Shown here: piece after piece, positions 1 to 64,000 of the stretch
Numbering within the stretch: position 1 is the first letter of the stretch
Layout: each line of letters opens with the position of its first letter
NCBI RefSeq assembly: GCF_036924515.1
Contig: NZ_JAZHRR010000001.1
Coordinates: 7,039,001-7,103,000 of the forward strand
Direction of reading: 5' to 3'
Length of the DNA: 64,000 bases
From: Bradyrhizobium sp. AZCC 1610
GTDB lineage: Bacteria > Pseudomonadota > Alphaproteobacteria > Rhizobiales > Xanthobacteraceae
Notes under the pieces: model-generated
The model's database searches: none
Seen by the model: the letters and a program-made list of their open reading frames with translations, nothing else
What the model was told of the DNA's origin: nothing
Translations under genes and position numbers: made by a program

Positions 1-1478
1 ATTCGGCGCTGGCCGCGCTGCTCGGCGCGGGCGCCGCCGCGGATGCTTTCCTGGCGGCGTTTCAGCTGGTGAATGTCATCAGGCGGCTGTTGACCGAGGG
101 CGGGCTGAACGCGGCGCTGGTACCGGCATGGCTGCGGGTGCGTGAAACCGATGGGGCTGTGGCAGCGGCGGCGTTCGCGGGGCGCGTGCTCGGCACGGTG
201 ACAACAGCGTTGATCGCAGCCACAGCGGTGCTCGCGCTGGCGATGCCGCTTGTGATCACAGCGCTGGCGCCGGGGTTCTCGGGGCGCGAGACGCTGCAGC
301 TCGCCACCGACAATGCGCGGCTGATGCTGCCGTACCTCGCCTTTGCAGGGCCAGTGACCGTGATGATGGCATTGTTGAACGCGCAAGGCCGTTTTGCGCT
401 GACGGCGTTTTCGCCGCTGCTATTTAATATCGCGCTGATCGCGGTGATGGTCGTCCTGCTCGCCATACGGCCGGATGCGGTGCTATCAGCGCAAATCGTC
501 GCCGCGACTGTCGGCATTGCCGGGCTGTTGCAGCTATCGGTGCTGGTGTTGCGCCGTGGCGGCAACATCGCCGGATCTTTGCGGATTTCGTTCGATGCGG
601 AAATCCGCGGCTTCCTGGCCAAGGCCGCGCCCGGCATGATGGCGTCGAGCGCGCCGCAGCTGCTGATGGTGGCAGGCGCGATCATCGCGTCGTCGTCGCC
701 GTCGGCGGTGTCGTGGCTCTATTTTGCAGGCCGCCTGGTCGAGCTGCCGCTCGGCATCGTCGGCGTCGCCATGGGCACGGTGCTGATCCCGGAATTGACG
801 CGCGCGGTTCGGGCCGAGGATCGCGCCGCCGTGGCGCATGCGGAATCGCGCGGGCTTGAACTCGCGGTTGGGCTGGCGCTGCCGGCCACGCTCGGGCTGA
901 TGGTGCTGAGCGAGCCAATCGTGCGGCTGTTGTTCGAGCATGGCGCCTTCACGGCTGATGACACGAAAGCCACCGCCCGCGCGCTGATGTGGCTGACGCT
1001 GGCGCTGCCGGCGCATGTGCTGATGAAAGCATTATCGCCGGCGTTCTTCGCGCGCGAGGATACGATGACGCCGCTGGTCGCAGCACTCAAGGGCGTGGTG
1101 CTGGCGATCGCTATCGCCTTCCTGCTCAGCCATTGGTACGGCACTGAGGGCATTGCGGCGGCGATTGCGCTTGGCGCGTGGAGCATGGCGTTCAGCCTGA
1201 TCCGCCGCGGCGCCGAGACGTTTGGATTCTCGATCGATGCAGAAGCGCGGCGGCGGCTGCCGCGCATCGCGCTATCAGCGCTCGCGATGGGCGCGCTGCT
1301 GTGGCTGGCGACGCGGTCGCTGCCGGCGCTCAGTTCGGACGCGCACGGGTTTGTGCAGGCCGTCCTGTGGCTTGCCGTGATAGCGGCGGGAATTGCGATT
1401 TACGGCCTGTTTCTGCGGCTTCTCCGCGTCACCGGCTGGCGCGAGGCGGTTAACGCCTTCAGGCAATCCAAGGTCTAG
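1..1478 (+). CDS. murJ: MurJ (MviN) lipid II flippase, 5' partial
   Basis: This is the C-terminal 491 residues of a MurJ/MviN-type MOP-superfamily flippase, which moves lipid II across the inner membrane for peptidoglycan synthesis. The frame is open from base 3 and has no start in the window, so the true N terminus lies upstream. The first visible residues (GAGAAADAFLAAF, then a Val-Ile-Arg-Arg-Leu-Leu-Thr-Glu-Gly run) match the conserved early MurJ region around TM1-2, so only a short N-terminal piece is missing. Many hydrophobic helices follow, and a conserved FEHGAFTADDT loop lies mid-protein. The stop is followed 67 bp later by trpS on the same strand. Assignment is by family motif. Confidence 0.93.
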   Translation, partial: SALAALLGAGAAADAFLAAFQLVNVIRRLLTEGGLNAALVPAWLRVRETDGAVAAAAFAGRVLGTVTTALIAATAVLALAMPLVITALAPGFSGRETLQLATDNARLMLPYLAFAGPVTVMMALLNAQGRFALTAFSPLLFNIALIAVMVVLLAIRPDAVLSAQIVAATVGIAGLLQLSVLVLRRGGNIAGSLRISFDAEIRGFLAKAAPGMMASSAPQLLMVAGAIIASSSPSAVSWLYFAGRLVELPLGIVGVAMGTVLIPELTRAVRAEDRAAVAHAESRGLELAVGLALPATLGLMVLSEPIVRLLFEHGAFTADDTKATARALMWLTLALPAHVLMKALSPAFFAREDTMTPLVAALKGVVLAIAIAFLLSHWYGTEGIAAAIALGAWSMAFSLIRRGAETFGFSIDAEARRRLPRIALSALAMGALLWLATRSLPALSSDAHGFVQAVLWLAVIAAGIAIYGLFLRLLRVTGWREAVNAFRQSKV

Positions 1479-1545
1479 CGGCTTGCGCGAATAGCCCCTG
1501 CGTGGCAAACGACAGCGCGAAACAGGCATCCTCGGGAAGCTGACT

Positions 1546-2598
1546 ATGGCTTTTGTTGAAAAAGTATTTTCCGGCGTTCAGCCGACGGGCAATCTGCATC
1601 TCGGCAATTACCTCGGCGCGATCGTCAACTTCGTGAAGATGCAGGAAACCCATGACTGCATCTATTGCGTCGTCGACATGCACGCGATCACGCAAGGCGT
1701 GGACGTCTGGGGCGGTCCGACGGAGCTTGCCCGCAACACGCGCGAGGTCACCGCGGCCTTCATCGCCGCCGGCATCGATCCGAACAAGCACATCGTGTTC
1801 AACCAGAGCCAGGTCGCCGGCCATGCCGAGCTGACCTGGATCTTCAATTGCGTGGCGCGGGTCGGCTGGCTCAGCCGCATGACGCAGTTCAAGGAGAAGG
1901 CCGGCAAGGACCGCGAGAACGCGTCCGTCGGGCTGTACGATTATCCGGTGCTGATGGCGGCGGATATTCTGCTCTATCGCGCCACGCATGTGCCTGTCGG
2001 CGAGGACCAGAAGCAGCATCTGGAGCTGTCGCGGGACATCGCGCAAAAGTTCAACAACGATTTTGGCGATTCGATTCGCGGCCACGGCTTCAATGACGGG
2101 CTGTTCTTCCCGCAACCCGAACCGCTGATCACGGGGCCGGCGACGCGGGTGATGTCGCTTCGCGACGGCACCAAGAAGATGTCGAAGTCGGATGCCTCGG
2201 ACAATTCGCGCATCAACCTGACCGACGATGCCGACACCATCGCGCAGAAAATCCGCAAGGCGAAGACCGATCCGGAACCGCTGCCGTCGGAGGAAAAAGG
2301 CCTGGAGAGCCGGCCCGAGGCCGACAACCTCGTCGGCATCTATGCGGCGCTGTCCGAGCGCAGCAAGGCCGACGTTTTGAAGGAATTCGGCGGCGGGCAG
2401 TTCTCCAGCTTCAAGAACGCGCTGGTGGAACTTTGCGTGGCAAAACTCTCGCCGATCGCTTCCGAAATGAAACGTCTGGTCGCCGACCCCGGCCATGTCG
2501 ACAAAATATTGATCGACGGCGCCGACCGCGCCCGCGTCATCGCCGACGAAACCATGCGCGCGGCCAAGGATATCATCGGTTTCATCCGAAAGAGCTAG
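1546..2598 (+). CDS. trpS: Tryptophanyl-tRNA synthetase
   Basis: Class I aminoacyl-tRNA synthetase that charges tRNA-Trp. The 350 residues carry the signatures of the family: an N-terminal Rossmann fold with the HIGH-like segment [10 protein letters not shown] at about residues 15-24, and the KMSKS loop (KKMSKSDAS) at about 209. Length is normal for bacterial TrpS. The ATG at 1546 is followed directly by the conserved beta strand VFSGVQPTG. It follows murJ on the same strand, a common Rhizobiales arrangement. No leader peptide or attenuator is visible in the short gap. Confidence 0.97.
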
Positions 2599-2599
2599 A

Positions 2600-2662
2600 G
2601 ATTCTTGTTTTGACGCGTTTTCTTCACGCGAACCGGTACCCACTTCGCTCGAAAACGCTATG
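2600..2662. repeat. Interspersed palindromic repeat between trpS and usp
   Basis: An inverted repeat with arms gcgttttc (about 2614-2621) and gaaaacgc (about 2651-2658) around a central acgcgaaccggtaccc stretch. From memory, closely similar units (tgacgcgttttc...gaaaacgct) recur between genes in Bradyrhizobium genomes. It lies upstream of the stress-protein start and could form a hairpin in the transcript. Confidence 0.5.
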
Positions 2663-2752
2663 GCTCTCGCGGCGTTGCAACAGCGACGCCGCTTGTCGAA
2701 GGCGGCTGCGCCGTGGCACCATGCGGCGGTTTGGCGCAGCACCGGGACATGC

Positions 2753-3247
2753 ATGACCACCCAGCGACGAAGCTACGAAACGGGTCACAAGCCAAAATGC
2801 CTTGTCATCGTTGACGACACCGCGGAGTGGGACCGCGCGGTGTACTACGCCAGCCGCTGGGCGGTGCGGGTCGGCGGCGGCGTGGTGATGCTGCGCATCA
2901 TCGCCATCGAGGACCAGAACCAGCAATGGCTGGGGGTAGCCGACCTGATGCGCGCCGAGGCCGAGGACGCCGCCAATGAAGCGCTCGACCGCGCCGCCGG
3001 CCGCGCCAACGGCATCGCCGCAATCACGCCGGAGCGGGTGATTCGCGAGGGCGATCCGACCGCCCAGATACTCGATGTGATCGACAAGGACGTCGATATT
3101 TCGATGCTGGTGCTGGCGGCCAATCCAGGCCCCGAGGGCCCCGGCCCCCTGATCAGCATGATGGCGCAGGCCGCTGGCTCGTTCCCGATTCCCGTCGTCA
3201 TCGTTTCCGGCGATCTCAGCGATTCGGACATCGACGGCCTGTCCTAA
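2753..3247 (+). CDS. Universal stress protein (UspA family)
   Basis: Cytoplasmic UspA-fold protein of 164 residues. A beta strand CLVIVDDTAEWDRAVYYA opens the domain, and the C-terminal nucleotide-binding stretch appears as LVLAANPGPEGPGPLIS followed by PIPVVIVSG. This resembles the G-2x-G-9x-G-S/T loop, but the glycine spacing is not clean. I chose the ATG at 2753 (MTTQRRSY) because the longer open frame upstream runs into an intergenic repeat and encodes no recognisable sequence. The stress or partner is not known. It sits between trpS and nfu without overlap. Confidence 0.88.
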   Translation: MTTQRRSYETGHKPKCLVIVDDTAEWDRAVYYASRWAVRVGGGVVMLRIIAIEDQNQQWLGVADLMRAEAEDAANEALDRAAGRANGIAAITPERVIREGDPTAQILDVIDKDVDISMLVLAANPGPEGPGPLISMMAQAAGSFPIPVVIVSGDLSDSDIDGLS

Positions 3248-3364
3248 GGCTTGATTTACCTGCGGAATTGCTGATCTGCGCCCCTTGATCGTGCACGCCC
3301 CGTCGCCATCTGCTATGGGAAGCCCCACGCGCCGGCCTTGAACCGGCGACGCCGGAGAAAAGCA

Positions 3365-3934
3365 ATGTTCATTCAAACCGAAGCCACGCCCAATCCCGCC
3401 ACCCTGAAATTCATTCCAGGCCGTACCGTGCTCGACACCGGCACGATGGAATTCGCCAGCCGCGAAGCCGCCGCCCGCTCGCCGCTCGCCGAGCGTCTGT
3501 TCGACGTGCCCGGCATCTCCGGCGTGTTCTACGGCTACGATTTCGTCACCGTGACCAAGGCGGACGGCGACTGGCAGCACCTCAAGCCCGCGATCCTCGG
3601 CGCCATCATGGAGCACTACATGTCCGGCGCGCCGCTGCTGGCGGACGGGACTGCCGGCAACGACGAGGCCACCGACGAGGAAGGCGAGTTCTTCAACGAG
3701 GCCGACGCCGATACGGTCGCGACCATCAAGGACCTGATCGAGACGCGGGTGCGGCCGGCGGTGGCCAATGACGGCGGCGACATCACCTTCCGTGGCTTCA
3801 AGGACGGCGTCGTCTACCTCAACATGAAGGGCTCCTGCGCCGGCTGCCCGTCCTCGACGGCGACGCTGCAGCACGGCATCCAGAATCTGCTGAGGCATTT
3901 CGTGCCCGACGTGGTCGAAGTCCGGCCGGTGTGA
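3365..3934 (+). CDS. NifU-like iron-sulfur scaffold (Nfu/NfuA type)
   Basis: Fe-S cluster carrier of 189 residues. The N-terminal Nfu_N domain (about 1-90) starts with FIQTEATPNPATLKF. The C-terminal NifU domain (about 110-185) carries the cluster-binding CAGC (Cys-Ala-Gly-Cys) in KGSCAGCPSS. This is the alphaproteobacterial and mitochondrial NFU1 arrangement. The ATG at 3365 follows a purine-rich cggagaaaagca; a start 27 bp upstream is possible but adds only an Arg-rich stretch. It probably delivers clusters to radical-SAM and respiratory enzymes. MiaB, an Fe-S enzyme, is encoded 5 kb downstream. Confidence 0.93.
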   Translation: MFIQTEATPNPATLKFIPGRTVLDTGTMEFASREAAARSPLAERLFDVPGISGVFYGYDFVTVTKADGDWQHLKPAILGAIMEHYMSGAPLLADGTAGNDEATDEEGEFFNEADADTVATIKDLIETRVRPAVANDGGDITFRGFKDGVVYLNMKGSCAGCPSSTATLQHGIQNLLRHFVPDVVEVRPV

Positions 3935-3943
3935 GTTGGTGTC

Positions 3944-4033
3944 GTAGGGTGGGCAAAGGCGCGTGAGCGCCGTGCCCACCATCGTTTATCCGTGTCGTCG
4001 CATGGTGGGCACGCTTCGCTTTGCCCACCCTAC
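3944..4033. repeat. Interspersed palindromic repeat (gtagggtgggcaaag family)
   Basis: Perfect 15-bp outer arms, gtagggtgggcaaag at 3944-3958 and its reverse complement at 4019-4033, with a second inner pair (cgtgcccaccat, 3971-3982, against atggtgggcacg, 4002-4013). The whole unit can fold into a long hairpin. A related, degraded copy is seen at about 59262. It lies between nfu and tsaB. Confidence 0.8.
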
Positions 4034-4082
4034 GCGCCGCAAAACATGACGTGATGATTGCGCGTCTGCTATACCTCTCCTC

Positions 4083-4784
4083 ATGCTGATCCTCGCCATC
4101 GATACCGCGCTTGATTCCTGCGCCGCGGCCGTGCTCGACACCAGCGCAGGCGGGGTCATCGCGCAAGAATCGCAGGCGATGAAGCGCGGTCATGCCGAAG
4201 CCCTGATGCCGCTGATCGCGCGCGTGATGAAGGCATCCGGCGTTGCCTTTGCCGCGCTCGACCGCATCGCCGCGACGACCGGTCCCGGCAGCTTTACCGG
4301 ATTGCGCGTCGGCCTTTCCGCCGCCCGCGGCATAGCGCTCGCCGCCGGCAAGCCGGTCGTCGGCGTGACGACACTGACCGCGTTTGCCGCCCCCATCGTC
4401 AGCGAGACCAGCGAGCATCCGGTGATATCCGCCGTCGATGCGCGGCATGATCATGTCTATTTCCAGATGCTGGGCGGCGACGGCCGTTCGCTCATCAAGG
4501 CGAAAGTGGCGCCAATCGCGGAAGCGCTCGACGCAGCGCGCTTCGGCACGCCGCATCTGATAGGCAATGCCGCGAAAATTCTCGCCGACCGCTGGCCGAC
4601 CGATGCAGCGCCGCCCTTCAGAATCGATCAGCAGGCCGCGCCCGATATCGCCTGGGTGGCGTGGCTGGGGGCCGCCGTCAATCCCGAAAGCTCACCGGCA
4701 CGGCCCTATTATCTGCGCGCGCCCGATGCCAAGCCGCCGAAGGATCCGCTGGCGAGCGCAGCACAGCCGCCGGCCTCGCGATGA
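4083..4784 (+). CDS. tsaB: tRNA t6A biosynthesis protein TsaB
   Basis: TsaB (YeaZ) is the ASKHA-fold partner of TsaD in the complex that installs N6-threonylcarbamoyl on adenosine 37 of ANN-reading tRNAs. The 233 residues open with LILAIDTALDSCAAAVLD and contain the conserved GPGSFTGLRVGLSAARGIA segment at about 70-88, typical of TsaB. Length is normal. The stop overlaps the rimI start (ATGA at 4781-4784), so the two are translationally coupled. TsaE, a third component of the complex, is encoded at 56472. Confidence 0.95.
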   Translation: MLILAIDTALDSCAAAVLDTSAGGVIAQESQAMKRGHAEALMPLIARVMKASGVAFAALDRIAATTGPGSFTGLRVGLSAARGIALAAGKPVVGVTTLTAFAAPIVSETSEHPVISAVDARHDHVYFQMLGGDGRSLIKAKVAPIAEALDAARFGTPHLIGNAAKILADRWPTDAAPPFRIDQQAAPDIAWVAWLGAAVNPESSPARPYYLRAPDAKPPKDPLASAAQPPASR

Positions 4785-5263
4785 CATGGCTCTCCGAATG
4801 GTGGAGCGGCGGCACGGCCGTGATCGAACCGGCCAGCCAGCGCGACGCGACGCGTCTGGCGCAACTGCATGGCGCATCGTTTCACCGCGGCTGGGGCGAA
4901 GGTGAATTCGAGGTCATGCTGACCGAGCGCAATACGCTCGTTCACCGGCTCAGACAGGGGCGCAAGATTATCGGCTTTGCGGTGTCGCGCATAGCGGCCG
5001 ACGAGGCGGAGTTACTGTCGATCGCCATCGATGCGACCCAACGTGGCCGCGGTCTGTCGCGCAACCTGTTGCTGACGCATCTCGGTCATCTCGCAGGCCG
5101 CGGCGTACGCAAGGTGTTCCTCGAGGTCGAAGAAAATAATCAGCCGGCGCGGCGGCTGTATGAATGGGCCGGATTTGAGGTCGTTGGCCGCCGGGAACGC
5201 TATTATCAGCAGCCCGGCGGCGAGCAATTGAATGCACTTCTGATGCGGCGTGACTTGTCGTAA
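4781..5263 (+). CDS. rimI: Ribosomal protein S18 alanine N-acetyltransferase RimI-like
   Basis: GNAT-fold N-acetyltransferase of 160 residues. The acetyl-CoA-binding loop is visible as QRGRGLSRNLLLTHL (about 88-102), followed by FLEVEENNQPARRLYEWAGFEVVGRRERYY, the standard RimI ending. I chose the ATG at 4781, which overlaps the tsaB stop, over a longer frame that lies inside tsaB. Pairing with tsaB is widespread in bacteria and supports RimI over other GNATs. It may act on S18 or on other N termini; substrate is inferred from family. Confidence 0.92.
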   Translation: MTWLSEWWSGGTAVIEPASQRDATRLAQLHGASFHRGWGEGEFEVMLTERNTLVHRLRQGRKIIGFAVSRIAADEAELLSIAIDATQRGRGLSRNLLLTHLGHLAGRGVRKVFLEVEENNQPARRLYEWAGFEVVGRRERYYQQPGGEQLNALLMRRDLS

Positions 5264-5315
5264 TGTGCGCCGGGTGGCAAAAGACCCCCGACCTGCGTCC
5301 GAAGGCCCTGAGACC

Positions 5316-5765
5316 ATGCCCGTACTGAAATCCCCGCCTGCGCACAAGAATACCGGCATCGAGGCCCGCTGCGCCGCCACCGGTATGCGCATGACCGAAC
5401 AGCGCCGGGTGATCGCGCGCGTGCTGGCCGATTCGGTCGACCATCCCGACGTCGAGGAACTTTACCGGCGCTGTGTCGCGGTCGACGACAAGATCTCGAT
5501 CTCGACGGTGTATCGCACCGTCAAGTTGTTCGAAGACGCCGGGATCATCGAGCGGCACGATTTCCGCGAGGGGCGCGCGCGCTACGAGCAGATGCCCGAT
5601 AGCCACCACGATCATCTGATCAATCTGCGCGACGGCAAGGTGATCGAGTTCACCTCCGAGGAGATCGAGAAATTGCAGGCCGAGATCGCCCGCAAGCTCG
5701 GCTACAAGCTGGTCGATCATCGGCTGGAATTGTATTGCGTGCCGCTCGACGAAGAGAAATCTTGA
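5316..5765 (+). CDS. fur: Fur family transcriptional regulator (Fur/Mur)
   Basis: Metal-responsive repressor of the Fur family, 149 residues from ATG 5316. It has the N-terminal winged helix (GMRMTEQRRVIARVLADS through STVYRTVKLFEDAGIIERHDF) and the dimerisation domain with the metal-site region DSHHDHLINLRDGKVIEF. It lacks the CxxC zinc motif found in E. coli Fur. In Rhizobiales, orthologues respond to manganese (Mur) or iron (Fur of Bradyrhizobium). An upstream in-frame start at 5250 overlaps rimI but adds unconserved residues. It lies in a tsaB-rimI-fur unit. A likely target is irr at 38061, which has a matching hexamer in its promoter. Confidence 0.93.
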   Translation: MPVLKSPPAHKNTGIEARCAATGMRMTEQRRVIARVLADSVDHPDVEELYRRCVAVDDKISISTVYRTVKLFEDAGIIERHDFREGRARYEQMPDSHHDHLINLRDGKVIEFTSEEIEKLQAEIARKLGYKLVDHRLELYCVPLDEEKS

Positions 5766-5777
5766 TCGCGTGCCAAC

Positions 5778-6458
5778 TTGAATCCGAATTTCGATCTGGT
5801 CATCTTCGACTGCGATGGCGTGCTGGTCGACAGCGAAGTCATTTCGTGTCGTGCCCATGCGGAGACGCTGACGCGTCATGGCTATCCGATCACTTCCGAA
5901 CAGGTGCTCGTTCGCTTTCTCGGCGTGTCTGACCGCGAGGCGCGCCAAACGATCGAGCGCGAGATCGACCGGAAGCTGCCTGATGACTTCGAACAACAGG
6001 TGAAGGCGGCCACGCTGAAATTTTACGAGGGCGATTTGCAGGCGATCGCGCATGTCGGCAAGGCGATCGGCGCGATACGCCTGCCCAAATGCGTCGCTTC
6101 CAGCGGAACGCCCGAAAAGATTCGCCACGGCCTCACCTGCGCCGGCCTCTACGACCAACTCGCGCCGCATATTTTCTCCGCGACGCAGGTCAGCCGCGGC
6201 AAGCCCGCGCCCGATCTGTTTCTATTCGCGGCCGAGCAAATGAACGCACCGCCCGAACGCTGCATCGTGATCGAAGATAGCGTTCCCGGTGTCACCGGCG
6301 GCCGCGCCGCCGGGATGACGGTGCTCGGTTTCCACGGCGGCAGCCATTGTCAGCCGGGCCATGCCGAGATGCTGCGCGCCGCCGGTGCCGCCATGATCTT
6401 CGACGATATGCGGCAACTGCCCGACCTGATTGCGCGCATCGGTCGAACGGCCGGTTAA
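5778..6458 (+). CDS. HAD-superfamily hydrolase (phosphoglycolate/sugar-phosphatase-like)
   Basis: Haloacid-dehalogenase-fold phosphatase of 226 residues. Motif I is DCDGVLVDSE (nucleophile Asp near residue 9), motif II is the SSG of CVASSGTPEKI, motif III the Lys of RGKPAPDLF, and motif IV the acidic pair in CIVIEDSVPGV. The cap insertion after motif I is of the small alpha-helical beta-phosphoglucomutase/YieH class. The start is TTG at 5778, 12 bp after the fur stop. The substrate cannot be told from sequence. Confidence 0.88.
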   Translation: MNPNFDLVIFDCDGVLVDSEVISCRAHAETLTRHGYPITSEQVLVRFLGVSDREARQTIEREIDRKLPDDFEQQVKAATLKFYEGDLQAIAHVGKAIGAIRLPKCVASSGTPEKIRHGLTCAGLYDQLAPHIFSATQVSRGKPAPDLFLFAAEQMNAPPERCIVIEDSVPGVTGGRAAGMTVLGFHGGSHCQPGHAEMLRAAGAAMIFDDMRQLPDLIARIGRTAG

Positions 6459-6558
6459 TCCTGCATCGCATGGTTGAAGTCCGGCGTCACTGCCGGCATC
6501 AGATCAAGAATCTTGCCGCGAGTTAACTGGGCGCGAGACCCGCAGGTGATAGTTTCCG

Positions 6559-8571
6559 ATGGACCTGCGTGAGGGGAGCGCGCGCATCGTGAAATTACCT
6601 GACAGCCAGATATCAAAGGCAGCCTTGATGTTGAAGGCGGCCTTGCCGCTCACGCTCGTTGCGGCGGTGGCTGTGCTTGCGCGAACCTGGCAGCTTTCGC
6701 AGAACGATTTTGCAAGGCAGTACTACGCCGCAGGCGTGCGCAGCATGCTGGGTAGCTGGCACAATTTCATCTTCAACGCGTTCGACCCCGCAGGCTTTGT
6801 TTCCATCGACAAGCCGCCCGTGGCGATCTGGCTGCAGGTCGCCAGCGCCAAGCTGTTCGGCTTTGGCGCGCTTCCGATCCTGCTTGCCCAGGTGATGGCG
6901 GGATTGGCCGCGATCCTCTTGATTTACGTTCTGGTGCGGAAATATTGGGGCGGGACGGCGGGGGCTATCGCCGCGCTGTCGCTCGCGCTCAGCCCGGTCA
7001 ATGTTGCCGTCGACCGCTCCAACAATACCGATAGCTGTCTCATCCTGGTGCTGCTGGCCGGCGTGTGGCTCGCGATGCGCGCGGCCGAAACCGGCCGGCT
7101 CGCGATGTACTGCGCCGCGATGGCCGCGCTCGGCGTAGGCTTCAACGTCAAGATGGGAACTGCGCTGGTGCTGGCTCCCGTGCTGGCCTTGACGTTCAGC
7201 CTCGCGCAGCCGGCGGCTCCAGTCACCTGGCATGTCCGGCGACAGGCCATCGCGGGCATCGCCCTCGTCGCCGTCTCGCTGTCATGGGCGATCCTCTTCG
7301 ATCTCACGCCGGTTCGCGACCGGCCCTATGCGGGCAGCACCAAACACAACTCCATGCTGGAGCTTGCGCTAGTGCACAATGGCGCAGCCCGCTTCGTTAC
7401 GCCCGCAGGCATTCCGGCAAACTCCGCATCCACCATCTCGGGCGAGACGGCGCCTGCAAGCGCGCAAGTTCGGCCGCAGCCCGTTATGACCGACGACTCG
7501 GCAACAGGCCCTCTCCGCCTGTTTCGGCCGAGGGCCGCGACACAGTTCGCCTGGCTGCTTCCGCTCGCGCTCGCGGGCCTCGTTCTCGCCTGGTCGGACA
7601 CACGGGGTCCGGGCGCGCCCGTGTCACGCCGCATCAGCGCCGGTGTGTGGACCGGCTGGCTCGTGATGTACTGGATCGTGCTCAGCTTTGCGGGCGGATT
7701 GATCCACACCTACTACGTCGCCGTGCTCGGTCCGCCACTCGCCGTGTTTTCCGGCATCGCCGTCGCCGGGTTCTGGTCGAGGTGGAAAGCGGGCAAGCCA
7801 GGGCGGATATATTTGCCGCTGATCATCGTGGCCACGGCCGCCTGGCAAACCTATCTCTGCATGGCGCAGTCCGAGGGAATCGGATCCGATTGGCTCAGCC
7901 TGACATGGCTGACGTCGATCGGGATCGCCGGGATTTGCGCGGCCGTCCTTTATGCATTGCCGCAGCAGGGCAGCAGATTCGCAATACTGTTCGCAGGCGC
8001 GGCCATCGGCGCGCTGCTCGTTGCGCCTGCCTTGACCGCCGCGAGCGTCGTTCTGAGACGCCCCAACATCGCGGCGCCGGTTGCCAATATGACCGCCCTG
8101 CTCGCGCCGTCGGATACCGAGCGTGCGGCCTTGCGGACATCGCGGCTGGACGCCGCCCGCCAGAAGCTCACCGGCTACCTGATCGCCCATCGCGAGGCCG
8201 CAAAGTTTCTCGTCGCGGTCCCCAACGCCAACGTCGCTGCGCCGCTCATTATCGCGACCGGCCTGCCCGTCATGGCGATCGGCGGCTATCTCGGCGACGA
8301 TCCGATCCTGACGCCGTCGGACATCGAACGGCTGGCCTCGGACAGGCAACTGCGCTTCGTCATGCTTGGCGGATTTACCCTGGCGCCTGCAAAGCAGACG
8401 GCGGCGCTCGATCCGATCGCCCGATGGGTGCGCGCCAACGGCCGCCCCGTCGATCCAGAATTGTGGCGCCTGTCCGCATCGGCCGGCACCCCCTACCGCA
8501 TCAACCTCGGCAATGAATGGGTGGAGGTTCCGCCGCCCGAACTGTTCGATCTCTGGGGCAAGGCGGATTGA
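6559..8571 (+). CDS. GT39-family (ArnT/PMT-like) polytopic glycosyltransferase
   Basis: Inner-membrane glycosyltransferase of 670 residues with about a dozen hydrophobic helices. The first periplasmic loop has the PMT/ArnT signature: QYYAAGVRSMLGSWHNFIF, then SIDKPPVAIWLQV, then AVDRSNNTDS. Family members move a sugar from a polyprenyl phosphate to lipid A, protein or another glycan. The soluble C-terminal third (about 490-670) has no assignment. No good ribosome-binding site precedes ATG 6559; the Met codon at 6628 is an alternative. It stands alone between the HAD gene and miaB with gaps on both sides, so it looks inserted into an otherwise conserved core order. Confidence 0.82.
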   Translation: MDLREGSARIVKLPDSQISKAALMLKAALPLTLVAAVAVLARTWQLSQNDFARQYYAAGVRSMLGSWHNFIFNAFDPAGFVSIDKPPVAIWLQVASAKLFGFGALPILLAQVMAGLAAILLIYVLVRKYWGGTAGAIAALSLALSPVNVAVDRSNNTDSCLILVLLAGVWLAMRAAETGRLAMYCAAMAALGVGFNVKMGTALVLAPVLALTFSLAQPAAPVTWHVRRQAIAGIALVAVSLSWAILFDLTPVRDRPYAGSTKHNSMLELALVHNGAARFVTPAGIPANSASTISGETAPASAQVRPQPVMTDDSATGPLRLFRPRAATQFAWLLPLALAGLVLAWSDTRGPGAPVSRRISAGVWTGWLVMYWIVLSFAGGLIHTYYVAVLGPPLAVFSGIAVAGFWSRWKAGKPGRIYLPLIIVATAAWQTYLCMAQSEGIGSDWLSLTWLTSIGIAGICAAVLYALPQQGSRFAILFAGAAIGALLVAPALTAASVVLRRPNIAAPVANMTALLAPSDTERAALRTSRLDAARQKLTGYLIAHREAAKFLVAVPNANVAAPLIIATGLPVMAIGGYLGDDPILTPSDIERLASDRQLRFVMLGGFTLAPAKQTAALDPIARWVRANGRPVDPELWRLSASAGTPYRINLGNEWVEVPPPELFDLWGKAD

Positions 8572-8581
8572 GCCTGCCCGT

Positions 8582-8618
8582 CGTTCCGGGGGGATGCGTT
8601 CGCGCCCCGAAATGACGG
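8582..8618. repeat. Short palindromic repeat upstream of miaB
   Basis: The segment cgttccgggg...gcgccccgaaatgacgg resembles a longer element in the leuB leader (60582-60686), which also starts cgttccggga and ends ccccggaatggcg. It is probably a truncated interspersed repeat. Confidence 0.5.
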
Positions 8619-8704
8619 CCTCAACCGCTGGCTTTTTGGCCATTTAGGCTATATCTGAGCCCCAGCCGCCGTCAGGGCGCCTTTTCCACCAGCACTCAGG
8701 TTCC

Positions 8705-10138
<1,434 letters not shown>

Positions 10139-10142
10139 ACCC

Positions 10143-11198
10143 TTGCCCAAAAGCGCATCGGATTCGTCTTCGCTCGCTCCTAGCCGCAAATTTGACCGCG
10201 ACATGCAAATTCCGCCCGAAACCCAGGTCGTCATCGACTTCGACGACAACCGCGCCGCTTCCGCGCTTGTCGGCCCCTACGGACAAAACCTGGCGCTGGT
10301 CGAACGGCGGCTCGGCATCGTCGTCGATTCCCGCGGCAACCACATCACCATCGCCGGCTCCCGCGACGGCTGCGACGCCGCGCGGCGCGTGCTGGAGACG
10401 CTCTACGCACAGGCTGTGCAAGGTCACGATCTCTCGCAGGGCGAGGTCGAAGGCGCGATCCGCGCCGTGCTCGCACAGGGCTCGCTGTTCGAGTTCGACC
10501 CCAAGGCCGCCAAGACCTCGTTCGAGACCATTAACCTGCGCAAGCGCCCAGTGCGGGCGCGAACGGCCGCGCAGGATTCCTACATCCGCGCGCTGAAGCG
10601 CCACGAGCTGGTGTTCGGCGTAGGCCCGGCGGGCACCGGCAAGACATGGCTTGCGGTGGCGCATGCCGCACAATTGTTCGAACGCAAGGAAGTCGATCGC
10701 ATCATCCTGTCGCGGCCGGCGGTCGAGGCCGGCGAGCGGCTCGGCTTCCTGCCCGGTGACTTGCGGGAAAAGGTCGATCCTTACTTAAGGCCGATCTACG
10801 ACGCGCTGTACGATTTGATGGATTCACGCATTGTCGAGCGCGCGCTGCAGGCCGGCGAGATCGAGATCGCACCGCTGGCGTTCATGCGCGGCCGCACGCT
10901 GACCAATGCCGTCATCATTCTCGACGAAGCCCAGAACACGACGACGATGCAGATGAAGATGTTCCTGACCCGGCTCGGCGAGAACAGCCGCATGATCATC
11001 ACCGGCGATCCGTCGCAGGTCGACCTGCCGCACGGCCAGGCCTCCGGGCTTGCCGAAGCGGTCAAGCTGCTCGACGGCGTCGAAGGCATTGCGCAGGTGA
11101 AATTCACCGCGGAAGACGTCATCCGCCATGAACTGGTGGCGCGGATCGTCGCCGCCTATGAGGGATTGCCGCAAAAACCGGCAACCGGCAAATCTTGA
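10143..11198 (+). CDS. PhoH-like protein (YbeZ), ATPase
   Basis: P-loop ATPase of the PhoH/YbeZ family, 351 residues. The N-terminal KH-like region holds a GPYGQNLALVERRLGI stretch. The nucleotide site is GPAGTGKTWLAVAHA (about 160-174) with Walker B IILDEAQNTT (about 258). YbeZ works with YbeY in ribosome and rRNA maturation, and the two genes overlap here. I chose TTG 10143 because ttggag at 10128-10133 gives a Shine-Dalgarno-like site at proper spacing; TTG 10128 and ATG 10204 are alternatives. Confidence 0.9.
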   Translation: MPKSASDSSSLAPSRKFDRDMQIPPETQVVIDFDDNRAASALVGPYGQNLALVERRLGIVVDSRGNHITIAGSRDGCDAARRVLETLYAQAVQGHDLSQGEVEGAIRAVLAQGSLFEFDPKAAKTSFETINLRKRPVRARTAAQDSYIRALKRHELVFGVGPAGTGKTWLAVAHAAQLFERKEVDRIILSRPAVEAGERLGFLPGDLREKVDPYLRPIYDALYDLMDSRIVERALQAGEIEIAPLAFMRGRTLTNAVIILDEAQNTTTMQMKMFLTRLGENSRMIITGDPSQVDLPHGQASGLAEAVKLLDGVEGIAQVKFTAEDVIRHELVARIVAAYEGLPQKPATGKS

Positions 11199-11803
11199 CC
11201 CAACAATCTTCGGCCGTGGACCTGCCACAGGCAGGTCCCGGCCGTAACCCGAACTCTGAAATGCAAAGCGCTGGAACGCCCGTGTCGTCCGCCCTTCCCC
11301 TTATCGAGGTTCTCGTCGTCGCCGATTGCTGGCAGACCGAGCCGGAGGCCGAGGCGGTGATCCATCGCGCCATCAATGCGGCAGCCGAAATCGCCGAGGC
11401 CGATGTCGCCGAGGCCGAGCTCGCCGTCATGCTGACCGACGATGCCGGCATCCGCACGCTCAACAATAACTGGCGCGGCATCGACAAGCCGACCAACGTG
11501 CTGTCGTTTCCGGCATTGCAGCCGACCGCGAGCGCGCCCCCTAACGCGCCGCGGATGCTCGGCGATATCGCGATCGCCTATGAGACTACGCGGAAAGAGG
11601 CCGACGACGAGGAAAAGCCGTTCGATCATCATCTCAGCCATCTGGCGGTCCACGGCTTCCTGCATTTGATCGGCTACGACCACGAAAAGGACGCCGACGC
11701 CGAAGCCATGGAAGATCTCGAACGGGAGATTCTCGCCCAGCTCGGCATTCCCGATCCGTATACGGATCGAGATCCCTACGCGGACCGGGAGCGGATAGAC
11801 TGA
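11195..11803 (+). CDS. ybeY: Endoribonuclease YbeY (rRNA maturation)
   Basis: Zinc-dependent endoribonuclease needed for 16S rRNA 3' maturation and ribosome quality control. The diagnostic triad H-x3-H-x5-H is present as HLAVHGFLHLIGYDHEKD near residues 147-162. The 202-residue length includes an N-terminal extension of about 35 residues that is not conserved. The start is TTG 11195, overlapping the phoH stop (TTGA); ATG 11261 is possible. It is the middle of the phoH-ybeY-corC-lnt unit. Confidence 0.95.
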   Translation: MTQQSSAVDLPQAGPGRNPNSEMQSAGTPVSSALPLIEVLVVADCWQTEPEAEAVIHRAINAAAEIAEADVAEAELAVMLTDDAGIRTLNNNWRGIDKPTNVLSFPALQPTASAPPNAPRMLGDIAIAYETTRKEADDEEKPFDHHLSHLAVHGFLHLIGYDHEKDADAEAMEDLEREILAQLGIPDPYTDRDPYADRERID

Positions 11804-11805
11804 AA

Positions 11806-12924
11806 ATGCCGGACTCCGACCCGATACAGGACAACCCGCGCGACACGCCCAACCTGCCGGCGGTGGTGAAGGAAGGCGAGGTGCTACGCCCGGCCGCCGA
11901 CAACTGGCTGATGCGCGCGATCCGTACGCTGTTCGGCTGGAGGGCGGGATCGGTGCGCGCCGATCTTCAGGTCGTGCTCGACGCCTCCACCCCCGATGAT
12001 GTCGGCTTTTCCGCCATCGAGCGCACCATGCTGCGCAACATCCTCGGCCTGAACGAACGGCGGATCGCCGATGTGATGGTGCACCGCGCCGACATCGTCG
12101 CAGTGAAGCGGGATATTCCGCTCGGCGAGCTAATGAGCCTGTTCGAAAGCGCGGCGCATTCGCGGCTCGTGGTCTACAACGAAACCCTCGACGACCCCGA
12201 AGGCATCGTTCACATCCGCGACCTTCTGGCGTTCATGACCGCGAAGGCGCGGGTCGGCGATACCACCAAGCCGAAGCGCAAGAAGCCGTTCCCGGCGGGC
12301 CTCGACCTGCGCGCGGTCGACCTCGCAATGCCGCTGGCGGAGGCCAACATCATCCGCAAGCTGCTGTTTGTGCCGCCGTCGATGCGGGCGATCGATCTCT
12401 TGGCGCAGATGCAGGCCTCGCGCATCCATTTGGCGCTGGTGGTCGACGAATATGGCGGCACCGACGGGCTGGTGTCGATCGAGGACATCGTCGAGCAGAT
12501 TGTCGGCGAGATCGACGACGAGCACGACAGCGACGAGCCGCCGTCGATCATCCGGCAGGGCGACAATGCATTCATCGCAGACGCCCGCGCCAGCCTCGAG
12601 GATGCGCGCCAGATGATCGGCGAGGAATTCGTGACCGGCGAGGCCGGCGAGGAAGTCGAGACGCTGGGTGGCTATCTGGTGGCGCAAGTCGGCCGCCTGC
12701 CGGTGCGCGGCGAAGTCATTGCGGGCCCGGGCAATTTCGAGATCGAGGTGCTCGATGCCGATCCGCGGCGAGTCAAGCGGCTGCGGATCGGGATTCGGAA
12801 AGAGCGCCCGGCGACGCGCGCGACGCGCGAGCGAAGCCGCCGCGAGGCCGCGCCCGATACCAACGTGCCGCCGACCAATGACAATACACCGCCGACCTCC
12901 GGCGATGGAGCCGGCTCGCAGTGA
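11806..12924 (+). CDS. CBS-domain hemolysin-C/CorC-like protein
   Basis: Cytoplasmic protein of 372 residues with a tandem CBS pair (about 85-225; the second holds LALVVDEYGGTDGLVSIEDIVEQIVGEI) and a C-terminal CorC_HlyC domain (about 240-330, VETLGGYLVAQVGRLPVRGEVI). It lacks the DUF21 membrane domain of TlyC-type proteins. Linked in other bacteria to magnesium/cobalt efflux and to lnt; the true biochemical role is uncertain. The last 40 residues are charged and low in complexity. Its stop overlaps the lnt GTG (GTGA at 12921-12924). Confidence 0.9.
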   Translation: MPDSDPIQDNPRDTPNLPAVVKEGEVLRPAADNWLMRAIRTLFGWRAGSVRADLQVVLDASTPDDVGFSAIERTMLRNILGLNERRIADVMVHRADIVAVKRDIPLGELMSLFESAAHSRLVVYNETLDDPEGIVHIRDLLAFMTAKARVGDTTKPKRKKPFPAGLDLRAVDLAMPLAEANIIRKLLFVPPSMRAIDLLAQMQASRIHLALVVDEYGGTDGLVSIEDIVEQIVGEIDDEHDSDEPPSIIRQGDNAFIADARASLEDARQMIGEEFVTGEAGEEVETLGGYLVAQVGRLPVRGEVIAGPGNFEIEVLDADPRRVKRLRIGIRKERPATRATRERSRREAAPDTNVPPTNDNTPPTSGDGAGSQ

Positions 12925-14532
12925 TCCCAACCAGCAAATTCCGCCTCGCGGGACTTTCGATCATCCTGGCCTGGGGCTGGAAGCGCGCGATCATCGCGCT
13001 GGCCGCGGGTGCCTTGTCAGTGCTTGCGATGGCGCCGTTCAATGCCTGGCCGGTGCTGTTTGTGACCTTTCCGGTCGCGGTCTGGCTGATCGACGGGGCG
13101 GCGGCCGGAAAATGGCGCGGTGTGCCGGCGGCGGCGACGTCGGGCTTCTGGTTCGGGCTCGGCTATTTCGTGCCCGGGCTTTATTGGACCGGCAACGCCT
13201 TCCTGGTCGATGCGCCGACCTTTGCCTGGCTGATGCCGTTCGCGGTGCTCGGCCTGCCGGCCTACCTTGCCTTGTTTCCGGCGCTCGGCTTCGCGCTGGC
13301 GCGCCTGATCTGGACGCGGGATGCTTCGCGGGTGCTGGCGCTCGCGATCGGGCTCACGGTCAGCGAATGGCTGCGCGGCTATGCGCTGTCAGGATTCCCG
13401 TGGAATGCCTTCGGTTACGCGCTGTCGGAGCCCTTGGCGCTGGCGCAGGCGGCGTCGCTGATCGGGCTGTGGGGCATGACTTTCCTCAGCGTCGCGATCT
13501 TTGCCAGCCCGGCGGCGCTGATCGACGGGTCTTCGCGCGGTCGAAAGCCCTGGATCGCGCCGGCGGCGGCGCTGTCGCTGCTCGTGGTGATGGGTGTCTA
13601 CGGCGCCGTGCGGCTGTCGCTGCAGCCGACCGCCATGACCAAGGTCAGGCTGCGCATCATGCAGCCGAACCTGCAGCAGGACGTCAAATTCAACTACGCC
13701 GCCAAGGCGGAAGTGATGCAGAAATACCTTGCTCTGTCCGACCGCGCTTCAGGACCGCAATCCACCGGCGTGCGCGACGTGCAGATCCTGATCTGGCCGG
13801 AATCGGCTTTCCCGTTCTTCCTGACGCGGGAGGCCGACGCGATGGCGCAGATCGCCGAGCTGCTGCCGAAGGGCACGGTGCTGATGACCGGCTCGGTGCG
13901 CGCCCCGGACGGACCGCCCGGCGCCCGCGTCAGCCGTGCCTACAACTCGATATATCTGATCGACCATGACGGTGGCGTGCTGTCGGTCTACGACAAGCTG
14001 CATCTGGTGCCGTTGCGGCGAATATTTGCCGTTTCAGGAGTGGATGGAAAAGCTCGGCTTCGTGCAGCTTACAAAGGTGCATGGCGGCTTCATTCCCGGC
14101 ACGCGGCACGGCGCGATGGAGATACCGAATGCGCCGCGCGCGCTGCCGCTGATTTGTTACGAAGCGATTTTTCCCGGAAATGTGGCAGCGCGTGACGATC
14201 GCCCCGGCTGGATCGTCAACCTGACCAACGACGGCTGGTTCGGAAATTCGACGGGCCCCTACCAGCACCTGCAGCAGGCGCGGCTGCGTGCGATCGAGGA
14301 AGGGCTGCCGATGGTGCGCGCCGCCAACACCGGCATCTCGGCGGTGATCGATCCCTCGGGGCGGATTGTGGCACGGCTCGGCCTCGGCATCGAAGGCGTG
14401 CTGGATGCCGGCCTGCCGTCGGCGCTGCCGCCGACGGTTTATGCTCGTCTTGGAGATATTCCGGCTGCCATCATCGTGGCCGCCGCCCTGCTGTTCGTCG
14501 TCAGGCGCCGCGCTGCAAAGCAAGCTGCCTGA
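12921..14532 (+). pseudogene. lnt: Apolipoprotein N-acyltransferase Lnt, split by a +1 frameshift
   Basis: Lnt adds the third acyl chain to lipoproteins at the periplasmic face of the inner membrane. The N-terminal membrane helices and the nitrilase-like Glu (IWPESAFPFF) are in the first frame. The expected lysine loop reads YDKLHLVPL and then goes out of frame. The second frame resumes with GEYLPFQEWMEKLGF and carries the catalytic Cys in LICYEAIFPG and the ending NLTNDGWFGNS. One surplus base lies in about 14013-14018 (gttgcggcg). If corrected, the product is about 536 residues, a normal length with Glu, Lys and Cys all present. As written, the first frame ends at 14195 without the Cys. The gene is usually essential, so a base-calling error is as likely as a real lesion. 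Confidence 0.85.
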
Positions 14533-14774
14533 GATTTGCTCATCGCTGATTGTCACTGGTTTACTAAAAAACGCTGCTGCGCGGTTCCACCTGTTGACAT
14601 CGCGGCTGCGATTCGCTTTCTGCGGCTGCAAGCCAAGAACAACAACCAGTCACTTCATTGCTCAGATCGTCCCGCAATTCTACCCGATCCTCCGAGCAGG
14701 ATTTGACGGTACCGGCGCCTGAGGCACAGCCTTCCACTGCCTTATTCCCGGCGCCCATCCCAGGAGTGATGCAG

Positions 14775-15197
14775 ATGTCCACCTCCACCAAAGCGCCCAA
14801 TCCGGTTGACAAGTATGTCGGCAGCCGCGTCCGGATGCGCCGTATCATGCTGGGTATGAGCCAGGAAAAACTGGGCGAAGCGCTCGGCCTTACTTTCCAG
14901 CAGGTTCAGAAATACGAAAAAGGCACCAACCGGGTCGGCGCCAGCCGCCTGCAGCAGATCTCCGAAATATTGCAGGTCCCGGTGTCGTTTCTGTTCGATG
15001 GCGGGCCGAGCGGCGCGGTGAATGGCGCGGGCTTCTCCGAAGGCGCCTCCCCGGCCTACGTGTCAGATTTCCTCGCCACATCGGAGGGGCTCGCGCTGAC
15101 GCGCGCGTTCACGCGCATCAGCGATTCCAAAATGCGGCGCTCCATCGTCGAGCTGGTCGAGCAGATCGCGTCGCGCGACGGCCCCGACCCGCGCTGA
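14775..15197 (+). CDS. Xre-type helix-turn-helix regulator (PraR/PhrR-like)
   Basis: Small DNA-binding protein of 140 residues with an HTH_3 domain (about 12-70): VGSRVRMRRIMLGMSQEKLGEALG, then FQQVQKYEKGTNRVGASRLQQIS. The rest matches the C-terminal part of the rhizobial PraR/PhrR family, which controls attachment and symbiosis or stress genes. AGGAG at 14762-14766 places the start at ATG 14775; the ATG at 14769 is too close. The 242-bp gap upstream contains TTGACA at 14594-14599, a possible -35 box without a strong -10. Confidence 0.88.
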   Translation: MSTSTKAPNPVDKYVGSRVRMRRIMLGMSQEKLGEALGLTFQQVQKYEKGTNRVGASRLQQISEILQVPVSFLFDGGPSGAVNGAGFSEGASPAYVSDFLATSEGLALTRAFTRISDSKMRRSIVELVEQIASRDGPDPR

Positions 15198-15297
15198 TTT
15201 TCATCCGCACCGGTTTGAGAATTTCGTACTCTGGAATATGCCATCATTTCCCGGTGCGAAATTGCGCATCGTGAAATGACGCGGTATCGGATACGAC

Positions 15298-16425
15298 ATG
15301 ACGACAGCCAATCCATTCGATGCTGCGCCGATCCTCGCGGGCATCCGCCGCTGGGTCGAGATCGAGACCCCGACCGAAGCGCCCGAGCAGGTCAACAAGC
15401 TCGCCGACCTCGTCGCTGAAGGTTATCGCGGCCTGCCCGCGACCGTGGAGCGGATCGCCGGGCACTCCGGCTGCGGCGATCATCTGGTGGCGCGCTCGTC
15501 ATGGGGGCAGGACGCACCGGGCATCCTGGTGCTGAGCCATCTCGATACGGTGCATCCACTTGGATTCATCGAGCGCCTGCCGTTCAAGATTGCGGGTGAC
15601 AGCGCTTTCGGCCCAGGCATCTACGACATGAAGGGCGGCGCCTATCTCGCCTATCATGCGTTTCGGCAAGTTTGCGCCGACAGCGCGCGGCCGTCGCTCG
15701 GCATCACCCAGCTCTATGTCTCTGATGAGGAGATCGGCAGTCCGACCTCGCGTGCGCTGATTGAGAGCGAGGGGCGGAAAGCGAAATATGTGCTGGTCAC
15801 CGAACCGGCGCGCGACGGCGGCAAGATCGTGACGGGGCGCAAGGGCGTCGGGCGCTTTGAGGTTTTCATCAAGGGCGTGCCCTCGCATGCCGGCACCAGG
15901 CCCGAGGACGGCCGCAGCGCCATCCGCGAACTCGGCAACGTCATCCAGACGCTGGAGGCGATGAACGATCTGGCGCGCGGCATCACCGTCAATGTCGGCG
16001 TGGTCCGCGGCGGTACCAAGCCGAACGTGATCGCGGAGGAGGCCTATGCCGAGGTCGATTTGCGCGTACCGACGATATCGGATTCCGACGAGCTCACGGC
16101 GAAAATCCTCAATCTGAAATCGCGCACCGAGGGCGTCACCGTCAAGGTGATCGGCGAGCTGAATCGCCCGCCGTACGAAAAGAGCAATGCCGGCGCCGCG
16201 CTCTACGAGCACGCCAGGACGATTGCGGCCGAGATCGGTTTCGACCTGGTCGATACGTCGACCGGCGGTGGCTCCGACGGCAATTTCACCGCGCCGCATA
16301 CCGCAACGCTGGACGGGCTCGGCGTCGACGGCCAGGGCGCACATACCCACCACGAGCAGATGTACATCTCCTCGATCGAGCCGAGAGCGCGGCTGTTGTA
16401 CCGTCTCTATCAGACGCTGCGATGA
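15298..16425 (+). CDS. M20-family metallopeptidase (carboxypeptidase G2-like)
   Basis: Zinc-dependent M20 exopeptidase of 375 residues. Metal ligands are visible in SHLDTVHPLG (about 79), GPGIYDMKGG (about 102-111), the catalytic and ligand acidic pair in YVSDEEIGS (about 141) and the C-terminal HTHHEQMY. A dimerisation insert sits between about 180 and 290. Closest in pattern to glutamate carboxypeptidases; the natural substrate is unknown. It overlaps trmB (ATGATGA at 16422-16428). In other Rhizobiales metK occupies the place between the Xre gene and trmB, so this gene either replaced it or was inserted beside a loss. Confidence 0.9.
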   Translation: MTTANPFDAAPILAGIRRWVEIETPTEAPEQVNKLADLVAEGYRGLPATVERIAGHSGCGDHLVARSSWGQDAPGILVLSHLDTVHPLGFIERLPFKIAGDSAFGPGIYDMKGGAYLAYHAFRQVCADSARPSLGITQLYVSDEEIGSPTSRALIESEGRKAKYVLVTEPARDGGKIVTGRKGVGRFEVFIKGVPSHAGTRPEDGRSAIRELGNVIQTLEAMNDLARGITVNVGVVRGGTKPNVIAEEAYAEVDLRVPTISDSDELTAKILNLKSRTEGVTVKVIGELNRPPYEKSNAGAALYEHARTIAAEIGFDLVDTSTGGGSDGNFTAPHTATLDGLGVDGQGAHTHHEQMYISSIEPRARLLYRLYQTLR

Positions 16426-17162
16426 TGACCGCTCCGCGCGATACCGGCGACCGCGACGCGACGCCGGATGACGGCGCGTCGGCACATGCGCGCGGCTCGT
16501 TCTTCGGCCGCCGCAAGGGCCACAAGCTCCGCATCCACCAGGCCGACCTGATCGACAATCTGCTGCCGCAACTGGCGCTCGATATCGGGGCGCCCGCACC
16601 GGCGCGGCTTGCCGAGCTGTTCGACGATGGACCTGCGGATGTCAGGCTCGAAATCGGATTTGGCGGCGGCGAGCACCTGATCGCGGAGGCGCAAGCCTTT
16701 CCCAAGATCGGATTCATCGGCTGCGAGCCCTACGTCAACGGCATGGCCAAGATCCTGACGCAGATCGAGACGCACAACATCAGCAACATCCGCCTCTATG
16801 CCGGCGATGCCGCGGAGTTGCTGGCCTGGGCGCCGCCACGATCGCTGGCGCGGATCGACCTGATCCATCCCGATCCCTGGCCGAAGCGGCGGCACTGGAA
16901 GCGGCGCTTCGTGCAGGACGCGACGGTCGAGGCGATGGCGCGCATCATCAAGGCCGGCGGCGAGTTTCGGTTCGTCAGCGACATCGACGATTACTGCGCC
17001 TGGACGCTGGCGCATCTGATGCGATCGCCGGATTTTCTCTGGACTGCCGAACGCGCCGCCGACTGGCAAAGGCCGTGGGACGGCTACACCATGACGCGCT
17101 ATGGGCGAAAGGCCGAGCGCGAGGGACGGGTGGCGGCGTATTTGCGGTTTCGGCGGATCTGA
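16422..17162 (+). CDS. trmB: tRNA (guanine-N7-)-methyltransferase TrmB
   Basis: SAM-dependent enzyme making m7G46 in tRNA. The SAM-binding motif is LEIGFGGGEHL (about 75-85), followed by GCEPYVNG and the conserved HPDPWPKRRHWKRRF (about 148-162). The 246-residue length is normal for alphaproteobacteria, with an N-terminal charged tail. It overlaps the end of the M20 peptidase gene, so it is probably co-transcribed with it. A palindromic repeat follows 25 bp after the stop. Confidence 0.96.
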   Translation: MMTAPRDTGDRDATPDDGASAHARGSFFGRRKGHKLRIHQADLIDNLLPQLALDIGAPAPARLAELFDDGPADVRLEIGFGGGEHLIAEAQAFPKIGFIGCEPYVNGMAKILTQIETHNISNIRLYAGDAAELLAWAPPRSLARIDLIHPDPWPKRRHWKRRFVQDATVEAMARIIKAGGEFRFVSDIDDYCAWTLAHLMRSPDFLWTAERAADWQRPWDGYTMTRYGRKAEREGRVAAYLRFRRI

Positions 17163-17186
17163 GAATTCAGGCGAACTTCATCAGCT

Positions 17187-17276
17187 CGTCATGCCCGGGC
17201 TTGTCCCGGGCATCCACGCCTTACAGGCCGTGCGGCGGCAAAGACGTGGATGGCCGGGACAAGCCCGGCCATGACG
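17187..17276. repeat. Interspersed palindromic repeat (cgtcatgcccgg family), copy 1
   Basis: Outer arms cgtcatg (17187) and catgacg (to 17276) enclose two nested hairpins built from cccgggc/gcccggg and tggccgggacaagcccggcca. The same unit, with the same aaagacgtggatggccggga core, recurs at 24720-24809. It lies between convergent trmB and the DUF2336 gene and could act as a transcription terminator for both. Confidence 0.8.
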
Positions 17277-17380
17277 GCGAGAGTTTATTGTCCCATCATC
17301 CGCCTGCTTCGTATCGGTCATTTCCCACATCATGCGCTTGCGGCGTTCACGCCCGATAGCAATGACGAAAGGCGAGACCG

Positions 17381-18451
17381 TTACCGCGTCTTCCAGAACG
17401 CGACGACGCGCTCGGCGGTCGATGGCATCAGGCGCGTAAAATTCACCCGCGCGTTTTCGATGTCGGCGGGGGACGTGGTCCGGTTCGGACCGAGCCGAAG
17501 CAGGATCAGCGCGCGCACGGTGGCCCATTCGATATTGATGGCCTTGCCGGCGATCAGGATCGGATCGTAGCGGTCGCCGCTGATCAGGCGGTCGAGGGTT
17601 TCGATCTTGACGCCGGTCATCGCCGACAGCGCGGCGACCGACTCCTCGTATTTGAAGGCCCTGGCGAAGTTGAGTAATGCGCCTTCGCCGAGCATGCCTT
17701 CGCGGTGGAGCTTCAGCACGGTGCGCTGCGCCGACATAAAGTCGCGCCGGTCCTCGCGCTCGGACGGGCCGGTGATGGCGGTCATCGCCTGCTTGATGTC
17801 GGCCTGCCGCTCGGGCTTGACGACCTGGAACAGGCGGCGACGAACGACGTCGATGGAGCCGGAGAGCAGGTCCTTCAATTGCGTAGGCGACAGATCGTCG
17901 CGCTGGCCGAGCCTGATCGTCAGCACGCCATCCTGGCCGGCGCGCTTGATCAGCGTCGAATAGCTGTCCGACGAGAAGGCGGCGCCCGCATTGCCGGCGG
18001 CACGCCTGACGACGTTGCGGTCGCCGCGGGCGACGATGACGTCGGTGAGATCGGCTGAAAGCGTGGGCCGTTCCGCCATCGCCAGCAAGTGGCCCTGGCC
18101 CTTCACGGACGCAATTTCGACCAGCATCTTTTCGTCGATGAGCGGCGAGCGGCGCAGCAGCGGGCCTGCGATGGCAATTTCATCATCATGGGCGAGTTGG
18201 CCGACCAAACCGCGCGGCGCGTTTGCCAGCACCGACAGACGCTCGGCCAGTTCGGCGCGCTCGGCCAGCTCGGCATGCGGCACGAGACTGGTCAGGACAC
18301 CGTCGAACAGATCGACATGATCGGAGCGGAAGCTCGCCGCACCCTGCAGGAAAAGCTCGCTGATGCGGCGTGCGGCATCGGCGCGGCGCTTGGGGTCGCC
18401 GCGACTGATGATGTCGTCGAGTTCCGGGATCAACGATGGTGAAATTATCAT
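17381..18451 (-). CDS. DUF2336 domain protein
   Basis: Protein of 356 residues, mostly alpha-helical and HEAT-like, of the DUF2336 family that is widespread in alphaproteobacteria. No catalytic motif, signal peptide or membrane segment is visible. Repeated helix pairs with charged and Leu-rich faces, such as RRADAARRISELFLQG and ELAERAELAERLSVLAN, suggest a protein-interaction scaffold. The ATG at 18451 is preferred over an in-frame TTG at 18463. It is a single gene, read against its neighbours, with the rimP promoter region behind its start. Function is unknown. Confidence 0.85.
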   Translation of the reverse strand: MIISPSLIPELDDIISRGDPKRRADAARRISELFLQGAASFRSDHVDLFDGVLTSLVPHAELAERAELAERLSVLANAPRGLVGQLAHDDEIAIAGPLLRRSPLIDEKMLVEIASVKGQGHLLAMAERPTLSADLTDVIVARGDRNVVRRAAGNAGAAFSSDSYSTLIKRAGQDGVLTIRLGQRDDLSPTQLKDLLSGSIDVVRRRLFQVVKPERQADIKQAMTAITGPSEREDRRDFMSAQRTVLKLHREGMLGEGALLNFARAFKYEESVAALSAMTGVKIETLDRLISGDRYDPILIAGKAINIEWATVRALILLRLGPNRTTSPADIENARVNFTRLMPSTAERVVAFWKTR

Positions 18452-18577
18452 GAGCCCGCCCAAACCGGCCTGAATTGGCTGGTTTTCGGGAAATCTAGGC
18501 AGCGTTCGTGAATGAAGGGTTAGACCTGGCGCCGGCCTTCAAAGCTTGGCAAAATCGGACTTAACGGGATCGCGGGC

Positions 18578-18606
18578 CTTGTCGGATTGCGCAAAAAGCG
18601 CTATAT
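18578..18606 (+). promoter_or_regulatory. Candidate housekeeping promoter of the rimP-nusA-infB operon
   Basis: CTTGTC at 18578-18583 and CTATAT at 18601-18606 are separated by 17 bp. This matches the alphaproteobacterial sigma-70 pattern CTTGAC-N17-CTATAT at 11 of 12 positions. Transcription would start near 18613, about 180 bp before rimP. Confidence 0.6.
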
Positions 18607-18643
18607 CCGCGGCAACTTATGGTTCTCATACGATCGCGTATTG

Positions 18644-18674
18644 AGAGTGGGCCCCCCGGGACCCGCTCTTTTTT
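18644..18674 (+). terminator. Terminator-like hairpin in the rimP leader (possible attenuator)
   Basis: The arms agagtggg (18644-18651) and cccgctct (18662-18669) pair over 8 bp with one G-U. Further C-G pairs may form inside, and the T run reaches 18674. It lies about 30 nt after the predicted start and 119 nt before the rimP ATG, so it would end transcripts in the leader. A second 7-bp hairpin, aaccggc (18726-18732) and gccggtt (18739-18745), lies between it and the gene. Confidence 0.6.
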
Positions 18675-18792
18675 ATTACCTGAACCTACCCCTGCCCAGA
18701 ATGGGCGTCAGGCGCGGTTTAAGGGAACCGGCCGGACCGCCGGTTAAGGCCCGGCCTAAACCCATGCAAGTAAGACACTTTTGACCCTGGAC

Positions 18793-19569
18793 ATGACCGA
18801 TCCAACTGCTGGTTCTGTGGATGCCGACCTCTTGGCCGAGCCCCGTCTCGTCGTCGAGCCGGGCGCGGCCGCGCGGGTATCGGCGGTGGCCGGACCGGTT
18901 CTGCAGGGAATGGGCTACCGGCTGGTCCGGATCAAGATTTCAGCCGAGGCCGGCTGCACGGTGCAGATCATGGCCGAGCGGCCTGATGGTACGATGCAGA
19001 TCGAGGATTGCGAGGCGATCTCGCGGGCGCTATCGCCGGTGCTCGACGTCGCCGATCCGATCGACCGCGCCTACCGGCTTGAGATATCCTCGCCGGGCAT
19101 CGATCGCCCGCTGGTGCGCCGTTCCGATTTCGAGCGCTACGCCGGTCATCTCGTGAAAATCGAAATGGCGGTCGCCCATCAGGGCCGCAAGCGTTTCCGC
19201 GGGCTCCTGGCCGGCGTCGAAGGCGATGCCGTGCGGCTACATCGGGATGACATACGCGCGGGCGAAGATGCCGACGTGCTGCTGGTGATGGAAGACATCT
19301 CCGACGCGCGATTGGTTCTGACCGACGAATTGATTGCGGAATCGATGCGGCGCGGCAAGCAGGCCGAGCGCGAATTGAAGCAGAATCTCGGGCTGGCGCC
19401 GCCACCGCCGCCGCACGCGAAGAAGAGCGATCCGGCCAAGAGCAACAAGCCGAAGCCCAAGATCGCGAGCAAGGCCGGCAACAAGCCGGAGCCGACCAAT
19501 ACAAAGAAACACCGCCTCGCCGCAGAAAGACTGCGCAGGGGCGACACCGATCCTACTGAAGGAGACTAG
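18793..19569 (+). CDS. rimP: Ribosome maturation factor RimP
   Basis: 30S maturation factor of 258 residues. The N-terminal alpha/beta domain (about 20-100) ends in the conserved [14 protein letters not shown], and the Sm-like C-terminal domain follows (about 105-175, [15 protein letters not shown]). Residues after about 190 form a Lys/Pro-rich tail found in Bradyrhizobium relatives and not in E. coli; it may bind rRNA. ATG 18793 is chosen over TTG 18781, four codons earlier. It is first in the rimP-nusA-ylxR-infB operon, 2 bp before nusA. Confidence 0.94.
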
Positions 19570-19571
19570 CC

Positions 19572-21182
19572 ATGGCCGTCAGTGCCAACAAACTCGAGCT
19601 GCTGCAGATCGCAGACGCGGTCGCCCGCGAAAAGTCGATCGACCGCGGGATCGTGATCGCTGCGATGGAGGACGCCATCGCCAAGGCGGCCCGCGCCCGT
19701 TACGGCAGCGAGACCGACGTTCACGCCGAGATCGACGCCAAGAAGGGTGAGCTGCGGCTGTCGCGCCACATGCTCGTCGTCGAGCAGGTCGAGAACTCCT
19801 CGAACCAGATTTCGCTGGCGGACGCGCAGCGCGCCAACCCTGGCGCCCAGGTCGGCGACACCATCGCCGACACCCTGCCGCCGCTGGAATATGGCCGCAT
19901 CGCCGCACAATCCGCCAAGCAGGTGATCGTGCAGAAGGTGCGCGAGGCCGAGCGCGACCGGCAATACCAGGAATTCAAGGACCGCATCGGCGACATCGTC
20001 AACGGCGTCGTCAAGCGCGTCGAATATGGCAGCGTGATCGTCGATCTCGGCCGCGGTGAAGCCATCATACGCCGCGACGAAATGCTGCCGCGCGAGGTGT
20101 TCCGCAACGGCGACCGCGTCCGCGCCTACATCTTCGATGTTCGCCGCGAAACCCGCGGACCGCAGATCTTCCTCTCCCGCACCCATCCGCAATTCATGGC
20201 AAAGCTGTTCGCGCAGGAAGTGCCGGAAATCTATGACGGCATCGTCGAGATCAAGGCGGTGGCCCGCGATCCCGGCTCACGTGCGAAAATCGGCGTGATT
20301 TCAAGGGATTCCTCGGTGGATCCGGTCGGCGCCTGCGTCGGCATGCGCGGCTCGCGCGTGCAGGCGGTGGTGAACGAGCTGCAGGGCGAGAAGATCGACA
20401 TCATTCCGTGGTCGCCCGACATCGCGACCTTTGTCGTTAACGCGCTGGCGCCCGCCGAAGTCGCCAAGGTCGTGATCGACGAGGACCGCGAGCGGATCGA
20501 AGTAGTGGTTCCCGACACCAACAACCAGCTCTCGCTGGCGATCGGGCGCCGCGGCCAGAACGTCCGCCTCGCCTCGCAACTGACCGGCTGGGATATCGAT
20601 ATCCTCACCGAACAGGAAGAATCCGAGCGCCGCCAGGCCGACTTCGAGAACTCCACGCGGGTGTTCATGGAAGCGCTGAACGTCGACGAGGTGGTCGGCC
20701 AGTTGCTGGCGTCTGAAGGCTTTACTTCGGTCGAGGAACTCGCGCTGGTCGACGTCAAGGAACTGGCCGGGATCGAAGGCTTTGACGAGGAAACCGCCAA
20801 CGAGCTGCAGAGCCGGGCCAAGGAATATCTGGAACAGCTCGAGACCGAGCTGGAAAACAAGCGCAAGGAACTCGGTGTGGATGATGCTTTGAAGACGGTG
20901 CCCGGCGTGACCTCGAAGATGTTGGTCAAGTTCGGCGAAAACGACATCAAGTCCGTCGAGGATCTGGCGGGCTGTGCGACCGACGATCTGGTCGGCTGGA
21001 CCGAGCGCAAGGAAGGCAGCGAGCCGACCAAGCACCCCGGCATTCTCGACGCCAACGAGGTCTCACGCGACGATGCCGAGCGCATGATCATGCAGGCCCG
21101 CGTCATTGCCGGCTGGATCACCGAAGCCGAACTCGCCAAGGAACCCGAGGCGGCCGAGACCACCGAAGACCAGACGGCGTAA
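19572..21182 (+). CDS. nusA: Transcription termination/antitermination factor NusA
   Basis: RNA polymerase-associated factor of 536 residues. Domains in order: N-terminal RNAP-binding (about 1-125, ELLQIADAVAREKSIDRGIV), S1 (about 135-200, GDIVNGVVKRVEYGSVIVDLGRGEAII), two KH domains (about 230-345, including VGACVGMRGSRVQAVVNEL and GRRGQNVRLASQLTGW), and two C-terminal acidic helix-hairpin-helix repeats (about 370-500). A GGAGA site at 19560 precedes the ATG. It links transcription elongation to the translation genes in its operon. Confidence 0.98.
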   Translation: MAVSANKLELLQIADAVAREKSIDRGIVIAAMEDAIAKAARARYGSETDVHAEIDAKKGELRLSRHMLVVEQVENSSNQISLADAQRANPGAQVGDTIADTLPPLEYGRIAAQSAKQVIVQKVREAERDRQYQEFKDRIGDIVNGVVKRVEYGSVIVDLGRGEAIIRRDEMLPREVFRNGDRVRAYIFDVRRETRGPQIFLSRTHPQFMAKLFAQEVPEIYDGIVEIKAVARDPGSRAKIGVISRDSSVDPVGACVGMRGSRVQAVVNELQGEKIDIIPWSPDIATFVVNALAPAEVAKVVIDEDRERIEVVVPDTNNQLSLAIGRRGQNVRLASQLTGWDIDILTEQEESERRQADFENSTRVFMEALNVDEVVGQLLASEGFTSVEELALVDVKELAGIEGFDEETANELQSRAKEYLEQLETELENKRKELGVDDALKTVPGVTSKMLVKFGENDIKSVEDLAGCATDDLVGWTERKEGSEPTKHPGILDANEVSRDDAERMIMQARVIAGWITEAELAKEPEAAETTEDQTA

Positions 21183-21257
21183 TGCGGGTGTTCCGCAAAG
21201 CCGAAAATCTTTTCTGCGCGCCGACCGTGCGCAGATGACCGGAGCCACTAAACAGGC

Positions 21258-21938
21258 ATGCTCGCTTTGGCTGACCCCGATCTCGACCGTGGGCCGCGGA
21301 CCGACAAGTCCGCGACCATGCGGATGTGCGCGGTCAGTCGCGAGGTCCGCCCGATCGACGAGCTGATCCGCTTTGTGGTCGCCCCGTCGGGCGAAGTAAT
21401 CCCCGATTTGAAGCGCAAGCTGCCCGGCCGCGGCCTGTGGGTCCAGGCCTCGCGCCGGACGGTTGCAGAAGCGGTGCGGCGTCACCAATTTAGCAGAGGC
21501 TTCAAGCGCAACGTTCGCGCCGCGGCGACCCTTCCCGCCGATACCGAGGCCCTGCTGGAACGAAGCTGTACCGAGGCGCTGGCCATGGCGGCCAAGGCCG
21601 GTCAGGTCATTTCGGGCTTTGCCAAGGTCGAGGGCCTGCTCGAACAGGGCAGGGCCGAAGCTCTGATTCACGCTTCCGACGGCGCGGCCGACGGAATCCG
21701 CAAATTGGACGCTATCGCCGGGCAAAGGACCGGAAATATCGGTGAATCGCGGGGTTTACCGATCGTTACCGCTTTAACCTCGGCACAATTGGATTTGGCA
21801 CTGGGCCGGTCAAATGTGATACATGCTGCGCTGCTCGCGGGCCCGGCGAGCAAAACGTTCCTGTCGCGCTGCCATATCCTGGTTCGATACCGGATGGACG
21901 ATGACGACAAGACCGGGGACGGCGGCCAGAAATTCTGA
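21258..21938 (+). CDS. YlxR (DUF448) RNA-binding protein with L7Ae-like C-terminal part
   Basis: Protein of 226 residues. The DUF448/YlxR domain covers about 18-95 and shows RMCAVSREVRPIDELIRFV and KLPGRGLWVQASR. The segment from about 100 to 195 has a ribosomal L7Ae/L30e-like fold pattern (GFAKVEGLLEQGRAEALIHASDGA). The fusion is usual in alphaproteobacteria between nusA and infB. The exact role is unknown; YlxR proteins are described as RNA-binding or nucleoid-linked. The C-terminal end is Asp/Gly-rich. Confidence 0.9.
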   Translation: MLALADPDLDRGPRTDKSATMRMCAVSREVRPIDELIRFVVAPSGEVIPDLKRKLPGRGLWVQASRRTVAEAVRRHQFSRGFKRNVRAAATLPADTEALLERSCTEALAMAAKAGQVISGFAKVEGLLEQGRAEALIHASDGAADGIRKLDAIAGQRTGNIGESRGLPIVTALTSAQLDLALGRSNVIHAALLAGPASKTFLSRCHILVRYRMDDDDKTGDGGQKF

Positions 21939-22016
21939 CGGACGAAGATTGGTTCCGAAGCCTTTGCTTCAATGAATGTGCGGATGCGCACGACGTAACG
22001 AGATTAGGACTGCTGA

Positions 22017-24674
<2,658 letters not shown>

Positions 24675-24719
24675 GTCGGAACCTTACAGCTTCGTCAGAA
24701 GGATATTGAAGTAGGTCGA

Positions 24720-24809
24720 CGTCATGCCCGGCTTTATGCCGGGCATCCACGTCTTGAGAAATCAGCAGCGAGAAAGACGTGGATGGCCGGGACAAGCCCG
24801 GCCATGACG
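24720..24809. repeat. Interspersed palindromic repeat (cgtcatgcccgg family), copy 2
   Basis: Second copy of the element at 17187-17276, with arms cgtcatg and catgacg and the shared core aaagacgtggatggccggga. It sits inside the infB-rbfA gap of a conserved operon, so it is either tolerated by read-through or weakens downstream expression. An open frame for rbfA extends into it, which is why the longer rbfA start was not used. Confidence 0.8.
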
Positions 24810-24830
24810 ATTTGTTTTCGAAGGACGACA

Positions 24831-25244
24831 ATGCCCCGCCATCATACCAAGGGTTCCGCCCCCGGCGGCTCGCAACGGCAATTGCGCGTTGGCGAGACCG
24901 TGCGCCATGCCGTCGCCGATATTCTGTCGCAGGGTCATGTGCACGATCCCGATCTCGAAGGCCAAATCATCACCGTTCCCGAGGTGAGGATGTCGCCTGA
25001 CCTGAAGCTTGCGACGATTTACGTGATGCCGCTCGGCGGCCGCGATACCGATGTCGTGCTCGCGGCGCTCGCGCGCAACAAAAAATTCCTGCGCGGCGAG
25101 ATCGCGCACCGCGTTAACCTGAAATTTGCTCCTGACCTTCGCTTTCGCGTCGACGAACGATTCGACGAAGCGGAACGGATCGAGAAATTACTGAGAACAC
25201 CTGCGGTGCAAAGAGACCTCGCACCCGATTCGGACGACAAGTGA
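24831..25244 (+). CDS. rbfA: Ribosome-binding factor A
   Basis: KH-fold 30S assembly factor of 137 residues that helps mature the 5' end of 16S rRNA. Conserved segments are [33 protein letters not shown] and the ending [28 protein letters not shown] 24831 has an AAGGA site 10 bp upstream; the alternative start at 24783 lies in a repeat. Its TGA overlaps the original truB start (GTGATG at 25241-25246). Confidence 0.96.
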
Positions 25245-25322
25245 TGACTATGCCCACCGCCAACGGCGGGATCGCGCAGCAAACTGCCGATTCGCACGAC
25301 GCCGAAAAAAATATCTTTTCAG

Positions 25323-26447
25323 GTGAGCCGCGTGGCGACGACAAAGGTCGCGCTGGCGACGATGAACGTCGCGCCGGCGACGGCGAGGGCCGCGCTGGCG
25401 AAGACGAGCGTCGCGCCGGCGAAGGCGAACGCCGCAGCAACAACAATCCGCGCCACACCAAGCAGCCGCGCCAGAACAGCCAGCCGCGGCGCGACAAGCG
25501 CGACGTTCACGGCTGGGTGGGTGGTGCTCGACAAACCGATCGGCATGACCTCGACGCACGCGGTTGCCGTGCTCAAGCGCCTGTTCCAGGCCAAGCGCGC
25601 CGGCCACGCCGGCACGCTCGACCCGCTGGCGTCCGGCGGCCTGCCGATCGCGCTGGGCGAGGCCACCAAGACGGTGGCCTTCGTAATGGACGGCCGCAAG
25701 CGCTACCGCTTCACGGTGGCCTGGGGCGAGGAGCGCGATACCGACGATACCGAGGGCCGGGTGGTCAGGACCAGCGAGCTCCGGCCGCAGGCCGACGCGG
25801 TCCGGGCCCTGCTGCCGCAGTTCACCGGCCTGATCGAGCAGATCCCGCCGCAATATTCCGCGATCAAGGTCCAGGGCGAACGCGCCTATGACTTGGCGCG
25901 GGACGGCGAAACCGTTGAATTGAAGCCCCGGCCGATCGAAATTCACGAATTAGCCCTTGTAGAACATGGAGATAACGGACAGTCCGTGTTCGAGGCCGAG
26001 TGCGGCAAGGGCACCTATGTAAGGGCGCTGGCCCGCGATATCGGCCGGATTCTGGGCTGTTTCGGCCATATCTGCGCGTTGCGGCGGACGTTGGTGGGCC
26101 CGTTCCGCGAGGCGGACATGATTCCGCTGGAAGAGTTGGAGGCTTTATGCAATAGAGCCGCGTCTGGCGAGGGAAGCCTCGCCGACGCGCTTTTGCCCGT
26201 TGAGACCGCGCTGGACGACATCCCGGCACTGGCCGTCACACGGGCTGATGCGGCAAGGCTCCACAGGGGCCAGGCCGTTTTGTTGCGCGGACGGGATGCG
26301 CCCAATAGTAGCGGCACAGTCTATGTCACGGTGGCAGGCCGGCTTCTGGCCCTCGCCGAAATTGGCAATGGCGAACTCATCCCCAAGCGCGTGTTCAACC
26401 TGACCGGGCTGACTGCCAGTCCCGGTCGCAGCAATGAGAGAGTTTGA
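25323..26447 (+). CDS. truB: tRNA pseudouridine-55 synthase TruB, original 5' end frameshifted
   Basis: Makes pseudouridine 55 in tRNA. The catalytic domain is intact in this frame: [17 protein letters not shown], then the active-site [19 protein letters not shown], with [16 protein letters not shown] and the PUA-like end. The native N terminus is in the frame starting at GTG 25241 or ATG 25244, which overlaps the rbfA stop. That frame runs through a charged 7-residue repeat to RDVHGWV, where a 4-bp tandem duplication (gtgg at 25517-25520 and 25521-25524) shifts it. The frame used here could start at GTG 25323 and would give a full enzyme with an unrelated Ala-rich leader. Whether this occurs, or the duplication is a sequencing error, cannot be told here. 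Confidence 0.82.
25334..25438 (+). repeat. Five 21-bp tandem repeats in the truB 5' region
   Basis: Units begin at 25334, 25355, 25376, 25397 and 25418, each starting ggcga and ending near cgcgct or cgcgcc. In the native truB frame each unit codes for a seven-residue Gly-Asp/Glu-rich repeat of the type RAGDDER. Because 21 is a multiple of 3, changes in copy number keep the frame. Confidence 0.75.
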
Positions 26448-26449
26448 CG

Positions 26450-26719
26450 ATGTCGATTACCGCCGAACGCAAAGCGGAAGTCATCAAGACGAATGCCAAC
26501 AAGGCCGGCGACACCGGCTCGCCCGAGGTTCAGGTTGCGATCCTGTCGGAACGCATCAACAACCTCACCGGGCACTTCAAATCCCACGTGAAGGACAATC
26601 ATTCGCGCCGAGGTCTTTTGAAAATGGTCGCAACACGCCGCTCCCTGCTCGATTACATCAAGCGGAAGGACGAGGCGCGTTACAAGGCGTTGCTCGAAAA
26701 GCATAACATTCGTCGTTGA
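26450..26719 (+). CDS. rpsO: 30S ribosomal protein S15
   Basis: Primary 16S rRNA-binding protein of the central domain, 89 residues, complete. It has the typical start [12 protein letters not shown] and the conserved core [27 protein letters not shown], then [23 protein letters not shown]. The ATG at 26450 follows a GAGAG site; a TTG two codons upstream is unlikely. It is followed by an intrinsic terminator and then pnp, the common rpsO-pnp order. Confidence 0.98.
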
Positions 26720-26728
26720 TTTGAGAGT

Positions 26729-26754
26729 ACGCGCGCGCAGTTTGCGCGCGTTTT
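26729..26754 (+). terminator. Intrinsic terminator after rpsO
   Basis: Perfect 8-bp stem acgcgcgc (26729-26736) with gcgcgcgt (26744-26751), a 7-nt loop and a short T run to 26754. The weak U tract suggests partial read-through into pnp. Confidence 0.65.
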
Positions 26755-26918
26755 CGCATGATCTTCCGGGAGACGGACTCCGAATTGTTCGGAGACGATC
26801 ATGCGCAAGGGCATCATCCGAAAATGGATCATGCCCGACAAACGTCCAGCAGCAATCCGGCCGCTGGACAGGGCAAGGTGCCCGTGACTGCCGAGAGGAT
26901 GGACGCCATCCGAAAGAT

Positions 26919-26997
26919 AAAGACCATGGCAGGATCGCCGAACGCTGATCTCGTATTGCGATCAGCGTCCCGCAATCTTGCGCATGGTCTTTGTGTT
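26919..26997 (+). promoter_or_regulatory. pnp leader stem-loop (candidate RNase III/PNPase autoregulation site)
   Basis: Outer arms aaagaccatg (26919-26928) and catggtcttt (26983-26992) are perfectly complementary over 10 bp. Inside is a second perfect stem, cgctgatc (26943-26950) with gatcagcg (26960-26967). A T-rich stretch follows to 26997. The structure ends about 45 nt before the pnp ATG. By analogy with E. coli, where RNase III cuts the pnp leader hairpin and PNPase then lowers its own synthesis, this is a likely control element. The rest of the 318-bp gap holds no convincing gene. Confidence 0.55.
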
Positions 26998-27038
26998 TTT
27001 GGGCCCCGCTCTCTCGTGAACCCATGAAAGAAACCACT

Positions 27039-29192
<2,154 letters not shown>

Positions 29193-29216
29193 GGCGTCGC
29201 TAAAATGTGAACAAAA

Positions 29217-29242
29217 GGGCGGCCGAACGGCCGCCCTTTTTT
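29217..29242 (+). terminator. Intrinsic terminator after pnp
   Basis: Perfect 8-bp GC stem gggcggcc (29217-29224) and ggccgccc (29229-29236) with loop gaac, then six T. It also has A residues on the 5' side, so it may work in both directions. Confidence 0.9.
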
Positions 29243-29417
29243 GTTATTCGCCCGAGTTACATTGCCGAGACCACAGCACCTGTGCGATTACGTCGCAGGC
29301 TCACGAGGGCAGAAAACGAGACCCGATCGCGCCCGCCGCCCGTAGCTTCGGCGCGCAGCGCCTACGGCGTTCGTTCACACATATTCACCCGGTTCACCTA
29401 CAGGTAAGGAGAAGTCG

Positions 29418-30164
29418 ATGTCATCCATGTCCCGGCGCCAGTTGATGTTTGCTGCAACCGGTATCGCGGCTGTAGCCGCAGCCCCACGTCTTGTCTTTGC
29501 ACAGGCCGCCGCTCCTGCCCCGGCCGCAGCCCCAACCGGCCCCTTCACGCTGCCGCCGCTCACCTATCCGACCAATGCGTTCGAACCGCATATCGACGCC
29601 AAGACGATGGAAATCCATCACGACCGCCACCACGCCGCCTATATCGCCAACATCAACAACGTCGCCAAGACCCATCCTCAGTTGGGCACGGCGAAGATCG
29701 AGGACGTGCTCGGCAATCTGAATGCGCTGGACGACAGCATCAAATTCACCGTCCGCAACAATCTCGGCGGCCATGCCAACCACACCATGTTCTGGGAGAT
29801 CATGGGCCCGAACGGCGGCAAGCCCGAGGGCGAGGTGCTGGCGGCGATCGACCGCGATCTCGGCGGCATGGAAAAATTCCAGAACGACTTCAACGCCGCC
29901 GGCGGACGCCAGTTCGGTTCGGGGTGGGTATTCGTGACCGTAGCCAAGGACGGCAAGCTCGCGATCGAGACCCGCCCGAACCAGGACAACCCGATGATGG
30001 ACGGCAAGCGGGCCTTGATGGGCAACGACGTCTGGGAGCACGCTTATTACCTGAATTACCAGAACCGCCGCGCGGATTACCTGAAGGCGTGGTGGAATAC
30101 GGTGAACTGGGCCAAGATCGCGGAGCGCTATGCCGCGGCGAAGGCCGGTACGCTCGGCGCCTGA
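29418..30164 (+). CDS. Fe/Mn superoxide dismutase with Tat signal peptide
   Basis: Superoxide dismutase of the Fe/Mn family, 248 residues. The first ~30 residues form a twin-arginine signal (SRRQLMFAATG, then an Ala-rich core ending VFAQAAA), so the enzyme is probably exported folded with its metal. An Ala/Pro linker precedes the fold. Metal ligands are in EIHHDRHHAAY, GGHANHTMFWEIM and DVWEHAYYLNYQNRRADYL. Fe versus Mn preference is not clear. The ATG follows taaggagaag. Its terminator is shared with katG, which is read towards it. Confidence 0.94.
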   Translation: MSSMSRRQLMFAATGIAAVAAAPRLVFAQAAAPAPAAAPTGPFTLPPLTYPTNAFEPHIDAKTMEIHHDRHHAAYIANINNVAKTHPQLGTAKIEDVLGNLNALDDSIKFTVRNNLGGHANHTMFWEIMGPNGGKPEGEVLAAIDRDLGGMEKFQNDFNAAGGRQFGSGWVFVTVAKDGKLAIETRPNQDNPMMDGKRALMGNDVWEHAYYLNYQNRRADYLKAWWNTVNWAKIAERYAAAKAGTLGA

Positions 30165-30183
30165 TCGCAATCCCTGTGAAAAA

Positions 30184-30208
30184 GGGCGGCCTCTCGGCCG
30201 CCCTTTTT
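30184..30208. terminator. Bidirectional intrinsic terminator between sod and katG
   Basis: Stem gggcggcc (30184-30191) and ggccgccc (30196-30203), loop tctc, flanked by five A on the left and five T on the right. It serves the convergent sod (+) and katG (-) transcripts. Confidence 0.9.
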
Positions 30209-30255
30209 GTTTCGTTTCCGGATGGCTCGCGCGAACGGCGCGAGAACGTCAGGGA

Positions 30256-32506
<2,251 letters not shown>

Positions 32507-33433
32507 ATGATCCAGATGACGCTCAGACAGCTTCGCTACTTCGATGCACTGGCACGCCATAGCCATTTCGGACGCGCGGCCGAGGCGTGCTCGATCTCGC
32601 AGCCGGCGCTGTCGATGCAGATCAAGGAGATGGAGGAAACGCTCGGCGGCGTGCTTCTGGAGCGCAGCGCGCGACAGGTGACGCTGACGAAATTCGGCGA
32701 AGAGATCGTCCAGCGCGTCCGCGAAATCCTGCGCTCGGTCGACGAACTCGGCGATTTTGCGCGCGCGTCGCGGGACCGACTCGCAGGGCGGCTGCGCATC
32801 GGCATGATCCCGACGATTGCGCCCTATCTGCTGCCCAAGGTGATCGAGAATCTCGCACGCATGCATCCAGAGCTCGACATTCACGTCCGCGAAACGTTGA
32901 CGCCGAAGCTGATCAAGGAGGTCGTGGAAGGCCGGCTCGATACGGCGATCGTCGCGCTGCCGGTATCCGAACCTTCGCTGACCGAGGTCGCGTGCTTCTC
33001 GGAGAATTTCCTGCTGGTGCGGCCGGGCCAGGACGAGGGAACGCCGGTGCCGAGCCACGAGACGCTGCGCGAGATGCGGCTCTTGCTGCTCGAAGAGGGA
33101 CACTGCTTCCGCGACCAGGCGCTGTCGTTCTGCAACATGCAGTCGCCGCCACGGGAAGTGCTGGACGCAAGCTCGCTGTCGACGCTCGTGCAAATGGTCG
33201 GCGCCGGCATCGGCGTCACCCTGATCCCGGAAATGGCGGTCGCGGTGGAAACGCGCTCGGCGCCGGTGTCGGTCGCGCGCTTCGGGAATCCGCAGCCGTC
33301 ACGGACCATTGGCATGGTCTGGCGCAAGAAAAGTCCGCTCGCCGCACAGCTCCAGCAAATCTCTGAGGTGGTTTGTCTCGCAGCCGACGCGTTGCGCGAA
33401 CAGCGCAAGGCGAAATCGCCATCGCGGAAATGA
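32507..33433 (+). CDS. oxyR: LysR-type peroxide sensor OxyR
   Basis: Transcription activator of peroxide defence, 308 residues. The N-terminal LysR helix-turn-helix is in LRQLRYFDALARHSHFGRAAEACSISQPALSMQI. The effector domain has the redox pair in EEGHCFRDQALSFC, with cysteines nine residues apart at about 200 and 209. This matches Cys199/Cys208 of E. coli OxyR and separates it from other LysR proteins. Divergence from katG supports the call. Its stop overlaps the next acetyltransferase start (ATGA). Confidence 0.96.
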   Translation: MIQMTLRQLRYFDALARHSHFGRAAEACSISQPALSMQIKEMEETLGGVLLERSARQVTLTKFGEEIVQRVREILRSVDELGDFARASRDRLAGRLRIGMIPTIAPYLLPKVIENLARMHPELDIHVRETLTPKLIKEVVEGRLDTAIVALPVSEPSLTEVACFSENFLLVRPGQDEGTPVPSHETLREMRLLLLEEGHCFRDQALSFCNMQSPPREVLDASSLSTLVQMVGAGIGVTLIPEMAVAVETRSAPVSVARFGNPQPSRTIGMVWRKKSPLAAQLQQISEVVCLAADALREQRKAKSPSRK

Positions 33434-33927
33434 CGGGCCTGACCAACATGCCCGCTTCGGGAGATACCGATTTGCCACAACCCGTCATCCGCCCCGCCCG
33501 TGCGGACGAATATGACGAGGTCGCGCGGGTCTGGATGGACAGTTGGGTATCGACCGGGCTGGAAGACGCCAGCAATTTCCTGTTGGCGAAACTGCGCGCC
33601 CGCGTTCCGATGGAGGTCGAGAAGGGCTGGAGCCTCTACGTCGCCGATGACAATGGCGCGCTGGCGGCAATGCTGGCCTTGCATCTGCCCGACCGCTATC
33701 TCGACCAGTTGTTCGTCGCCCCGGAATATCAGCGCAGCGGTCTCGGGCGGCGCTTGCTTGCTTTCACACGACAACAATTACCTGATGAAATCTGGCTGCG
33801 CTGCGTGCGCGAGAACGAAAGGGCATGGCGCTGGTATGAGCGCGAGGGATTTGTGTTTGAGAAGGAGCAGGTCGAGCCGATGACGGGCCGTGTCATGAAA
33901 TATTATCGATGGAAGCAGAGCGACTGA
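33430..33927 (+). CDS. GNAT-family N-acetyltransferase
   Basis: Acetyltransferase of 165 residues. The acetyl-CoA pyrophosphate loop is in APEYQRSGLGRRLLAF (about 98-113), with WLRCVRENERAWRWYEREGFVFEK as the final strand-helix. Substrate is unknown. ATG 33430 overlaps the oxyR stop, so it is co-transcribed and translationally coupled with oxyR; an upstream start lies inside oxyR. This suggests a link to peroxide stress, but there is no direct evidence. Confidence 0.88.
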   Translation: MTGLTNMPASGDTDLPQPVIRPARADEYDEVARVWMDSWVSTGLEDASNFLLAKLRARVPMEVEKGWSLYVADDNGALAAMLALHLPDRYLDQLFVAPEYQRSGLGRRLLAFTRQQLPDEIWLRCVRENERAWRWYEREGFVFEKEQVEPMTGRVMKYYRWKQSD

Positions 33928-34022
33928 TCCGAGGCGCGCGTAGCATCGTCGCCTTGCGCATCGCTCGCGCACGCTCTAGTTTCACGAACGTTCCGATGCA
34001 CCCCGCACTTTACTGAGTTCCT

Positions 34023-34247
34023 ATGGTTAGAGTATTCACAGCCGCGATTTTCCTTGCGTGCTTTGTCATTTCCGCATCCGCACAAGCCCCGTCTCCGCAG
34101 GGAGCGACCACGCAAACCGGTGCACCGGCTGCCTGGACCAGACCATGCCAGCGATGCTTGCAGAGCAACGCTGAGCTGACGCTCCGGCATAATTTCAGCC
34201 CACCGGTCCTGACGCTGACGCAATCCTGCGCGACATTTCGCAATTGA
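34023..34247 (+). CDS. Small predicted secreted protein
   Basis: Unrecognised open frame of 74 residues. The start looks like a Sec signal peptide: one Arg, a hydrophobic core (FTAAIFLACFVISASA) and an Ala-Gln-Ala cleavage region near residue 21. The mature part of about 53 residues has three cysteines, two of them in a CQRC motif, and is Pro/Thr/Gln-rich. The ribosome-binding site is weak. It lies between a GNAT gene and a GST gene. The signal-like start makes it more credible than a chance frame, but function is unknown. Confidence 0.45.
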   Translation: MVRVFTAAIFLACFVISASAQAPSPQGATTQTGAPAAWTRPCQRCLQSNAELTLRHNFSPPVLTLTQSCATFRN

Positions 34248-34266
34248 TCCGAAGAGGAAACGTCTG

Positions 34267-34863
34267 ATGATAAAGCTCTATTGGTCGCCCCGCTCGCGCT
34301 CATTCTCCGCGATCTGGCTGCTCGAAGAAGCCGGGCTACCTTACGAACGCGTGCTGACTGACATATCGACTGGCGCGCAGAAGGCGCCGGAATATCTCGC
34401 GATCAACCCGATAGGCAAGGTGCCGGGGCTGAAGGACGGCGACGCCGCGCTCGGCGAAGCGGCCGCGATCTGCGCCTATATTGCCGATCGCTATCCGGAA
34501 ACGAAACTGGCGCCGGCCGCCACCGATCCGCTGCGGGCGAGATATCTACAATGGCTGTTCTTTTCGCCAAGCTGCATCGAGCCGGCGCTGATCCAGCTCT
34601 TCACCAAGCTCGAAGTGCCGGCGAGCACGGCGGCGTGGGGAAGTGCTGCCCAGACCTTTGACGTGCTCGATACCGCCCTGCAGAAAGGCCCCTGGATTCT
34701 CGGCGAGAACTTCTCGGCCGCCGACATCATGCTCGGCTCCGGGCTGCATTTTGCGGTACGAATGTTCAAGATGGTGCCACCGCGACCGTCTTTCGACGCC
34801 TATATCGACCGCTGCGTGGCGCGCCCGGCGTTCCAGCGCGCGGAGAAAATCGCGGCAGGGTGA
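34267..34863 (+). CDS. Glutathione S-transferase family protein
   Basis: GST of 198 residues. The thioredoxin-like N-terminal domain (1-78) starts IKLYWSPRSRSFSAIWLLEEAGLPYERV and has the glutathione-contact INPIGKVPGLKDGD and a Glu/Ala pair in ALGEAAAICAYIADRYP. The helical C-terminal domain follows (about 85-195). Catalytic residue is probably the Ser near position 9. A GAGGAAAC site precedes ATG 34267. The substrate is unknown; it is located with oxidative-stress genes. Confidence 0.9.
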   Translation: MIKLYWSPRSRSFSAIWLLEEAGLPYERVLTDISTGAQKAPEYLAINPIGKVPGLKDGDAALGEAAAICAYIADRYPETKLAPAATDPLRARYLQWLFFSPSCIEPALIQLFTKLEVPASTAAWGSAAQTFDVLDTALQKGPWILGENFSAADIMLGSGLHFAVRMFKMVPPRPSFDAYIDRCVARPAFQRAEKIAAG

Positions 34864-34872
34864 GGTAGAAAC

Positions 34873-34959
34873 GTAGCCCGGATGGAGCGCAGCGTAATCC
34901 GGGGAAAGTGGCACCGCTTGAGAGATACCCCGGATTTCGCTTCGCTCCATCCGGGCTAC
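34873..34959. repeat. Interspersed palindromic repeat (gtagcccggatgga family)
   Basis: Perfect outer arms gtagcccggatgga (34873) and tccatccgggctac (to 34959) with an inner cgcagcgtaatccgggg and ccccggatttcgcttcg pair. A diverged copy ends at 59430. It lies between convergent GST and fabI and may terminate both. Confidence 0.8.
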
Positions 34960-34963
34960 AATC

Positions 34964-35764
34964 TTATTCGCCCTTCAATTCTTCCGGCCGCGGCATCGAG
35001 ATCACGTTGTAGCCGGAATCGACATAGTGGATTTCGCCGGTGACGCCGCCCGACAGATCGGACAACAAGTAGAGCGCCGAGTTGCCGAGTTCGTCCAGCG
35101 TTACGCCGCGACCGAGCGGCGAATGCTTCTGCATGTACGCAAACATCGCACGGGAATCGCCGATGACCGCTCCTGCAAGCGTTCGCACGGGACCGGCGGA
35201 GATCGAGTTAACGCGAATTTTCCGCCGGCCGAAATCGGCCGCGAGATAACGCACGGAGGCTTCCAGCGCAGCCTTGATCACTCCCATGACATTGTAGTTC
35301 GGCATCACGCGGGTAGAGCCGCCGAACGTCAAGGTAATGATCGAGCCCCCGGACTCGGGCATCAGATCGGCGGCGCGCCTGGCCGTCTCGGTGAAGGAAA
35401 AGCACGAGATAACCATCGAACGGGAAAAATTTTCGCGCGTCGTGTCCGCATAGCGGCCGCGAAGTTCGTCCTTGTCGGTGAAGCCGATGGCGTGAACCAG
35501 AAAATCCAGATGACCCCACTTCGCCCGCAGCGCCTCGAACACGGCGTCGACGCTGGCGATGTCTTCGACATCGCAAGGCAACACGATGTCGGCGTTCAGC
35601 GATTGCGCCAAGGGCTTGACGCGCTTGCCGAGCGCCTCGCCCTGATAGGTGAAGGCGAGTTCGGCGCCCTGCGTATGAAGCGTTTTGGCAATGCCCCATG
35701 CGATCGAATGATCGTTGGCTACGCCCATGATCAGGCCACGCTTGCCTTTCATCAGGTCTTGCAT
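34964..35764 (-). CDS. fabI: Enoyl-[acyl-carrier-protein] reductase (NADH) FabI
   Basis: Short-chain-dehydrogenase-fold enzyme that does the last step of each fatty-acid elongation cycle; target of triclosan. The 266 residues have the nucleotide site GVANDHSIAWGIA (about 14-26) and the active-site YNVMGVIKAALEASVRYL with the Tyr and Lys. The residue that aligns with E. coli Tyr146 is Phe (TLTFGGSTRVMPNY), while the Tyr156 equivalent is kept. Downstream of fabB with a repeat in the 138-bp gap; probably part of a fabA-fabB-fabI group. Confidence 0.95.
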   Translation of the reverse strand: MQDLMKGKRGLIMGVANDHSIAWGIAKTLHTQGAELAFTYQGEALGKRVKPLAQSLNADIVLPCDVEDIASVDAVFEALRAKWGHLDFLVHAIGFTDKDELRGRYADTTRENFSRSMVISCFSFTETARRAADLMPESGGSIITLTFGGSTRVMPNYNVMGVIKAALEASVRYLAADFGRRKIRVNSISAGPVRTLAGAVIGDSRAMFAYMQKHSPLGRGVTLDELGNSALYLLSDLSGGVTGEIHYVDSGYNVISMPRPEELKGE

Positions 35765-35790
35765 CGTACGCTCGCTCCCATTGTCTTCGA

Positions 35791-35892
35791 CGTCATCACC
35801 CGCGAATGCGGGTGATCCGGTATTCCAGAGGGGTCAGTGATTTAGCCGAGAGGCCGCGGCGTACTGGATGCCCCGCTTTCGCGGAGCATGAC
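35791..35892. repeat. Interspersed palindromic repeat between fabB and fabI
   Basis: Begins cgtcatcacccgcgaatgcgggtgat, where cacccgc and gcgggtg form a tight hairpin, and ends ccccgctttcgcggagcatgaca. The pattern of cgtcat...catgac ends is that of other Bradyrhizobium-type intergenic repeats. It lies in the fabI leader. Confidence 0.6.
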
Positions 35893-35902
35893 AACCGGAA
35901 TC

Positions 35903-37126
35903 TCACGCATCCATCCGCTTGAACACCAGCGTGGCGTTGGTGCCGCCGAAGCCGAAGGAGTTCGACAGCACGGTGCCGAGCTTGGCGTTGTCGATGCGCT
36001 TGCGCACGATCGGCATGTCGGCGAAGATCGGATCAAGCTCGGTGATGTGGGCGCTTTCGCAGACAAAGCCGTTGTTCATCATCAGCAGCGAATAGATCGC
36101 TTCCTGCACGCCGGTGGCGCCGAGCGAGTGGCCGGTCAGCGCCTTGGTCGCCGAGATCGGCGGGCACTTGTCGCCGGTGCCGAACACCTTTCGGATCGCC
36201 TCGATTTCCGGGGGATCGCCGGCCGGCGTCGAGGTCGCATGCGGGTTGATGTAATCGATCGGGGTCTTCACGGTCGACATCGCCATGCGCATGCAGCGCT
36301 CGGCGCCCTCACCCGACGGCGCGACCATGTCGTAACCGTCTGACGTCGCGCCATAGCCGACCACTTCGGCATAGATGCGCGCGCCGCGCGCCTTGGCGTG
36401 TTCGAGCTCTTCCAGCACCACCACGCCGGCGCCGCCGGCAATGACGAAGCCGTCGCGGCTGACGTCGTAGGGCCGCGAAGCGGTCGCGGGGGTGTCGTTG
36501 TATTTCGAGGACATCGCGCCCATGGCGTCGAACAGCACCGACAGCGACCAGTCGAGTTCCTCGCAGCCGCCGGCGAAGATCACGTCCTGCTTGCCGATCT
36601 GGATCGTCTCATAGGCGTTGCCGATGCAATGGTTCGAGGTCGCGCAGGCCGACGAGATCGAGTAGTTCACGCCCTTGATCTTGAACCAGGTCGCAAGCGT
36701 GGCCGACGCCGTCGACGACATCGCCTTCGGCACCGCGAACGGTCCGACCCGCTTGGGCCCCTTGCTTCGCGTAATATCGGCGGCTTCGACGATGGTGCGG
36801 GCGGACGGCCCGCCGGAGCCCATGATGATGCCGGTGCGGACGTTGGACACTTCTTCAGGCGACAGCCCGGCATCCTGGATCGCCTGCTCCATGGCGATAT
36901 GATTCCACGCCGCGCCCTCGCCGAGGAATCGCATCGCGCGCCGGTCGACGACGTCGGCCGGATTGAGCGTCGGCGCGCCCTGCACCTGCGAGCGGAAGCC
37001 CATCTCGGCGTATTTATCGGCGCGCTTGATGCCGGATTTCGCGTCGTGAAGGCTCGCAAGCACTTCCTGGGTGTTGTTTCCGATGGACGAGACAATGCCC
37101 ATCCCCGTTATGACAACCCGCTTCAT
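35903..37126 (-). CDS. fabB: 3-oxoacyl-[acyl-carrier-protein] synthase I FabB
   Basis: Condensing enzyme needed for unsaturated fatty-acid elongation, 407 residues with the thiolase-like fold. The nucleophile Cys is in [16 protein letters not shown] (about 163) and the two His are in [12 protein letters not shown] and [13 protein letters not shown]. Pairing with fabA identifies FabB over FabF. It starts at ATG 37126 and lies 78 bp after the fabA stop, in the same direction, so the two are one operon. Confidence 0.97.
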
Positions 37127-37204
37127 GATCGCCTCGCCCTACCGTTTCCGTTCGTCCGTGAAGATATTTTGCGTGAAGACATTCTGATCGCGTGTTCGCG
37201 TCGC

Positions 37205-37726
37205 TCAGGCGGGCGCGGTGCCCTGCTTGAACAACCCGACCTTCAGGTCCTTGGCGCGATAGATAATCTCGCCATCCATGGAAAGCCAGCCGTCGGCGAC
37301 GCCAAGCACCAGCTTTGCACGCATCACGCGTTTCATGTCGATGTTGTACACAACCTTGCGGGCATTCGGCAGCACCTGGCCGGAGAACTTCAATTCCCCC
37401 AGCCCCAGCGCCCGGCCGCGTCCCTCGCCGCCGATCCAGCCGAGGTAGAATCCGACCATCTGCCACATCGCGTCCAGGCCGAGGCAACCCGGCATGACCG
37501 GATCGTTCTTGAAATGGCAGCCGAAAAACCACAGGTCCGGCTTCACATCGAGTTCGGCCCGAATCAGACCCTTGCCGAATTCCCCACCATTTTCGGAGAT
37601 TTCGGTGATGCGGTCGAACATCAGCATCGGCGGCAGCGGCAATTGCGCATTGCCGGGCCCGAACATCTCGCCGCGGCCACAGGCCAGCAAGTCCTCGTAT
37701 TCATAACCGCTGCGCCGATCCAGCAT
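37205..37726 (-). CDS. fabA: 3-hydroxydecanoyl-[acyl-carrier-protein] dehydratase/isomerase FabA
   Basis: Hot-dog-fold enzyme that introduces the cis double bond at the C10 stage. The 173 residues have the catalytic His in [15 protein letters not shown] and the Asp in [16 protein letters not shown]. Length and sequence are those of bacterial FabA. It is the first gene of the fabA-fabB unit and is divergent from irr across 334 bp. Confidence 0.97.
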
Positions 37727-37986
37727 CGTTTTCAGCCTCTAACCTAGATGTCCCGATGGAGCGCTTTTGAGCGAACCGGACCCGTTTCCCTACGGGAGAA
37801 CACTTGCTTCCCGCAAATTGGCGCTACTTAGGGTGCTATCGGCATTAGCCTCTACCGAAATCGCATATGTGGTCCGCGCGCTCTGTAACATAGGCATTAG
37901 GGCCCGGCAAAGCACTGGAACGGGCTAAAACGCCGCGTCAACACACTGGTTCCGCTTGACCTTGGGCCTGTTCTAGTTGCGAAAAA

Positions 37987-38015
37987 CTTGCATCTACCTG
38001 ATTTCCTTTTATATT
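37987..38015 (+). promoter_or_regulatory. Candidate irr promoter with a Fur-type hexamer
   Basis: CTTGCA (37987-37992) and TATATT (38010-38015) are 17 bp apart, a good housekeeping promoter, with transcription predicted near 38022. TGCATC at 37989-37994 overlaps the -35 box. From memory, B. japonicum Fur binds direct TGCATC-like hexamers in its irr promoter; tgcgaa at 37978-37983 could be a second, degenerate unit. The remainder of the 334-bp fabA-irr gap also holds the fabA promoter, which I could not place. Confidence 0.5.
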
Positions 38016-38060
38016 GGGCAAGATTATTGCCAGAGTTATAGCGTGGTGCCCGAAGTGGAC

Positions 38061-38552
38061 ATGAACGACCAAGCCCCGACCCCGAATGACGACGGTATCG
38101 ATCCGGCCGCCCGCGCCGCCGGACATCAGCCGGCGTTGACCGGCTGTCCCTGGCACGACGTCAATGAAATGCTGCAGGCCGCCGGTCTTCGGCCGACCCG
38201 CCAGCGCATGGCGCTGGGCTGGCTCCTGTTCGGCAAGGGCGCCCGCCATCTGACCGCGGAAATGCTGTACGAGGAAGCGACGCTGGCCAAGGTCCCGGTG
38301 TCGCTGGCGACCGTCTACAACACGCTCAATCAGCTCACCGATGCGGGTCTCTTGCGCCAGGTCTCGGTCGACGGCACCAAGACCTATTTCGATACCAACG
38401 TCACCGCGCACCACCACTTCTATCTCGAGAACAACCACGAGCTGGTCGACATTCCCGATCCGCACCTGGTGCTGTCGAAGATGCCGGATGTGCCGGAAGG
38501 CTACGAAATCGCCCGCGTCGACATGGTCGTGCGCCTGCGCAAGAAGCGCTAA
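38061..38552 (+). CDS. irr: Iron response regulator Irr (heme-sensing Fur family)
   Basis: Transcription regulator of heme synthesis and iron uptake, 163 residues from ATG 38061, the size of the B. japonicum protein. It carries the heme regulatory motif GCPWHD with Cys29, the winged helix (LRPTRQRMALGWLLF through SLATVYNTLNQLTDAGLL) and the HHH cluster at 117-119 needed for heme-dependent decay in Bradyrhizobium. An in-frame start at 37977 would add 28 residues and lies upstream of the predicted transcription start, so it is rejected. Irr is degraded when heme binds, releasing iron genes from control. Divergent from fabA. Confidence 0.97.
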   Translation: MNDQAPTPNDDGIDPAARAAGHQPALTGCPWHDVNEMLQAAGLRPTRQRMALGWLLFGKGARHLTAEMLYEEATLAKVPVSLATVYNTLNQLTDAGLLRQVSVDGTKTYFDTNVTAHHHFYLENNHELVDIPDPHLVLSKMPDVPEGYEIARVDMVVRLRKKR

Positions 38553-38567
38553 CGCGCCTCTCTCCGA

Positions 38568-38706
38568 GTCGTCCCTGCCTAGTGCGCAATTGCGCACGGG
38601 CGCAGGGACCCATAACCACAAATGCTTGTTGTTTGGGAAGGCGTCTACGCGCTCGCCATCACCGATGGGCCGCGGCGTATGGGTCCCGGCTCAAGGCCGG
38701 GACGAC
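38568..38706. repeat. Interspersed palindromic repeat between irr and the SH3 gene
   Basis: Outer arms gtcgtccctgcc (38568) and ggccgggacgac (to 38706) pair with one mismatch. Inner parts include the palindrome tgcgcaattgcgca (38583-38596) and the opposing gggacccat and atgggtccc. It lies between convergent genes. Confidence 0.7.
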
Positions 38707-38713
38707 GGAATAT

Positions 38714-39241
38714 TCACTCCACCTTCTCATCCGCGTAAACGCCCCACAGGCGCTGCTGCTCGATCCAGCCGTCAAAGCCGTTGCCGATCACGCGGCACCA
38801 GCCATTGATGCATTTCTTGACCTGGGCGACGACGCCAACCTGCAGGCGGGCCGCGACTGCGCTGGTCGGATCGGGACGATCATAGAGCGACGCCAGCTCG
38901 TCCTTGGTCTTCATGGTGACGACCGCAGTGCGGCGGCCGGACAGTAGCGAATGATAGACCCAGCCCTCGGAGCCCTCGGAATCGCGCACGCGACGCCAGT
39001 TCTCGAACTCGGCGGTGATTTCGACCGGCAGGCCCGAGCGGGTATAGACCCAGGCGACATCGTTATCCTTGGTCGGACCGGCCCGGACGTTCACATGGTC
39101 GGATTTGAGGCTGACATATCGCGGCACCGGCAGGCCGCTCGTGGTGGTGGCCGAATCCTTGGCCGAAAACCCTGTGCTGACCGATGCCAAAAGCCAGCAC
39201 CCCGCCAGCACCGCCACCGAACAGAAACGCCCCAACGCCAT
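38714..39241 (-). CDS. Secreted SH3-like domain protein
   Basis: Exported protein of 175 residues. A Sec signal (about 1-28: RFCSVAVLAGCWLLASVSTGFSA) leads to two bacterial SH3-like segments, one at VSLKSDHVNVRAGPTKDNDVAWVY (about 43) and one at LQVGVVAQVKKCINGWCRVIGNGFDGWI (about 132). Such proteins often bind peptidoglycan or regulate cell-wall enzymes. ATG 39241 is chosen over the TTG one codon before. Function beyond cell-envelope binding is not known. Confidence 0.87.
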   Translation of the reverse strand: MALGRFCSVAVLAGCWLLASVSTGFSAKDSATTTSGLPVPRYVSLKSDHVNVRAGPTKDNDVAWVYTRSGLPVEITAEFENWRRVRDSEGSEGWVYHSLLSGRRTAVVTMKTKDELASLYDRPDPTSAVAARLQVGVVAQVKKCINGWCRVIGNGFDGWIEQQRLWGVYADEKVE

Positions 39242-39589
39242 CAACCCGTCTCCTGCCGAGCTACCCGCAACTCGAGTTCTTCGAGTTGAAACCGCCCGCT
39301 AACACCCGAAAAACCCCAGACCCCTGTGCCCCGCTTTGGCCGCACCCCCGGCTTGCGAACGTACGAGGGGTTCTTGTCTTGGCCCGGCCTTCTGATAGAG
39401 AGGACGGAACGCCAAGAACCAGAACGCCCGGAGTTTCTGCCGAAAATCCGAGGCAAGTATTGGGGAACCCAAGGGACTCGCCTAAGGAAACAGCCGGATA
39501 CCGGGACCGCGTGGCCAACGCAGTGTCGAACAACCGGGTTAATGAGGTCTGAACGGCGCGCTTCCCGCCGTCCCTCATGAGAGCAGGAC
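39242..39589. other. Intergenic region without a recognised gene
   Basis: The 348 bp between the SH3 gene and the hydroxyacid dehydrogenase contain no convincing coding frame. The only structure seen is an inverted repeat, ggttcttg (39369-39376) and caagaacc (39413-39420), enclosing ggcccggcc. Both flanking genes are read outward from it, so it must hold two promoters. A small RNA cannot be excluded. Confidence 0.5.
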
Positions 39590-40591
39590 ATGTCGGTCAA
39601 GAAAAAACCTCTCGTCGTCGTTACCCGCAAGCTGCCGGACTCGATCGAGACCCGGATGCGCGAGCTGTTCGACGCGAGGTTGAATCTCGACGACACGCCG
39701 ATGACGCCGGAACAGATCGCGGACGCGGTCCGCACCGCCGACGTGCTGGTGCCGACCGTCACCGACATGATCAGCGAGGTGATCCTCAAAGATCCCGAGT
39801 GCAAGCTGCGCATGATCGCCAATTTCGGCAACGGCGTCGACAATATCGACGTCACGGCGGCGCATGCGCGCGGCATCACAGTGACCAACACGCCGAAAGT
39901 GCTGACCGAAGACACCGCCGACATGACCATGGCGCTGATTCTCGCGGTGCCGCGGCGGCTGATCGAGGGCTCCACCATCCTGACCGAGGGCAAGAACTGG
40001 GAGGGATGGTCGCCGACCTGGATGCTCGGCCACCGCATCGGCGGCAAGCGGCTCGGCATCGTCGGCATGGGCCGCATCGGGCAGGCGGTGGCCCGCCGCG
40101 CGCGCGCCTTCGGCCTGCAGATCCACTATCACAATCGCCGACCGGTGGCGCCGAAGATCGCCGAGGAGCTCGGCGCGACCTATTGGGAAAGCCTCGACCA
40201 GATGCTGGCGCGGATGGACATCATCTCGGTGAACTGTCCGCATACGCCGGCGACCTATCATCTGCTCTCGGCGCGGCGGCTGAAGCTGATCCGAAAAGAC
40301 GCCTATATCGTCAACACCGCGCGCGGCGGGGTGATCGACGAGGACACGCTGATCAAGCTGATCGAAGCCGGCGACATCGGCGGCGCCGGCCTCGACGTCT
40401 ACGAGCACGAGCCCGCGATCAATCCAAAACTGGTGCGGCTCGCCAGGGCCGGCAAGGTGACGCTGCTGCCGCATATGGGCTCGGCCACCATCGAAGGCCG
40501 CGTCGAGATGGGCGAGAAGGTGATCATCAATATCAGAACCTTCCTCGACAACCACAAGCCGCCGGACCGCGTGCTGCCCAGCATGCTGTGA
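39590..40591 (+). CDS. D-2-hydroxyacid dehydrogenase (glyoxylate reductase-like)
   Basis: NAD(P)-dependent dehydrogenase of 333 residues. Substrate-site residues are in NFGNGVDNIDVTAAH (about 80-95). The nucleotide-binding loop is GIVGMGRIGQAVARRARAFG (about 154-173). The catalytic Arg is in VNTARGGVIDE, the Glu in YEHEPAINP and the His in LPHMGSAT. Pattern is closest to glyoxylate/hydroxypyruvate reductases. A GAGCAGGA site precedes the ATG. Confidence 0.92.
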   Translation: MSVKKKPLVVVTRKLPDSIETRMRELFDARLNLDDTPMTPEQIADAVRTADVLVPTVTDMISEVILKDPECKLRMIANFGNGVDNIDVTAAHARGITVTNTPKVLTEDTADMTMALILAVPRRLIEGSTILTEGKNWEGWSPTWMLGHRIGGKRLGIVGMGRIGQAVARRARAFGLQIHYHNRRPVAPKIAEELGATYWESLDQMLARMDIISVNCPHTPATYHLLSARRLKLIRKDAYIVNTARGGVIDEDTLIKLIEAGDIGGAGLDVYEHEPAINPKLVRLARAGKVTLLPHMGSATIEGRVEMGEKVIINIRTFLDNHKPPDRVLPSML

Positions 40592-40609
40592 GATTTATCT
40601 CTGAGCACA

Positions 40610-41524
40610 TTATCTGCTCTTCCGCCGCTCGCGCTTCCGCCATTCCGCGACAAAGGTCACGAACGCGGCGAGCGCCGGCGGCGGCTGGCGGCGGCTTGGG
40701 TAATACAGGAACGGTCCCGGAAACGGCGCGCACCAGTCATCGAGCACGCTGACCAGCGCGCCGGACTTGATGCCGTAACGAACGTAACCCTCGAACGTCA
40801 GCCAGAAGCCGACGCCATCGTGGACCGCGCGCAATGCCAGTCCCAGATAGGTCGCGACCAGCTTCGCTGGCGGTGAGACCTTCACGACACGTCCAGCTTT
40901 CTCGAACTCGCAATCCAGCAGCGCGCCGCTGCCGAAGCGGGTACGGATACAGGCGTGATCGAGCAGATCTTTGGGATGTCTGGGCCGTCCATGCTGCGCA
41001 ACATATTCGCGCGAGGCCACCACCGCGTAGCGCTGCGGCGCGCCTAGCGAGACCGCGATCATGTCCTGCGCCAGATGTTCGCCGTAGCGCACGCCGGCGT
41101 CAAAGCCTCCGGCCACGATATCGATGAAAGAGCTCTCTCCGACGATCTCCAGATCGATCTTGGGATGGGCTGCAAGAAACGGCGCGACCATCGGCGCCAG
41201 CACCAGATCGATCGCCGGCGGCGGCGCATTGATGCGCAGACGCCCCGAGGGCACAGCCCGCAGGCCGCGCACCCGATCGAGTGCCGCGCCGACATCCGAC
41301 ATCGCAGGACCGACACCGGCCAGCAACAATTCACCGGCTTCGGTGAGGGCGACGCTGCGCGTGGTGCGGTTCATCAGGCGGACGCCGAGCCGCTCCTCCA
41401 TGTCGCGCAGCCGCTGGCTGAGGCTCGAGACGGAGACGCCCTGCTCGATCGCGGCGCGGCGGAAATTCCGGGTGCGCGCCACGGCGACGAACGCATCGAG
41501 GTCGCGGAGATCGAAATTCTTCAT
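40610..41524 (-). CDS. LysR-family transcriptional regulator
   Basis: Regulator of 304 residues. The winged helix is in DLDAFVAVARTRNFRRAAIEQGVSVSSLSQRLRDME, followed by the linker helix and the periplasmic-binding-like effector domain from about 90. It is of the CrgA/AaeR-like subgroup that recognises diverse ligands. It is divergent from the aldo/keto reductase across 120 bp, so it probably controls that gene. The ligand is unknown. Confidence 0.92.
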   Translation of the reverse strand: MKNFDLRDLDAFVAVARTRNFRRAAIEQGVSVSSLSQRLRDMEERLGVRLMNRTTRSVALTEAGELLLAGVGPAMSDVGAALDRVRGLRAVPSGRLRINAPPPAIDLVLAPMVAPFLAAHPKIDLEIVGESSFIDIVAGGFDAGVRYGEHLAQDMIAVSLGAPQRYAVVASREYVAQHGRPRHPKDLLDHACIRTRFGSGALLDCEFEKAGRVVKVSPPAKLVATYLGLALRAVHDGVGFWLTFEGYVRYGIKSGALVSVLDDWCAPFPGPFLYYPSRRQPPPALAAFVTFVAEWRKRERRKSR

Positions 41525-41644
41525 TGTTCGATATACTGAACAAGCTATTTATGATTGTCCAGCTTATCGCCTTGGCCGGGAGGGTTCATATCAGCCGCGT
41601 CACCACGGCGCGAACGTCCGCCGCCGATTTCGAGGAGAACCATC

Positions 41645-42640
41645 ATGGAAAAGCGCAAACTCGGCTCCACCGGCCCCATCGTCTCGGCGATCGGCCTCGG
41701 CTGCATGGGCATGTCAGATTTTTACGGCCCCGCCGACCGCAGCGAGAGCATCGCCACGATCCACGCCGCGCTCGATGCCGGCATCACCCTGCTGGACACC
41801 GGCGATTTCTATGGCATGGGCCACAATGAGATGCTGATCCGCGAAGCGCTCACGAGGCGCAACCGCGACAATCTGCAGATCAGCGTGAAGTTCGGCGCGC
41901 TGCGCGATCCCAACAAGGGCTTTCTCGGCTATGACAGCCGCCCGGCCGCGATCCGGAACTTTGTCGCCTATTCGCTGCAGCGGCTTGGCGTCGACACCAT
42001 CGACATCTATCGGCCGGCGCGACTCGATCCGGACGTGCCGATCGAAGAAACCGTCGGCGCGATGGCCGACATGGTGAAAGCCGGCTGGATCGGACATATC
42101 GGCCTTTCCGAAGTGGGCTCCGACACCATTCGTCGGGCGCACGCGGTGCATCCGATCGTCGACCTGCAGATCGAATATTCACTGCTCGCACGCGGCATCG
42201 AGCCAGACATCCTGAAAACCTGCCGGGAACTTGGCATCGGCATCACCGCCTACGGCGTGCTGGCGCGCGGCCTGATCAGCGGTCACTGGACCAAAGAGCG
42301 TTCCGGCGCGCAGGACTTTCGCGCCATGAGCCCGCGCTTTCAGGGCTCCAATCTCGACGCCAACCTGACGCTGGTGGACTCGTTGCGGCGAGTTGCCGAC
42401 GATGTCGGCGCCTCGCCAGCGCAGGTCGCCATCGCCTGGGTCGCGGCGCAGGGCAACGATATCGTGCCGCTGGTCGGCGCCCGCCGTCGCGACCGTCTCG
42501 CTGAAGCGCTCGGTGCACTCGACGTGAAGCTGACGCCGGCTCATCTGGCCGCACTTGCCGATGCGTTCCCGCCGGGCGCGGCCGCAGGAGCGCGCTATCC
42601 CGAGGCGCAGCTCGCGCATATGGACAGCGAGAAACGATGA
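41645..42640 (+). CDS. Aldo/keto reductase
   Basis: NADPH-dependent reductase of the AKR superfamily, 331 residues, TIM barrel. It starts [26 protein letters not shown]. The catalytic Asp and Tyr are in [13 protein letters not shown] and the Lys in ISVKFGAL. The [19 protein letters not shown] segment marks the subgroup related to plant-type and YakC reductases, which lacks the usual His. A gaggagaac site precedes ATG 41645. Paired with the divergent LysR gene. Only 3 bp separate its stop from that of the convergent MoeB-like gene. Confidence 0.92.
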
Positions 42641-42643
42641 ATA

Positions 42644-43447
42644 CTACGCGGCGTGCCCGCTCAGATCGGTGATGACAGGCGTATCGCCGTTGAGCGGGTT
42701 TTGCGGATCGCGCGTGTAGCGCAAGGTTTCAAAGCGCATCGCGCGGGCGTCCACCATCACCAGCCGTCCGACCAGGCTCTCGCCAAAGCCGACGATTTCG
42801 CGGATCGCCTCCAGCGCCATCATCGAGCCCAGCATGCCCGCCAGCGCGCCCATGACGCCGGCTTCGGCGCAGGCCGGCACGGTACCGGGCGGCGGCGGCT
42901 CGGGAAACAGGCAGCGGTAGGTCGGATTGAACTCGCCCTGCTCGTTGCGCTCATGGGCGCGGATCGTGGTCAACGATCCGTCGAACATCCCCAGCGCCGC
43001 CGTGATCAGCGGCTTGCCGGCGAGGAAACAGGCATCGGATAGCAGATAGCGGGTTTCGAAATTGTCGGAGCCGTCGAGCACGAGATCGTAACCGCCGATC
43101 AGCGACATCACATTCTTTGCATCGAGACGGACCGCATGCGCCTCGAAATGAACATGCGGATTGAGCGCGTGAATCACTTCGGCGGCGCTGTCGACCTTGC
43201 GCCGTCCGATGTCGGGCGTGGTGTGGATGATCTGGCGCTGCAGGTTGGACAGCGAGACGATGTCGTCGTCCACCGCGCCGAGCGTGCCGACACCGGCGGC
43301 CGCCAGATACATCAGGACCGGGGCGCCAAGGCCGCCGGCGCCGATCACCAGCACCGACGCCTCCTTCAGCGCGGTTTGCCCCGGGCCGCCGACTTCGCGC
43401 AGCACGATATGGCGGGCATAACGTTCGAGTTCGTCGGCCGTCAGCAT
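42644..43447 (-). CDS. ThiF/MoeB/HesA-family adenylyltransferase
   Basis: E1-like enzyme of 267 residues that adenylates the C terminus of a sulfur-carrier protein such as MoaD or ThiS. The nucleotide site GAGGLGAPVLMYLAAAGVG (about 38-56), DDDIVSLSNLQRQIIH and the Arg/Lys of GRRKVDSA are all present. The usual MoeB zinc ligands are incomplete: the first pair reads TYRCLFPE with one Cys, and the C-terminal pair is absent (RDPQNPLNG). I therefore do not choose between MoeB and ThiF. ATG 43447 is chosen; an upstream frame is unconserved. Confidence 0.88.
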   Translation of the reverse strand: MLTADELERYARHIVLREVGGPGQTALKEASVLVIGAGGLGAPVLMYLAAAGVGTLGAVDDDIVSLSNLQRQIIHTTPDIGRRKVDSAAEVIHALNPHVHFEAHAVRLDAKNVMSLIGGYDLVLDGSDNFETRYLLSDACFLAGKPLITAALGMFDGSLTTIRAHERNEQGEFNPTYRCLFPEPPPPGTVPACAEAGVMGALAGMLGSMMALEAIREIVGFGESLVGRLVMVDARAMRFETLRYTRDPQNPLNGDTPVITDLSGHAA

Positions 43448-43483
43448 GGTCGTGTCAAATCCTTCCACATCACGCCAATCAAT

Positions 43484-43583
43484 CCTCACGGTGAGGAGCG
43501 CGGCGGCCATCCTTCGAGACGGCCGCGGAGTTTATCATCGGGCCGCGCTTCGCGCGGACCCGTTGGCGGCTCCTCAGGATGAC
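43484..43583. repeat. Interspersed palindromic repeat between divergent genes
   Basis: Begins cctcacggtgaggagcgcg and ends ggcggctcctcaggatgacg, with inner gagacggccgcgg and ggccgcgcttcgcgcgg hairpins. It resembles Bradyrhizobium-type cctcatggtgaggagcgcg elements known from memory. It lies between the MoeB-like gene start and the peptidoglycan-binding gene. Confidence 0.6.
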
Positions 43584-43728
43584 GACCTCAATCAATCCCT
43601 GAACCGGGGCGCGGTTGTTGCCGACTAAGCAGATGTGCTTAATTGGCCGGACGTCAATGATCGCTCCAATACTCCACTCCTGAATTCTCCCGGATTTGTC
43701 ATGAGATCGGTGCTTTCGGCAACATTGA

Positions 43729-45081
43729 TTGATGGCGGCCTCGGCTTTGGCGATCTCGGGACCGTCCGCGCGGGCGCAGATGACGCCACCATCCACGGCC
43801 GGCGCCAAGGCGAAACCGGTCGCGACGGTGCCGATCCGTCCCGCGCTGCAAAAGCCGGAGGACACGGCCAAGGCATTGGGGCAGGCCGAGCGGCTGGCGC
43901 TGCAGTCGGATCTCGCCTGGGTCGGGCAGTACAACGGCGCGATCACGGGCGACGTCAGCGAGCGCATGGTCAATGCGATCAAGGAATTCCAGAAATCCCG
44001 CGGGGCCAAGCAGACCGGCGTGCTCAATTCGCAGGAGCGCGGCATCCTCGCGGACACCGCCAGGCGAAAGCAGGAAAGCGTCGGCTGGAAGATCGTCACC
44101 GATCCCGGCACCGGCGTGCGGCTGGGCATCCCCACCAAACTGGTGCCGCAGCAAGCCAGTGACGCCAACGGCACCAAATGGACGTCGCCTACCGGCACGA
44201 TCCAGATTCAACTGACCCGGCGCAAGGAAGCCGGCCCCGTTACGGCAAAGCTCGCCGAGCGCGAGAAGAAAGAGCCGGGACGCAACATCGACTACACCGT
44301 GGTCAAGCCGGACTTCTTCGTGCTGTCCGGCCTGCAGGGCCTGAAGAAATTTTATCTCCGCGGCACCTTCAGGGGCGACGAGGTCCGTATCCTCACCATC
44401 CTCTACGATCAGGCGACCGAGAATGCCGTGGAACCGGTCGTGATCGCGATGTCGAGCGCGTTCAATGCGTTTCCGGCTGCCGTGCAAACGGCCGGCCCTC
44501 CCCCGCGCAAGGCCGTGGAATACGGCACCGGCGTCGTCGTCAGTGATGACGGCGCGATCATCACCGACCGCCAGATCACCGACGGCTGCCTGACGGTCGC
44601 GATTGCGGGATTTGGCAATGCCGATCGCGTCGCCGAGGACAAGGAACACGATCTCGCGCTGCTGCGCATCTACGGTGCGCGCGGGCTGAAAGCGCTCAAT
44701 CTCGCCAACGCCGCCACCAAGACGGCGCTCGACCTCACAGGCATTGCCGATCCGCAGAACCAGGGCGGTGGCGCCGCGGTGACCAGCGTCAAGGCTTCGG
44801 TGGCCCAGCTTGGCGGCGGCAGCGATATCGCGCTGACACCCGCGCCGGCGCTCGGCTTTTCCGGCGCGCCCGCGCAGGATGGCGACGGCAGGTTTGCCGG
44901 CATCGCGCTGTTGAAGCCGGTTCAGGTGGCGGGACCCACCAACGGCGTACCCGCTGCGCAGGCGGTGCTGGTGACCGCCGAAACGTTGCGCGATTTCCTC
45001 AAGGCAAATGGCGTCAACGCAGCCGGCGGATCGAGCGATGCGAATGCGTCGGTGGTCCGCGTGATCTGCGTAAGGAAGTAA
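43729..45081 (+). CDS. Peptidoglycan-binding, trypsin-like-domain secreted protein, signal peptide frameshifted
   Basis: Protein of 450 residues as read from TTG 43729 (or ATG 43732). A peptidoglycan-binding-1-like segment (about 50-110, DLAWVGQYNGAITGDVSERMVNAIKEFQ) is followed by a serine-protease-like fold (about 265-445, YGTGVVVSDDGAIITDRQIT). A clear catalytic triad is not visible, so it may not be proteolytic. The start MAASALAISGPSARAQ is only the second half of a signal peptide. The charged first half, MRSVLSAT, is in another frame from ATG 43702. Removing one unit of a 4-bp tandem duplication (attg at 43724-43727 and 43728-43731) joins them into a full Sec signal. Confidence 0.8.
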   Translation: MMAASALAISGPSARAQMTPPSTAGAKAKPVATVPIRPALQKPEDTAKALGQAERLALQSDLAWVGQYNGAITGDVSERMVNAIKEFQKSRGAKQTGVLNSQERGILADTARRKQESVGWKIVTDPGTGVRLGIPTKLVPQQASDANGTKWTSPTGTIQIQLTRRKEAGPVTAKLAEREKKEPGRNIDYTVVKPDFFVLSGLQGLKKFYLRGTFRGDEVRILTILYDQATENAVEPVVIAMSSAFNAFPAAVQTAGPPPRKAVEYGTGVVVSDDGAIITDRQITDGCLTVAIAGFGNADRVAEDKEHDLALLRIYGARGLKALNLANAATKTALDLTGIADPQNQGGGAAVTSVKASVAQLGGGSDIALTPAPALGFSGAPAQDGDGRFAGIALLKPVQVAGPTNGVPAAQAVLVTAETLRDFLKANGVNAAGGSSDANASVVRVICVRK

Positions 45082-45090
45082 GTCACTCGT

Positions 45091-45138
45091 GTCCCGGACG
45101 CGGTGCAGCGTGTAACGCTGCTCCGCAGAGCCGGGACC
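45091..45138. repeat. Short palindromic repeat between convergent genes
   Basis: gtcccggacgcggtgcagcg pairs with cgctgctccgcagagccgggac to form a 45-nt hairpin. It lies in the 65-bp gap between two convergent stops and may terminate both transcripts. Confidence 0.65.
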
Positions 45139-45146
45139 TATGCCGC

Positions 45147-46826
45147 TCACGCAAGGCCGAATCGCACCCCGGCACGCGCGAGCCCGCCGGCGATGCCAAT
45201 CGGCGTTCCGTCTGCGCGCCAGCAGGCCGCGCCTGTCATCGTTCCGTCCGCGTGGAATTCGATGGCATTCATGCCGCCGGCAACCGTCGGCACCGCCAGC
45301 ACCGTGTGACCCATCGAGACAAGTTTGGCGCGAACAGCGTCGGGCACCGCCAGCTCGACTTCGAGCGCGTTGCCCTCGGTCCACACCCGCGGCGCTTCGA
45401 CCGCCTCCTGCAGGCTCATGCCGTGGTCGATCAAGTTGATCAGCGCCTGCATCGCACTCGGGAAGATCCGCTTTCCGCCGGGCAGGCCGAGCGCGTAGAC
45501 GAGCCTGCCGTCGCGCAACGCCATGACAGGCGACATCGAGGTGGTGGCGCGCTTGCCCGGCGCCAGCGATAGCGCATGGCCGGGCCGGGGATCGTAGAGG
45601 TTCATGTAATTGTTCGGGATGGCGCCGAGGCCGGGAATCAGAATTTTCGCCCTGAACAGATTGTTGATGGTCTGGGTGGTCGCGACCACGTTGCCGAACC
45701 CATCCGCCGCCGTCATATGCGTAGTGTGCGCGCTTTCGAGCTGCGCAATGCCGGCGCCCCATGCCTGCGCGCGATTCGGATCGATCGCTCGGCGACGTTC
45801 GTCGGCATAAGCCTTCGAGATCAGGCGTTCAATCGGCACGTTGATGAAATCGGGATCGCCGCTTGCAGCGGCGCGGTCGGCAAAGGCGATCTTGAGCACC
45901 TCGGCAAGATAATGGATCGTGGCAGCGGAGCCGAAGCCGAGCTTCGCTATATCGTAGCCTTCGAGAATGTTGAGCATTTGCGCGATGTGCACGCCGGAGG
46001 CCGCAGGCGGTGGCGGCCCCAGAATCTGCCAGCCGCGATAATCGGCGCGGATCGGCTGGCGCTCGACGGTCTTGTAGGTCGCAAGATCCTCGCGGGCGAT
46101 GAAACCACCATTGTTCTTCATGTAATCGACGATGATATCGCCGAGCGGCCCGTGATATAGCGCCGCTTCGCCATGCTGCGAAATGTAGCGCAGCATCTCC
46201 GCATATTCCGACTGCACCACGCGCTCGCCGGCTTTCAGCGGCGTCCCCTTGGGCAGATAGATCGCCGAGATCGCCTTGTCCTTCAGCATCTCCTCGGCGC
46301 CATCGGCGATGCATTCGTGCAGATAAGGCGTCGCCGCATAGCCGCGCGAGGCATGCCTGATCGCGGGCTGCATGACGTCGGCGAGCGACATGGTACCGAA
46401 CCGCTGCAGGGTCTCGCACCAGGCCTTCAGCGAGCCCGGCACCGCCACCGCTTTCGGGCCGTTGAGGTTTTCATCGCCGACGGTATCGAACACGTCGTGC
46501 GCCGAGCCGGGTTTCGATGTGTAGGTATCGGGCTTGACCGCCAGCGGCACGGTGCTCTCGCCATCGACGAAGCGATGGCTGCCGTCGGCCAGCCGGATAT
46601 GGGCCATGCCGCCGCCGATGATGCCGACCATCATCGGCTCGACCACCGTCAGCGCAAACAGCGTCGCGATCGCCGCATCGATGGCGTTGCCGCCGGCCGC
46701 CAGCATTTCGGCGCCCGCGCTCGAGGCCAGCGGATGATTGCTGACCACCATGCCGCGGCTCCCGGTCGCCGGCCGCTTTTGACAGGTAAAACCGGTGGTT
46801 GCACGATCCTGCCAATAACCCGTCAT
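45147..46826 (-). CDS. Gamma-glutamyltransferase family protein
   Basis: Ntn-hydrolase that transfers or hydrolyses gamma-glutamyl groups, 559 residues. Conserved parts are GMVVSNHPLASSAGAEMLAAGGNAIDAAIA (about 25), VEPMMVGIIGGGMAHI, PGSLKAW and the autocleavage site at the nucleophile Thr in ESAHTTHMTAADGFGNVVATT (about 365). No signal peptide is seen, unlike secreted GGT, so it is probably a cytoplasmic gamma-glutamyl or acylase-type relative. It is a single gene. Confidence 0.9.
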   Translation of the reverse strand: MTGYWQDRATTGFTCQKRPATGSRGMVVSNHPLASSAGAEMLAAGGNAIDAAIATLFALTVVEPMMVGIIGGGMAHIRLADGSHRFVDGESTVPLAVKPDTYTSKPGSAHDVFDTVGDENLNGPKAVAVPGSLKAWCETLQRFGTMSLADVMQPAIRHASRGYAATPYLHECIADGAEEMLKDKAISAIYLPKGTPLKAGERVVQSEYAEMLRYISQHGEAALYHGPLGDIIVDYMKNNGGFIAREDLATYKTVERQPIRADYRGWQILGPPPPAASGVHIAQMLNILEGYDIAKLGFGSAATIHYLAEVLKIAFADRAAASGDPDFINVPIERLISKAYADERRRAIDPNRAQAWGAGIAQLESAHTTHMTAADGFGNVVATTQTINNLFRAKILIPGLGAIPNNYMNLYDPRPGHALSLAPGKRATTSMSPVMALRDGRLVYALGLPGGKRIFPSAMQALINLIDHGMSLQEAVEAPRVWTEGNALEVELAVPDAVRAKLVSMGHTVLAVPTVAGGMNAIEFHADGTMTGAACWRADGTPIGIAGGLARAGVRFGLA

Positions 46827-47076
46827 GCTGCTATCCGCTTCTTACTGTCGTTTTCAGGCATCAGCCGACGAGATTCGAGCATGGCCGTGCTCGCCCGGGA
46901 TAGCCAGAATTCCACAATCCTGCATCATTGCAAGGTGAGTGATTCGGACATCCGCGATCTCTTCCTTTGGATCGGGCTGGGTACGTCTGGGCGAGCTGCG
47001 GCTCGCCGCCGCAGAATGCGGGCTGTCTTGTAAAGCGTACCCCCAAGACCGCTGAAAGCCATCCAAAGGACTTGAA

Positions 47077-47847
47077 ATGCAGACGATCGTATTGACCACC
47101 CAGAAGGGCGGGTCGGGAAAAAGCACGCTTTCCATCAGCCTTGCACTTGCCGCCATCCGGGCCGGCCACAATGTCCGCCTGATCGAGACCGACCCCCAGG
47201 GCACCGTTTCGAACTGGAAGCGCCGCCGTCCCTATGCCTCGCCGATCGTCGAGCCGATTTACGCCGCGCGGGAAGTCGAACAGCGCCTGCAATCGCTCGC
47301 GAACACCGGCGTTACGGTGACGATCGTGGATACCGCGGGCGGCGAAACCGCCGCGACCAATTCGGCCATTCGCTATTCCGACTTCTGCCTGATTCCGACG
47401 CGACCGAGCATCGCCGACATCGAGGCGACCGCCGCGACGCTCCGCGTCATCAGGGCCTGGCACAAGCCGTTCGCCTACGTCCTGAACCAGACCCCGATCC
47501 GGGCTGCGGCACGCCTCGCCGGTGCGGAAAATGCGCTGGGCAACGAGGCCGCGCTCGACGCCGCCGAGATCGTTGCCAAACCCCTTATCGTGATGCGCAA
47601 CGATCACCAGGACGCGCTGAGCGCCGGCCTCGCCGTCTGCGAACATGCACCGGGCGGCAAGTCCGCCGAGGAAATGCGCGCCCTCTGGCAGTGGGTCGAA
47701 TCGCGGCTGGACAATGCGGTTGCGGCGACTGACGAACCGATCATCGAGGAGTTCGTGGAAATACCCGCAATTATTCCAAAATGGGCTGCGCTTCCGTCTT
47801 TCGACACTGACAACGCGCACTTCCTCAGAGCACCCGCCCGAAGCTGA
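47077..47847 (+). CDS. ParA-family ATPase without ParB
   Basis: Deviant Walker-A ATPase of 256 residues. It starts QTIVLTTQKGGSGKSTLSISLALAA, with the signature Lys of KGGSGKS, then IETDPQGTVSNW (Walker A') and VDTAGGE (Walker B). This is the size and pattern of small ParA/MinD-like proteins that position chromosomes, plasmids or large complexes. No parB, parS or plasmid genes are near. A good AAAGGA site precedes the ATG. The cargo is unknown. Confidence 0.9.
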   Translation: MQTIVLTTQKGGSGKSTLSISLALAAIRAGHNVRLIETDPQGTVSNWKRRRPYASPIVEPIYAAREVEQRLQSLANTGVTVTIVDTAGGETAATNSAIRYSDFCLIPTRPSIADIEATAATLRVIRAWHKPFAYVLNQTPIRAAARLAGAENALGNEAALDAAEIVAKPLIVMRNDHQDALSAGLAVCEHAPGGKSAEEMRALWQWVESRLDNAVAATDEPIIEEFVEIPAIIPKWAALPSFDTDNAHFLRAPARS

Positions 47848-47963
47848 TACCCCGCTCCCGCAGCGTCATCACGGAGAGCAAGGCGACGACTTGTCCGCCG
47901 AAGCTCAACGAGCGAAGGCGGAAGCAATCCGGACCGCCAGCCCCATCGGATTGCTTCGCTTCG

Positions 47964-48530
47964 CTATGGATTTCGGCGCAGCCAGTTCTCCCGCGTCACG
48001 CGCCATTTTTCCGCGAGTGTCTGACCGCTGTGGTGGGCAAGCTCGATGTAGCCGACAAGTTCGGCGCCGGTCTTTTGCTTGACCCGGCGTGACGCCACGT
48101 TGGTCGCCGCATTGCAGGCGTAGAAGCTCTCGATCCCGAGCGTGCGGAAGGCAAAATCGTTCACCGCCGAGACGGCTTCGCTCATCAGGCCCTGATTCCA
48201 ATAGTGCTCCGCGAGCCAGAAGCCGCGGTTGCCCTTCGCATCGTCCGACCCGGGGCGAAAGCGAATATTCCCGATCGCCTCGCCATCACCGCCGCGTAGC
48301 ACCAGCATCCAATTATAGATCTCCTCTCCCGCGGCGACCCTCTCCAGCTCCCTCCTAATGAAAGTCTCCGCGCCGTCCTCCGGATAGGGCCAGGGAACAA
48401 CCGATGCGAGATGCTGGATGATGTTCCAGTTGTTGAAATGACGTTGGATCGCCGGCGCATCGGACAGCGCGAGCGGCCGCAAGATCAGCCGCGCCGTTTG
48501 GAGCGTCGGGGTGTTGGTTATTTCTGGCAT
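47964..48530 (-). CDS. GNAT-family acetyltransferase (RimJ/RimL type)
   Basis: Acetyltransferase of 188 residues. It begins [26 protein letters not shown], has [34 protein letters not shown] (acetyl-CoA site) and ends with [28 protein letters not shown]. Pattern is RimJ/RimL-like, acting on protein N termini or small amines. ATG 48530 overlaps the 3' end of mutM by 13 bp, so the two are co-transcribed. Confidence 0.9.
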
Positions 48531-49423
48531 TTCGGGCACCAAAAGGTCGAGCGGCCGTTCTGAACGAAGCGCCGCACGATGCCGTCGCAACGGGCGGTCT
48601 GGCATTTCTCGCCTTCCCGGTCATAGACCTGAAAGGAGTGCTGGAAATAGCCGAGCTCGCCCGAGGTCAGGCGGTGATCGTTGATCGAGGAGCCGCCGGC
48701 CTTGATCGCCTGATTGAGCACCGAATGAATCGCACTCACCAGCCGCCCGGCGTCATCGGTCGGCTCGCCCCCGGCAACGCCCTTGCGTTGTCCGGCTTTC
48801 GTCGCCAGCGTCGCTGCCAATCGGCGCGGCGACAGACGCGACCGGTACAGCGCCTCGCAGACATAGATGTTGCCGAGCCCTGCGACCACGCGCTGGTCGA
48901 GCAGCGCGGCCTTCAGACTGGTCTTCTTGTTGAAGCACGAGCGCGCCAGCATCGCGGCGTCGAATTCGTTGCCGAGCGGCTCCGGGCCGAGGTCCTTCAA
49001 CAGCGGTTCGTCCTCCAGCGCGTTGCGGGCGATGATCTTCATGTAGCCGAAGCGGCGCGGATCATTGAACACGACGGAAGCCCCTGACGACATGTGAAAC
49101 ACCACGTGATCGTGCGCGCGATCCTCGCTGCGCGGATGGTGGAATTGACCCGGCGTGTTGTTATTGCCGCCTTCGAGCACCCGGAACGAGCCGGACATCC
49201 CCAGATGCATCAATAGTACATCGCCGGAGCCGAGATCCGCCATCAGATATTTGGCGCGGCGGCCGAGACCGGTCACGGTCTGGCCTTCCAGCCGCGCGAT
49301 AAAGTCTTTTTGAAAGGGAAACCGCAAATCCTTGCGCCGGGCTTCCGCTTTGAGGATTTTCGACCCCTCCATGGCGGGCTGCAGGCCGCGGCGGACGGTC
49401 TCAACTTCAGGCAATTCAGGCAT
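48518..49423 (-). CDS. mutM: Formamidopyrimidine-DNA glycosylase MutM (Fpg)
   Basis: Base-excision repair enzyme for 8-oxoguanine, 301 residues. It starts [13 protein letters not shown], in which Pro2 is the catalytic amine and Glu3 is essential. It has the central [18 protein letters not shown] and a C-terminal zinc finger (CQTARCDG, then CPKC). ATG 49423 is chosen because Pro must be residue 2. It is divergent from ubiE, whose ATG is 76 bp away, a common arrangement. Confidence 0.97.
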
Positions 49424-49499
49424 GCAGGCATTCACCTTATGGAGGTGACGTGATAGCGCCATTGCAGCGGGCGCGCTATGGTCCGGTAGTGGAGTAAAT

Positions 49500-50264
49500 A
49501 TGATGGATCGGCCGGATCAAACCACCCATTTTGGCTTCAGGGACGTGCCCCTGGGGGACAAGCAGACGCTGGTGAACGACGTATTTCATAGCGTGGCGTC
49601 CCGTTACGACCTGATGAACGATCTGATGTCGGCGGGCCTGCACCGGGCCTGGAAGGACGTCATGATCAATGCGCTCAATCCGCCGAAAAACGATGCGCCC
49701 TTTGCCCTGCTCGACGTCGCCGGCGGCACCGGCGATATCGCCTTCCGCGCCGCCGAGACGGCAGGCCACGGCTTCCACGCCACCGTCTGCGACATCAACA
49801 CCGATATGCTCGAGGTCGGCCGCAACCGCGCCATGGCGCGGCATCTCGACCACCAGGTTTCATTCGTCGAGGGCAATGCCGAGGCGCTCGCGTTCGGCGA
49901 TCGCAGCTTCGATGCCTACACCATCGCGTTCGGCATTCGCAACGTGCCGCGGATCGACGCCGCGCTCCGCGAAGCCTATCGCGTGCTGCGACCCGGCAGT
50001 AGATTTTTGTGCCTGGAATTCTCCACCGTCGACGTCCCCGGGCTCGACCGGCTCTACGACTTCTTTTCGTTCAAGGTAATCCCGCCGCTCGGCCGTGCCG
50101 TAACGGGTGATGCCGAGTCCTATCAGTACCTCGTCGAATCGATCCGGAAATTCCCCCGGCCCAATGCATTTGCCGAGATGATCCGCGACGCCGGCTTTGC
50201 GCGGGTGAAGTGGGAAAGCCTCTCCGGTGGCATCGTGGCGTTGCATTCGGGCTGGCGTTTGTGA
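49500..50264 (+). CDS. ubiE: Ubiquinone/menaquinone C-methyltransferase UbiE
   Basis: SAM-dependent methyltransferase of ubiquinone synthesis, 254 residues. Signatures are [26 protein letters not shown] (about 24-50), the SAM loop [14 protein letters not shown] (about 70) and [23 protein letters not shown]. The ATG at 49500 follows a GGAG site. Its stop overlaps the ubiB GTG. Confidence 0.97.
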
Positions 50265-51835
50265 TTTCTGCGGCGACCCACATCGCGCGGCTTGTCCGCG
50301 CCGCTTACGTGTTCGCGCGCGAAGGCGTGTTCGGCGTCGTCGATCCAAGTCTCGTGCCGCCGCCCGGGCAACTCGCACTGCGGCTGGCGCGGCTGATCGA
50401 ACGCCCGGGCGCCAAATCCGGCCCACGGCTGTCGCGCGCGCTGACGCGGCTCGGCCCCGCTTACCTCAAGCTCGGCCAGTTTCTGGCGACGCGGCCCGAC
50501 GTGGTCGGCGTTGCGATGGCGCGCGATCTGGAAGCCCTGCAGGACCGGCTGCCGCCGTTTTCGCAGGCCGAAGCCGAGGCCATGATTGCCGCGTCGCTGG
50601 AACGCTCTGTGGCTAAAGTGTTTGTCAGCCTCGGGCCGGCGGTCGCCGCCGCCTCGATCGCACAGGTGCATCGCGGCGAGATCGAGCGGCATGGTGTACG
50701 CCAGCCGGTCGCCGTCAAAGTGCTCCGGCCCAATGTCGCCACGCGCTTCCGGCGCGACCTCGGTGATTTCTTCTTCGTCGCGCACAATGCGGAAGCGCAT
50801 TCGGCCGAAGCGCGGCGGCTGCGGCTGATCGAGGTCATCAACACGATGTCGCGCTCGGTCGCGATGGAAATGGACCTGCGGCTCGAGGCGGCCGCGCTGT
50901 CCGAGATGGCGGAGAACAGCCGCGACGATCCGGACTTCCGCGTACCGGCCGTCGACTGGGACCGCACCACCCACAACGTGCTGACGATGGAATGGATCGA
51001 CGGCATCGCGCTGAACGACCACGCCCGCCTCGAAGCGTCGCATGTCGACCTGCCCGATCTCGGCCGCAAGGTGATCCAGAGCTTTCTCCGTCACGCGCTG
51101 CGCGACGGCTTCTTCCATGCCGACATGCATCCCGGCAATTTGTTTCTCGACGATGCCGGCCGGCTGGTGGCGGTCGATTTCGGCATCATGGGCCGGCTCG
51201 GGCTGAAGGAGCGGCGTTTCCTTGCGGAGATTCTGCTGGGCTTCATCACGCGCGACTATCGCCGCGTTGCCGAAGTGCATTTCGAGGCCGGCTATGTGCC
51301 GGGCCATCACTCGGTGGAGAATTTCGCGCAAGCCATCCGCGCCATCGGCGAGCCGATCCATAACCGTACCGCCGAAGAAATCTCGATGGCGAAGCTGTTG
51401 ACGCTGCTGCTCGAGGTCACCGGGCTGTTCGACATGCAGACCCGGCCCGAACTGATCCTGCTGCAGAAAACGATGGTGGTGGTCGAAGGCGTGGCGCGCG
51501 GCTTCGACCCCAAGCTCGATATCTGGAAGGTCGCCGACCCCGTGGTGCGCGAATGGATCGAGCGCAATCTCGGTCCGCTCGGGCGGGTTCAAGGCGCGAT
51601 GTCCGGCGCGGGCGAACTCGGCCGCGTGATGGCGGGCCTGCCTGCAATCGCCTCACGGGCGGTTGCCGTGATCGAGAACATGGAGAAGATGACCCGGGAA
51701 GGCCTAACGCTGTCGCCGGAGACGATTGCGGCCATAGGCCGGGCCGAGGGCCGCAAGAGCCGCTGGCGGACGGTGGCGCTCTGGGTGATCGCGGCGACCT
51801 TTATCGGAATTTTGGTAGCTATCCGGCAGCTATGA
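50261..51835 (+). CDS. ubiB: Ubiquinone biosynthesis kinase-like protein UbiB
   Basis: Atypical protein-kinase-like ATPase needed for ubiquinone synthesis, 524 residues. It has the KxGQ motif ([14 protein letters not shown]), the Ala-rich nucleotide loop ([11 protein letters not shown]), the Lys of VAVKVLRP and the [11 protein letters not shown] and VDFGIMGRL motifs. Two membrane helices lie at the C terminus (last ~25 residues and before). GTG 50261 overlaps the ubiE stop, giving GTGA; a longer frame lies inside ubiE. Confidence 0.96.
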
Positions 51836-51839
51836 TTGC

Positions 51840-51864
51840 AATGCTGTCATAATATGATAGCATT
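51840..51864. promoter_or_regulatory. Inverted repeat upstream of coaBC resembling a FitA operator
   Basis: Arms at 51840-51850 and 51854-51864 pair at 10 of 11 positions around a 3-bp centre. The core half-sites are TGCTGTCA (51842-51849) and TGATAGCA (51855-51862). From memory, the gonococcal FitA antitoxin site contains TGCTATCA and TGATAGCA half-sites, so this differs by one base and has shorter spacing. It sits 4 bp after the ubiB stop and 26 bp before the coaBC ATG, and covers a -10-like CATAAT. TGATTGCA also occurs directly on each side (51833 and 51864). Confidence 0.7.
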
Positions 51865-51890
51865 GATTGCATCGTTTGCCGGAGGCCACC

Positions 51891-53330
51891 ATGGCCAGCC
51901 TGACCATCCGAAAACTCGACGAAACCGTCAAAGCCTATCTGCGTCTCCGCTCGGCCGGGAACGGTCGCTCCGTCGAAGAGGAAGTCCGGGTCATCCTCGG
52001 GGAGCTGATACAGGGGCGCCCCGAATTGCCGGGCGGCGTCTCCTCGCCGGCCACAGAGGCTCCCGAGCAGGCCTCGCGGTCCGTCAGCCCTCACAGCGAA
52101 CGGAATGTTACCCTGATCATAGGCGGCGGCATCGCCGCGTTCAAATCGCTGGAACTGATCCGGCGGCTGAAGGAGCGCCACATTAACGTCCGCTGCGTGC
52201 TGACCAAGGCCGCGCAGCAATTCGTCACGCCGCTGTCCGCCAGCGCGCTGTCGCATGAGCGCGTCTATACCGATCTGTTCGATCCCGGCAGCGAATTCGA
52301 CGCCGGCCATATTCGTCTGGCGCGCGAATGCGATCTGATCGTGGTGGCGCCGGCAACCGCGGATCTGATGGCGAAGATGGCGCACGGCCACGCCGACGAT
52401 CTCGCCAGCGCGATCCTGCTGGCGGCAGACCGGCCGATCCTGCTGGCGCCCGCGATGAACCCCTTGATGTGGAACAATGCCGCCACCCGCCGCAACGTGC
52501 TGCAGCTTCGGCGCGACGGTATCCATATGATCGGCCCCAGCGCCGGCGAAATGGCCGAGGCAGGGGAAGCGGGGGTCGGGCGGATGTCGGAGGCGATCGA
52601 AATCGCAGCCGCCGCCGTCGACATTCTCCGCCCACCGCGACCGCGTCCGCTGGCGGGCAAGCGCGTGCTGATCACGGCGGGGCCGACGCATGAGGCGATC
52701 GATCCCGTGCGCTATATCGCCAACCGCTCCTCCGGTAAGCAGGGTTTTGCCATCGCCGCCGCCGCACAGGCCGCGGGCGCCGATGTCACGCTGGTCTCCG
52801 GACCTGTGGAATTGCGCGATCCCGCGGGCGTAACCGTCATCCGTGTCGAATCGGCGCGCGACATGCTGCATCGGGTGGAGGCTGCGTTGCCGGCCGACAT
52901 CGCGATCTTCGCAGCCGCCGTTGCCGACTGGCGCGTCGCCAACGAGGGCGAGCAGAAGCTGAAAAAGACTTCTGCGGGAATGCCGCCGCTGCAACTGGTC
53001 GAAAACCCCGACATTCTCGCGACGATCTCGAAGCTGCAGGACAAGCGTCCGCCGCTGGTGATCGGGTTTGCCGCCGAGACCGAGCATCTGATCGACAATG
53101 CCAAGGCCAAGATCGCGCGCAAGGGCTGCGACTGGATCGTCGCCAACGACGTCTCGCCCGCGCTGGGGGTGATGGGCGGCGACCGCAACACCGTTCATCT
53201 GCTGACGCGCGACGGCGAGGACATCAATGGCGATGGCATCAAGGTGGAGTCCTGGCCGGTGATGACCAAGGAGCAGGTCGCCGCCGAACTGGTGGCGAAG
53301 ATTGCCAAGACCGTGGAGAAGAATTCGTGA
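51891..53330 (+). CDS. coaBC: CoaBC (phosphopantothenoylcysteine synthase/decarboxylase) with N-terminal FitA-like RHH domain
   Basis: Bifunctional CoA-synthesis enzyme of 479 residues. Residues 1-42 ([16 protein letters not shown], then [14 protein letters not shown]) match the ribbon-helix-helix domain of FitA/VapB-type antitoxins. A linker of about 30 residues follows. The CoaC flavoprotein part (about 72-250) has [12 protein letters not shown], the catalytic His of AGHIRLARE and the APAMNPLMW motif. The CoaB part (about 258-475) has [22 protein letters not shown] and AAVADWRV. The loop that carries an active Cys in E. coli (ACGD) reads [12 protein letters not shown] here. GGAGG at 51881 supports the ATG. 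Follows ubiB, overlaps dut. The RHH part plus the upstream operator suggest self-regulation. Confidence 0.93.
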
Positions 53331-53785
53331 GCGCGAACGTGAAAGTCGAGGTCTGCCAACTGCCGCATGGCGAAGGCCTTCCGCTGCCGGCCTATCAAAG
53401 CGCTGACGCCGCCGGGCTCGACCTGCTGGCCGCAGTTCCGACGGACACGCCCTTGATCCTGCCTCCGGGCAAATATGCGATGGTGCCGACCGGGCTGACG
53501 ATCGCACTGCCTTCCGGTTTTGAGGCGCAGGTGCGGCCGCGTTCCGGGCTTGCCGCCAAGCATGGCGTTACCGTCTTGAATTCGCCGGGCACGGTGGATG
53601 CGGATTACCGTGGCGAGGTCAACGTGCTTCTGATCAATCATGGCGACACGCCGTTCCCGATCCGGCGCGGCGAGCGCATCGCGCAGATGGTGATCGCGCC
53701 GGTCGTGCAGGCGCAACTCGTTCCGGTGGCCTCGCTTTCAACAACCGATCGCGGCAGTGGCGGTTTCGGCTCGACTGGACGCTGA
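53327..53785 (+). CDS. dut: Deoxyuridine 5'-triphosphate nucleotidohydrolase
   Basis: Trimeric dUTPase of 152 residues that keeps uracil out of DNA and supplies dUMP. Motifs 1-5 are visible: [47 protein letters not shown] and the C-terminal [15 protein letters not shown] 53327 overlaps the coaBC stop. The coaBC-dut pair is widespread in proteobacteria. A 169-bp gap without a gene follows. Confidence 0.97.
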
Positions 53786-53954
53786 ATCGTTTAGTAAAGA
53801 CTATGCTCAACGGTAACCGGCTGAATTTTTCACAGCCATATTTGCGTTCACGGTCTGGACTCTTACCGGTCGACTCCCGAAGGGGATACTCTCGACCCGA
53901 TTCGTGCTCGGCGGGGGTAGCGCCGGGCCCAGTCGTGCGTTTTTGGGGCAAATA

Positions 53955-56475
53955 ATGTCGGGCGTAGTCGCGGCGATGCGTCGAACCCTGCTGTCGTGCA
54001 CCTCACCGGCGCGCCACGGCGTGATTGCGCTCGCCACCGCCCTCTCCGTCTCGCCGGAACCCGCGTTGGCCGCTGACTTGACCATCACGCAGACGATTTC
54101 CGCCCTATTCGACCTCAATCACCAGGAATTTGCGGTACTGACGACGGCGCTGTCGCTGCTCGGCTTTACCGTGGTGGCTGCGATCCTGCTGATGCGCACG
54201 CGCGTCCAGGCCACTCGGATGGAACTCAACCTGCGCTCCGACATCGCCGACCTGCAGGTGCAGGCCGACCGGCTGCGCGCGCTCTTGTTTGCCGAGCCCC
54301 AGATCCTGATCGCCTGGGCCGCGGGCGACAACCGGCCCCAGATCAGCGGTGACACCTCGCTTCTGATCTCGCAGGACGCGCTGTCCAATTCGCCGCAGCG
54401 TATCCTCGCCTTTGGAACCTGGCTGCCACCGGAACCGGCGCTGCAGATGGACCGTGCGGTCGACGCGCTGCGCGAGGCTGGCGAAGGTTTTCTGCTCAAT
54501 CTCTCCACCTCGAGCGGCCGCGCCATCGAAGCGATGGGCCGCGCCATCGGGGGGCAAGCCATTGTGCGGATTCGCGAACTCGGCGGCTTGCGCCGGGAGC
54601 TCGCCGAATCCAATCTCCGTTACAGGACGCTTGTGGAAGAGACCGAGCTGCTGCGCGACTTCGCCGCCTCTGCGCCCTGGCCGATCTGGGCCAAAAGCGT
54701 CGAGGGCAATCTGCGTTACGCCAATGCGGCCTATGTGCGGGCCACCGAGGGCGCAAGCGTCGCGGATACGATCCACCGCAGCCTCGAACTGCTGGAGAAC
54801 GACCAGCGCACCGAGATGGGCCGGGTGCTGAACGACAATTCCACCTTTAGCGCGCGGCTGCCGATCGTGGTGGGCGGCGAGCGGCGCATCTATGATGTTC
54901 AGGCGCTCAAGCTCGGGAGCGGCAGCGCCGGCATCGCCATCGACGCCAGCGAGGCGACCGCATTGCGCGACGCGATGGAGCGGATGGCGGAAGCCCATCG
55001 CCGCACCCTCGACCAGCTGGTCGTCGGGGGTGGCCGTGTTCGACGGCCAGCGGCGGCTTGCCTTCTACAACGAATCCTACCGGCGGCTGTGGGGCCTCGA
55101 TCAGGCCTTCCTCGATTCCAATCCCGACGATTCAAGCGTGCTCGACCGGCTGCGCGCGGCGCGCAAACTGCCCGAACAGCCCGACTTCCGGGCCTGGAAG
55201 GCCAAGCTGCACCAAGCCTACCGCGCCGTGGAGCCCGTGAACTACACCTGGTTCCTGCCCGACGGCCGCGCCGTCAGCGTCGTCACCACGCCGAACCTCG
55301 AAGGCGGCGTCACCTATCTGTTCGACAATGTCACCGAGAGCCTCGATCTCGCGCGCCGCTACGACCGGCTGACCCGGGTTCAGCATGAGACGCTCGACAA
55401 TCTCGCTGAAGCGGTCGCGGTGTTCGGCAGCAATGGCCGCGTGGAGCTGTTCAATCCCGCTTTCGAGAAAATGTGGAAGCTGTCGGCGGAAGCGCTGAAG
55501 GAGCAACCCCACATCGAGACCGTCGAAGCATGGTGCAAACCGCTGTTCGACGACGCGCTGACCTGGCGGGCGCTGCGCGAAGCGATCACCGCGATCGAGA
55601 ACCGGGCGCAGGTGGCGCTGAAACTCGAGCGCAAGGACGGCAGCGTGCTGGACTGCATGACCATGCCGCTGCCGGATGGCGCGACCATGCTGACCTTCCA
55701 GGACATCACTGACACCGAAAATGTCGAGCGGGCGCTGCGCGAGCGCAACGAGGCGCTGGAAGCCGCCGACCAGATGAAGGTCGATTTCGTCCACCACGTG
55801 TCCTATGAGCTGCGCGCCCCCCTCACCACCATCATCGGCTTCGCGCATTTCCTCAGCGACCCCTCGACCGGCCCGCTGACGCCAAAGCAGGCCGAGTACC
55901 TCGACTACGTCACCAAATCGACCAACGCGCTGCTTGCGCTCACCAACAACATCCTCGATCTCGCCACCATCGATGCCGGCGCCATGAAGCTCGAGCTCGG
56001 CCCGGTCAATATCGAAAAAGCCATCCAGGCTGCCGCCGAAGGCATTCAGGATCGGCTGGCAACCGACCGCATCGAACTCAAGGTCGACATCGATCCCGAT
56101 ATCGGCAACTTCATCGGCGACGAGCGGCGCGTGGTGCAGGTGCTCTATAATTTGCTCGCCAACGCCGTCGGATTCTCGCCGCACGATGCCGCGGTCACGA
56201 TCAGCGCGCAGCGGACCGAGCATCGCGTGATCTTTACCGTCAGCGATTCCGGACCCGGCATTCCGGCTGACGTGAAGGACAAGGTGTTCGACTGGTTCGA
56301 GAGCCACTCCCATGGCTCGCGGCACCGCGGCGCCGGCCTCGGCCTGTCGCTGGTGCGCTCCTTCGTCGAGCTGCATGGCGGCAAGGTGCGCGTCGATTCG
56401 GTGGTCGGCAAGGGCACGACGGTCACCTGCGACTTTCCGATCGACCAGAACGCGCATCGCAACGCCGCCGAATGA
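53955..56475 (+). pseudogene. divL: Sensor kinase DivL, split by a +1 frameshift
   Basis: DivL-type regulator of the CtrA cell-cycle pathway. It has an N-terminal membrane segment (about 55-78), PAS-like regions, then HisKA and HATPase_c domains. The H-box reads HHVSYELRAPLT, with Tyr (codon 55804-55806, about residue 617) where kinases have His; this marks DivL. The ATP domain keeps the N box (NLLANAVGF), GPGIP and GAGLGLSL. The first frame runs to about 55020 (HRRTLDQL) and the second takes over at SSGVAVFDGQRRLAFYNESYR. One surplus base lies in 55019-55031, which includes a run of five G. Corrected length is about 839 residues. The stop overlaps tsaE (ATGA). divL is essential in Caulobacter, so a sequence error is quite possible. 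Confidence 0.85.
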
Positions 56476-57992
56476 CCGTATCAGCGACATTTACGTCAGC
56501 GCTGGCGAACGAGACGGCAACGGCGCATCTGATGGCCGACCTCGCACTGCTGGTCGGTCCGGGCGACGTCATCACGCTCTCGGGCGATCTCGGTGCGGGG
56601 AAGACCGCGGCGGCGCGCGCCATGATCCGCTATCTCGCCAACGATTCCGCGCTGGAAGTGCCAAGCCCGACCTTCACGCTGGCGCAGAGCTACGATCTGT
56701 CGTTCCCGCTTCTTCACGCCGATCTCTACCGGATCAATGATTCGAGCGAGCTGGAGGAAATCGGATTGTCGCCGCTGCCGGAAGGCGCGCTGGCGCTGAT
56801 CGAATGGCCGGAACGCGCAGGCGATGCGCTGCCCGATGATCGCATCGAGATCGCCTTCAGCCATCGCCCGGCGCTCGGGTCCACCGCGCGCGCCGCCGAG
56901 ATCACCGGCTACGGCAAGGCGGCGGCGCAGGTGGCGCGATTGGAGGGCTTGCGCAAATTTCTCGAGAATGCCGGCTTCCTGAATGCGGGGCGCGAGCGCA
57001 TGCCCGGCGACGCCTCGACGCGCTCCTATGCGCGGCTGATCCGCGACGACGGCACGTCGATCCTGATGAATTCGCCGCGCCGTCCGGATGGCCCGGCGGT
57101 CTACGAGGGAAAATCCTACAGCGCTGCGGTTCATCTCGCCGAGGATGTCAAGCCGTTCGTCGCCATCGACAACGGCCTGCGCGCGCACGGCTTCTCGGCG
57201 CCCGCGATTCGCCACGCCGATCTCGATTCCGGTTTCCTGATCACCGAAGATTTCGGCAGCGCCGGCATCGTCGAGGGCGACCCGCCGCGGCCGATCGTCG
57301 AGTGCTACGAGGCGGCGACCGACATGCTGGCGGAGCTGCATCGCAAAACCCTGCCCGAAACGGCGCCGCTGGAGCCGGAAGGCTCATACCAAATTCCGGT
57401 CTACGATATCGATGCATGGCTGGTCGAGATCGGCCTGATGCTCGAATGGTATCTGCCGGACCGCGGCACTGAAGTCAGCCAGCAACGGCGCGACGAATTC
57501 GTCACGATGTGGCGAACGCTGCTGGAAAAGCCGGCGGCCGCGCCGCGAACCTGGGTGATGCGGGATTTCCATTCGCCCAACATCATCTGGCTCGGCGAGC
57601 GCACGGGGATCTTGCGCGTCGGGATCATCGACTTCCAGGATGCCGTGCTTGGCCCCGCCGCCTACGATCTGGTGTCGCTGCTGCAGGACGCGCGGCTCGA
57701 CGTTCCCGAGCAGCTCGAATTGACGCTCTTGACCCGCTACATCAAGGCGCGCCGCGCGGCGGATGGTCAGTTCGATCCGGCCAGCTTTGCCGAGCTTTAC
57801 GCCATTATGTCGGCGCAGCGGAATACCCGCCTGCTCGGCACCTTCGCCCGGCTCAACCGGCGGGACGGCAAGCCGCAATATCTGCGCCACCAGCCCCGGA
57901 TCTGGACCTATCTGAACCGCTCGCTGGCGCACCCGGCGCTGGCGGCGTTTCGCGAATGGTATGCCGCCAACGTGCCGCCGCCGCTCTCCTGA
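56472..57992 (+). CDS. tsaE: TsaE-phosphotransferase fusion (t6A ATPase plus AmgK-like kinase)
   Basis: Two-domain protein of 506 residues. TsaE (1-150) has the Walker A GDLGAGKTAAARAM (about 38-51), PSPTFTLAQSYD and HADLYRI, and provides ATPase activity for tRNA t6A synthesis. The second domain (about 160-500) is an aminoglycoside-phosphotransferase-fold kinase with VMRDFHSPNIIWL (catalytic Asp region) and GIIDFQDAVLGPAAYDLVSLLQDAR. Its relatives include AmgK, the anomeric kinase of cell-wall sugar recycling. The fused form is common in Rhizobiales. Start overlaps the divL stop. A MurU-like gene lies 0.5 kb downstream and supports the AmgK reading. Confidence 0.93.
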   Translation: MTVSATFTSALANETATAHLMADLALLVGPGDVITLSGDLGAGKTAAARAMIRYLANDSALEVPSPTFTLAQSYDLSFPLLHADLYRINDSSELEEIGLSPLPEGALALIEWPERAGDALPDDRIEIAFSHRPALGSTARAAEITGYGKAAAQVARLEGLRKFLENAGFLNAGRERMPGDASTRSYARLIRDDGTSILMNSPRRPDGPAVYEGKSYSAAVHLAEDVKPFVAIDNGLRAHGFSAPAIRHADLDSGFLITEDFGSAGIVEGDPPRPIVECYEAATDMLAELHRKTLPETAPLEPEGSYQIPVYDIDAWLVEIGLMLEWYLPDRGTEVSQQRRDEFVTMWRTLLEKPAAAPRTWVMRDFHSPNIIWLGERTGILRVGIIDFQDAVLGPAAYDLVSLLQDARLDVPEQLELTLLTRYIKARRAADGQFDPASFAELYAIMSAQRNTRLLGTFARLNRRDGKPQYLRHQPRIWTYLNRSLAHPALAAFREWYAANVPPPLS

Positions 57993-58082
57993 TTTACCTC
58001 CTGTTAGCCACCCTGCACTTAATCTGGAACCGGCCATGCCGAGCCGGCGTGGCGCAGCCAGTTTTGAAGTGGGAAGACGGCC

Positions 58083-58406
58083 ATGGCGGCGGCGGAACGG
58101 CGCAAGGGAGATCGAGTCGTATTCGAGCGCGGCTTTGCGGCGCACATGATGGGCATCGACGGCACCTGGCGGCGTGACTGCGTGATGGAAGATGTCTCCG
58201 AGACCGGCGCCAAACTGACGGTCGAAGGTTCGGTCGAGGGCCTGCACCTGAAGGAATTCTTCCTGCTGCTGTCGTCCACCGGGCTGGCCTATCGGCGCTG
58301 CGAACTGGCCTGGGTCAATGGCGATCAGATCGGCGTCAACTTCCTGAAGCAGGGCGACAAGAAGAAGAAGGCGGCCAAGCGCGGGGCCGAGGACGCCGAA
58401 GTCTGA
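58083..58406 (+). CDS. PilZ-domain protein
   Basis: Small cytoplasmic protein of 107 residues with a single PilZ-like fold. It has AAERRKGDRVVFERGF (Arg-rich start, as in the RxxxR motif) and the strand CVMEDVSETGAKLTVEGSV, matching D/NxSxxG of cyclic-di-GMP-binding PilZ domains. It ends in a Lys-rich tail. Placed between the TsaE-kinase fusion and the MurU-like gene, in the same direction. Binding of c-di-GMP is inferred. Confidence 0.88.
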   Translation: MAAAERRKGDRVVFERGFAAHMMGIDGTWRRDCVMEDVSETGAKLTVEGSVEGLHLKEFFLLLSSTGLAYRRCELAWVNGDQIGVNFLKQGDKKKKAAKRGAEDAEV

Positions 58407-58534
58407 GGTTTGGCCGCGCCGGCGGCCGTCGTACGGCCGTCATCTGCGGCCACTAAGGCCTCATGGTTGCTGGTTCAAGCGAATCGCCGTGGTATGATCC
58501 GCGGCGCGATTTGATGGTTCGAGAAATTCCAGGA

Positions 58535-59257
58535 ATGTCCGTTACGCCCGCCAAAGCCATGGTCCTTGCCGCCGGTCTCGGTTTGCGCATGCGACCGTTG
58601 ACCGACCATATGCCGAAGCCGCTGGTCCGCGTGGCCGGCCAGCCATTGCTCGATCACGTGCTGGACAAGCTCGCCGGTGCCGGCGTCAGCGAGGCCGTTG
58701 TCAACGTGCATTACCTGCCCGACCAGATCATTGAGCACACCGCGAACCGTGCCCGGCCCCGCATCATCATTTCCGACGAACGCGACGAGGTGCTTGGCAC
58801 CGGCGGCGCTGTCGTGAAGGCGCTGCCCCTGCTCGGCCAGGAGCCGTTCTTCCACGTCAACGCCGACACGATGTGGATCGACGGCGTGCGGCCCAATCTG
58901 GAGCGGCTGGCCGAAACCTTCGATCCTGACCGGATGGACATCCTGCTCCTGATGGCGCCGACCACGAGCAGCATCGGCTATGCCGGCCGCGGCGACTACG
59001 CCATGCTGCCGGACGGCGCATTGCGCAAGCGGCGTGAACATCAGGTGGTTCCGTTCGTCTATGCGGGCGCGGCGATCATGTCGCCCTCGCTGTTCGCCGA
59101 CGCGCCCGCCGGCGAGTTTTCGCTGACCAAGATGTTCGACCGCGCCAACGAGCAGGAACGGCTGTTCGGCCTGCGGCTCGACGGTGTCTGGATGCATGTC
59201 GGAACCCCCGACGCGGTGCAGGCCGCGGAAGAGGCGTTTCTGGAAAGCGTGGCGTAG
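58535..59257 (+). CDS. MurU-like nucleotidyltransferase (sugar-1-phosphate)
   Basis: Nucleotidyltransferase of 240 residues. The signature AMVLAAGLGLRMRPLTDHMPKPLV (about 7-30) gives the G-x-G-x-R and PKP motifs, and VNADTMWIDG holds the metal-binding Asp. MurU makes UDP-MurNAc from MurNAc-1-phosphate, which AmgK makes, so with the upstream kinase domain it could recycle cell-wall sugars. ATG 58535 is used; ATG 58514 is possible. The following gap holds two repeat remnants. Confidence 0.9.
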   Translation: MSVTPAKAMVLAAGLGLRMRPLTDHMPKPLVRVAGQPLLDHVLDKLAGAGVSEAVVNVHYLPDQIIEHTANRARPRIIISDERDEVLGTGGAVVKALPLLGQEPFFHVNADTMWIDGVRPNLERLAETFDPDRMDILLLMAPTTSSIGYAGRGDYAMLPDGALRKRREHQVVPFVYAGAAIMSPSLFADAPAGEFSLTKMFDRANEQERLFGLRLDGVWMHVGTPDAVQAAEEAFLESVA

Positions 59258-59261
59258 GTTT

Positions 59262-59430
59262 GTAGGGTGGGGCAAAGGCGCATTGGCGCCGTGTCCACCA
59301 TCCACCCCAAATCCCGGATAGAGCCAACGGGTCGCTCGAATGCGAGCCCGGTGACAGGCTCCGCGCAATCCGGGAAATCCAGCCACTTGCGAGATAGACC
59401 CCGGATTTCGTTTCACTCCATCCGGGCTAC
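59262..59430. repeat. Composite of two palindromic repeat families
   Basis: The left part starts gtagggtggggcaaaggcgc and is a degraded relative of the 3944-4033 element. The right part, ending ccggatttcgtttcactcca then tccgggctac at 59430, matches the 34873-34959 element. It lies between convergent MurU-like and leuB genes. Confidence 0.65.
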
Positions 59431-59446
59431 GCCCCCCACAAATCGC

Positions 59447-60559
59447 TTACGCGTGCAGCTTCTGCAGCTCCTTCAGAATCGCCTCGCCCATCTGTGTGGT
59501 TGAGGCAGAAGTCGTGCCCTCGGACTTGATGTCCGCGGTACGAAGGCCGCTGGCGAGCACGGCCGCGATCGCCGCGTCGACCTTGTCGGCCAGCGCGCCC
59601 ATGTCGAAGGAATAGCGCAGCGCCATTCCGAACGAGGAGATCATCGCGATCGGATTGGCGAGACCTTGGCCTGCGATATCGGGCGCCGAACCGTGCACCG
59701 GCTCGAACAGCGAGCGGCGCTTCTTGGTCTTGGCATCGACTTCGCCAAGCGAGGCCGAAGGCAGCATGCCGAGCGAGCCAGTCAGCATCGCCGCGATGTC
59801 GGACAGCATGTCGCCGAACAGATTGTCGGTGACGATGACGTCGAACTGCTTCGGCGCCTTCACCAACATCATGCCGCCGGAATCGGCGAGCTGGTGCTCC
59901 AGCGTCACGTCCTTGTATTCGCGCGCATGGACCTGGGTCATGACCTCGTTCCAGAGCACGCCCGACTTCATGACGTTGCGCTTTTCCATCGAGGTCACCT
60001 TGTTGCGGCGCTTGCGCGCCAGATCGAAGGCGACGCGGCCGATGCGCTCGATTTCATAGGTGTCGTAAACCTGCGTGTCGATGGCGCGCTTCTGGCCGTT
60101 GCCGAGATCGGTGATCGTCTTCGGCTCGCCGAAATAGACGCCACCGGTCAATTCGCGCACGATCATGATGTCGAGGCCTTCGACCGCCTCGCGCTTCAGA
60201 CTCGAGGCATCCGCCAGCGCCGGGTAGCACACCGCGGGGCGCAGATTGGCGAACAGGCCGAGATCCTTGCGTAGCCGCAGCAGGCCGGCCTCGGGCCGCA
60301 CCTCATAGGGCACGCTGTCCCACTTCGGACCGCCGACCGCACCGAAGATGATGGCATCAGCGGCCACAGCCTTGGCCATATCGGCTTCCGAGATCGACAC
60401 CTTGTGCGCGTCATAGGCGGAGCCGCCGACCAGGCCCTGCTCGGTCTCGAATGTCGCAATGCCTTGCGCATTGAGCCAGTCGATCAGGCGCTGCACCTCC
60501 CCCATCACTTCGGGGCCGATGCCGTCGCCGGGGAGAAGCAGCAGTTTATGGGTCGCCAT
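59447..60559 (-). CDS. leuB: 3-isopropylmalate dehydrogenase
   Basis: NAD-dependent decarboxylating dehydrogenase of leucine synthesis, 370 residues. It starts [13 protein letters not shown], has the isopropylmalate-contact [13 protein letters not shown] (about 91-103), [10 protein letters not shown], the metal Asp of [14 protein letters not shown] and the NAD-binding [17 protein letters not shown]. The start is ATG 60559; a longer frame upstream enters a repeat. No leader peptide was found. It is placed alone, opposite to the genes around it. Confidence 0.97.
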
Positions 60560-60581
60560 GGAAGGTCCTTGCTTTGTTCGT

Positions 60582-60686
60582 CGTTCCGGGACGGCGCAAC
60601 GCGCCGGACCCGGAATCCCCAGATTTTGATGCAACGAGATTCCCTGATGTGCAATTGCACATCATGGTTCGCGCCCCGGAATGGCG
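60582..60686. repeat. Palindromic repeat in the leuB upstream region
   Basis: Begins cgttccgggacggcgcaacg and ends gcgccccggaatggcg, enclosing the palindrome gatgtgcaattgcacatc (60646-60663). A short relative is at 8582-8618. It lies between divergent leuB and the MFS gene. Confidence 0.6.
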
Positions 60687-60799
60687 GGTCGGCCGGAGTG
60701 CTAAAGCGGCATTGCGCGGTTGGCAAGACACCATTGCGGCCGCGCGGCCTGTGCAAGCCCGGCCATGCCTGCCACAATAATGTTCGCCGGAGTAATTTA

Positions 60800-61987
60800 T
60801 TGCACGCCCCCGACCGCCCCCTGATTTACCCGCATCCCGCGCGGCTGATCCTCATCCTGTCGCTGGCGCCGACCGTCGGCCTCGGAATCGGCCGCTTTGC
60901 CTATGCGCTGGTGCTGCCGGACATGCGCGATACGCTGGCGTGGTCCTATTCCGCAGCCGGATTCATGAACACCATCAACGCGGCCGGCTATCTCGCGGGC
61001 GCCCTGCTCGCCTCACGCATGATCAGGACCTTTGGGCTGGCCAACTCGGTGCGATGGGGCACGTTTGCATGCGTGCTGTCGCTGGCGCTCTGCGCCGTAT
61101 CAGGCAATTTCTACGTGCTGAGTTTCGCGCGGCTGTTGGCGGGGGTCGGCGCCGCGGCCGGATTTGTCGGCGGCGGCGCGCTGGCGGCAACGATCGCGCA
61201 GTCGCGGCCCGAACGGGCGAACTTCCTGCTCAGCCTGTTCTATGCCGGACCCGGAATCGGCATTTTGGCGTCTGGGTTGGTGGCGCCGTTTGTCTTGCAG
61301 GGATTTGGGCCGGGCTCGTGGTGGATCGTCTGGTGGGCGATGACGGGGCTGGCCGTTGTCATGACGATCCCCGTGCTGCTCGCGCCGCTCCATGACGGCG
61401 CGACCGCCGCCGCGACCACAACGGCCAAATTCGCGGTGGCGCCGGTCTTGATCTACCTCGCCGGCTACTTCCTGTTCGGTGCCGGCTACATCGCCTACAT
61501 GACCTTCATGATCGCCTATGTCCGCGACGCCGGTGGCGGCGCCCTGGCACAGAGTGCATTCTGGAGCCTGATCGGCCTCAGCGCATTCGTGACCCCATGG
61601 GTGTGGCGGCGCGTGCTCGCGCTCGACCGCGGCGGCCTCGCCACCACGATCATTCTCGGCGTCAATGCCGTTGGCGCGGCGATGCCGATCTTCGGGCATT
61701 CGGTATGGCTGCTCGCGATCTCGGCGCTGGTGTTCGGCGTCGCGTTCTTCGCGGTGGTCGGCTCCACCACCGCTTTCGTGCGCTTCAACTATCCGCCGCA
61801 GGCCTGGCCGACGGCGATTGCCGCGATGACGATTTCGTTCGGCATCGGCCAGACGCTGGGGCCGATCGTGGTCGGTGCGATCACGGATGCGGTGGGGAGC
61901 CTGTCGTTTGCGCTGAACGTTTCGGCCGCGATGCTGGCGTTGGGTGCGGTGTTATCGGCGTTTCAGAGGAAGATACGAAGCTCTTGA
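60800..61987 (+). CDS. YbfB/YjiJ-family MFS transporter
   Basis: Inner-membrane transporter of 395 residues with about 12 hydrophobic helices. The family marker GLGIGRFAYALVLPDMRDTLAWSYSAAGFMNTINAAGYLAGALLA is present near the start in segments. The substrate is unknown. TTG 60800 follows a GGAGT site and begins just before the first helix; the longer frame upstream runs through the leuB start region and a repeat and is rejected. Confidence 0.88.
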   Translation: MHAPDRPLIYPHPARLILILSLAPTVGLGIGRFAYALVLPDMRDTLAWSYSAAGFMNTINAAGYLAGALLASRMIRTFGLANSVRWGTFACVLSLALCAVSGNFYVLSFARLLAGVGAAAGFVGGGALAATIAQSRPERANFLLSLFYAGPGIGILASGLVAPFVLQGFGPGSWWIVWWAMTGLAVVMTIPVLLAPLHDGATAAATTTAKFAVAPVLIYLAGYFLFGAGYIAYMTFMIAYVRDAGGGALAQSAFWSLIGLSAFVTPWVWRRVLALDRGGLATTIILGVNAVGAAMPIFGHSVWLLAISALVFGVAFFAVVGSTTAFVRFNYPPQAWPTAIAAMTISFGIGQTLGPIVVGAITDAVGSLSFALNVSAAMLALGAVLSAFQRKIRSS

Positions 61988-62191
61988 ACGAGAGCGCTGG
62001 CAGCTCACCCTTGTGCTCGCATAGTTCGGATGCTTCTGGCTCTAAGGTGACGATCGCCTGCGGCAGTTTGCGGCGTAAAGTGACGTTGCCTTGTGGTAAG
62101 GTGTCTGCTCGGCACTGCCGCGTAAGCGGCACACCAAGCCAGGCAGCTGACATCCCGAAGCAATCGGCGACGCAAAAAGGGAGAAGCGACC

Positions 62192-63862
62192 ATGCAAACG
62201 GGCATGACCTATTTTGATCTCGGGCCGTACAGCCGCAAAGTCACCACTTTGTCGCCTGACACCCAGCTTTGGTTCGACCGGGGCCTCAACTGGCTGTTTG
62301 GGTTCAACCATAGCGAAGCGATCAAGTGCTTTCAGAAGGCGCTGAAGCACGACGGCGAATGCGCCATGGCCCACTGGGGCATAAGCTACGCCTCGGGGCC
62401 CAACTATAATCTGCCCTGGGTTCGCTATGACCCGCTCGGCCGGCAGATGGCGCTGTCGGCATCCTACGATGCCATGCAGGGAGCGCTCGCGCACGCCGCG
62501 AAGGCGAGTCCAGTCGAGCGGGCGATGATCCAGGCCCTTACCGCGCGCTATCCCCAGCGCGAGGCGATCGAGGATATGGCACCCTGGGACAAGGCCTACA
62601 CCAGGGAAATGCGCAAGGTCTTCGATGCCTTTCCCGACGATCTCGAGGTCCGGGCGGTCTTTGCCGAGTCGCTCATGAACGAGACACCGTGGCAGATGTG
62701 GGACCTGCCCTCCGGCAAACCTGCCGAGGGAGCGGGCACCGAGGAATGCAGGGCGCTGCTGGAATACGCTTTAGGCAGAATGCCCACTGCATGGGATCAC
62801 CCGGGCCTGTTACATCTCTATGTCCACCTGATGGAGATGTCGCCTTTTCCGCAGCGGGCGCTGCGAGCCGGAGATCGGTTACGCGAGATCGTCCCGGACT
62901 CCGGTCACCTCATCCACATGCCGACGCATCTCGATGTGCTGTGTGGGCACTACAACGACGTCCTTGTCCATAATCAGAAGGCGCTGGCGACCGACCGCAG
63001 GTTCCTCGCCTATTCGGACGATCCGGGTGTCTATCTGGTCTACGTCATCCACGACTTCCACTTCGCGATCTACGGCGCAATGTTCCTTGGCCAGTACACA
63101 CCCGCAATCGCGGCAGCCGAGGAATTGATCGCCACGATCCCCGAGGCGGTACTGCGTATTGAATCGCCACCGATGGCGGATTTCCTCGAAGGCTACCTGA
63201 CGATGAAGCAGCACGTCCTCGTGCGCTTCGGCAAATGGCGAGAAATCATCGAACAGGAGTTACCCAGGGATCGGGATCTCTACTGCTCCAATGTCGCCAT
63301 GATCCATTACGCCAAGGCGGTAGCGCATTCGGCGCTCGGCAATGTCGCCGAAGCTGAGAAGGAGAAGGCATTGTTCATGGCGGCGAAGACCCGGGTGCCC
63401 GAGAGCCGCCGCGTACACAACAATCATGTCGTTGGTCTGCTGAGCGTGGCCGAAGCGATGCTGAATGGCGAGTTGGAATATCGAAAGGGCAACCATGACA
63501 CAGCCTTCGCGCACCTGCGCCGGTCGGTCGAACTCAGCGACGGACTACCCTATGATGAGCCATGGGGATGGATGCAGCCGACCCGCCATGCGCTGGGGGC
63601 ACTTCTCCTCGAGCAGGGACGGATCGAGGAAGCCGAGGCGGTATACCGCTCTGATCTCGGTCTTGACGGCAAGTTGAGCCGCGCCTGCCAGCATCCCGAT
63701 AATCTGTGGTCGCTGCACGGTCTGCACGAATGCCTGGTTCGTCGCGGAGAAAAGGTCGAGACGGCCTTGATCAGGCAGCGGCTCGACCTGGCGCAGGCGC
63801 GGGCGGAGATTCCGATAAAGGCATCCTGCTTCTGCCGTCGGATGGACATGGCAGCCGCGTAG
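62192..63862 (+). CDS. TPR-repeat protein of unknown function
   Basis: Helical repeat protein of 556 residues, with no signal peptide or membrane segment. TPR-like units are clear at FNHSEAIKCFQKALKHDGECAMAHWGISYASGPN (about 36-70) and at GALLLEQGRIEEAEAVYRSDLGLDG (about 468-492). A His/Trp-rich middle part contains HLYVHLMEM and HLIHMPTHLDVLCGHY. It belongs to a family of bacterial TPR proteins seen near enzymes and sensors; its partner is unknown. AAAGGGAGAA precedes the ATG well. The 138 bp after the stop hold nothing recognised up to the window end. Confidence 0.85.
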   Translation: MQTGMTYFDLGPYSRKVTTLSPDTQLWFDRGLNWLFGFNHSEAIKCFQKALKHDGECAMAHWGISYASGPNYNLPWVRYDPLGRQMALSASYDAMQGALAHAAKASPVERAMIQALTARYPQREAIEDMAPWDKAYTREMRKVFDAFPDDLEVRAVFAESLMNETPWQMWDLPSGKPAEGAGTEECRALLEYALGRMPTAWDHPGLLHLYVHLMEMSPFPQRALRAGDRLREIVPDSGHLIHMPTHLDVLCGHYNDVLVHNQKALATDRRFLAYSDDPGVYLVYVIHDFHFAIYGAMFLGQYTPAIAAAEELIATIPEAVLRIESPPMADFLEGYLTMKQHVLVRFGKWREIIEQELPRDRDLYCSNVAMIHYAKAVAHSALGNVAEAEKEKALFMAAKTRVPESRRVHNNHVVGLLSVAEAMLNGELEYRKGNHDTAFAHLRRSVELSDGLPYDEPWGWMQPTRHALGALLLEQGRIEEAEAVYRSDLGLDGKLSRACQHPDNLWSLHGLHECLVRRGEKVETALIRQRLDLAQARAEIPIKASCFCRRMDMAAA

Positions 63863-64000
63863 TCGTTTCGCGCGCCGGTTGGATTTGGCCTTAACCCGAA
63901 AATAGCCACCTCACAGCCGCCTTTGACCTCAACGGCCATGCCGGCGCTATCTTACTCGTTTCGCAGGAGCGTGCTAACGTCTAGAGATTGCAGCACTCGA

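Follow-up and report, generated by a model that had tools for sequence, protein, structure and literature searches.

An antitoxin-type ribbon-helix-helix domain fused to CoaBC in Bradyrhizobium, with paired FitA-type sites predicted before the gene

The gonococcal FitAB half-site is TGATAGCA. FitA binds DNA through its ribbon-helix-helix (RHH) domain and the toxin stabilises the complex without DNA contact of its own (PMC3920265), an RHH on a flavoenzyme makes PutA an autogenous repressor (PMC5293562), and CoaBC of mycobacteria forms a dodecamer under regulation by CoA thioesters (PMC7794376). We have found no description of an RHH-bearing CoaBC in the open-access literature, a scope outside which most subscription papers lie, and a search there for CoaBC together with an antitoxin returned only papers unrelated by title. 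The bat/bto system is a module of B. japonicum. No tie between it and coaBC was found in the accessible part of PMC6902015, and the terms pantothen, Dfp and CoaB gave no hit in the main text of a 2009 toxin-antitoxin (TA) survey (PMC2701414).

We have analysed the coaBC gene of Bradyrhizobium sp. AZCC 1610 in a stretch of 64,000 nucleotides (the window; Table 1), where its neighbourhood consists of ubiE, ubiB and dut. The first-pass annotation had read one open frame, from the ATG at 51891 to a stop codon ending at 53330, as CoaBC preceded by the RHH of FitA antitoxins, and had named a Pfam search of the N terminus as a check. The limits of the frame are as it gave them, and PF22513 (FitA-like_RHH) matches residues 2–38 with 51.5 bits (E 9.6e-14, Pfam; curated cut-off 27). 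That the enzyme domains follow in the same frame is borne out by the Pfam matches to Flavoprotein (residues 72–234) and DFP (254–438), and the TIGR00521 CoaBC equivalog is reached across both domains (390.2 bits, residues 70–471; cut-off 219.7). CoaBC therefore carries an N-terminal antitoxin-type RHH, and the fusion is real. As in PutA, the RHH stands in frame with an enzyme; the PRODH and P5CDH domains of the PutA family are absent from the window protein, for which Pfam gives Flavoprotein and DFP. No PIN match lies beside the RHH at this locus, where the RHH runs into CoaBC. A start of translation behind the RHH, near residue 70, which the annotation had set against its own reading, fails for this gene because no start codon is present there; from residue 42 up to the CoaC core, the frame offers a single start codon, TTG at residue 46, and a start 3' of the RHH was rejected.

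Table 1 Features at the coaBC locus (window coordinates)
Feature	Position	Strand	Basis
ubiB, upstream neighbour	50210..51835	+	TIGR01982
Predicted operator site 1, 17-bp dyad TGATTGC-AAT-GCTGTCA	51833..51849	.	24.7 bits, best site in 64 kb (TA-trained matrix)
Tentative weak promoter-like pair TTGCAA-16-TAGCAT, overlaps both dyads	51836..51863	+	8/12 consensus letters; under the strict-scan threshold
27-nt inverted repeat, inner halves of both dyads	51839..51865	.	13-nt arms, 92% complementary
Predicted operator site 2, 17-bp dyad TGATAGC-ATT-GATTGCA	51855..51871	.	21.2 bits, second-best in 64 kb
coaBC with N-terminal RHH	51891..53330	+	479 aa; ORF, Pfam, TIGR00521
FitA-type RHH domain, residues 1-38	51891..52004	+	PF22513 match, residues 2-38
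Variable linker, residues 39-69	52005..52097	+	Few conserved columns (25 proteins); pLDDT <50 at 41-68
CoaC, Flavoprotein domain	52104..52592	+	PF02441, residues 72-234
CoaB, DFP domain	52650..53204	+	PF04127, residues 254-438
dut, downstream neighbour, 4-base overlap with coaBC	53327..53785	+	NF001862, PF00692

In the AlphaFold monomer of the window CoaBC, helices are formed at residues 11–24 and 28–40, as in an RHH, and the RHH strand is not formed in this model of middling confidence (mean pLDDT 67.1). The nearest solved RHH structure is N. gonorrhoeae FitA (2h1o, 2bsq), a weak match with E about 0.01. Since the linker sequence varies, there is no hint of a fixed contact between the RHH and the enzyme. 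Judged by eye, the toxin-binding tail of separate antitoxins (L053, L033 and similar) is absent from this linker. Further downstream, at 53904–56475, a histidine kinase gene is seemingly split over two overlapping frames, one (53904–55388) without a Pfam match and the other (54892–56475) with PAS, HisKA and HATPase, with a possible frameshift near 55.03 kb.

The fusion is conserved in Bradyrhizobium and its relatives, as had been suggested earlier. In the survey of the order, 290 of 297 genomes have a coaBC match and at least 15 of the matches align from residue 1–2, including all 9 of the window's genus among those listed. For the family of the window, 244 of 248 genomes have a match, and 146 of the 150 among the matches listed, from many genera, align from residue 1–2. 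In the draw from the class (185 of 240 genomes with a match), only the window's own protein, among the matches listed, begins before residue 31. In addition, residues 1–69 are matched within CoaBC-sized proteins of 1720 clusters, and each of the 120 listed shows both PF22513 and PF02441; the genome-wide scan described below points the same way. A chance match to the RHH was rejected on these grounds, namely a PF22513 score above the cut-off, an alignment from residue 1–2 that is kept in relatives, and the number of matching clusters. Across 13 loci compared within the genus, the RHH (residues 2–38) has a pN/pS of 0.17 and the first 50 CoaC residues have one of 0.18; T5, R7 and S27 are invariant in 42/42 fused loci of the family and 27/27 of Mesorhizobium. 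By these measures the RHH is under purifying selection.

In a quick LG+G4 tree of the core (121 hand-chosen loci, midpoint-rooted, long branches flagged), the fused rows of the window's family form one branch beside an unfused g2 row, and the unfused g157 and g131 rows lying inside it are read as losses of the domain. The fusion states interleave over the tree with 25 changes, at least 8 of them forced by starred branches, which is not a count of fusions. In one further locus, L098, the RHH and CoaBC lie in different frames; other fetched members of its genus are fused, and the case is either a sequencing error or a real split. Considering that L098 is out of frame and the g157 and g131 rows are unfused, the RHH is dispensable in some lineages.

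For the DNA before the gene, we trained a site matrix on 32 Mesorhizobium TA loci, taking from each the best dyad upstream of the antitoxin gene, and then scored other loci with it; only TA loci of another family were used for training because circularity was to be avoided. In the window, the first three bases of site 1 are the stop codon of ubiB, and the two dyads are spaced by 22 bp. Both fall within 51830–51890, which the first-pass annotation had named for a gel shift without mention of the dyads. We compared each locus with 40 dinucleotide shuffles of its own. Among fused loci, a site above all 40 is present in 41 of 42 from the window's family, in the only one from another family (f16) and in all 27 from Mesorhizobium; the proportion is 1/9 outside and 3/8 inside Mesorhizobium for unfused loci, where the 110 bases scored are those before the aligned core and not before a known start. 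At a threshold of 14 bits, sites are found in 41/42 and 27/27 fused loci of the window's family and of Mesorhizobium, and in 0/9 and 2/8 unfused loci outside and inside Mesorhizobium. The unfused Mesorhizobium sites look like scars of TA operators after ubiB. Among loci fetched later, a fused one (L246) scores 18.0 bits and four f16 TA loci 17.4 to 26.1 bits, 14 unfused loci score no more than 2.9 bits, and 19 further unfused ones no more than 6.5 bits. The window's family and f16 together gave 43 fused loci; in the 16 of them picked by hand, the dyads are 22–23 bp apart. L090 is the sole fused locus of 70 without the predicted operator, and the 110 bases before its start contain repeat-like DNA.

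Overall, a FitA-type dyad precedes the window coaBC as it does in FitAB, and the gene has predicted sites of its own as in PutA. An antitoxin-type DNA-binding domain together with matching predicted sites before the gene indicates that CoaBC probably controls its own gene. Of the two regulatory roles that the first-pass annotation had offered, the one directed at the own gene is thus favoured in silico by paired sites kept together with the fusion. The control of other genes finds no such backing: the zero-mismatch site occurs at one place in the 7.75-Mb genome, before coaBC, and one 1-mismatch site occurs elsewhere, versus 1–2 for the control pattern. A wider regulon was rejected because of this uniqueness.

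A strict promoter scan before coaBC gave no promoter. With loose promoter calls, the best promoter-like pair and the dyad share bases in 33/41 and 24/27 fused loci (window's family and Mesorhizobium) and in 5/32 TA loci. The shuffle contrast for these pairs is strong, yet we do not use it as proof because the dyad motif itself is AT-rich. We also considered reading the motif as an mRNA hairpin and not as a DNA operator, but put this aside because TA modules of other phyla have it ahead of fitA as well. We scanned a collection of 84,980 species genomes with the pattern TGATTGCATTGCWATCA-N20-50-ATGGCNAGC, which requires a Met-Ala-Ser-like start and neither an RHH nor CoaBC. It gave 115 places, and an RHH stands at the beginning in all of them. 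In 71 the frame runs into CoaBC (46 Mesorhizobium, 17 Bradyrhizobium, and 8 others including Nitratireductor), and in 36 a PIN gene follows (Gemmatimonadota, Actinomycetota, Chloroflexota, Nitrospinota, Paracoccus and others); a further 7 run off the end of the stretch, and 1 was left unassigned to either class.

The origin of the fusion can be followed in Mesorhizobium, where 145 of 146 genomes have coaBC, aligned from residue 1–2 in 100 and not so in 45. We fetched 43 of these 45 loci (G413 and G425 were left out): 32 have a separate RHH antitoxin and PIN toxin, 8 are bare, and 3 (L048, L056, L065) are fusions of another antitoxin type, while an antitoxin alone before coaBC is found in 0 of the 43. 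In all 32 TA loci, the start of coaBC overlaps the stop of the toxin gene or follows it by no more than 26 bp; for L045 our script found no ATG for coaBC, and another start codon was used. Pfam confirms antitoxins and toxins in 3 of 3 TA loci tested. The 24 loci fetched out of the 100 aligning from the start are all fusions.

The junctions differ in kind. In L018 the antitoxin breaks off within its tail and continues into the 5' flank of coaBC; in L065 almost the whole antitoxin is joined to the coaBC start, and a second separate RHH is kept further upstream; in L048 and L056 CoaBC bears one antitoxin and also the tail of another; and L112, as well as L121 with L125, keeps the tail GES/ETLYAAIR...VEPHGGFD found in separate antitoxins. 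The RHH of L018 is 0.92 identical to that of the nearest separate antitoxin; the value is 0.95 for L056, 0.97 for L065 and 0.81 for L112, whereas the identity of these RHHs to fusions of other families is 0.59 to 0.68. L018 and L056 may be of one origin despite their differing junctions, because their RHHs are 0.89 alike. In L023, L027, L028 and other Mesorhizobium loci, the PIN gene is preceded by two consecutive RHH genes. In L102, a PIN toxin gene lies directly before coaBC, and the ORF upstream of it is not recognised as an RHH.

Beyond Mesorhizobium, fitAB-like pairs before coaBC occur in 4 of 6 f16 loci, which were fetched on search hints, and at one locus (L270) of family f35; no intact TA parent was seen in the window's family itself, and the origin of its fusion hence rests on the Mesorhizobium analogy and on the shared operator. 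Judging from these loci, an origin by loss of the toxin gene is well supported in Mesorhizobium, and by analogy it may hold for Bradyrhizobium. Of the proposal that CoaBC is a domesticated antitoxin that can also neutralise a PIN toxin elsewhere, the origin stands, given the fitAB-coaBC loci and the several kinds of fusion in Mesorhizobium, and the neutralisation is not supported, as the toxin-binding tail is missing. The window genome has 5 PIN matches, and its only PF22513 match is in CoaBC; an obvious cognate PIN module was rejected for this reason.

Another DNA-binding domain has been observed on CoaBC in f16. The CoaBC of L266 (1312–2730) bears an N-terminal Xre-type HTH (PF01381, 26.3 bits; cut-off 23), GGATATATCCA is found twice, 19 bp apart, just before its start (1272–1310), and 10 Xre-HTH-CoaBC proteins were found in the database. 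In the same family, L246 carries the RHH on its CoaBC. L247 and L267 resemble each other in a third kind of N-terminus, roughly 65 residues long and unmatched in Pfam, which is possibly another DNA-binding domain.

Based on the above analyses, we consider it probable that the RHH of CoaBC was taken over from a FitA-type antitoxin and now serves to repress the coaBC gene itself. A fitA-fitB module would have lodged in the ubiB-coaBC interval, its toxin gene overlapping the coaBC start or ending shortly before it, and loss of the toxin gene would then have joined the antitoxin frame to coaBC. The RHH domains of CoaBC subunits may pair and bind both dyads, and the bound CoaBC would keep RNA polymerase off, so that the amount of CoaBC sets its own expression. 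The CoaBC oligomer may have taken over the scaffold role of the toxin, holding RHH pairs on the operator, which would fit the lack of an antitoxin-alone state among the fetched Mesorhizobium loci. The sequences show the domain, the predicted sites, the conservation of the two together and the intermediate loci, and from these we infer DNA binding, repression, the scaffold role and any ligand control by RHH-CoaBC. Against self-repression stand L090 without the operator, the frame split of L098, the unfused g157 and g131 rows, the empty strict promoter scan, the strandless RHH of the AlphaFold model and the variable linker. A broader proposal, to which we give somewhat less than even chances, sees CoaBC of Hyphomicrobiales as a trigger enzyme in the synthesis of CoA. 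Here TA modules before coaBC would repeatedly have been turned into autoregulation by toxin loss and antitoxin fusion, the oligomer would act as a scaffold on paired operators, CoA-pathway ligands would tune the repression, and the capture of the unrelated Xre HTH in another family would indicate that selection for control of this step by its own enzyme occurred more than once.

The same sites could also serve an RHH that activates coaBC or tethers the enzyme to DNA instead of repressing. The direction of control is not readable from sequence, and the RHH protein AmrZ is both activator and repressor, as stated in PMC3325190. We regard this as unlikely, considering that the precedents FitA-FitB and PutA repress; the overlap of the dyad with promoter-like pairs in fused loci also speaks against it, as weak evidence given the loose calls and the lower count in TA loci.

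A passive relic, left by a deletion of the toxin gene that joined the frames without harm and under no selection for DNA binding, would suit fusions that arise repeatedly through simple deletion-like joins, and also the loci L098 to L101, where the domain is absent or out of frame. However, the RHH has a pN/pS equal to that of CoaC, the contact-strand residues T5 and R7 are invariant, and the predicted operator is kept with the fusion in 41/42 loci and absent from unfused controls outside Mesorhizobium, so we find such a relic rather improbable. Least probable is that the fused domain still acts as an antitoxin neutralising a PIN toxin. The young Mesorhizobium fusions L112, L121 and L125 do have a tail resembling the one on separate antitoxins, and the antitoxin in L065 is nearly whole, but the window protein is without such a tail, no PIN gene adjoins its coaBC, and the genome has only one PF22513 match for 5 PIN matches.

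If self-repression is true, RHH-CoaBC would be another RHH flavoenzyme controlling its own gene, in a basic biosynthetic pathway. It would also illustrate how a housekeeping regulator can come from a TA module, with intact loci, recent fusions, old fusions and scars all present in one genus. In rhizobia, the fusion opens a direct way to test how the level of CoaBC, and perhaps that of CoA, is controlled.

Compared with known systems, the window locus shares with the type II TA module FitA-FitB (PF22513 antitoxin, PF01850 toxin) the RHH family and the dyad motif, which also precedes fitA in several phyla, whereas it has neither a toxin gene nor a toxin-binding tail, and its RHH is part of a metabolic enzyme. 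Canonical CoaBC, such as that of M. smegmatis (PDB 6tgv), has the same CoaC and CoaB domains, but no DNA-binding domain or extension. The Xre-HTH-CoaBC of f16 (L266) resembles the window protein in that a DNA-binding domain stands at its N terminus and repeats closely precede its start codon, and differs in its helix-turn-helix fold and repeat, its DNA-binding function being putative. Trifunctional PutA, an autogenous repressor of put (PMC5293562), likewise has an N-terminal RHH on a bifunctional flavoenzyme and putative sites at its own gene, while CoaBC is another enzyme, of a biosynthetic pathway, with an antitoxin-type RHH and a visible TA origin.
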